This document shows positions 1 through 33,575 of a stretch of 33,575 bases of DNA, in pieces. Source of the DNA: an uncultured Bacteroidota bacterium (GTDB taxonomy: Bacteria > Bacteroidota > Bacteroidia > AKYH767-A > JABDAW01). The notes under the pieces were generated by a model. The model was not told the origin of the DNA and did not search any database. It saw only the letters and a program-made list of their open reading frames with translations. The translations under genes and the position numbers were made by a program. Location: NCBI GenBank assembly GCA_903844645.1, contig CAIMUP010000129.1:1-33575 (forward strand). Direction: 5' to 3'. The first letter of the stretch is position 1, and each line of letters opens with the position of its first letter.

Positions 1-5
1 ATAAT

Positions 6-29
6 GCCGTGATAATTCGTTATCACGGC
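6..29. terminator. perfect 10-bp hairpin, possible terminator
   Basis: GCCGTGATAA and TTATCACGGC form a perfect inverted repeat around a TTCG tetraloop. A stable hairpin at the window edge fits the end of an upstream gene. A clear T-run follows only weakly (tttt at about 36-39), so this could also be a REP-like palindrome. Confidence 0.4.
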
Positions 30-324
30 TGTGAGTTTTCTTAGCTATATGCTGAAATAGTAATGGCATCTAATATTACCTCTAAAAATTTGCGGCTGCA
101 AACCTAAAGGGTTTTGATACTTGGAAACACCTTTCGCTTACCTTATACAATAATCTATTTCGATAACAGATTTAAAACTTTTCAGCATAAAAGCCCGAAA
201 GGAACGTGGATAGAGGGGAATGAGGGGGTGGAGGATAAAATAATAAGCCTTATATACCGTTAATCTTTTTCTTAGATATTTAGTCTTAAAGAATAAATTT
301 TCAAAAATTATAAAACTAAACCGA
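30..324. other. intergenic region ahead of the TonB receptor
   Basis: No open frame here looks coding. AAAATTTG at 85-92, followed by CGGCTGC, resembles the -7 boxes found elsewhere in this window (TAATTTTGCGGC), but it lacks the T at the first position and would leave a 230-nt leader. A CCCGAAAGGA string at about 190-199 recurs on the minus strand near 3518-3527. Nothing else is supported. Confidence 0.35.
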
Positions 325-2679
325 ATGAAATTTCCAATCGTAATTTTAACCTTGATGATCTGCTTTCAATGTATTTATGCACAGAAAAACTTTTCTATCA
401 GCGGTACAGTTCGTGATAAAAAAACCGGAGAAGTGATGATTGGTTCAGCCATTACAGTTAAGGAAATTCCTGATGTTGGTGCTGCTACGAATGCTTATGG
501 ATTCTTTTCACTTTCGGTTGCTGAAGGGACCTATATATTCGCATTTCATTACACGGGTTACGAGGAAAAGGATACTGTTATTGACCTTCACCAGAATGTA
601 AAATTAGAAATTGAAATCACTGAAAAGATTGTTGACTTGCATACATTTGTATTAAATTCTGAAGCAGCAAATAAGAATGTTACCTCTCCCGAAATGAGCG
701 TCCAGAAGGTGAATGTTAAGGAGATTAGCACCATACCTGTGTTTCTTGGCGAGCGGGATATTCTCAAGACTATTCAATTACTTCCAGGTATCAAGGGAGT
801 TACAGAAGGCAATTCAGGTTTCTATGTACGGGGTGGCGGCATTGATCAAAATTTGATTCTTCTCGACGAAGCCAATGTGTATAATCCAGCGCATTTATTA
901 GGCTTCTTTTCTATCTTTAATTCTGATGCCATCAAAGATGTTACGATTTATAAAGGCGGCATTCCGGCTCAATATGGTGGTCGTATTTCTTCTGTTCTTG
1001 ACATCAAAATGATTGATGGCGATAATAAAAAATATACTGTAACAGGTGGTGTTGGAATCATTGCATCGCGGCTCACTTTTGAAGGACCGATTAAAAAGGG
1101 AAAAGGTTCATTTGTTATTTCAGGAAGAAGGACTTATGCTGATTTATTTTTAAAAGCTTTCGGTCCATCGAATCTTAAGAATACCCAACTTTATTTTTAT
1201 GATTTCAATGTAAAAGCAAACTATGAATTGGGAGCAAGAGACAGGATTTATATATCAGGTTATTTTGGTAGAGATGCTTTTAATTTTAACAACAACACTA
1301 ACACCAATCAAAACTTTGGAATCAATTGGGGAAATACGACTGCTACTTTGCGAGAAAATCATTTGTTCAGCGATAAATTATTCCTGAATAGTTCGCTTGT
1401 TTATAGTGATTACAGTAATAACATTACGCTTGGTGCAGGTGATGCGCAATTCCAGGTGGTTACAGGTATTCGGGATGTTTCCTGGAAAGAAGGTTTTGAA
1501 TTATATGCAAATTCCAAGAACACTTTGAAGTTCGGTACAGAAGAAACATTTCATACCTTTCGTCCCGGCGAAGTTACTGTAAATACAGCATCTACTATAC
1601 TTCCAAGAACATTGCTTAGAAATACTCTCGGGCGTAAATATGGTATCGAGAGTGGTATCTATATTTCTGATGAATGGAAGGTTAGTAAAAGAGTTACTCT
1701 TAACTATGGTATGCGATATTCTTTATTTTCAGACTTAGGTCCGGGCACTACTTACACCTATGATTCGAGCCTTAACATTATAGATTCAGCGACTTATAAC
1801 AACAACCAAGTCATCAAGACTTATGGTGGCTTAGAACCGCGTGCTTCCATCGTTTATGTGCTTAATGAGAAGAGTTCTATCAAGGCTTCTTACAATAGAA
1901 TTTATCAATACATCCAGCTTCTTTCTAATTCAACTGTACAGACTCCGGTTGATTTGTGGGTTCCTTCCAGCAATAATGTAAAGCCTCAATTAGGCGACCA
2001 GGTTGCTTTAGGTTATTTCAGAAATTTTAAAAATAATTCTTACGAAACTTCGGTCGAAGTTTATTATAAAAACATGCAAAACCAAATTGATTATATCCCA
2101 GGTTCAAACCTTTTATTTAATAAAAACATAGAATCTCAATTGCTTTATGGACGGGGATATGCTTATGGTGCAGAATTTTTTGTTAAGAAGAAATATGGTG
2201 CATTAACAGGATGGATAGGTTATACTTTTTCAAGGACTCTTAGGGTGTTTCAGGATATTGATAATGGCACTCCTTACCCTGCCAAACAAGACATTATTCA
2301 CGATGTTTCTGTTGTAGGGATGTATGAAATAAATAAGAAGTGGTCGCTTTCTTCAACTTTCGTTTATTACACGGGCTATGCAGTTACTTTTCCGAGTGGC
2401 AAGTATCAAATTAACGGTGTTGTTTATAGCGAATATACCGACAGGAATGGCTATCGAATGCCTGCTTACAATCGCCTTGATTTTGGTGCTACCTATACCA
2501 TTGTCAAGAATGAAAAGAAAGAATGCAGTTGGAACTTTTCTGTCTATAATGTTTATGCCCGAGAGAATGCCTTCTCTATCTATTTCCAGCAAGACCCTAC
2601 TGATCCTACCAAGACCCAAGCCGTACAATTATCCTTGTTCCGTTTTGTTCCGGCAATCACCTATAACTTTAAATTCTAA
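325..2679 (+). CDS. TonB-dependent outer-membrane receptor with carboxypeptidase-like regulatory domain
   Basis: The 784-residue protein starts with a signal peptide of about 19 residues (ending YAQ). A CarboxypepD_reg-like beta domain follows at about residues 24-108 (SGTVRDKKTG, then the GYEE segment). Next is a TonB plug at about 130-230 (LPGIKGV, FYVRGGG, LLDEANVYNP, GGIPAQYGGR). The rest is a beta-barrel ending in aromatic YNFKF, as outer-membrane barrels do. It should import a ligand across the outer membrane using TonB energy; the ligand cannot be read from sequence. The DUF4249 gene begins 3 nt after the stop, a pairing common in Bacteroidota, so the two are probably one operon. Length is typical for receptors of this subgroup. 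No SusC/SusD signature (no SusD partner) was seen, so polysaccharide import is not implied. Confidence 0.93.
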   Translation: MKFPIVILTLMICFQCIYAQKNFSISGTVRDKKTGEVMIGSAITVKEIPDVGAATNAYGFFSLSVAEGTYIFAFHYTGYEEKDTVIDLHQNVKLEIEITEKIVDLHTFVLNSEAANKNVTSPEMSVQKVNVKEISTIPVFLGERDILKTIQLLPGIKGVTEGNSGFYVRGGGIDQNLILLDEANVYNPAHLLGFFSIFNSDAIKDVTIYKGGIPAQYGGRISSVLDIKMIDGDNKKYTVTGGVGIIASRLTFEGPIKKGKGSFVISGRRTYADLFLKAFGPSNLKNTQLYFYDFNVKANYELGARDRIYISGYFGRDAFNFNNNTNTNQNFGINWGNTTATLRENHLFSDKLFLNSSLVYSDYSNNITLGAGDAQFQVVTGIRDVSWKEGFELYANSKNTLKFGTEETFHTFRPGEVTVNTASTILPRTLLRNTLGRKYGIESGIYISDEWKVSKRVTLNYGMRYSLFSDLGPGTTYTYDSSLNIIDSATYNNNQVIKTYGGLEPRASIVYVLNEKSSIKASYNRIYQYIQLLSNSTVQTPVDLWVPSSNNVKPQLGDQVALGYFRNFKNNSYETSVEVYYKNMQNQIDYIPGSNLLFNKNIESQLLYGRGYAYGAEFFVKKKYGALTGWIGYTFSRTLRVFQDIDNGTPYPAKQDIIHDVSVVGMYEINKKWSLSSTFVYYTGYAVTFPSGKYQINGVVYSEYTDRNGYRMPAYNRLDFGATYTIVKNEKKECSWNFSVYNVYARENAFSIYFQQDPTDPTKTQAVQLSLFRFVPAITYNFKF

Positions 2680-2682
2680 GCC

Positions 2683-3474
2683 ATGATGATGAATAAATTC
2701 AAGATAGTATTAGCAGCAGGGATTTTGTCATTCGCTGCATGTGAAAAGGTGGTCAATATAGACCTTAATTCTGCCAGCCCAAAGGTTGTTGTCGAAGGAA
2801 ATATTACCAATGAACCCGGTCCTTATTCTATAAAATTAAGCAGCACTGCAAACTATTATGAAGCTAATGTTTTCCCTCCTGTTACTGGTGCTACTGTTAC
2901 CATTTCTGATGATGCGGGTAACTCTGAAATCTTGAAAGAAGTTATTCCAGGTACTTATCAAACTGCCCACATTCAGGGCGTTCCAGGTAGAACTTATACC
3001 ATGAATATTAATTCCAATGGCAATCAATTTACAGCTACTTCCACCATGCCTCCGCCAGTTCCAATTGACTCTGTGAATTTCATTATAAGACCAAGGGACA
3101 ATACCTTTCGTATAGTTTGCAAGTTCACGGACCCCGCCAATATCGAAAACTATTACAAGCTACAAATCAACTCTAACGATACCCTTGGATTTGATACTAC
3201 GAGCGTGCGTATTATTAAAGACGGACTTGCCGATGGTCAGGAGTTATCAATATCTTACCGGACTCATCTTCTTTATGGTGACAGTGTTATAGTGAAATTA
3301 GAATGTATTGATTATAAAACTTACGAATTTTTTAATACCCTTCCCAGAGTTGGCGGAGGACTTGGCTCCATTCTTGCCGCACCACCTGCCAATCCTGTGA
3401 ATAATATCAGCAATGGAGGCTTCGGATATTTCGCTGCTTATTCAATTACGAGAGATACTTCATTTGTTCATTAG
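2683..3474 (+). CDS. DUF4249 family lipoprotein
   Basis: The 263-residue protein has a lipoprotein signal peptide with lipobox FAAC near residue 20, so it is probably anchored in the outer membrane. The mature part matches the DUF4249 pattern: VNIDL after the cysteine, VVVEGNITNEPGPYSIKLS, a TVTISDDAGN strand segment and the PGTY turn. DUF4249 proteins almost always follow a TonB receptor, as here with a 3-nt gap, and are thought to act with it at the cell surface; their biochemical role is not established. Three ATG codons run in tandem at the start (2683, 2686, 2689 region), so the exact initiator is uncertain by a few residues. A hairpin with a T-run follows at 3494-3533. Confidence 0.9.
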   Translation: MMMNKFKIVLAAGILSFAACEKVVNIDLNSASPKVVVEGNITNEPGPYSIKLSSTANYYEANVFPPVTGATVTISDDAGNSEILKEVIPGTYQTAHIQGVPGRTYTMNINSNGNQFTATSTMPPPVPIDSVNFIIRPRDNTFRIVCKFTDPANIENYYKLQINSNDTLGFDTTSVRIIKDGLADGQELSISYRTHLLYGDSVIVKLECIDYKTYEFFNTLPRVGGGLGSILAAPPANPVNNISNGGFGYFAAYSITRDTSFVH

Positions 3475-3493
3475 TTACCCAAATGACCATAAC

Positions 3494-3533
3494 ACCCGAA
3501 TGGTGATCCTATCCCCGCTCCTTTCGGGTTTTT
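3494..3533 (+). terminator. probable terminator after the receptor operon
   Basis: ACCCGAA (3494-3500) pairs with TTCGGGT (3523-3529), followed by TTTTCT. An inner CCCG/CGGG alternative also exists. It lies 20 bp after the DUF4249 stop. Confidence 0.55.
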
Positions 3534-3672
3534 CTCCATTCAGGTTTTGATAATAGGAAATATCCAGCTGGGCTAGATGTTCGGTAGCCTGGTGTTGTAT
3601 TCGCTGGTCTAGATTTGTAATCTCCTCCCCCGAGTCAGGGATTTGTAATCCCTTCATAATAGTTTTCTCTTC

Positions 3673-3719
3673 CATCGTTTTGTGATAGTGACCTTTTTGG
3701 GAGCTGCAACAAAACGATG
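3673..3719. other. structured hairpin element, copy 1 (paralogue at 13204-13249)
   Basis: The outer stem CATCGTTTTGT/ACAAAACGATG is perfect over 11 bp. Inside, TAGT pairs with GCTG and CC with GG, separated by small internal loops (GA/CA, GA/GA), with a TTTTT apex. The second copy has the same layout with compensating changes (TAGC/GCTA). The right arm ends 27 bp before the operator repeat at 3746, exactly as in copy 2. Function unknown; it could be a terminator without a T-run, an RNA element or a protein-binding cruciform. Confidence 0.7.
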
Positions 3720-3745
3720 AGCACTATTCTTAATAAGAATATGTG

Positions 3746-3806
3746 AATTATGTAAGTCTTTTCAAGAATTGTATAACACTATCCCTTTCAAACGGTGGTA
3801 ATTTTG
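3746..3806 (+). promoter_or_regulatory. regulated promoter module, copy A
   Basis: Direct repeats AATTATGTAAG (3746-3756) and AATTGTATAAC (3767-3777) are 21 bp apart. TAATTTTG (3799-3806) is a Bacteroidota-type -7 box, starting 22 bp after the end of the second repeat and followed by CGGC. The repeats sit where an activator would contact polymerase. The same geometry occurs at four other promoters in the window. This box rules out translation from the upstream ATG at 3743. Confidence 0.75.
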
Positions 3807-3853
3807 CGGCTCGAAAAATGAACCAAAGTAATAGTAATAATTCACCGGATAAA

Positions 3854-5038
3854 ATGGATACAATAGTAATACAACAAAAACCTTCCACAGATAAAAAATC
3901 GTTCTTCCGCAAGAAAAAAGTGCGTGTGCTGCTGATAATTATTGCAGTCTTAATCGTTGCGCGAATCATCTTGCCTTACGTTCTTCTGCATTATGCTAAC
4001 AAACGCCTTGCCGCCATAGATGGCTACTTTGGGCATGTCGAAGACCTCGATCTTTCGCTCTATCGAGGGGCATATAAGTTGAAGAATCTGTACATTGATA
4101 AGGTGGATTCTGTGTCGAATATTCATGCACAGTTTTTTGATGTGCAGTTAATTGATCTTTCGTTGCAATGGCGTGCTTTGCTGCATGGCAGGGTCGTTGG
4201 GAAGATGGATTTGGAATATCCCACATTGATATTTACGAAAGATGTTACCGATGTTTCCAAGATTCAAAAGGATACAAATGATTTCAGGATGCTGTTAAAG
4301 AGTTTCATGCCCTTGAAGTTGAATCGGTTGGTCGTGAATCATGGAAACATCCACTACCTTGACCCGGGTTCGAAGCCGGTGGTGGATATTTATATGACGG
4401 AGACGCATGTGCTGGCAGAGAATCTCGGTAATGTAATTGATTCTTCAAAACTCCCATCCAGCATACATTCTACTGCATTTATGTCTGGCGGAATCATGCA
4501 CTTTGATATGAACTTAAACCTACTTGCTGCCGATCCTTACTTCGAGATGAAAGCAAAGTTAGAGAACGCTAACCTTGCTACCTTCAATGATTTCTTTTTG
4601 GCGTATGGAAAGTTTGATATTAATAGCGGACGATTCGGGTTGTACATGGAATTAGCGGCAATGGATGGCAAGTTTATCGGGTACTTCAAGCCTGTTATCA
4701 AGGATTTGATTGTGATGAGCAAGAAGGATCATCACGATAGTTTCTTGCACTTTATGTGGGAAGAAATTGTGGGTGCGGCAGGCGTGATTCTCAAGAATCA
4801 TCCGAAAGACCAGATAGCAACCAAGATTCCTATTGAAGGGACATTCAAAACGGCTACCACTTTCGATACTTGGGGAGCAATTGCTATCTTACTTCGGAAT
4901 GCGTTTATCCAAGCTCTGATTCCAGCGATAGATAACGAGATTGATATTAAATCTGTTTATAATCCGCCGCTCGATGAGAAGAAGAAAACCTTCTGGCAGA
5001 AGCTCTTCGGAACAAAGAAAAAGACGGTGAAGAAATAA
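3854..5038 (+). CDS. AsmA-like / DUF748-type inner-membrane-anchored protein
   Basis: The 394-residue protein has a basic N-terminus (FFRKKKVR) and one membrane segment at about residues 20-42, then a large periplasmic domain. The start of that domain (RLAAIDGYFGHVEDLDLSLYRG) and the KLKNLYI and LQWRALLHGRVVG segments are typical of DUF748/AsmA-like proteins. These belong to the bridge-like lipid-transfer superfamily and act in the envelope. The tail is very Lys-rich (KKKTFWQKLFGTKKKTVKK). The open frame extends back to 3743 and a second ATG lies at 3818, but the promoter box at 3799-3806 makes 3743 impossible and leaves almost no leader for 3818, so 3854 is preferred. The phospholipase C-like gene follows after 12 bp, suggesting a two-gene lipid/envelope operon. 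The family is clear; its exact substrate is not. Confidence 0.8.
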   Translation: MDTIVIQQKPSTDKKSFFRKKKVRVLLIIIAVLIVARIILPYVLLHYANKRLAAIDGYFGHVEDLDLSLYRGAYKLKNLYIDKVDSVSNIHAQFFDVQLIDLSLQWRALLHGRVVGKMDLEYPTLIFTKDVTDVSKIQKDTNDFRMLLKSFMPLKLNRLVVNHGNIHYLDPGSKPVVDIYMTETHVLAENLGNVIDSSKLPSSIHSTAFMSGGIMHFDMNLNLLAADPYFEMKAKLENANLATFNDFFLAYGKFDINSGRFGLYMELAAMDGKFIGYFKPVIKDLIVMSKKDHHDSFLHFMWEEIVGAAGVILKNHPKDQIATKIPIEGTFKTATTFDTWGAIAILLRNAFIQALIPAIDNEIDIKSVYNPPLDEKKKTFWQKLFGTKKKTVKK

Positions 5039-5050
5039 TAGTCTCAACCA

Positions 5051-6157
5051 ATGCTGTTCCGCAAGTTATTTATCATTGCAATAATCTTTCTCCTCCCCTT
5101 GTATTCACAGGCATTCTCGTTGTTTGCGCACGAGGCGATTATTGATATGGAATGGGAGAAATCTATCGTCCCTTTATTAAAAAACAAGTACCCTGCTGTA
5201 ACAGATAGCGAGCTGCTGGTTGCGCGTTCTTATGCCTATGGTGGGGCTATTGCGCCCGACATCGGTTATTATTCTATCGGTGGAATTTTCTTTACGCATT
5301 TGTTGCATTATGTTTATACCGGCGACTATATAAATGCCTTGATTGATGAGGCGCAAGATGTGAATGAATATGCTTTTGCGCTCGGGATGTTGTGTCATTA
5401 TTATGCCGATAAATATGGTCATCCGTTGTGTACGAATCGGGTGCTGCCGATGCTTTATCCTAAATTAAGAAAGAAGTTTGGCGATGTGATGACCTACGAT
5501 CAAGCCAAAGTTCCGCATGTAAGAGTCGAATTTGGTTTCGATATTTTGCAAACTGCATTGGGGAATTACGCACCGAAAGCGTTTCATAATTTTATCGGCT
5601 TTCAGGTGAGTCAGCCTGTTATGGAGCGTGCATTTCTGAAGACTTATAAATTGGAGATGAAATCTGTTTTCAATAGTTTGCCATTGGCGATTTCGGTGTT
5701 TCGTTTTATGGTTAAGAATATTTTTCCTGAATTAACGAGAGACGCTTGGCGCATCCGTAAGTCGGTGATTACACAATTAAATCCTTTGCAAGACAAGGCG
5801 AAGTTCAGGTATAAAATTAATAAGGCAGCTTATGAAAAAGAGTTCGGAAAGATTCCTGTAAAGGCAAATGTTATTTCTTTTATCATCGGATTATTTCCTA
5901 AGGTTGGACCATTCGCGGGGTTTAAGTTTAAGGAGCCTACGCCCGAAGCAGAGAAATTATTCAATCAAACAATGGATACGATATTACTGTTATACAGTGC
6001 GCATTTGAAACAATTAGCCTACTCGAATCCTCCCCTCGAAAACATTAATTATGACACAGGAAAAAAGTATGCTCCCAACGATTATAAAGAAGCCGATGAA
6101 GCTATGGAAGACTTATTGGAGAAGCAAAGAAAAAGTAAAACGGCTACCAATTTTTAA
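5051..6157 (+). CDS. zinc-dependent phospholipase C-like secreted protein
   Basis: The 368-residue protein has a signal peptide of about 21 residues (LLPLYSQA/F). The metal-ligand pattern of the Zn_dep_PLPC family is visible: H27 (FAHEAI), D70 (APDIGYY), H83 and H86 (FTHLLHY), H116, D120 and H124 (HYYADKYGHP), and H156/E160 (HVRVEFGFD). Classical members hydrolyse phospholipids, but many Bacteroidota members are uncharacterised, so substrate is inferred only from the fold. It follows the AsmA-like gene by 12 bp and is probably co-transcribed from the module at 3746-3806. The C-terminal half is less conserved, and the end is Lys-rich. All candidate ligands appear intact, so it is probably an active hydrolase of the periplasm or cell surface. 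Confidence 0.85.
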   Translation: MLFRKLFIIAIIFLLPLYSQAFSLFAHEAIIDMEWEKSIVPLLKNKYPAVTDSELLVARSYAYGGAIAPDIGYYSIGGIFFTHLLHYVYTGDYINALIDEAQDVNEYAFALGMLCHYYADKYGHPLCTNRVLPMLYPKLRKKFGDVMTYDQAKVPHVRVEFGFDILQTALGNYAPKAFHNFIGFQVSQPVMERAFLKTYKLEMKSVFNSLPLAISVFRFMVKNIFPELTRDAWRIRKSVITQLNPLQDKAKFRYKINKAAYEKEFGKIPVKANVISFIIGLFPKVGPFAGFKFKEPTPEAEKLFNQTMDTILLLYSAHLKQLAYSNPPLENINYDTGKKYAPNDYKEADEAMEDLLEKQRKSKTATNF

Positions 6158-6200
6158 ATCAAATCCATGTCTCCGGTGATTTTTTTTGAAAAAATATAAC

Positions 6201-6278
6201 TGAACGACAAAAATCAGGGGGTGAACGACAAAATCCATTAAAGTCATTTGTGAGGGTGGAATTTTTTTTGTATTTTCG
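6201..6278 (+). promoter_or_regulatory. promoter and inverted-orientation LytTR-type sites upstream of the LytTR gene
   Basis: TGAACGACAAAA occurs at 6201 and 6222, a 21-bp period. On the minus strand these read TGTCGTTCA, the same motif found three times at 7257-7307. A flank also matches: minus-strand GTCGTTCAGTTATATTTT versus GTCGTTCAGTAACATTTT at 7301 (16 of 18). TATTTTCG (6271-6278) followed by CAGCC is the likely -7 box. This arrangement suggests autoregulation of the LytTR gene. Confidence 0.6.
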
Positions 6279-6314
6279 CAGCCTTACAAATCAATTTAAG
6301 TATTAAAAAAACAC

Positions 6315-7103
6315 ATGGTAGAGGTTATTAACGCAATTGTTTTTGCGGAAGATATGCAAAAGGCTGAAGCAATCGCCAAAGAAATCAAGAGTAAATCCAA
6401 GGGTATCAGAATCCTTGCGAAATGCAGTACTAAAGAGGAATTACTTCGCGAAATCAAGGACGAAGACGATGCAATTATTTTTATTGACATCTATAAAGTA
6501 GTGAAAGATATAGCCACTTATCTTTCATCGTTCGGGCTGAAAAAGAGAAAATTTGTTTGTTTCATACACGAAAACGGCGATGTTCGGGCGACATTGAAAA
6601 AGCTGAAGATTCCTTACATCGAGCATCATTTCACTGAAATTAATTTGGATGTTGAGATTAAAAGAAAAAAGTCTGCAAATCTTATTTTAGAGGAGAAGGA
6701 AATCGTGGTGACGAACGGAGATTCTGTTAAACACAAACCTGTCAAGATTTCGTTGGGCACGAGTTTAGTGTTCAAAACGAAGGGTGGCGAAAAGCATTTT
6801 GAATTAAACAAGATAAAAGGATTTTTTACGGATAAAGAAACCAAAACTGTTATTTTGGTGCTTGCTGTCGGGGAGAAAATCCCGGTGAAAGAGAAGATGA
6901 AATCGCTGCATGAATTGCTCAAGGATTATAAATTCTGTCGCGCACATCGTACCTATATCCTGAATTTATTGCATGTCACTTCTCTTAGCGAAGATTTTAA
7001 ATATGCTGTTTTGCACGATGGACAACTTCCTTTGGGCAGAGCTTATAAACCTGCTTTTATTAAAGAGTGGAGAGATTTTTGGTCCAGTGAGCTAACTCCT
7101 TAA
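6315..7103 (+). CDS. LytTR DNA-binding transcriptional regulator with divergent receiver-like N-terminus
   Basis: The C-terminal part (about residues 146-250) is a LytTR domain, recognised by the segment FCRAHRTYILNLLHV followed by LPLGRAYKPAF, matching the family's F-R-H-R-S/T-Y-I-N core. The N-terminal part (1-110) looks like a receiver domain with acidic residues in strand 1 (AED, 11-13) and D58 in IIFIDIY at the usual phospho-acceptor position. The conserved strand-5 Lys and Pro of receivers are not seen (YIEHHF instead), so it may signal unusually or not by phosphorylation. No histidine kinase is adjacent. LytTR proteins bind paired direct repeats about 21 bp apart, and such pairs flank this gene and precede five other genes in the window, making it the prime candidate regulator of them. 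That link is inference. Confidence 0.85.
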   Translation: MVEVINAIVFAEDMQKAEAIAKEIKSKSKGIRILAKCSTKEELLREIKDEDDAIIFIDIYKVVKDIATYLSSFGLKKRKFVCFIHENGDVRATLKKLKIPYIEHHFTEINLDVEIKRKKSANLILEEKEIVVTNGDSVKHKPVKISLGTSLVFKTKGGEKHFELNKIKGFFTDKETKTVILVLAVGEKIPVKEKMKSLHELLKDYKFCRAHRTYILNLLHVTSLSEDFKYAVLHDGQLPLGRAYKPAFIKEWRDFWSSELTP

Positions 7104-7142
7104 TCGCCCATTAATAAAGGCTTTCAAGACAATTGAGAGTTG

Positions 7143-7203
7143 AAAATTGAGAGTTGAGAATTTTGAAATTCTCAATTATCAAGTCTCAACTCTCAATTTT
7201 TTT
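7143..7203 (+). terminator. 17-bp perfect inverted repeat with T-run, terminator of the LytTR gene
   Basis: Positions 7143-7159 (AAAATTGAGAGTTGAGA) pair perfectly with 7184-7200, followed by further Ts. A competing inner hairpin, TTGAGAATT/AATTCTCAA (7154-7162/7167-7175), could form instead. It lies 40 bp after the stop. The palindrome may also act as an intergenic repeat. Confidence 0.65.
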
Positions 7204-7256
7204 ATGAGCCACTCCTAAAAAAATATTTTAATCTCACAAACGACTTTTGGCGGTTT

Positions 7257-7307
7257 TGTCGTTCGACCCCCGATTTCTGTCGTTCGACCCCTGATTTATG
7301 TCGTTCA
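7257..7307 (+). promoter_or_regulatory. three 21-bp-period TGTCGTTC direct repeats (LytTR-type operator)
   Basis: TGTCGTTC starts at 7257, 7278 and 7299, exactly 21 bp apart, with CCCCnGATTT between copies. The same motif in opposite orientation lies upstream of the LytTR gene. A -7-like GAATTTTG at 7361-7368 (followed by CAGCC) with TTTG at 7341-7344 would drive the heptad-repeat gene downstream. Confidence 0.65.
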
Positions 7308-7428
7308 GTAACATTTTCCCGTTGAAAATAGTTTTTTCGATTTGGTAGTAATATTATCCCGAATTTTGCAGCCGAGAAATATCTCAAAATGTCACGAAGT
7401 AAAAACTGAAAAACTAAAAATCGAAACC

Positions 7429-7896
7429 ATGAGCCAGCGCAAAACATATAATACAAAGGAATGGAAAGGGATGTCGGATTACAAATCCTACAGAACAGAA
7501 ATCTCCACCAGCAATTCCTTCTTATTTCCTGTAAATAGGTCTTTGGACGGTCTTTTTTCCGGTTTTACGTTGAGAATGGCTCAAAACTTTTCATTTTTTT
7601 TCGTCATCTCTTCTGACATGGAGTTCATGTCACATGCTTTGAAGTTCATGTCATCAATATTGAAGTTCATTGTTGATGCTTTCAACTTCATTGTCGAAGC
7701 TTTCAACTTCATTGTCGAAGCTTTCAACCTCATTGTTGATGCTTTCAACTTCATTGTTGATGCTTTGAAGTGCTATGTTGATGCTTTGAAGTGCTATGTT
7801 GATGCTTTCAACTTCAATGTTGATAACTTTGGGAACAAGTATTTCAACATTTTTGTCCAAAAGGAAACAATTAAAAATTTATATAAAACAGTTTAA
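7429..7896 (+). CDS. heptad-repeat protein of unknown function
   Basis: The 155-residue protein is not a recognised family. Residues 1-65 are unremarkable and polar (MSQRKTYN start). Residues about 66-135 consist of nine 7-residue repeats of the type A-F-N-F-I-V-D/E (variants ALKCYVD), an amphipathic heptad pattern encoded by a 21-bp tandem array. The frame opens at 7342, but the -7-like box at 7361-7368 argues for the ATG at 7429. The next gene starts 20 bp after the stop, so they are probably co-transcribed. The opposite strand of the array is also open and would give hydrophilic heptads (NNEVESI), so coding of the plus strand is likely but not certain. A similar heptad gene is at 18531. 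Confidence 0.55.
   Translation: MSQRKTYNTKEWKGMSDYKSYRTEISTSNSFLFPVNRSLDGLFSGFTLRMAQNFSFFFVISSDMEFMSHALKFMSSILKFIVDAFNFIVEAFNFIVEAFNLIVDAFNFIVDALKCYVDALKCYVDAFNFNVDNFGNKYFNIFVQKETIKNLYKTV
7634..7822. repeat. 21-bp tandem array, nine units
   Basis: Units such as ATGCTTTCAACTTCATTG plus TTG repeat without gaps at 7634, 7655, 7676, 7697, 7718, 7739, 7760, 7781 and 7802. Two units (7760, 7781) are identical. Units alternate between CAACTTC and GAAGTTC/GAAGTGC cores, so parts can pair with each other. No spacers exist, so it is not CRISPR. Confidence 0.95.
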
Positions 7897-7916
7897 TCAA
7901 ATTAAATAATAAAATT

Positions 7917-8660
7917 ATGATAATATTAAAAGCACTTTTTTTCGCATTAGCCATGGTAGTGAACAAAGCTCTCCTTCCATTATTTACAACCAGAGGTTTG
8001 AATTCCGGTCAAATTTATACGAAGGCAACCACCGTTACTACCAACATTCAAACGAATGTGTCGACATTCGGGGTAATGACTCCCACTACAGCATCGCTGC
8101 TGACAAGAATAGCGGCGGGGCAAGCGATGGAATCTCAAATTGACATCTTGAGAGGGCAAATCATCACCCTCGAAGGACAACGCGACGAAAATCAGAGACT
8201 CATCATTGATGATATTACCTATAAATATTGCCCTGCCGTAAAGACCAGGGCTGCCGGAGTAAAAAGTATTGTTGATATGGCAGGCATGATATGTAAAGGA
8301 TTCGGTCCGCCAAAAACGATGGACAGGTTCCACAATACTTATCCTGAACCTTATAAAGTTGACCAGAGTATGGGGATGAGAATCATTCAAGGACTTTATC
8401 CCTCCGATGTTCTCTCCAAAGGAAAGCCTTATGGAGCCAAAAGCATCATCTGCTACCGCCAGGTAGGAGGTGTTGCACCGTTGCGAAATAATCACCCCTT
8501 GGCAGTGGCTTTACCTCCATTTTCAAAAATGAAATTGACAGATACTACTTTCGTAACCGGAAATGTTGGACAAACCGTTTATTATATTTTCTGTTGGGTG
8601 GATAAAGATGGCAACCTCGGACCGGAGAGCTTTGTTTATTTTTATACCGTAACGGCGTAA
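7917..8660 (+). CDS. uncharacterised helical/fibronectin-like protein
   Basis: The 247-residue protein begins with a hydrophobic stretch (MIILKALFFALAMVV), then a helical part at about residues 40-100 with TNVSTFGVMTPTTASLL and a charged helix DILRGQIITLEGQRDENQ. The C-terminal half (about 170-247) looks like a beta domain (GGVAPLRNNHP, VGQTVYYIFCWVDKDGNLGP), resembling the fibronectin-like end of small Bacteroidota proteins of unknown function. It follows the heptad-repeat gene by 20 bp and is probably in its operon behind the 7257-7307 operator. No catalytic motif is visible. A REP-like element starts 13 bp after the stop. Confidence 0.7.
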   Translation: MIILKALFFALAMVVNKALLPLFTTRGLNSGQIYTKATTVTTNIQTNVSTFGVMTPTTASLLTRIAAGQAMESQIDILRGQIITLEGQRDENQRLIIDDITYKYCPAVKTRAAGVKSIVDMAGMICKGFGPPKTMDRFHNTYPEPYKVDQSMGMRIIQGLYPSDVLSKGKPYGAKSIICYRQVGGVAPLRNNHPLAVALPPFSKMKLTDTTFVTGNVGQTVYYIFCWVDKDGNLGPESFVYFYTVTA

Positions 8661-8673
8661 AGTAAAAACCAAG

Positions 8674-8809
8674 CATCCTGACAGGCAGGCTTTTTCTGCC
8701 TTCCTGTAAGGTTGCATCATAAACAAAGATAAAAATATGAAAAGTAAAAATATAATAAAAACGAACAACCTTACAGGAAATCGCGAAGGGGCGATTACCT
8801 GTCAGGATG
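8674..8809. repeat. REPIN-like pair of inverted hairpins
   Basis: Left hairpin 8674-8714 has arms CATCCTGACAGG and CCTGTAAGGTTG; right hairpin 8766-8809 has arms CAACCTTACAGG and CCTGTCAGGATG. Each folds on itself (10 of 12 paired), and the two hairpins are exact reverse complements of each other in their 12-bp arms. The centres differ (GGCAG/CTGCC versus AATCGC/GCGATT). Paired palindromes of this form resemble mobile REP doublets. The right hairpin lies inside the small frame at 8737. Confidence 0.75.
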
Positions 8810-8904
8810 TTTACACAATAAAGAATCTTGACCCGGGAATTTATCTGGTAAGAGAAATAGGAACAACAACATCTAATAACTGGCAACTGGTAATAACTAA
8901 ATAA
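8737..8904 (+). pseudogene. short frame ending in a T9SS sorting-domain-like tail
   Basis: A 55-residue frame whose last 30 residues (VYTIKNLDPGIYLVREIG, then NNWQLVITK) resemble the end of a type A T9SS sorting domain (L-x-x-G-I-Y-x-V-R, then K-L-V-I). The YPNP start of such a domain is missing, and the N-terminal half is encoded by the REP-like hairpin. Most likely a decayed 3' end of a secreted-protein gene interrupted by the repeat; a functional short peptide is possible. Confidence 0.5.
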
Positions 8905-8909
8905 ATCTC

Positions 8910-8917
8910 TACCTTTG
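8910..8917 (+). promoter_or_regulatory. TACCTTTG -7 box for the GloVer gene
   Basis: An exact match to TAnnTTTG, 54 bp ahead of the start at 8971. The -33 region is not obvious. Confidence 0.45.
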
Positions 8918-8918
8918 T

Positions 8919-8942
8919 CCCCTTCCAATTCATTGGAAGGGG
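8919..8942. other. perfect 11-bp hairpin just downstream of the -7 box
   Basis: CCCCTTCCAAT and ATTGGAAGGGG pair perfectly around TC. It would be at the very 5' end of the transcript from the box at 8910, or it may close the upstream operon. It has no T-run. Confidence 0.6.
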
Positions 8943-8970
8943 ACTGAAGATGATATAAAAAATAATTACG

Positions 8971-10419
8971 ATGAAAAAAATAATTCTTATAGGAATCGTA
9001 CTAATCCTATTAATTAATCACATGTATGCCCAAACCCCTCATTTGTGGGGATTGGCTAATTTAGGCGGCTTATATAACAAAGGAGTCCTTTATAAAATTA
9101 ATGGGGATGGTACTGGTTATACAAATCATTATAATTTTAATGATACGCTCGGGAGATACCCACAGTATAAATTGATGTTTAATTACAACAATAATAAATT
9201 TTATGGAGTATGTCCGGCTGGAGGTCAATTGGGCGATAATGGTGTTCTATTCAGCTTTGATACTTTGACGAATACCTATTCAGATATACATGATTTCAAC
9301 ACACTTGATTCATCGGGACGAAACCCTTGTAGTAGCCTTATACAGCTTAACAATGGGTTGCTATATGGGTTAGCTGCTCAAACATCAAGTGGTAGTCAGG
9401 CTGGGCTTTTATATAATTTTAATACTACCAATAGTGCTTATACCAAATTAGTGGATTTTGATACTAACTATATTCAATCTCCCTTAGGAGGCGACTTACT
9501 CGAATTTGGAACTAATAAATTGTATGGATTACTTGGTAACGACACTATTCATACAGATCATGGTTCTGGAGGAATTTTTAGGTTTGATGTTGCTACTTCC
9601 ACCTATACAGAATTGTATCATTTTGATTTTTATCACGGTACAGTACCCCAAGGAAATGGTTTAATACACGCTACAAATAATATATTATATGGCATGACTT
9701 ATGGTGGAGGAGATACCACTAATAATTTTACCCAAGGTTATGGCGTAATATTTAGTTTTGATACCACAACAAATACAGTTACCAATTTAATGAACTTTAC
9801 TGGTACTAATGGACATCACCCATATAGAAGCTTTATACAAGCCGCTAATGGTTTACTTTACGGAATGACGAGTCAAGGCGGCACGAATAACAAAGGGGTT
9901 TTATTTAGTTTTAACATAGCTACAAATGCACAAACAATTTTAGTGAACTTTAGTGGAACAAATGGAGCTGACCCTCGAGGTAGTTTGATGCAAGCGAGCG
10001 ATGGGAAATTATATGGTACCACCCGTATTGGTGGTTTAAATAATAAAGGACTTATTTTTAGCTACGATATAATTACTAATACTTTTACAGATATTCACGA
10101 TTTTAATGGTACAGATGGTGCCAGTAGTTATGAACTCGTAGAATTAAATAATGAAACCGTAGGTTTACCAAAAGCATCTATTCAAATTGGAATAAGTATT
10201 TACCCCAACCCCGCCTCCACCTTTCTAAACATTCACCACAGCACCTACACCACCCCAGAAACCTTGCTTATCACCGACCTACTGGGTACTGTAGTTTATA
10301 AAGAAAACCTCACCGGCATTGATAATACCATCTCTATTTCCACCTGGAGCGCAGGCATTTATTTCTATGAGATAAAAGGTGAGAAAGAAATAGTAAGAGG
10401 GAAGTTCGTTATACTATAA
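8971..10419 (+). CDS. GloVer-repeat secreted protein with T9SS type A sorting domain
   Basis: The 482-residue protein has a signal peptide of about 20 residues (ending YAQ). Residues about 28-395 carry repeated GloVer-type units: Y/G-GVLFSF(D/N)..T.T......(L)V.NF.GTNG..P...L(I)QA..G.LYG(M/T)T..GG..NKG. These probably form a beta-propeller-like structure. The C-terminal about 80 residues are a type A sorting domain (ISIYPNPAST, LLITDLLGTVVYKE, WSAGIYFYEIKG, then KFVIL), so it should cross the outer membrane by the T9SS and be released or anchored there. Ligand or enzymatic role cannot be inferred. It is transcribed alone from the box at 8910-8917, as far as can be seen. Confidence 0.88.
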   Translation: MKKIILIGIVLILLINHMYAQTPHLWGLANLGGLYNKGVLYKINGDGTGYTNHYNFNDTLGRYPQYKLMFNYNNNKFYGVCPAGGQLGDNGVLFSFDTLTNTYSDIHDFNTLDSSGRNPCSSLIQLNNGLLYGLAAQTSSGSQAGLLYNFNTTNSAYTKLVDFDTNYIQSPLGGDLLEFGTNKLYGLLGNDTIHTDHGSGGIFRFDVATSTYTELYHFDFYHGTVPQGNGLIHATNNILYGMTYGGGDTTNNFTQGYGVIFSFDTTTNTVTNLMNFTGTNGHHPYRSFIQAANGLLYGMTSQGGTNNKGVLFSFNIATNAQTILVNFSGTNGADPRGSLMQASDGKLYGTTRIGGLNNKGLIFSYDIITNTFTDIHDFNGTDGASSYELVELNNETVGLPKASIQIGISIYPNPASTFLNIHHSTYTTPETLLITDLLGTVVYKENLTGIDNTISISTWSAGIYFYEIKGEKEIVRGKFVIL

Positions 10420-10454
10420 CCTCGTAACAGGTTTAAAAATTAATTTAGAAAAAG

Positions 10455-10577
10455 ATGAAAACATTGAAACTAATATCACTTACCAGACAGGCAATGACAC
10501 CATTAATGATTACAATAATGATGCTTGCTTTTATCGGACTGATTATCGTTTTCTTTAATGTATGTGTAGTATCATAA
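10455..10577 (+). CDS. 40-residue single-pass membrane peptide
   Basis: ATG at 10455, stop at 10575-10577. A short basic N-terminus (MKTLKLISLTRQ) precedes one hydrophobic segment over residues 15-37 (MITIMMLAFIGLIIVFF). It lies 26 bp ahead of the ferritin gene, so it may be the first gene of that operon. A second 40-residue membrane peptide is at 17412. Too short for family assignment. Confidence 0.5.
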   Translation: MKTLKLISLTRQAMTPLMITIMMLAFIGLIIVFFNVCVVS

Positions 10578-10603
10578 ACTGCTTGAATTTATAAAAATTA
10601 CAG

Positions 10604-11155
10604 ATGAATACAAATAGACTTTCAAAAGAAATAGCAAAGGCTTTGAATGCGCAAATGACGAAGGAAGCGTATGCCGCACAAATTTATTTATCGTATGGGT
10701 CATGGGCTGAATCAGAGGGCTTTGGAGGTATCTCTAACTTCCTTTTTCGTCATGCCGCAGAGGAGCGCAATCACATGATGAAGATACTGGAATATATTTT
10801 GAAAAGAGGCGGAAGAGTACATGTAACATCCATCCCTGCTCCTCCCGAAAACCCAAAAAATACATTCAATTGTTTTGAAAAAGTTTTTGCTCATGAAGTG
10901 GATAACACAAAAGCAATTTATGCAATTATTAAACTAAGTTTTGAAGAGGAAGATTGGGCAACCTGGAACTTCATGCAGTGGTTCGTGAAAGAGCAGATAG
11001 AAGAAGAAACGATGGCGATGATCATGCTGGATAAAATGAAAATTGCAGGTGGCGAAAAGGCAAGCGACGAAGCTTTATATACAATAGACAAAGACCTTGA
11101 ACATGATACAGGTGAAGCGAAATCAGCAGAAGATGTTACTACTGAAAAACCATAA
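10604..11155 (+). CDS. ftnA: ferritin (bacterial FtnA type)
   Basis: The 183-residue protein is a non-haem ferritin that stores iron after ferroxidation. The ferroxidase ligands are all present at the positions expected from the E. coli protein shifted by four: E21 (KEAYAAQ), E54 and H57 (AAEERNHMMK), E98 (AHEVDNT), Q131 and E134 (EQIEEE). Residues 1-150 cover the four-helix bundle; the acidic last 30 residues (DKDLEHDTGEAKSAEDVTTEKP) extend beyond most homologues. It sits at the head of a run with a monooxygenase-like protein, DoxX and a flavin reductase, a setting that fits iron and redox stress. No Fur-like box was identified by eye. Confidence 0.93.
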   Translation: MNTNRLSKEIAKALNAQMTKEAYAAQIYLSYGSWAESEGFGGISNFLFRHAAEERNHMMKILEYILKRGGRVHVTSIPAPPENPKNTFNCFEKVFAHEVDNTKAIYAIIKLSFEEEDWATWNFMQWFVKEQIEEETMAMIMLDKMKIAGGEKASDEALYTIDKDLEHDTGEAKSAEDVTTEKP

Positions 11156-11196
11156 AGAAAATCCGAACAATAATTATCAGTCTAATAAATAATAAT

Positions 11197-11466
11197 ATGG
11201 CAGCCCTAACGCATATAAGTTTCCGTGTTCACGATTTCGATCAATGGAAATCGGAATATGATAATGAAGTTGACAATCGAATTAAATTCGGAATACATAC
11301 CGAAAGTGTCTATTGTCATTACAAATATCACCACCAAGTGCTCATTGTTTTCAGTTGGAATGACAGAGCCGAAGCCATGAGTTTTTATCAGTCATCAGAG
11401 TTTAATAAATCAATGACTGCCTCCAGCATTGATGGTACAATGTTAGTAGATATTAGTGAAGAATAA
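11197..11466 (+). CDS. ABM-like small alpha/beta-barrel protein
   Basis: The 89-residue protein has the layout of the antibiotic-biosynthesis-monooxygenase-like dimeric ferredoxin fold: a first strand ISFRVHDFDQWK with the typical D-x-x-x-W, a central strand HQVLIVFSWNDRAEAMSFYQS with the helix start A-x-x-F, and a last strand GTMLVDI. Such proteins are small oxygenases, cyclases or haem/stress-related proteins; no substrate can be assigned. It follows ferritin by 41 bp and is followed by a strong terminator, so the pair probably forms one transcript. Confidence 0.6.
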   Translation: MAALTHISFRVHDFDQWKSEYDNEVDNRIKFGIHTESVYCHYKYHHQVLIVFSWNDRAEAMSFYQSSEFNKSMTASSIDGTMLVDISEE

Positions 11467-11493
11467 AATGAAAAAAGAGTTAATAGAGTTTTT

Positions 11494-11531
11494 CAGGAGA
11501 CTGCGAGTCGCCTTGCAATCTCCTGTTTTTT
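11494..11531 (+). terminator. rho-independent terminator after ferritin/ABM genes
   Basis: CAGGAGACTGCGAG pairs with CTTGCAATCTCCTG (one mismatch, one G-U) around TCGC, followed by TTTTTT. It begins 27 bp after the stop at 11466. Confidence 0.85.
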
Positions 11532-11596
11532 GCCACCCAAAAGAACTGTTTTTAAAATATAATATAAGTAATTTTTTAATGTTTATTGGTAGTTAG

Positions 11597-11641
11597 AAGG
11601 AGGGGGGGGGGCTGTACTACCATGCAGTCCCTCTTTTTTTT
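11597..11641 (+). terminator. G10-tract hairpin with long T-run
   Basis: A run of ten G (11602-11611) then CTG can pair with CAGTCCCTC (11625-11633), followed by nine or so T. It looks like an imperfect terminator or attenuator ahead of the gene at 11673. The homopolymer could vary in length. Confidence 0.45.
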
Positions 11642-11672
11642 GAATGATTCAACAATATTAGCCCCAAATAAA

Positions 11673-11828
11673 ATGAGAAAACAAAAAGCAAAAGTAACCA
11701 CCAAAGGAGCAGATTCATCGCACCTGATCAAGGTTCGGATTGATGACAAAACAATCGTGATGGTTAAAAGCATGTCAGCCTTTGAACAATGGCAGGCGAG
11801 GTTTCCAAATGCTAAGATCATACAATAA
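11673..11828 (+). CDS. 51-residue protein, function unknown
   Basis: A basic N-terminus (MRKQKAKVTTKGADSS) precedes a compact segment IKVRIDDKTIVMVKSMSAFEQWQARFPNAKII that looks like a strand-strand-helix fold. The frame is open back to 11586, but that extension translates the G-tract hairpin, so 11673 (preceded by A-rich aaataaa) is preferred. DoxX follows after 9 bp, indicating co-transcription. No family recognised. Confidence 0.55.
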   Translation: MRKQKAKVTTKGADSSHLIKVRIDDKTIVMVKSMSAFEQWQARFPNAKIIQ

Positions 11829-11837
11829 ATAAATAAA

Positions 11838-12341
11838 ATGAAAAGAATAATAACAACTAACCCGACAAATATTTATGCCTTAATAGCAAGGCTAACTTTA
11901 GGAATAGTAGTGTTTCCTCATGGTGCACAAAAACTATTAGGATGGTTTGGTGGCAACGGTTTTGAAGCAACCATGACTTCATTAACCACCAAAATGGAAC
12001 TGCCTTGGATAATCGCATTTTTAGTAATATTGATAGAGAGCATCGGCTCCTTATTATTAATAATGGGATTGATAACTCGTGTCGCATCCTTGGGAATATT
12101 AGTGAACTTCATTGGAGTAGTATTGACAACACAAATGCACAATGGATTCTTTATGAACTGGTCAAAAGTAGCCGACAAAGGCGAAGGATTGGAATACTTT
12201 ATCTTGCTGTTTGGCTTGGCAATAATAACGCTCATCGCCGGTGGTGGCAAGGGAAGTGCAGATGCGATAATAACAAAAGCTATGATAAAATCAAATCAGG
12301 TAAAAGAATTTCAAAACCTACAGAATTCAAATAAGAAATAG
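11838..12341 (+). CDS. DoxX family membrane protein
   Basis: The 167-residue protein has four hydrophobic segments (about residues 13-30, 55-77, 80-98 and 120-138). The DoxX signature is visible in IARLTLGIVVFPHGAQKLLGWFGGNG and in IESIGSLLLIMGLITRVAS. DoxX proteins are linked to quinone, thiol-oxidative stress or membrane redox complexes in different bacteria. The gene lies 9 bp after a small gene and 52 bp before a flavin reductase, consistent with a redox operon. The polar C-terminal 25 residues extend past the last helix. Confidence 0.88.
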   Translation: MKRIITTNPTNIYALIARLTLGIVVFPHGAQKLLGWFGGNGFEATMTSLTTKMELPWIIAFLVILIESIGSLLLIMGLITRVASLGILVNFIGVVLTTQMHNGFFMNWSKVADKGEGLEYFILLFGLAIITLIAGGGKGSADAIITKAMIKSNQVKEFQNLQNSNKK

Positions 12342-12393
12342 AGCGTAAATCAAAATTATTGTAATCAGATTTAACCAACAAGAAATAAAATAA

Positions 12394-13128
12394 ATGCCAA
12401 TGCCAACTCATAAAGACAACATTCAAAACATTCCTGATGATACCAATCAGAAGGATTTAAAAGAACATAAAGTAAAGGTAATATCAGTAGAAAAGGTTAC
12501 CCACAACGTGCTTAAAATACTTACTGAAAAACCTAAACAATTTACCTTTACCCCCGGGCAAGCTACCGAAGTTACTATTAATAAAGAAGGTTGGAGGGAT
12601 GCAAAAAGACCCTTCACATTCACCTGCTTGCCGACAGATAATTATCTTGAATTCACCATCAAAACATATCCCTTAAAGCTTGGCGTTACCAACGAACTGC
12701 AGCAGCTTAAAAAGAAAGATGAATTGATTTTGCATGAAGTATTTGGTGCCATCAGCTACCAAGGCGAGGGAATATTTATTGCCGGAGGTGCCGGTATTAC
12801 GCCGTTTATCTCCATCTTTAGGTCGCTCCGAATGAATAATGAAGTAGGTAATAACATACTTCTGTTCGCGAATAAAACCAAAGCCGATATTATTTATGAA
12901 CGGGAATTAACAATCTTATTAGGCAAGAACTTTGTGAATATTCTCTCCGATGAAAAGGTAAATGGATACCTTCATGGACAAATTACCCAAGACCTTATCG
13001 AGGCTTATGACGGTAAGATAAAAGATAAATTTTATGTATGCGGACCCCCTCCCATGATGGATGCTGTTGATTTGATGTTAGAGAAATTACACGTGCCGTT
13101 AAGGTCAATTATCAAAGAATCATTTTAA
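12394..13128 (+). CDS. ferredoxin-NADP reductase family FAD-binding oxidoreductase
   Basis: The 244-residue protein has an FAD-binding barrel at about residues 25-120 with RPFTFT (72-77, the R-x-Y-S/T-x-S region) and an NAD(P)-binding domain at 125-244 with GGAGITPF (131-138) and CGPPPMMD (216-223). There is no [2Fe-2S] domain, so it should pass electrons between NAD(P)H and a separate partner. Residues 1-24 are a charged leader without homology evident to me. Downstream of DoxX, it could recycle a quinone or small redox carrier for the stress cluster. A second ATG at 12400 is equally possible as start. A hairpin follows at 13134. Confidence 0.9.
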   Translation: MPMPTHKDNIQNIPDDTNQKDLKEHKVKVISVEKVTHNVLKILTEKPKQFTFTPGQATEVTINKEGWRDAKRPFTFTCLPTDNYLEFTIKTYPLKLGVTNELQQLKKKDELILHEVFGAISYQGEGIFIAGGAGITPFISIFRSLRMNNEVGNNILLFANKTKADIIYERELTILLGKNFVNILSDEKVNGYLHGQITQDLIEAYDGKIKDKFYVCGPPPMMDAVDLMLEKLHVPLRSIIKESF

Positions 13129-13133
13129 AGTTA

Positions 13134-13171
13134 CCACCTTCTATACGGTTTTTCACCTTTCCGTAAGGTGG
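13134..13171 (+). terminator. hairpin after the reductase gene
   Basis: CCACCTT (13134-13140) pairs with AAGGTGG (13165-13171), with an inner ACGG/CCGT stem. Only 5 bp after the stop. No clear T-run. Confidence 0.5.
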
Positions 13172-13201
13172 ATATTTATACCATTGTATTAATTATTTAT
13201 C

Positions 13202-13251
13202 ATCATCGTTTTGTGATAGCAACCTCTTGGGAGCTACAACAAAACGATGAT
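13202..13251. other. structured hairpin element, copy 2 (paralogue at 3673-3719)
   Basis: ATCATCGTTTTGT and ACAAAACGATGAT pair over 13 bp; inside are TAGC/GCTA and CC/GG stems with GA/CA and AA/GA internal loops and a TCTT apex. Relative to copy 1, the TAGC/GCTA stem replaces TAGT/GCTG, keeping pairing. The core right arm ends 27 bp before the operator at 13276. Confidence 0.75.
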
Positions 13252-13275
13252 CATTATCATGATTCGTAATGTGCG

Positions 13276-13336
13276 AATTGTGTAACTCTTTTCTATAATT
13301 ACATAACACTTTCTGGGACAAAGGGTGGTAATTTTG
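13276..13336 (+). promoter_or_regulatory. regulated promoter module, copy B
   Basis: AATTGTGTAAC (13276-13286) and AATTACATAAC (13297-13307) are 21 bp apart; TAATTTTG follows at 13329-13336, then CGGC. Spacing is identical to copies A, C, D and E. The spacer differs from other copies, while the repeats and -7 box are kept. Confidence 0.75.
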
Positions 13337-13367
13337 CGGCGTGAAAAATACTTCACAACCGTGCCGC
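13336..13367 (+). other. stem-loop at the transcript start, copy B
   Basis: GCGGC (13336-13340) can pair with GCCGC (13363-13367), and GTGAA (13341-13345) with TTCAC (13352-13356). The same structure occurs at 14090-14120. The first arm overlaps the -7 box, so only the inner stem may be in the RNA. Confidence 0.5.
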
Positions 13368-13396
13368 CGGATGCGGGGAATTTAATACATAATATC

Positions 13397-13978
13397 ATGA
13401 AAATATTAACCGCAATTTTAATCCTGACAGCAAGCCTTTGCTGCGCACAAACTACCATTCTGGTGCAGCCTTTCGACAGCCTCGGGAATGCCATCAGTAA
13501 CTTCGATGATCCGATTCTTCAAGCTAAACTTGATGATGCGATTTCTTTGCTAATCCCTCTGATTAATTCTAATGAATTTGAAAAATCATTCTGCAAAATA
13601 AGATGCTTGCGGAAACATGGCAAAACGAATTGTCAGATTGTTGATATGATAAGGAATGGCAATGAGTGTAGTGACTTATCTTGTGGCATCATCAGGCTGA
13701 ATGTTGCTTTTGATTTGATGCCGGGTAAAAAGACCAGCAGGGTGGATAAAAACAAAGTCATTCATGTCAGCAGTCGGTATGTTTATAACAATGGGGTTGA
13801 AGTTTTATCTGCTGAACTTCTTAAAGAATATTGCAAGGTGTTAGGCTTCAAAAATTCTCCGCTTCAAGCACGGCTTCGCGTTTATACCGTGCCTTACCGA
13901 GTGGAAAAGATTGTGATAATGCAGCTTCATAAACAACAAGCTGATAAGATTGCAACTGCCACTATTGTCAATGAATAA
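13397..13978 (+). CDS. secreted Cys-containing protein of unknown function
   Basis: The 193-residue protein starts with a signal peptide (MKILTAILILTASLCCAQ). A Cys cluster follows at residues 66, 70, 79, 91 and 96 (C-x3-C-x8-C-x11-C-x4-C), which could form disulfides or bind metal. The middle (IIRLNVAFDLMPGKK) and the end (RVYTVPYRVEKIVIMQLHK) look like beta strands. No family recognised. The frame is open back to 13325, but that stretch is the promoter; 13397 with its signal peptide is the start. It lies alone between promoter modules B and C, so it is a candidate member of the shared regulon, probably periplasmic or surface-exposed. Confidence 0.75.
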   Translation: MKILTAILILTASLCCAQTTILVQPFDSLGNAISNFDDPILQAKLDDAISLLIPLINSNEFEKSFCKIRCLRKHGKTNCQIVDMIRNGNECSDLSCGIIRLNVAFDLMPGKKTSRVDKNKVIHVSSRYVYNNGVEVLSAELLKEYCKVLGFKNSPLQARLRVYTVPYRVEKIVIMQLHKQQADKIATATIVNE

Positions 13979-14029
13979 GGTAGCGGTATGAACACTTTAA
14001 TTGTGGATAGGTTCAGAAGAAGAGGTGTG

Positions 14030-14090
14030 AATTTTATAACTCTTTTCAATAATTATATAATACATACCCTTTCGATTGAAGGTAATTTTG
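14030..14090 (+). promoter_or_regulatory. regulated promoter module, copy C
   Basis: AATTTTATAAC (14030-14040) and AATTATATAAT (14051-14061) are 21 bp apart; TAATTTTG is at 14083-14090. The region between, like that of copy B, contains CTCTTTTC after the first repeat. The gene at 14159 is downstream. Confidence 0.75.
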
Positions 14091-14120
14091 CGGCGTGAAA
14101 TATGTTCACATCTGTGCCGC
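14090..14120 (+). other. stem-loop at the transcript start, copy C
   Basis: GCGGC (14090-14094)/GCCGC (14116-14120) and GTGAA (14095-14099)/TTCAC (14105-14109). It matches the structure at 13336-13367, with conserved arms and changed loop bases. Confidence 0.5.
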
Positions 14121-14158
14121 CAGTAGCGGAGATTAATAACAAGTAAATAAATAGTAAA

Positions 14159-16651
14159 ATGAAAAAGAATTTAACAATTATCGCAACAGTCCTCGTACTG
14201 TTTTTCTTCCCGAAGGTGATCTTCGGACAGGTTCCTGTCATTACAGTAGAGCCAATCAATCAATCGGTATGTGTAAATAGTGCTGTGAGCTTCACAGTAA
14301 CGGCAACCGGTGCAGGACTTACCTACCAATGGAGGAAAGGGACTGTGAACATAACCAATGGCGGCAACATTTCAGGTGCTGACTCGCCAACATTAATTGT
14401 TGATCCTATCGGGTTTCCTGATGTTTCATCAAACTATAATGTTGTGGTCTCTGGAACCTATTCTCCAAATGCAGTATCAGGGAATGTTACATTAACTGTA
14501 AATGCACATCCAAGTGTAACCATTGACAGTGGTCCGACATCCGTTTGTTCCGGTGATTCTACAACATTGGATGCAGGAATTCATTCTACTTATATCTGGA
14601 GCACTGGTGCCACAGATGAAACAATTAGTGTTACTGCAAGTGGGTTTTATGTGGTCACTGTTAGTAATGATGCTGGCTGCACGAATAGTGCCCATAAGAC
14701 AGTTTCAGTACATACTTCTCCTATGCCGAATATCTTTTCAAGCGGTCTTTCTAATCTTTGCACAGGCGGTACAGCTATCCTGAATGTTGGAGCTACTTTC
14801 GATGCGTATTCGTGGAGTAACGGGGAAACAAATCAAACCATAATTATCAACAACGGAGGTACTTATGTATGCACAGTAACCAATTCCAATGGCTGTACAG
14901 GTACCGCAAGCCAAGTTGCAACCTATACTTTATCTCCTTCAATTACCACCAATGTAGGAGCAACAATTTGTGCAGGACATTCAGTTATTATGGATGTCGG
15001 AACATTCACATCCTGCATTTGGAATACCAATGAAACAACGCAAGCTATTACTGTAAGCACAACAGGAACATATTCAGTAACGGTTACAAATAGTTATGGA
15101 TGTACCGGAACGACAGAACAATTAATCACAGTATATGCCTTGCCTACCCCTACTATAGTTGCGAGTGGTGCAACCACATTTTGCGTGGGCGGATCGGTAA
15201 CATTGGATGCAGGTACAGGATACTATTATTACACATGGAGCAATCCATCAACCACTCAAACCATCAGTGTTACTGGGACAGGAGACTATTCTGTAACTTG
15301 TACAAACGGCTTTGGCTGCACTGGTTCTGCGGCTTCTGCAACACATGTTACGGTAAACCCATTGCCGACAGTGGTCGTAACAGGTAATCTGAACTCATGT
15401 CCTGGTGGTAGTACAACGCTTACAGCAACTGGTTGTACAAACTTCTCTTGGTCTCCTGCAACAGGCTTGAATACGACGAGTGGGGCAACTGTAGTTTGTC
15501 ATCTTCCATCTTCCAGCCCCATAATATACACTGTCGTTGGAACGAATAATTGTGGTAGTTCGCCATTGCAAATTACTGCAACAACGGGATTACCTACATT
15601 CACCAATACCTTTACTAACTGTCATTGCAATGGGGATAGTTCTGCAAGCATCGCAATTAGCGGCATCGGCGGTTCTTCACCTTATTCTTATACGCTGACT
15701 AACACCCTGAATAATACAGTTACTCAATCATCGAACAGCACTGTACAAGGGTTAATTGCAACACGATATAGGGTTAATGTTGTTGATGTAGGAGGATGCG
15801 CGGCTGCTGTTGGATTCGTAACAATTACTCAACCCTCGGCATTAGCTTTTAGCTATTCTAAGACGAATGAAAGTTGCAACGGAACTACCAATGCTTCCAT
15901 AACATTAAGTGCCAACAGCGGCACGCCGGGTGTATCTCCAAATCCCCGTTACTACTATACTTCTAATGCTAATGCAAGTACTCCGACATTCATTGGGGGA
16001 GCATCGAATTCGAGTAGTTATACATTTTCCACAATGCAGATGGGAACTTATTATATTAGAATCAAGGATGCCAATGGTTGCCTGTCTGCCGTTACTAATA
16101 CTGTTAGTATTACTCAACCTGCCGCCCTTACTTATACTGCCGCGGTCGTGGCTTCGTCATGCAGTAGTAGTACCGGACAGATTATTCTTAATACTACCGG
16201 TGGTACGGGCAATTATAATTTCACTAAGAATGGCGGCAGTACATGGCAGTCGGCATATACTTTTACTAATTTATCTCCCGCCACATATCCCGTGAATGCC
16301 AAGGATGCCAATGGTTGCATGAGTACACTTCGCAATGTTACCGTTACATGCAGCGGCAATAGAATCAGTGATGGCGAGGCATCTGGTACTACCACATTCA
16401 ATGTATATCCGAACCCGGCACAGCATAAAGCGGTCATCGAGTTTCAAAACACAGATGCCAATGCCCACGTGGTAATTGAATTTTATAATATCACAGGCGA
16501 CAAGCTATCCACTTTATTTGATAGCGATGTCGAGCCAGGTGTACAATATCAGGCGGAAGTTAATTTGGAAAGCCTCCCATCTGGGATTTACTTCTATCGC
16601 GTTATTAGCGGTGAAAGTACCATTAACAAGAAGCTGATCGTTCTTAAATAA
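14159..16651 (+). CDS. Ig/SprB-repeat surface protein with T9SS type A sorting domain
   Basis: The 830-residue protein has a signal peptide of about 23 residues (FFFPKVIFGQ). Residues about 25-110 form an Ig-like unit (YQWRKGTVNI). Four units of about 70 residues follow with the pattern C-x-G-G-S-V-T-L-D-A-G, Y-x-W-S-N-G, then Y-x-V-T-V-T-N-x-x-G-C-T-G. Three SprB-like units cover about 478-730 (CNGTTNASITL; MGTYYIRIKDANGCLSAV; TITQP). The end, about 735-830, is a type A sorting domain (FNVYPNPAQ, LPSGIYFYRV, KKLIVLK). Paired Cys in each unit suggest disulfides. It is probably an adhesin or gliding-type surface filament component exported by the T9SS, driven by module C. Its signal peptide and Ig units resemble those of the 20567 protein, indicating a paralogous family. 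Confidence 0.88.
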   Translation: MKKNLTIIATVLVLFFFPKVIFGQVPVITVEPINQSVCVNSAVSFTVTATGAGLTYQWRKGTVNITNGGNISGADSPTLIVDPIGFPDVSSNYNVVVSGTYSPNAVSGNVTLTVNAHPSVTIDSGPTSVCSGDSTTLDAGIHSTYIWSTGATDETISVTASGFYVVTVSNDAGCTNSAHKTVSVHTSPMPNIFSSGLSNLCTGGTAILNVGATFDAYSWSNGETNQTIIINNGGTYVCTVTNSNGCTGTASQVATYTLSPSITTNVGATICAGHSVIMDVGTFTSCIWNTNETTQAITVSTTGTYSVTVTNSYGCTGTTEQLITVYALPTPTIVASGATTFCVGGSVTLDAGTGYYYYTWSNPSTTQTISVTGTGDYSVTCTNGFGCTGSAASATHVTVNPLPTVVVTGNLNSCPGGSTTLTATGCTNFSWSPATGLNTTSGATVVCHLPSSSPIIYTVVGTNNCGSSPLQITATTGLPTFTNTFTNCHCNGDSSASIAISGIGGSSPYSYTLTNTLNNTVTQSSNSTVQGLIATRYRVNVVDVGGCAAAVGFVTITQPSALAFSYSKTNESCNGTTNASITLSANSGTPGVSPNPRYYYTSNANASTPTFIGGASNSSSYTFSTMQMGTYYIRIKDANGCLSAVTNTVSITQPAALTYTAAVVASSCSSSTGQIILNTTGGTGNYNFTKNGGSTWQSAYTFTNLSPATYPVNAKDANGCMSTLRNVTVTCSGNRISDGEASGTTTFNVYPNPAQHKAVIEFQNTDANAHVVIEFYNITGDKLSTLFDSDVEPGVQYQAEVNLESLPSGIYFYRVISGESTINKKLIVLK

Positions 16652-16654
16652 TTG

Positions 16655-16709
16655 CATTGAATGATAGACCTGGCGGGCATTCCGGTATCGTCAGGGCTGT
16701 CATTCAATG
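16655..16709. other. long imperfect hairpin upstream of module D
   Basis: CATTGAATGATAG (16655-16667) pairs with CTGTCATTCAATG (16697-16709), continuing as CCTG/CAGG; about 18 of 21 positions pair, counting G-U. The right arm ends 27 bp before the operator at 16736, the same distance as the hairpins at 3673 and 13204. No T-run, so a terminator role for the preceding gene is possible but unproven. Confidence 0.6.
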
Positions 16710-16735
16710 GCAACGAATTAAAAATAGGAGGCGTG

Positions 16736-16796
16736 AATTATATAACTCTTTCCGATAATTATGTAACACATAAGGGGGATGGTGGTAGTAATTTTG
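16736..16796 (+). promoter_or_regulatory. regulated promoter module, copy D
   Basis: AATTATATAAC (16736-16746) and AATTATGTAAC (16757-16767) are 21 bp apart; TAATTTTG is at 16789-16796. Copies D and E share CTCTTTCCGATAATTATG almost exactly, so they are the most recent pair. Confidence 0.75.
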
Positions 16797-16868
16797 CACT
16801 CTTAAAATTTAGTAAAAACAAGCAATAGAAAGTTCTAAAATAATAATAATAATTTAAAATTTAAAGTA

Positions 16869-17126
16869 ATGGAAAACGTAGTAACAACAATGAAGAAGGA
16901 ACAGTCAAACGGCTCTTCCGAAGTGAATCCAAAGTGTGTGGACAATCACACAAGGGCAGCGAAGCATCATCAAGAGGCGGCAAAGTATCATCTTGAGGCG
17001 GCGAAGTTTCATGCTGCAGGGGAGTGTGAGAAGGCTTGCGAAGCCACCGTGAAGGCGCGGGGACATTCTTGCATCGCTCACGAAGCCGAGCAAGAAGTGG
17101 TTAAACAACATGCTTTAATCAGCTAA
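16869..17126 (+). CDS. small His/Ala-rich helical protein
   Basis: The 85-residue protein is hydrophilic with no signal peptide. Residues 28-52 carry three near-perfect heptads of the form AAKHH-x-E / AAKYH-x-E / AAKFH-A-A, then ECEKACEATVKARGHSCIAHEAEQE. The heptads place His on one helix face, so metal binding or a helical bundle is possible. There are four Cys. Similar AA-x-HH-x-x-AA repeats occur in uncharacterised small bacterial proteins. It is transcribed from module D. A hairpin follows at 17139. The protein looks cytoplasmic, unlike the other module targets. Confidence 0.75.
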   Translation: MENVVTTMKKEQSNGSSEVNPKCVDNHTRAAKHHQEAAKYHLEAAKFHAAGECEKACEATVKARGHSCIAHEAEQEVVKQHALIS

Positions 17127-17138
17127 ACTTTGAAGGAA

Positions 17139-17171
17139 GGACTCTGGAGGTTTTTGGTTCCTTCAGAGTCC
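17139..17171 (+). terminator. hairpin after the His/Ala-rich gene
   Basis: GGACTCTGGAGG (17139-17150) and CCTTCAGAGTCC (17160-17171) pair at 11 of 12 positions around TTTTTGGTT. It starts 13 bp after the stop. Likely a terminator or processing site despite lacking a T-run. Confidence 0.6.
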
Positions 17172-17188
17172 GGAATTCATTAAAATTA

Positions 17189-17377
17189 ATGACTATGAGA
17201 AAGAGAAGAATTGTCGAGAAGACGAACAAAGAAAAAATGGTTGTATTCGGAAGTATGATACTTGAAATTATAGCTCCTTTCCTTAACAGGGGCGCGGACG
17301 TGCTTCACAAAATTAACCATAGCACTAAACGTAGGTTCAGCAGCAACCATCATACCGATATTTCGCAGCATAATTAA
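17189..17377 (+). CDS. 62-residue basic protein, uncertain
   Basis: The frame starts MTMRKRRIVEKTNKEK (a second ATG at 17195 would also serve), with a short hydrophobic stretch MVVFGSMILEIIAPFL and a His/Ser/Lys-rich tail. It lies between a hairpin and a small membrane-peptide gene on the same strand. No family is recognised, and the codon content gives limited support, so it may be spurious. Confidence 0.35.
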   Translation: MTMRKRRIVEKTNKEKMVVFGSMILEIIAPFLNRGADVLHKINHSTKRRFSSNHHTDISQHN

Positions 17378-17411
17378 AACGACTGCAACAACAATTTTTA
17401 ATAAATATATC

Positions 17412-17534
17412 ATGAACGAAAACGATACACCAGAAGGGTTCTTGAATCGGATGAGAGTAGATGTGTTAGTCGGCATTCTGCTCACTTTTATGACCGTACT
17501 TTACTTCGTCGGGAGGTTATTATTTATAGATTGA
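17412..17534 (+). CDS. 40-residue single-pass membrane peptide
   Basis: ATG at 17412, TGA at 17532-17534. A polar N-terminus (MNENDTPEGFLNRMR) precedes one hydrophobic helix (VDVLVGILLTFMTVLYFVG, residues 16-34). It is the same length as the peptide at 10455 but with no clear sequence identity. It lies after the His/Ala-rich gene and ahead of module E, and could belong to the module D transcript. Confidence 0.5.
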   Translation: MNENDTPEGFLNRMRVDVLVGILLTFMTVLYFVGRLLFID

Positions 17535-17575
17535 TCAAGATGATAAGTGTTGATAACATGAATCTGAAAGTTGTA

Positions 17576-17636
17576 AATTATACAACTCTTTCCGATAATT
17601 ATGTAACACCTATCGGGGATGATGGTGGTAATTTTG
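17576..17636 (+). promoter_or_regulatory. regulated promoter module, copy E
   Basis: AATTATACAAC (17576-17586) and AATTATGTAAC (17597-17607) are 21 bp apart; TAATTTTG is at 17629-17636, followed by CAGCC. The geometry equals the other copies. It drives the three-gene run at 17732-19900. Confidence 0.75.
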
Positions 17637-17731
17637 CAGCCTGAAAAGAGAGACATATTTGTCGGACAAGAAAAGGGAAATTGAAAACAATAAAAGAAAT
17701 AATAAATAATAAAAATAAGTACAATAAAAAA

Positions 17732-18508
17732 ATGAAAAATTTGAATCACATAATAGTTAGTCTATTGTTAGTTGGCGGGTCTTTAGGGATGAATGCACAG
17801 ACCATTAAGGTCGAAAAGACTGTTATCAGTCATGAAAACAAACTGCGCCCATGCCTCGCAACAAATGTCGAGGTATCGCCAAAGGAACTCAAGAAGGATT
17901 GGGTTAATTTCCTTAATAAAAATTATGCCGTTAAGTTGCAAGGTGTAGGTATCTTTACGGACGACGATCTCCTCAAGATAGAAGATGTTACGGCGGTTTC
18001 GATCTCTGATAAACGCTTCAATCTTTATACCAATATCACTAAAACTCCAGAGGGTTCTTCGATGAAAGTTTTTGCTTCGCATGGCTACGATGATTACATA
18101 GGGGACGAAACGTATCCGAAGGAGTATGACCAACTGAACTCGATAGTGAACAAATTTCTTTTAGAGGAGTTGAATCATTTCTATTCCAATAAAAATGGTA
18201 AAATGACGAGCGACCTGAAGGACATGAATAATAAAAGAATTGCCGAACGCAAATCCATAGAGAATAACAAGAGCAAAATATATGATGTGAACAAGGAAAT
18301 CGCCATCCTTAATGTGCCGCAGGATCAAACGAATGCCAAAGATATTAAGGACAACCAGAAGCTGAATAAATTGAATGCGAAGAAAACTGCGCTGGAGAAT
18401 GAAAATCTACATTCTGAATTAACCATAAAAAGTTTGGATGACAGTATTGTTACATTACAGGCGAGCCTCGATGACTTGAAGGCGAAACATAAGGATATGC
18501 TTAATTAA
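17732..18508 (+). CDS. secreted protein with C-terminal coiled coil, unknown function
   Basis: The 258-residue protein has a signal peptide of 23 residues (LLVGGSLGMNAQ). Residues 24-150 are a mixed domain (LRPCLATNVEVSPKELKKDWVNFLNKNY; VFASHGYDDYIGDE). Residues about 160-258 are a long charged coiled coil (DLKDMNNKRIAERKSIENNK; LNKLNAKKTALENENLH). The layout recalls a recurrent uncharacterised Bacteroidota family of secreted proteins in which a small domain precedes a lysine/glutamate-rich coiled coil. The open frame begins at 17681, but 17732 gives the signal peptide and is preferred. It is first in a run with a heptad-repeat gene 22 bp later and a helical protein. Confidence 0.75.
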   Translation: MKNLNHIIVSLLLVGGSLGMNAQTIKVEKTVISHENKLRPCLATNVEVSPKELKKDWVNFLNKNYAVKLQGVGIFTDDDLLKIEDVTAVSISDKRFNLYTNITKTPEGSSMKVFASHGYDDYIGDETYPKEYDQLNSIVNKFLLEELNHFYSNKNGKMTSDLKDMNNKRIAERKSIENNKSKIYDVNKEIAILNVPQDQTNAKDIKDNQKLNKLNAKKTALENENLHSELTIKSLDDSIVTLQASLDDLKAKHKDMLN

Positions 18509-18530
18509 TTCATTGGCAAGGAAAATAAAG

Positions 18531-18938
18531 ATGATGAAAAAAGCAACATCCCAATTAGCATTCAGCGTGATGACCGTAATTTATGTCATTGTCCAAGCCG
18601 GCATTTATGTAAAGAAAGAGCTTGCTAAAGCTACAAACTTCGATAGTTACAGAAAAATAGTTATTTCTACCGTTGCCGACTTCGGCTACAGGCTGAATAA
18701 CATTATTTATAGCGTTGTCGACTTCGGCTACAGGTTAAATAACGTTATTTATAGCGTTGCCGAATTCGACAACGGGATAAATAAGCTTATTTCCACTTTC
18801 AGGAAGTTCGACAACGCGATAAATAACCTTATTTCCACTTTCAGGAAGTTGGGGAACGCTCTAAATAATCTTATTTACTGCGTTGTCGAACTTCCTGGGA
18901 AATCATTCAAAAATATTTTTATCATAAATAACAACTAA
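18531..18938 (+). CDS. heptad-repeat membrane-associated protein
   Basis: The 135-residue protein has a hydrophobic N-terminus (SQLAFSVMTVIYVIVQAGIYV, possibly a membrane anchor), then from about residue 48 eleven 7-residue units of the type V-V-D-F-G-Y-R / L-N-N-I-I-Y-S and F-R-K-F-D-N-A / I-N-N-L-I-S-T. The heptads are encoded by a 42-bp (two times 21) tandem array. The frame can start at TTG 18513, but ATG 18531 is preferred. It follows the secreted coiled-coil gene by 22 bp and precedes the 18950 gene by 11 bp: an operon. It parallels the pair at 7429/7917. No known family. The end of the frame (KSFKNIFIINNN) is outside the array. Confidence 0.6.
   Translation: MMKKATSQLAFSVMTVIYVIVQAGIYVKKELAKATNFDSYRKIVISTVADFGYRLNNIIYSVVDFGYRLNNVIYSVAEFDNGINKLISTFRKFDNAINNLISTFRKLGNALNNLIYCVVELPGKSFKNIFIINNN
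18672..18881. repeat. 42-bp tandem array, five units (21-bp half-units)
   Basis: Units start at 18672, 18714, 18756, 18798 and 18840, each 42 bp with two heptad-coding halves. Units 1 and 2 (CGACTTCGGCTACAGG) and units 4 and 5 (TTCAGGAAGTT) are most alike pairwise. Confidence 0.92.
18800..18897. repeat. 17-bp perfect inverted repeat at the array end
   Basis: CAGGAAGTTCGACAACG at 18800-18816 is the exact reverse complement of 18881-18897. The arms are 64 bp apart and lie inside the heptad-coding region, so one arm is read in each orientation within the same gene. Confidence 0.9.
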
Positions 18939-18949
18939 TTATCAATACA

Positions 18950-19900
18950 ATGGCTGAAAGATTATGGCACTATCTTATTAATTCAATACTTGTAGCAACG
19001 TTAGGCTCTTATCGAGCTATGCGGGTAATTGGAAATTTTACTGTGAATGCATTGAACGTTACGGGGAATACTTTTTTACTTGCGCTTCGTGCCCGCCTGT
19101 TGCCCTTTGTAACTGATTATAATTCTAAATACACCATCTGGCTTAATTCTTTGGGCACGGAAGAAAGTTCGGTTAATTCGGTATATGTGTTTTTTCAATT
19201 ATTGAGAAGTACCTATATAAGGGATTGGGATATTGCGATTCAATCGGTTTATAATATCAAAACTGCAATGTACAAATTGCTAATGCCAGACCGAAGGACT
19301 CCATACCAAACGGGAAGCGAGGAAGATAAACTCGGTTTTTTACAGGCATTGAGCCTGGGTCTTGTCGGTGTTGCAGGATTGGCTGCAGTCAAGACTGATG
19401 TGGATGCTAAAATTGTTATCATTCAAGGCTTTATGAATGCCCGTACCACTAATAAAGCAGGCTCACGTACTGCCTCTGATAATGTTGAAGAAGCAAGGGT
19501 AGCTTTGGCTGAGGAGATGTATGGAATATTAGGTCAATTGATGGATCACAACAGAGCGACACCAGAAGCAACAGGTAATTATTTTGATGTATCGGCTATC
19601 CGTAATCTGGAACAAACCCTTTGGAGAAGAGCAATCAAGATCGCGAAAACGATTGCTCTATTTACGCGTACCTTAGTGCCTACCGACCAACTGCGATTAG
19701 TGAATTTAGGGCTTACCACCCTGCGGTTTGCCTTTGTAGCAACCAAAGGAGGCGTTATCGGAATCATCTTTGTTGACGTATTACCGTTGCAAGGAGTAAC
19801 CGTTAACCGGAGCGCACTGGGAGCCATCTCTTCACGATTTTTTGCTGTAGAAAATTTGTCCACCACCGCCCCAGGTAAATTTATGGTGGTGTTGATATAA
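18950..19900 (+). CDS. uncharacterised helix-rich protein
   Basis: The 316-residue protein is not a recognised family. It looks mostly helical with moderately hydrophobic stretches (INSILVATLGSYRAMRV; LSLGLVGVAGLAAV) and amphipathic helices (VEEARVALAEEMYGILGQLMDHN). Residues 205-290 turn beta-like (LRLVNLGLTTLRFAFV; IGIIFVDVLPLQG). No signal peptide is convincing. Its start is 11 bp after the heptad-repeat gene, and the operon promoter is module E. In position and general character it resembles the 7917 and 29060 proteins, which also neighbour 21-bp arrays. Confidence 0.7.
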   Translation: MAERLWHYLINSILVATLGSYRAMRVIGNFTVNALNVTGNTFLLALRARLLPFVTDYNSKYTIWLNSLGTEESSVNSVYVFFQLLRSTYIRDWDIAIQSVYNIKTAMYKLLMPDRRTPYQTGSEEDKLGFLQALSLGLVGVAGLAAVKTDVDAKIVIIQGFMNARTTNKAGSRTASDNVEEARVALAEEMYGILGQLMDHNRATPEATGNYFDVSAIRNLEQTLWRRAIKIAKTIALFTRTLVPTDQLRLVNLGLTTLRFAFVATKGGVIGIIFVDVLPLQGVTVNRSALGAISSRFFAVENLSTTAPGKFMVVLI

Positions 19901-19947
19901 GGAGATCGGTTTAAAGAACATTAAGTCAATACCATTTCGAATCACTA

Positions 19948-20139
19948 ATGAATAAAATAAGAATAATTTATAAGATTCTGTTTGGAGGAGTCATTACCGG
20001 TTTGTCAGATTGGCTAAACGGCATCAGGGACATGGGACTTTCCCAATCTTCTTTCCATGACCAACGAATAGGTACACGAGCCTGTACACCGTTTTTCGGG
20101 TTTAAGAATGACTGCCGCCAAACGGAGTTTCAAAATTAG
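19948..20139 (+). CDS. 63-residue hypothetical protein, doubtful
   Basis: The frame starts MNKIRIIYKILFGGVITGL and ends with Arg/Asp/Gln-rich residues lacking structure. It lies on the same strand 47 bp after the helical gene. No family or motif is recognised, and composition gives little support. It may be noncoding. Confidence 0.25.
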   Translation: MNKIRIIYKILFGGVITGLSDWLNGIRDMGLSQSSFHDQRIGTRACTPFFGFKNDCRQTEFQN

Positions 20140-20230
20140 TGGGAACCCTGTTAGGGAATAAGAATCGGTTAGCATAACAATGGAGAAATTAGATAGAGAT
20201 AATATGAATCATAATAAAATAAATAGTACC

Positions 20231-20428
20231 ATGAAAAGAATAAGAAACATAACGGCTGCTTTGTTTATAACGACACTTGTAGTAAGTATTCAATCCTGCC
20301 ATATTGGAGTAGGGATAGGTATCGGCTCCGCAAAAGATAAGAAATCAGCCCAGGAAAAGGAAGGGCTTGCCAAGAAAACGAATGACACAGATACCACCCG
20401 AACAAGCGGACCATCTATAGTGAAGTAA
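20231..20428 (+). CDS. small lipoprotein
   Basis: The 65-residue protein has a lipoprotein signal peptide with lipobox SIQSC (Cys at residue 23), then a Gly-rich HIGVGIGIGSAK segment and a hydrophilic Lys/Asp/Thr tail. The open frame reaches 20180, but that start puts 17 polar residues before the signal, so ATG 20231 is preferred. Probably anchored in the periplasm or outer membrane. It is 138 bp ahead of the ice-binding adhesin gene. No known function. Confidence 0.6.
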   Translation: MKRIRNITAALFITTLVVSIQSCHIGVGIGIGSAKDKKSAQEKEGLAKKTNDTDTTRTSGPSIVK

Positions 20429-20566
20429 TTGCCCCAACCTCTGACTGGGAGCGGGAAAACTATTGGTGCGATTTGATAAAAGTGGAGTCCAGAACCCACT
20501 AAAATAAACGGATAGAGACAGAACCGCTTTAGGAAACATAATTAAACAAATAAATAATTTAAGAAA

Positions 20567-23500
20567 ATGAAAAATTTAATACTAAAAGCTCTAATTTTAA
20601 CAACAGTCCTTGCACTGTTATTCATCCCGAAGGTCAATTTCGGACAGGCACCAAACCTTGGTACGACTGTAAATTATGCTATGTTCACTTCTATCGGAGC
20701 GGTAGGTAACACGGGCAGTTCAATGCTCACCGGCAATGTTGGGACTAATAACGGTTCTTTCACTGGCTTCGGAAATGTGAATGGCAGGATGGAAAACAGT
20801 AATGGCTCAACTGCACAAGCATCAGCAGATTTGCTCGCTGCATACAATCAGTTAAATGGGACAGTTCCCAACTTCTTCATCGCACCACTTTTGGGTAATG
20901 GGGACACGCTGATTACAGGCGTTTATTCTATTACAGGTGCAACGGTAATGAACTTGAATCTCATTCTGGATGCACAAGGCGATCCGAATGCTATCTTTAT
21001 ATTTCAAATATCAGGACCACTTTCTACCAATGCTAATTCTAAAGTAATTTTACTTAATGGGGCGATGGCGTGTAATGTTTATTGGAAGATAGAAGGCTTA
21101 GTAAGCATGGGTCCGAATACGAATATGAAAGGAACTGTTGTCGTCAACAATGCGGCAATTGAGATGAATGCCGGAGATACCCTCGAAGGCAGGGTATTAT
21201 CTACCACAGGAGCAATTACTATTGATGGCACGATGATCTATACTCCCATTGGCTGCTTCAGTCTGCATTTAACAGGTCCAGCAATTCCGGCACTTAACTC
21301 CACAGCATGTTATACTATCTTCTCATCTGACGGACCCGTTACGAATGTAGGAGTAACGCATATCACTGGCGACATAGGAACGAATGTAGGACTTACGACT
21401 GGTTACGATTCTCTGGTTGTTATCGGAACTATTCATCCGATTCCAGATGGATCTACCGCAGCAGTCGCAGCCGATCTGCTTAATCTATATAATAATATGA
21501 ACCTGATACAAGCAGATATAGAGTTGCTGTATCCGGCACAGTTCGGGATGAATTTGGTACTTACACCGCATACTTATATTATGAATACAGGGGTAACATT
21601 TACCGATTCAGTGTTTCTTAATGCGCAAGGCGATATGAATGCTGTGTTTGTTATACAGATATTGGGAGCACTCTCTACAAGTACCTTTTCGGAGGTTATC
21701 TTAGTTAATGGAACACAAGCAAAGAATGTCTTTTGGGTAATCAATGGTGCTGTTGACATCAACGATTATTCTATCTTCAATGGAACAATTATCTGTAACA
21801 ACGGAGCTATCAATATCAGGACAGGAGTGGTTCTGAATGGCAGAGCAATGACCACTACAGGTACAATTAATACTGCTGCCATAACTGATATTATGCCTCC
21901 GGGATGTATCGTTGCTACACCATGTTCAATTCGTCCTGAAATTATTGCAAGTGGTCCAACAACTTTTTGTAATGGTGGTTCTGTTACTTTAAGCACAGAT
22001 GTATTTGATGCCTATCAATGGAATACTGGTGCGACGACAGATTCGATACTTGTTACTGCAGGTGGAACATACATCGTTACTGTTGTCTATAATAATGGAT
22101 GTATCGGCACAGATACTATAGATGTTGTTGTAAATACCAATCCTATTCCTGCGATTACTGGTATAACTACTGCCTGTGCAGGATCTTGTGTAACTTTAAC
22201 TGCAGGTACTTGGATGACATACTTATGGACTAATAGCGACAGTACTTCAATAACTTCCATCTGCTCGACTGGTAATAATTGCGTAACGGTTACTGATACT
22301 AATGGTTGCATAGGTTCTGTTTGTGTTGATGTAACAATTTATGATAACCCAATACCAATTATCACTGGTATTACATCAGCCTGTTCAGGTTCTTGTGTAA
22401 CATTAGATGCTGGTAGTTGGGCAACTTATATGTGGACAAATGGCGATATGACTCCAATAACTTCTGTTTGTTCAACTGGTAACAATTGTGTTACTGTCAC
22501 TGATGCTAATGGTTGCATTGGAACGACTTGTATTACTGTTACTATCAATACTAATCCTGCACCAACCATCACTGCAAACGGTCCAACTACTTTCTGTAAT
22601 GGTGATTCTGTTGGTTTGGATGCAGGTGCATATACTTCTTTCTTATGGAATACCGGTTCAACAGATGAGATAACTACTGCTTATGGTTCACAACCTTATT
22701 GCGTTACTGTTACAGATACAAATGGTTGTATAGGGTCTGATTGCATCTTCATTACTGTTGATGCCATACCTACGGCAACTATCAGTGGTCCTTCAACTAT
22801 CTGTAATGGTAGTTCCGCAACCCTGAATGCGGGAGGTGGGACTTCTTATTTATGGAGTTCGGGAGAAACAACACAAGGTATTTCTACCACAACATCAGGT
22901 ACATATTGTGTAACCGTTTCGAGCGGCTTTGGATGCACTGCTGCAACTTGTCAATTGCTTACTGTACTTGCACCAGTTGTTCCTGTTATAACTTCTAATA
23001 GCTCCACAACCTTTTGCCAAGGGGATTCTGTTACATTGGATGCAGGAGTTTACGCGTCATATTTATGGAGCAATGGTTCTACAATGGAATCAATTGCCGT
23101 TATGACAAGCAATACCTATTCCGTAACTGTTACTGATGTAAATGGTTGCATGGGTTCAGCAGTTCAATTGGTAACTGTTAGTGCAAATGCAATCCCTACT
23201 ATTCTAACTAATGGACCCACGATGTTCTGTCAAGGTGGTTCTGTAACATTAGATGCGGGAGCTTTCGCATCCTATATTTGGAGCAATGGTTCGACGATGG
23301 AATCTATTAACGCAATGTCATCTGCCACTTATACCGTAACTGTTACAAATGCCCAAGGTTGTACAGGCACAGCATCACAAATGGTTACTGTCGTACCTCC
23401 AATTACAGGTCTCGCAATAACCGGTCCTGCTTCTGCATGTGCTGGAGGAAGTGTGACACTGACAACTGGTGCTTATAGTTCCTACTTATGGAGCAACGGA

Positions 23501-24379
23501 GCAACTACGCAATCCATTTCTGCAATGACAACAGGCATCTATTATTTGACCGTTTCCAACATTGGTAATTGCACTGCTGTAGCACATCGTTCGGTTACTA
23601 TTTTATCTGCTCCGGTTCCTAATATCTTTGGATTTGGTCTTGCAACTCTTTGTGGCGGAGGTTCTGCAACACTTACTGTTGGTCAGTCTTTCGCAGCGTA
23701 TAGTTGGAATACAAGTGCCGTTACTCAAGGTATTACCATCAACAGTGCAGGAACTTATTCTGTAACCGTTACCAGTACGAACGGCTGTACAGGAACTGGA
23801 ATGATTGTAACAAGTGGATGTAACATCCCTGCCAATGCTGCAACTCCAACCACTGCTATTACTGCTACCACAGCAATGGCAAATTGGATTCAGCCGGTTT
23901 GTTATTATAATTACACAATCAGAAGAAGCGTTCACAATACCAATGTTTGGACATCATTTACATTCAGTCCGAACAATCATTATACCTTCTCCGGTTTGAC
24001 TCATAACACGGCTTACGATTGGCAAATTCAAACCAATTGCAATGCCTCCGCTACTGTGAATTCAGGCTTTAGTGTTATACAAACATTTACCACAGCACCA
24101 AGGTTAGAAGGCGGGGATGAGCAATCAATTTCAACATTCACTATCTATCCAAACCCAGCGAATGAATCGGCAACCATCGCCTTCTCATCAGCCAATGAAG
24201 GTTCTTATGCAATCATATTATACAACATAATTGGTAGCATCGCAAGAACAGAAACAGGCAATGCAGGCATAGGTGAGAACACCCATGTCATGAATCTTAA
24301 TGGCATTGCCAAAGGGATTTACATTGCTGAATTGAGAATGGGCGATACTTCATCTAAAGTAAAACTCATAGTTCAATAA
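20567..24379 (+). CDS. ice-binding-type adhesin with two DUF3494 domains, nine Ig-like repeats and T9SS tail
   Basis: The 1270-residue protein has a signal peptide of 26 residues (LLFIPKVNFGQ). Two tandem DUF3494 domains occupy about 28-228 and 238-445, each with the family motifs: TGNVGT/TGDIGTN, a STAQASADLLAAYN-like helix, LDAQGDPNAIFIFQI/LNAQGDMNAVFVIQI, and MKGTVVVNNAAI/FNGTIICNNGAI. Nine units of about 70 residues follow (450-1085; C-x-G-x-S-V-T-L-x-A-G ... Y-x-W ... V-T-V-T-x-x-x-G-C). A fibronectin-III-like segment (about 1085-1180; PTTAITATTAMANW, YTFSGLTHNTAYDWQIQTNC) and a type A sorting domain (about 1190-1270; TIYPNPANES, KGIYIAELR, KLIVQ) end the protein. Ice binding or ice adhesion is inferred from the domain family; the Ig-like arm would extend it from the cell. 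Confidence 0.9.
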   Translation: MKNLILKALILTTVLALLFIPKVNFGQAPNLGTTVNYAMFTSIGAVGNTGSSMLTGNVGTNNGSFTGFGNVNGRMENSNGSTAQASADLLAAYNQLNGTVPNFFIAPLLGNGDTLITGVYSITGATVMNLNLILDAQGDPNAIFIFQISGPLSTNANSKVILLNGAMACNVYWKIEGLVSMGPNTNMKGTVVVNNAAIEMNAGDTLEGRVLSTTGAITIDGTMIYTPIGCFSLHLTGPAIPALNSTACYTIFSSDGPVTNVGVTHITGDIGTNVGLTTGYDSLVVIGTIHPIPDGSTAAVAADLLNLYNNMNLIQADIELLYPAQFGMNLVLTPHTYIMNTGVTFTDSVFLNAQGDMNAVFVIQILGALSTSTFSEVILVNGTQAKNVFWVINGAVDINDYSIFNGTIICNNGAINIRTGVVLNGRAMTTTGTINTAAITDIMPPGCIVATPCSIRPEIIASGPTTFCNGGSVTLSTDVFDAYQWNTGATTDSILVTAGGTYIVTVVYNNGCIGTDTIDVVVNTNPIPAITGITTACAGSCVTLTAGTWMTYLWTNSDSTSITSICSTGNNCVTVTDTNGCIGSVCVDVTIYDNPIPIITGITSACSGSCVTLDAGSWATYMWTNGDMTPITSVCSTGNNCVTVTDANGCIGTTCITVTINTNPAPTITANGPTTFCNGDSVGLDAGAYTSFLWNTGSTDEITTAYGSQPYCVTVTDTNGCIGSDCIFITVDAIPTATISGPSTICNGSSATLNAGGGTSYLWSSGETTQGISTTTSGTYCVTVSSGFGCTAATCQLLTVLAPVVPVITSNSSTTFCQGDSVTLDAGVYASYLWSNGSTMESIAVMTSNTYSVTVTDVNGCMGSAVQLVTVSANAIPTILTNGPTMFCQGGSVTLDAGAFASYIWSNGSTMESINAMSSATYTVTVTNAQGCTGTASQMVTVVPPITGLAITGPASACAGGSVTLTTGAYSSYLWSNGATTQSISAMTTGIYYLTVSNIGNCTAVAHRSVTILSAPVPNIFGFGLATLCGGGSATLTVGQSFAAYSWNTSAVTQGITINSAGTYSVTVTSTNGCTGTGMIVTSGCNIPANAATPTTAITATTAMANWIQPVCYYNYTIRRSVHNTNVWTSFTFSPNNHYTFSGLTHNTAYDWQIQTNCNASATVNSGFSVIQTFTTAPRLEGGDEQSISTFTIYPNPANESATIAFSSANEGSYAIILYNIIGSIARTETGNAGIGENTHVMNLNGIAKGIYIAELRMGDTSSKVKLIVQ

Positions 24380-24402
24380 TCTATAAAGATTCGTTCAAAA
24401 GA

Positions 24403-24433
24403 AAAGCCCCTCGATACTGTATCGAGGGGCTTT
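24403..24433. terminator. bidirectional terminator between convergent genes
   Basis: AAAGCCCCTCGATA and TATCGAGGGGCTTT pair perfectly over 14 bp around CTG, with A and T tails on both sides. It lies between the adhesin (plus) and glmS (minus). Confidence 0.9.
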
Positions 24434-24456
24434 CTGGTTAATAATTCGAAATAGAT

Positions 24457-26292
24457 TTATTCTACCGTTACCGACTTCGCCAAGTTCCTCGGCTGATCCA
24501 CATTCGCCCCACGAAGAACGGCTATATGATACGCCAATAATTGCAACGGAATAACCGCCACCAAGGGCACTAAGGCATCATCGGTTTTGGGTATTTCAAT
24601 GCTGTAATCAGCAAGGTGCTTCACCACCTCATCACCCTCTGTTACGATGGCAATAATCTTTCCTTTGCGGGCTTTTACCTCCTGAATATTGCTCACCACC
24701 TTCTCGTAAGATGAATTTTTATTGGCGATCACCACCACCGGCATCTCAGCATCTATCAACGCTATCGGACCGTGTTTCATTTCGGCAGCCGGGTAGCCTT
24801 CGGCATGGATGTACGATATTTCCTTCAACTTCAAAGCCCCCTCCAAAGCCACCGGGAATCCATACCCCCGACCGAGATACAAGAAATTGCGTGAGTCCTT
24901 GAATTGTTCGGCAATCTTTTTTACGGCATCATTAGTCATTAAAGTTCGTTCCACTTTAGCCGGAATACTTTCCAATTCGCTAATCATTTCCATGTATCGC
25001 GACTGGCTGATGGTTCCTCTTTTATGAGCAATTTGCAAAGCCAATAAAGTAAGTACCGACACCTGCGCCGTGAATGCTTTGGTAGAAGCCACGCCTATTT
25101 CAGGACCGGCATGGGTGTAGGCACCGGCATCGGTAGCCCGCGGAATAGAAGACCCTACCACGTTGCAAATACCGAAAATCAAAGCTCCCTTCGACTTCGC
25201 CAACCCGATAGCAGCGAGTGTATCGGCAGTCTCCCCCGATTGCGAAATAGCGATGACAATATCATCCTCCGACAACACAGGATTGCGGTAGCGAAACTCG
25301 GAAGCATACTCCACCTCGACAGGGATACGGGCAAATTCTTCGATAAGATATTCGGCAACCAAGCCGGCATGCCACGAAGTTCCGCAAGCGATGATCAAAA
25401 TACGCTTGGCATTCGCAATGCGCGATTCATATTCTGTAATGCCGCCTAATTTAATGATGCTATTATGAGAACTGATTCTTCCGCGCATACTGTCGGCAAT
25501 AGAACGAGGTTGCTCGTAGATTTCCTTCAGCATAAAATGGTCGTAACCGCCCTTCTCCAGCTCCTCCAATTTTATTTCCAACTCCTGTACATAAGGGGTT
25601 TTAATTTTATTCTCGATGGTCTTGACGGTCAGTTTGCCTTTGTTGATAATAGCCAGTTCGCCGTCGTTAAGATAGACGACATTCTTGGTGTATTCCACGA
25701 TAGGGGTAGCATCCGAAGCCACGAAATATTCATCCTTCCCGATACCGAGCACGATAGGACTTCCCTTGCGGGCAGCTATCAACATATCGGGATCGTTCTT
25801 GGAAATAACGACGATAGCATAAGCCCCAATAACCTCTGCCAAAGCCATCCGAACGGCTTCATCAACAGTAACGACACTATTGTTTTGAATATCTTCAATT
25901 AGATGAATCAAGACTTCGGTATCGGTATCGCTTTCAAAGGTATGCCCACGCTTAATCAATTCGGCTTTGATGGAAGAATAATTCTCGATAATTCCATTGT
26001 GAATAATCGCCATATTCCCCGATTCGGAATAATGAGGATGCGCATTAATATCATTCGGTTCGCCATGAGTAGCCCAACGGGTATGCCCCATTCCGAGGTT
26101 TCCATTCACATTCTTATCCTTCGCGAAGTTTTCTAATTCCGAAACCTTACCGGCTTTTTTATAGATATTCAAATTACCATCCAGCAAGGCGACTCCTGCA
26201 CTGTCATAGCCCCGATATTCGAGCCTGTGCAAGCCTTTGATGATGATGGGATAGGCATCCCTTTTTCCAATGTATGCAACTATTCCGCACAT
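24457..26292 (-). CDS. glmS: glutamine-fructose-6-phosphate aminotransferase (isomerizing)
   Basis: The 611-residue protein makes glucosamine-6-phosphate from fructose-6-phosphate and glutamine, the first step to UDP-GlcNAc for peptidoglycan and lipopolysaccharide. Cys2 (MCGIVAYIG) is the glutaminase nucleophile; LEYRGYDSAGVA and GHTRWATHGEP complete that domain. Two SIS domains follow (ACGTSWHAGL; SQSGETADT; EISYIHAEGYPAAEMKHGP), and the end NLAKSVTVE is the conserved GlmS tail. Full length for the family. It lies 10 bp after the DUF4270 gene in the same direction, and a bidirectional terminator closes it. The long plus-strand frames inside this gene are shadows. Confidence 0.98.
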   Translation of the reverse strand: MCGIVAYIGKRDAYPIIIKGLHRLEYRGYDSAGVALLDGNLNIYKKAGKVSELENFAKDKNVNGNLGMGHTRWATHGEPNDINAHPHYSESGNMAIIHNGIIENYSSIKAELIKRGHTFESDTDTEVLIHLIEDIQNNSVVTVDEAVRMALAEVIGAYAIVVISKNDPDMLIAARKGSPIVLGIGKDEYFVASDATPIVEYTKNVVYLNDGELAIINKGKLTVKTIENKIKTPYVQELEIKLEELEKGGYDHFMLKEIYEQPRSIADSMRGRISSHNSIIKLGGITEYESRIANAKRILIIACGTSWHAGLVAEYLIEEFARIPVEVEYASEFRYRNPVLSEDDIVIAISQSGETADTLAAIGLAKSKGALIFGICNVVGSSIPRATDAGAYTHAGPEIGVASTKAFTAQVSVLTLLALQIAHKRGTISQSRYMEMISELESIPAKVERTLMTNDAVKKIAEQFKDSRNFLYLGRGYGFPVALEGALKLKEISYIHAEGYPAAEMKHGPIALIDAEMPVVVIANKNSSYEKVVSNIQEVKARKGKIIAIVTEGDEVVKHLADYSIEIPKTDDALVPLVAVIPLQLLAYHIAVLRGANVDQPRNLAKSVTVE

Positions 26293-26302
26293 ATTTTTTA
26301 GT

Positions 26303-27589
26303 TTATAATTTTGTATAAGTTATCTGCAGCTTCATTGGCGAAGTAGGATTATTTGCTCCCCCGATGATTACCCTGTCTGCCAAAGCAGCACCCTGTGAGC
26401 ATACCAAATGCAGCCCGTAATCTTTAGTCTTCCCCAGTATTACATTTTGGATATAATCATTCAAGATAAAATGATATTCGCTGCCGTTGGTAATAGGAAC
26501 TTGGAAAGTAGATAGCGTGTAATCGGGTAAACTAATCTCCGTTCCGACAGAATCCAAAGCATACAATATCATCGTGGCAGGAACGGGGTATAAAGCGTTC
26601 GTATTATCGCTGACGGTAACCACTAACTCTGCCTTATTAATTGCCACCTTGCCCGAATCTATCAGATACTTGATATAAGGAAAATCAATAAAGGTTTTTG
26701 CACCGCTCATACATTGGGCATAGGTCGTAACCAATCCCATAGAATGGCTGGCGACTTGCTGGGCTATCGCGGTGCCAGTATAATCATGTTCAAAATGATT
26801 AAACACTGCCGACCCGCCATCAAAAATCATATTCAAAGACAATTTGGATGCCGTAGAATTATGAAAGTAAATAGTAATTCCTGAATAAGGCGAAAGCCAA
26901 TTCAGATAAAGTATCGCTCCCTGTCCATTAGTGGTAACTGCCGATGGTTTTACATAAATCCCTTTAAAGAAAGCTGTAAAAGCAGCATTAGAAGCCAGCG
27001 TGGCAGTCCCCGAATTAAGAATACTATTTGCAAGGGTCAGGCTTAGGGGAATCCGAATTTGAGCAGGTTGTTTCAAGGTATCCACAGTAACGCTATCCTT
27101 GGGTCGGGGAGTGAAACTCATTGCCCCGATAGAGTCCGTAGCATACCCAAAATTCCGTGTAGAATAATAAACAGAGTCTTTCGATAAAACATCCGTCAGT
27201 TGATACACCTTAATCGTTTGCTGGGTGGTGGTATCGCCATAATATCCGGCATAAGCCATGGATAAAATCATCGAATCAGCGATGGGGCTGGTGCCGACAT
27301 CGTTATTAAATTTCAATAAATCGGCTACCGCATAAAAACTCGCCGAAACCTTGCCGAAAACAGGATCCACATAGCTGCCCAAAAGATTTACCGTGGGGTT
27401 CGACGACCGTACCGAATCGGTATAGATACAATAGGTAATTAATGAAACGGTATCGGTGTAGCCGACATGAAATTTGTCGGAGCTAGGCTGAACTGCCAGC
27501 CCGATAACGCTGGGTTTATTACACGATACGAAGACAATTCCTAACATCATTAGGATACATACAATGGAACTTAACTTGAAGTTTTTCAA
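26303..27589 (-). CDS. DUF4270 family lipoprotein
   Basis: The 428-residue protein has a lipoprotein signal with VSC lipobox (Cys at about residue 23). The following segments match DUF4270: VIGLAVQPSSDKFHVGYTD, then LLGSYVDPVFGKVSASFYA, and a C-terminal KDYGLHLVC...RVIIGGA...LQITYTKL. DUF4270 lipoproteins are outer-membrane associated, unknown in function, and in Bacteroidota commonly lie between a glycogen-synthase-like gene and glmS, as here. It is 68 bp after the GT5-like gene and 10 bp ahead of glmS, so one operon is likely. Confidence 0.9.
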   Translation of the reverse strand: MKNFKLSSIVCILMMLGIVFVSCNKPSVIGLAVQPSSDKFHVGYTDTVSLITYCIYTDSVRSSNPTVNLLGSYVDPVFGKVSASFYAVADLLKFNNDVGTSPIADSMILSMAYAGYYGDTTTQQTIKVYQLTDVLSKDSVYYSTRNFGYATDSIGAMSFTPRPKDSVTVDTLKQPAQIRIPLSLTLANSILNSGTATLASNAAFTAFFKGIYVKPSAVTTNGQGAILYLNWLSPYSGITIYFHNSTASKLSLNMIFDGGSAVFNHFEHDYTGTAIAQQVASHSMGLVTTYAQCMSGAKTFIDFPYIKYLIDSGKVAINKAELVVTVSDNTNALYPVPATMILYALDSVGTEISLPDYTLSTFQVPITNGSEYHFILNDYIQNVILGKTKDYGLHLVCSQGAALADRVIIGGANNPTSPMKLQITYTKL

Positions 27590-27657
27590 ATGAAATAAAA
27601 ATTAAAAGATGAATGGAAAAAGGATTAAAAAAAGGTAACGCCGAAAGCCGGAATTTG

Positions 27658-28485
27658 TTATTCCGCCACCAATTCTTCTTGCGTCAACAGCTCATCATAA
27701 AACTTCGCGTAAGCCTTGATGTATTCATCCACATTATGGTAGCCCAAAGTCGGAACGGGAGCCTTATTAAACGCCGCCATGATGTCCGGATGAATCCGGT
27801 CGCTGCCCTGAACGATGGCATCGGAGTATTTCATGGCACTCAAATTAATATTCACAAAATCGGGATGCGCCAACAAATTCAAATCAGCGTTTGTCATGCC
27901 TGCCATCTTCACTTTCCTTGCAAAATCGGCATTGAATACTTCCGGAAAATCGTGATTATAGACCGAATACACTATCTTCGAGTTCATAAAAATCGGATCT
28001 TCCTTATAAGCCGTCTTCACATACAACGGAACGAGGCTCGTCATCCACCCGTGGCAGTGAATCAAATCAGGCGACCAGCCCAACTTCTTCACAGTTTCCA
28101 GCACGCCGCGAGCAAAGAAGATAGCCCTCGAATCGTTATCCGGATAGAACACTTTTTTACTGTCCCGATACGTATTTTTTCTCTGGAAATATTCATCATT
28201 ATCTATAAAATAAACCTGCATCCTCGCGCTTTGGATGGATGCCACTTTGATGATTAACGGGTGGTCGGTTTCGTCAATAATAAGGTTCATTCCGGAGAGG
28301 CGAATGACCTCATGGAGCTGATTTCTCCGCTCATTAATGGAGCCAAAACGAGGCATGAAGGTACGGATTTCTTTTCCCTTGTCCTGCACTCCTGCGGGCA
28401 GGTAGCGAGCGATGTGGGCTAACGAAGTTTCTTCTAAATACGGGGTAATCTCTTGGGAGATAAATAAAATTCTGGCTTTTCTCAT
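27658..28485 (-). CDS. GT5-type glycogen/starch synthase-like protein, N-terminal domain only
   Basis: The 275-residue protein matches the N-terminal Rossmann domain of GT5 synthases: ARILFISQEITPYLE, MPRFGSINERRNQLHEVIRLSG, VYFIDNDEYF, DLIHCHGWMTSLVPLYVK. A normal GT5 enzyme has about 480 residues; the second domain that holds the ADP-glucose site is absent, and the KxGGL motif expected near residues 16-20 is replaced by LEETSLAH. Glucan synthesis by itself is therefore unlikely; it may be regulatory or need a partner. Such truncated proteins upstream of DUF4270-glmS are a known recurring arrangement in Bacteroidota. TAACTTTG upstream (28521-28528, minus strand) is the probable promoter. Confidence 0.85.
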   Translation of the reverse strand: MRKARILFISQEITPYLEETSLAHIARYLPAGVQDKGKEIRTFMPRFGSINERRNQLHEVIRLSGMNLIIDETDHPLIIKVASIQSARMQVYFIDNDEYFQRKNTYRDSKKVFYPDNDSRAIFFARGVLETVKKLGWSPDLIHCHGWMTSLVPLYVKTAYKEDPIFMNSKIVYSVYNHDFPEVFNADFARKVKMAGMTNADLNLLAHPDFVNINLSAMKYSDAIVQGSDRIHPDIMAAFNKAPVPTLGYHNVDEYIKAYAKFYDELLTQEELVAE

Positions 28486-28520
28486 ATCGTATATATTTAT
28501 TTGATTTCTGTTTAAGACTG

Positions 28521-28528
28521 CAAAGTTA
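28521..28528 (-). promoter_or_regulatory. TAACTTTG -7 box for the GT5-DUF4270-glmS operon
   Basis: The minus strand reads TAACTTTG then CAG, an exact TAnnTTTG match, 35 bp ahead of the start codon at 28485. Confidence 0.6.
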
Positions 28529-28539
28529 CGAAAATTTTA

Positions 28540-28857
28540 GTTCATTACCAAAAAAGAATGCAAAAAAGTTTTCCACAAGTCCCTTTTTTCGGGGAATAAC
28601 AGGGGTTTGGGGGAGCGGTTTTTATTCAATCTTCTGAACCGTTTTCATACCTTCCCTCCTACTCCTTTTTTGGGGATGAAATGGGAATTTAAGGCTCTGG
28701 TTTGGGGAGAATGGGATACCGATTTTCAAAATCTGACTCCTAAAAAACGGATGGGAGGGCTGGAAATCTCAAATTTCCTCCCGCGACAGCGGTATAAGGC
28801 TATAAATCAGCTATTTAACTCGCATTTTATTCCTAAAAGGAAGGAAAAAATAGGGCT
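28540..28857. other. gene-free stretch with imperfect inverted repeats
   Basis: No supported gene. The only sizable plus-strand frame (28607-28891) translates G-rich and T-rich low-quality sequence and runs into the tandem array. Pyrimidine-rich CCCTCC...CCTTTTTT (about 28655-28672) faces a partly complementary AAAAAACGGATGGGAGGG (about 28743-28760), and GGAAAT/ATTTCC pairs at about 28767-28786. Confidence 0.5.
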
Positions 28858-29000
28858 AACTTTTATGCAAATGCCAAAAACTTTTATGTAAATGTCATAA
28901 ACTTTTATGCAAATGTCATAAACTTCTCCACGATTCCCAAAAACTTTTCCTCGATTCCCAAAAACTTTTCCTTAAATTCGGAAAACTTTTATAAGGCATG
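28858..29000. repeat. 21-bp tandem array, six full units plus a partial, apparently noncoding
   Basis: Units starting AACTTTT/AACTTCT lie at 28858, 28879, 28900, 28921, 28942 and 28963, with a partial unit at 28984. The first three are ATGCAAATG/ATGTAAATG types, the next two GATTCCCAAA types. The plus frame stays open (NFYVNVI-like heptads) but has no start codon; the minus frame (KFLGIEE, KFMTFA) has stops in three units. It lies 59 bp past the end of the 29060 gene and is convergent with nothing coding. Confidence 0.92.
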
Positions 29001-29059
29001 TTGTATTCTTTCCGTGGATGGAAGAATTCATCAAGAAATTACAACTTATTAATAAAGGA

Positions 29060-30001
29060 TTATTGGTTAAACTCCGCCTCGTATCCGACCTTCGCCACGG
29101 GGTCTATATTTTCGAGCGTAACTGTGCCGTATCCGTACTTAATTTTGAATACCTGGTCCTTAACAATGGTTACAAATGTTCCGGTTGCATGTTTTCCTTT
29201 AAAGAGTTTAAAAGAACCGGGACCTTTGCCAATAAAATCGCTACCGGTAACTAATTTATTCAGCGTCTTGACACTTTGATTTTCCACTTCTCCATCGCGA
29301 ATCACCGATTTTTTTGGCGATTTATCGACGTTGAATCCCCATCCCTCCACGTTCCGTTCGGCACCATGAAAATAGCCCATCAAAAACTGCCCGATTGCCA
29401 TAATATGATCCACGATTACTTCCATATAATTATCGCATGTTTCGGTAGCCGTTTCGGATGCAACTTTGGCGGCGGCGTATAGAATAATATTCGCCAAAAC
29501 GCCCGGCAATGCGGCTAATTCGTTAGTGAAATCCATCTCTTGTCCGGTTAAATATGCGGCTGTAAAGGGGCTTGTGCCGGAGGTCATCGCGTTGCTGTGA
29601 TCTATCAATGCTTTTACGCAAGCGCAACGCATGGCGCGGTCATCGGGGTAAGCGATTACGTCGCCATTGACCGTTACTCCGAAATCAATCAATTTATGTA
29701 CGCTGGAGCGATAGAATCTTTTGGCGAATTGCACACGTTTTACGTGCTTTTCCCAGATCGGGTCGAGCACTTTGTTGATGCTTTCTAAGATTTTTTCGGC
29801 TTCGCCCTCTTTGTCTTTCGAGAGTTTGTGAGCGTTGATTGCATATCCTAAATTTGTTTCATCCGTCGTGAGATTGATGCCTTCTTCGGTATTGAATGGG
29901 CGGATAATGCTGGCAGATCCGTCTAACACATCTTTAGCTTTCAGTGCCTTCGAGAGGGTTACCCAGTCTTCAAAGGGTATTGGGTAGTGTAATCTTGACA
30001 T
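29060..30001 (-). CDS. uncharacterised helix-rich protein
   Basis: The 313-residue protein is not a recognised family. It begins MSRLHYPIPFEDWVTLSKAL and carries long helices (LGYAINAHKLSKDKEGEAEK; ILESINKVLDPIWEKHVKRV; GVLANIILYAAAKVASETAT). The C-terminal 70 residues look beta-rich (GSFKLFKGKHATGTFVTIV; YGTVTLENI). No signal peptide or membrane helix is convincing. It lies downstream of the large repetitive gene on the same strand, separated by a terminator, so it probably has its own promoter, which I could not find. Like the 7917 and 18950 genes it neighbours a 21-bp array. Confidence 0.75.
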   Translation of the reverse strand: MSRLHYPIPFEDWVTLSKALKAKDVLDGSASIIRPFNTEEGINLTTDETNLGYAINAHKLSKDKEGEAEKILESINKVLDPIWEKHVKRVQFAKRFYRSSVHKLIDFGVTVNGDVIAYPDDRAMRCACVKALIDHSNAMTSGTSPFTAAYLTGQEMDFTNELAALPGVLANIILYAAAKVASETATETCDNYMEVIVDHIMAIGQFLMGYFHGAERNVEGWGFNVDKSPKKSVIRDGEVENQSVKTLNKLVTGSDFIGKGPGSFKLFKGKHATGTFVTIVKDQVFKIKYGYGTVTLENIDPVAKVGYEAEFNQ

Positions 30002-30047
30002 TTTTAATTTATTTAGTATTTAATTTCTTTTGTATCTGATATAAAAA

Positions 30048-30080
30048 ACAAAAGGACTGGCAGATGACCAGTCCTTTTGT
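30048..30080 (-). terminator. terminator of the large repetitive gene
   Basis: ACAAAAGGACTGG and CCAGTCCTTTTGT pair perfectly over 13 bp around a 7-nt loop; on the minus strand a T-run (TTTTTTAT) follows. It lies 23 bp after the stop at 30104. Confidence 0.88.
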
Positions 30081-30103
30081 CGGTTATTAATCTTGTTTAC
30101 TGC

Positions 30104-33100
30104 TTATTGCAGCACTAATCTTGATTTGCGAGTATCATCTCCGCTTTCGAGGATGATAATGTAAACGCCCTTCGCGAAGTCAGCTACGCGTAATTCCACC
30201 TGGTTGCTGCCTATTGCAGTAGTTCCGGCTTGTGTCATCACGATTCTGCCTAACATATCGGTCAATCGGAGGGTATAGTTCGCTTCTCTGTCAGCTCCGA
30301 ACGATACGGTTACCTGATCGCTTGCCGGGTTCGGATATGCCGTCATATAGCTGCCGATTGCGGCTGGGTCTTCGGCTTGAATATCTCTTACCGAGCATCC
30401 TACGTGGACAGAGGTTATGACGCTCAAACATCCGTTAGGATCTTTCACTCGGATTGGATAATCTCCGGTTGCTAACGGTGTGAATGAATTTCCCGACTGC
30501 CAGTTGGTTCCGCTATTCTTTGAATAATTGTAGAATCCGGCACCGCCAGCGGCAGTTACTACAATCTTACCGTTGCTTGCTGTACAAGGGCTTGGATTCG
30601 TTACCACTGTCGTGAATGTTACTAAGGCTGGTTGCGTAATTGAAGTAGGATATGCGGCACTTACGCAGTTGTTAGCATCTTGTGCCACCACTTGGTAGGT
30701 CGCTGCTGCCAATGAACTGAAAGAACCACTTGCGAAATACGGTGCACCACCGGTGATTGAATAATTCTTCGTTCCGGTTCCGCCTCCAGAGGTAACTGTT
30801 ATCGTACCATTGGTATTTCCGTTGCAAAGAACATTGGTCTTCGTAATATTGAGGGTAATAACCTGTGGTTGTGTTACCGAGATATTAGAAGTAGCGTTTA
30901 AGCAATTGTTCACATCCTTAACCTTCACGGTGTATGTCGCAGCAACCAATGAACTGAACACATTGGATGACTGATAACTGGTACCGTTGTCATCGCTGTA
31001 GGTGTATGGAGTAATACCTCCCGTAACATTGATGATGGTGATGCTTCCGTTGTTACCGCCATTACACAATTCATTCACCTTAGAAGCACTGTAGTTAATA
31101 GGTGAAGGTTGAGTTAAGTTGATATTAGCAGTTCTTGTACAACCATTGTAAACAGTTACGAAATAAGAACCAGAAGCTAAACCAGTAGGGCTTTGAACGG
31201 TAGAAGAATAACCATTAGGACCAGACCATGTGAATGTAAATGGACCTGTTCCGTTGGTTAATGTGTTTGTGATACTACCATCGGCTCCACCAAAGCAACT
31301 TAAATTGTATCCACCGTTATGAAGTGGGCTGGACAATGCAATTGTTTCCGTTTGAACAGTAACAGTGAAGCTACAAGTAGAAGTATTACCAGAAGCATCG
31401 GATGCAGTAGAGTTTACCGTTGTAGCTGCCCCTACTGCAAATGTAGAACCAGAAGGCGGGTTATTAACTATAGTAACATTTGTTTGACAATTGTCAGTAG
31501 CCGTTACAGTTAAGTTCACAACCGCAGAGCAATTACCTGCATCGTTATTAACTAAGATGTTTGAAGGGCAGCTAATTACAGGAGCCGTTACATCATGAAC
31601 AGTAATTGTTTGATTGCAGCTGCTGTGGTTTCCACAAGCGTCTGTCGCCGTCCATGTTCTGGTAATTGCGTAGTTATAATAATTACTATTCGCAGGATTA
31701 TTTCCTTGTGTACTTACATCGCTATGAGTAATTGTTGGACTCACCGTGCAGTTATCAGTAGCGGTAGCATTTCCTGTGTTAGAAGGATCTTGAGATGCCT
31801 GACAGTTAATCGTTATTGCACTAGGGCAAGTAATAACTGGTGCAGTATTATCACTAACGGTAATCGTTTGTGTATAATCTCCGCTTGTATTTCCACAATC
31901 ATCAGTAAAGTTCCAAATACGAACTCTTGTATAATTGCTTGCACAACTACCTTGCGTAGTAACATCAGAGGTTAAATGTCGAGTTACAGAACTGCAAACA
32001 TCCGTAGCACTTGGAGTTAAAGCTATAGCAGCAGTAATACCTGCTGAATTACTACATTCCAATGAAGCATTCAAAGCCCCAACATTTGTTGAAATACTTG
32101 GAGCCTGAGTATCTTGAATTGTATATACAGCACTTGTTGTGCTAGTATTTCCACATCCATCAGTAGCTGTGAATCGGTATGTCCAAGCACCAGTGAATGT
32201 GCTACATCCCGAAGTTGTATTAGTTATAGAACTACTCCAAGATACACTACTACATCCATCAGTTGCAGACGCTCCACCGTGGTTTGCAACCCATGCAGCT
32301 CTCGCGGCTGTATTGCCAGAGCCATCACACTCAACAGATGAATTTGAAGCTTGTGTTCCAATGGACGGAGGTGTTGTATCTACAATTGCAAATATCGCAC
32401 TTGTCGTACTGGTATTTCCACAACCATCCGTTGCAGTAAATCTATAAGTCCAAGCACCTGTAAATGCACTGCATCCAGAAACTGTATTTGTTATTAAGCT
32501 ACTCCATGTAACACTGCTACACCCATCCGTGGCAGTTGCACCACCTTGGTTAGCTACCCATGCTGCTCTTGCAGTTGTATTTCCAGAACCGTCACATTCA
32601 ACTGTTGAATTTGAAGCCAATGTGCCGATAGTTGGTGCTGTATGATCCTCAATAGTAAATGTAGCGGTTGTCGAACTAAAATTACCACATTCATCAAAAG
32701 CTTTGAATGTATAGAACCAAGAACCTGTATATGTACTGCATCCTACATGCATACTGTCAAGTGAGTAACTCCATGAAGCCACACTACTGCAAACATCAGT
32801 CGCTGCAGCCCCACCATGATTTGCAATCCAAGCATTCTTCGCACTTGTATTGCCAGAACCGTCACAACTAACTGTCAGGTCTGAAGCATCAGGGAAAATA
32901 TCTGGTCCAAAGTTATCCTGAATATAAAATGTAGCTGTCGTAGTACTAGCATTTCCACAACCATCGGTAGCAAAAAACATATATGTCCACTCTCCTGTAA
33001 ATGCACTACAATATGTAGAATCATGAATTACAACATAATCCCAACTTACCCCACTACAAGCATCAGATGCTGTTGCCCCACCACCATGACTACCTAACCA

Positions 33101-33575
33101 TAAAGCAAATTCAGTAGAATTTCCCGATCCATTACACTCTGCATAATTATCTGACGATGGTGTTGTTATTGTAGGAGGTGTATTATCCTCAATGGTAAAT
33201 GCAGCACTAGTGGTGCTTGCGTTTCCACATGCATCAGTCGCTGTAAATGTATAATACCTCGAACCTGTGAATGCACTACAACCATTGTGAGTACTATCAA
33301 GAGATGAACTCCAAGTGACATTACTACAATTATCCGTTGCTATTGCTCCGCCATAACTATTTAACCATAACCCAAATTGCACAGAATTTCCAGAACCATT
33401 ACATTCAGCAAAGTAGTCTGAAGCACCTGTACCTATAGTAGGATTCGTTGTATCTACTATCGTGAACGTCGAACTCGTACTGCTCGAATGTCCGCAAGCA
33501 TCGGTAGCCGTAAAACGGTAAGTCCAGGATCCCGTAAAGGTACTGCATCCAGGTGTGCTGCCAATAATCGCACTG
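30104..33575 (-). CDS. giant repetitive T9SS surface protein, 5' end outside the window
   Basis: The frame is open to the window edge, so at least 1157 residues are present and the start is missing; the GTG near 33382 is an internal codon. From the N-terminal side: about five and a half units of 89-91 residues (VECDGSGNTxARAAWVANxGG, ATDGCSSVxWS, GCSxFTGAWTYRFTATDGCGNTSTTSA); one divergent unit; two HYR-like units (TAPVITCPSAITINCQ; DVTAPVISCPSNILV); four to five SprB-like units (CNGNTNGTITVTSGGGTGTK; ATYxVxxKDxNNC; ITQP); and a type A sorting domain (AYPNPASDQVT, FAKGVYIIILESG, SRLVLQ). Abundant paired Cys suggest disulfides. Probably a surface adhesin or gliding-type filament exported by the T9SS. 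No motif shows an enzyme. Confidence 0.88.
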   Translation of the reverse strand, partial: SAIIGSTPGCSTFTGSWTYRFTATDACGHSSSTSSTFTIVDTTNPTIGTGASDYFAECNGSGNSVQFGLWLNSYGGAIATDNCSNVTWSSSLDSTHNGCSAFTGSRYYTFTATDACGNASTTSAAFTIEDNTPPTITTPSSDNYAECNGSGNSTEFALWLGSHGGGATASDACSGVSWDYVVIHDSTYCSAFTGEWTYMFFATDGCGNASTTTATFYIQDNFGPDIFPDASDLTVSCDGSGNTSAKNAWIANHGGAAATDVCSSVASWSYSLDSMHVGCSTYTGSWFYTFKAFDECGNFSSTTATFTIEDHTAPTIGTLASNSTVECDGSGNTTARAAWVANQGGATATDGCSSVTWSSLITNTVSGCSAFTGAWTYRFTATDGCGNTSTTSAIFAIVDTTPPSIGTQASNSSVECDGSGNTAARAAWVANHGGASATDGCSSVSWSSSITNTTSGCSTFTGAWTYRFTATDGCGNTSTTSAVYTIQDTQAPSISTNVGALNASLECSNSAGITAAIALTPSATDVCSSVTRHLTSDVTTQGSCASNYTRVRIWNFTDDCGNTSGDYTQTITVSDNTAPVITCPSAITINCQASQDPSNTGNATATDNCTVSPTITHSDVSTQGNNPANSNYYNYAITRTWTATDACGNHSSCNQTITVHDVTAPVISCPSNILVNNDAGNCSAVVNLTVTATDNCQTNVTIVNNPPSGSTFAVGAATTVNSTASDASGNTSTCSFTVTVQTETIALSSPLHNGGYNLSCFGGADGSITNTLTNGTGPFTFTWSGPNGYSSTVQSPTGLASGSYFVTVYNGCTRTANINLTQPSPINYSASKVNELCNGGNNGSITIINVTGGITPYTYSDDNGTSYQSSNVFSSLVAATYTVKVKDVNNCLNATSNISVTQPQVITLNITKTNVLCNGNTNGTITVTSGGGTGTKNYSITGGAPYFASGSFSSLAAATYQVVAQDANNCVSAAYPTSITQPALVTFTTVVTNPSPCTASNGKIVVTAAGGAGFYNYSKNSGTNWQSGNSFTPLATGDYPIRVKDPNGCLSVITSVHVGCSVRDIQAEDPAAIGSYMTAYPNPASDQVTVSFGADREANYTLRLTDMLGRIVMTQAGTTAIGSNQVELRVADFAKGVYIIILESGDDTRKSRLVLQ
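32104..33575 (-). repeat. 267-273-bp tandem repeats in coding sequence
   Basis: About five and a half units lie in the large T9SS gene; the two nearest 32104-32640 are closest in DNA sequence (about 267 bp each), and units farther towards 33575 diverge. The repeat encodes a CDGSGN...DGCGN...STT motif. The array continues past the window edge. Confidence 0.85.

Follow-up and report, generated by a model that had tools for sequence, protein, structure and literature searches.

Do the 21-bp-spaced copies of an 8-bp word, TGTCGTTC, that lie on both sides of a LytTR gene in an uncultured Bacteroidota bacterium form an operator for the protein encoded between them, and if so, what would that operator control? 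A sequence-only reading had proposed divergent operators through which the regulator would govern both its own gene and a downstream operon of heptad/helical character. We posit that the three downstream half-sites probably constitute a LytTR operator through which the regulator encoded at 6315 would activate a unit beginning at 7917, a reading supported by conservation, by a fixed distance to the promoter, and by recurrence of the pair beside LytTR genes of other Bacteroidota.

The window, by which we mean the whole 33,575-nucleotide stretch analysed, contains six copies of TGTCGTTC versus 0.68 expected, and at least six copies occurred in 0 of 100 dinucleotide shuffles. The plus-strand triplet lies exactly where the sequence-only reading placed it (Table 1); the minus-strand pair exists, although it is offset by 1 bp from the positions then given, 6201 and 6222; the 21-bp distance between neighbouring copies holds at both sites; and the sixth copy, at 15108 on the minus strand, falls within the ORF 14159-16651. 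The flank that had been noticed as common to the two sites is real and extends further than described, to about 68 bp: 6202-6269 (minus strand) aligns with 7218-7285 (plus strand) over 68 bp with a score of 66, the best of 500 mononucleotide shuffles of one side reaching 34. This alignment argues for one operator block, duplicated in inverted orientation around the LytTR gene, and the inverted upstream block would be a lineage-specific duplication. Compared by eye, the half-site fits the LytTR consensus, reportedly published in 2002, only in part: GTT agrees, and the following N-A/G-T/G is found in some TGTCGTTC copies only. Elsewhere in the 3.8-Mb genome, the exact pair occurs in one place only, a nine-copy array on contig C88.

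Table 1. Features around the LytTR gene, in window coordinates (G001, a congeneric genome)
Feature	Position	Strand	Details
Inverted operator-block copy	6202-6269	-	Half-sites 6209-6202 and 6230-6223; missing in G001
Presumed -7 box TATTTTCG of the regulator's own promoter	6271-6278	+	Sequence resemblance only
Orphan regulator gene, 262 aa	6315-7103	+	Degenerate receiver-like N-terminal half, C-terminal LytTR DNA-binding domain
Terminator-like hairpin, then T run	7123-7205	+	MFE -33.3 kcal/mol, z -5.4
Downstream operator block	7218-7306	+	Three TGTCGTTC half-sites 7257-7264, 7278-7285, 7299-7306; kept beside the G001 orthologue
Core promoter of the downstream unit	7342-7368	+	-33-like TTGG at 7342, -7 box GAATTTTG at 7361-7368; kept in G001
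21-bp tandem array inside ORF 7429-7896	7666-7824	+	TRF, 7.6 copies
First credible target gene, 247 aa	7917-8660	+	Located behind the promoter

The 6315 protein matches Pfam PF04397 (LytTR) with 38.9 bits against a cut-off of 22.6 (E=1e-9), and the same Pfam search returned no match to a receiver domain. Its N-terminal half is modelled, with modest confidence (mean pLDDT 59.5), as a (beta-alpha)5 fold; ComE is the best full-length fold match, and the LytTR domain of AgrA is a fold match to the LytTR domain. The phospho-acceptor Asp58 is replaced by Asn in the G001 orthologue and by Tyr in a paralogue on contig C7, the Thr and Lys conserved in aligned receivers are missing here, and neither the orthologue nor the paralogue has an intact phospho-acceptor set. 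The Pfam negative and the lost residues speak against a two-component response regulator with an intact receiver, and the 6315 regulator apparently acts independently of phosphorylation. A hairpin of different sequence stands at the same place after the G001 orthologue; together, the degenerate receiver and the terminator-like hairpin favour a regulator that is an orphan, works independently of phosphorylation, and has its target unit transcribed separately. The gene preceding the regulator encodes a phospholipase C-like protein. Among 395 genomes of the class, the pseudo-receiver family was found in this genome only, besides one marginal match (G347), which was discarded as its sequence is that of an ordinary receiver-LytTR protein.

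The -7 box of flavobacteria is TAnnTTTG (PMC9723704), and the TTTG of the downstream promoter starts at 7365; the GTTC cores of the half-sites stand 62, 83, and 104 bp away from TTTG, in the window and in G001 alike. This conserved operator-promoter geometry supports the proposed control of a downstream transcription unit, and the promoter is likely controlled by the repeats. The unit itself has to be redrawn: the supposed operon at 7429 is probably no gene, because its open frame derives from the 21-bp array listed in Table 1, which is unconserved in G001, where an unrelated array occupies the same position. The product of the first credible gene has no Pfam or NCBIfam match above cut-off, and no family was found for it; Rfam gave no matches in 6100-9000, and an RNA element was rejected. 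From the LytTR promoter to a conserved gene at 11197-11466, the genes of the window (7429-11155) are wholly different from those of the corresponding G001 locus (L021, G001:C59), which looks like a swap of the regulator's cargo.

In the mechanism that we propose, the 6315 protein would bind the three half-sites side by side on one helix face, 21 bp being two turns, and the bound regulator would activate the promoter, driving the unit that begins at 7917; we infer that this protein is the one that binds, that it activates instead of repressing, and which gene it targets.

Related genomes, where the sequence-only reading had suggested looking for pairs beside LytTR genes, support the operator through one congeneric genome, G001, from which the orthologue evidence comes. 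Its orthologue of the 6315 protein is 79% identical and followed by three TGTCGTTC copies, two of which continue as GACCCC, and by a promoter closely similar to that of the window; block and promoter distance are both kept. Neither the regulator nor a TGTCGTTC pair is present in G002, a 97% complete genome of this genus. The genome of the window has one further LytTR gene, on contig C7, whose product is 34% identical to the 6315 protein; behind this gene, ACAAGTTCGG is repeated with a 21-bp spacing, at 62 and 83 bp from the gene's own CAATTTTGC. The last GTTC is thus 62 bp from TTTG in the window, in G001, and at the paralogue. Upstream, the paralogue has no lag-21 pair. Its locus (L022:11228-13120) also includes, besides the ACAAGTTCGG repeats and the promoter of the same geometry, a small ORF with weak similarity to a PRK10428 model and a 225-aa gene that belongs to no known family. 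An orphan regulator would keep a strict operator-promoter geometry while recognition word and cargo genes change.

A GTDB scan with TGTCGTTC-N13-TGTCGTTCA yielded, among the matches listed, hits in many phyla, yet linkage to LytTR genes was concentrated in Bacteroidota: a LytTR gene lay within the same stretch of at most 8 kb for 9 of the 26 Bacteroidota matches listed, versus 2 of the 93 others (Fisher p 1.3e-5), and for 8 of the 15 intergenic Bacteroidota matches listed. LytTR-linked pairs mostly stand 93-112 bp ahead of the ATG of a membrane or secreted protein, and a TTTG or TTTA box follows the last GTTC at 41-43 bp in 15 of 16 pairs examined (TTTG in 10), a set that includes a few loci without a LytTR gene in the fetched stretch. 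The 62 bp of the window exceed the 41-43 bp of most other LytTR-linked loci by one repeat unit; 62 bp being 41 bp plus 21 bp, the helix face is the same. Spacing matters as well: within a class sample, two of three 21-bp-spaced non-array pairs outside the genus adjoin a LytTR-type regulator (G042, G119), and where the spacing of the pair was different, 0 of 18 loci (16 places) held a LytTR gene. A single kinase-regulator system, recurring as orthologues, accounts for many of the cross-phylum cases, so the independent lineages number about four, namely that system, Ancylomarina, G119, and the genus of the window. The same TGTCGTTC pair also occurs in Lachnospiraceae (Butyrivibrio; L108, L128, L132), with near-identical linkers in L108 and L132; a LytTR gene was found within the stretch for L128 and L132 but not for L108.

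The repeats could instead be a short member of the 21-bp intergenic arrays that pervade this genome, unrelated to the LytTR gene. In a 349-kb sample of the genome (the window and L183-L202), 42 of 115 intergenic regions (37%) show a match of at least 11/12 at lag 21, any other lag being found in at most 5, and about 76 merged tandem arrays were counted, nearly all with a period of 21 or its multiples and a unit that differs from array to array; extrapolation gives roughly 800 arrays in total. Since such repeats are background here, the 21-bp spacing alone is not evidence for LytTR sites, and repeat spacing misleads in genomes rich in 21-bp arrays; the nine-copy TGTCGTTC array on C88, with no LytTR neighbour, likewise speaks for an array origin. 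However, G001 keeps the operator block even though the array further along the same intergenic stretch has given way to an unrelated one, the promoter distance is exactly that seen at the C7 paralogue, other genomes, with no 21-bp arrays in the loci fetched from them, again have the pair next to LytTR genes, and the third copy matches in the 8-bp word only, its linker being different. Ordinary arrays do produce the 62/83 distances, at 2 of 76 promoter-like sites sampled, but without the GTTC core. With these points on both sides, we regard an array origin as improbable and a LytTR operator as the better account.

The arrays have features of their own. Their density per 10 kb is 2.2 in this genome, 1.0 in G001, 1.4 in G002, and 0.15 in G003 (same family), and 9 of 10 stretches from other families of the order are free of them. 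In the window they occupy 7666-7824, 16951-17012, 18661-18876, and 28858-28990; many contigs end in a 21-bp array, and many units contain short inverted repeats. We found no description in the literature of the TGTCGTTC word or of 21-bp arrays; the genus-wide arrays look more unusual than the LytTR operator and merit separate study. A regulon search of the genome found only two arrays elsewhere that resemble the motif, a long 21-bp array of TGTCGTTCCTCCCCGTTAAAA on C88 (L011:4741-4943) and a related one, TGTTGTTCGACCCCGTTGATA, on C118 (L182, about 1450-1670). Each precedes a secreted-protein gene; the two genes are similar, their promoters are nearly identical, and the two arrays share one register relative to TTTG. 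They are weak regulon candidates because their promoter distance differs, the nearest array motif being 135 bp from TTTG. It is very unlikely that the arrays of the genus are amplified two-turn operator arrays descended from LytTR-type half-sites, with TGTCGTTC still tied to the regulator and the TGTCGTTC/TGTTGTTC arrays of C88 and C118 placing the secreted-protein genes under the same regulator.

Two further questions concern which protein binds and whether the regulator also acts on itself. The repeats are tied to the 6315 protein by adjacency and conservation only, and the genome encodes a second LytTR protein, so the operator could serve the C7 paralogue or an unrelated factor; yet the paralogue is adjoined by a different word of its own in the same geometry, and G002 lacks the 6315-type regulator and the word together, which leaves another binding protein a highly improbable choice. 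Autoregulation, proposed from the divergent arrangement, would be compatible with activation of the unit at 7917 and finds some encouragement in the inverted duplicate, which extends into the presumed promoter region of the regulator. It is nonetheless unsupported, since the upstream copy faces the opposite way to that promoter, contrary to the orientation at other LytTR-linked promoters, is absent from the orthologous locus in G001, and has no lag-21 counterpart upstream of the paralogue; we consider such additional control doubtful. On the minus strand, a TTTG at 6163-6160 lies 42 bp from the reversed copy, the usual LytTR-promoter distance; a promoter there may yield a transcript antisense to the phospholipase gene at its 3' end, or the TTTG may have arisen by chance.

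To judge from its sequence, the locus is most likely a further example of a switch type already known, the LytTR operator, whose direct repeats precede a promoter at a spacing of 20-22 bp, a range into which the 21 bp found here falls. For LytTR regulators of Bacteroidota, of which we found few operator examples in the literature, it supplies a recognition word and a spacing that can be tested. The proximal repeats of AgrA P2/P3 are centred near -60 (PMC4227749), and the operators of RcoM and CoxC have three repeats at even intervals (PMC11347149); like these operators, the window has its direct repeats ahead of a promoter at a spacing of about two helical turns, and it differs from them in its word, TGTCGTTC, and in its orphan regulator with a degenerate receiver. 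LytTR Regulatory Systems (LRS) have direct repeats with 11-13 bp between them in front of a promoter (PMC6193735) and resemble the window in pairing such repeats with a stand-alone LytTR regulator. Unlike in LRS, it is the downstream unit, not the regulator's own promoter, that the repeats shared between genomes would serve, and LRS membership was rejected, there being no co-transcribed membrane inhibitor, with a terminator-like hairpin after the gene and the phospholipase C-like gene before it. Another likeness is to kinase-LytTR systems found in Flavobacteriaceae and Saprospiraceae (Arenibacter, Maribacter, Croceivirga, Eudoraea; loci L064, L093, L114, L116, L117, L136, L177), which carry the identical TGTCGTTC-N13-TGTCGTTC pair about 100 bp ahead of the target ATG. 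The regulators there combine a receiver with a LytTR domain (the receiver was tested on P0010), and wherever the operon was read it also contains a sensor-kinase-like gene, whereas the regulator of the window is only 15-21% identical to them, has no kinase neighbour, and faces an unrelated target.
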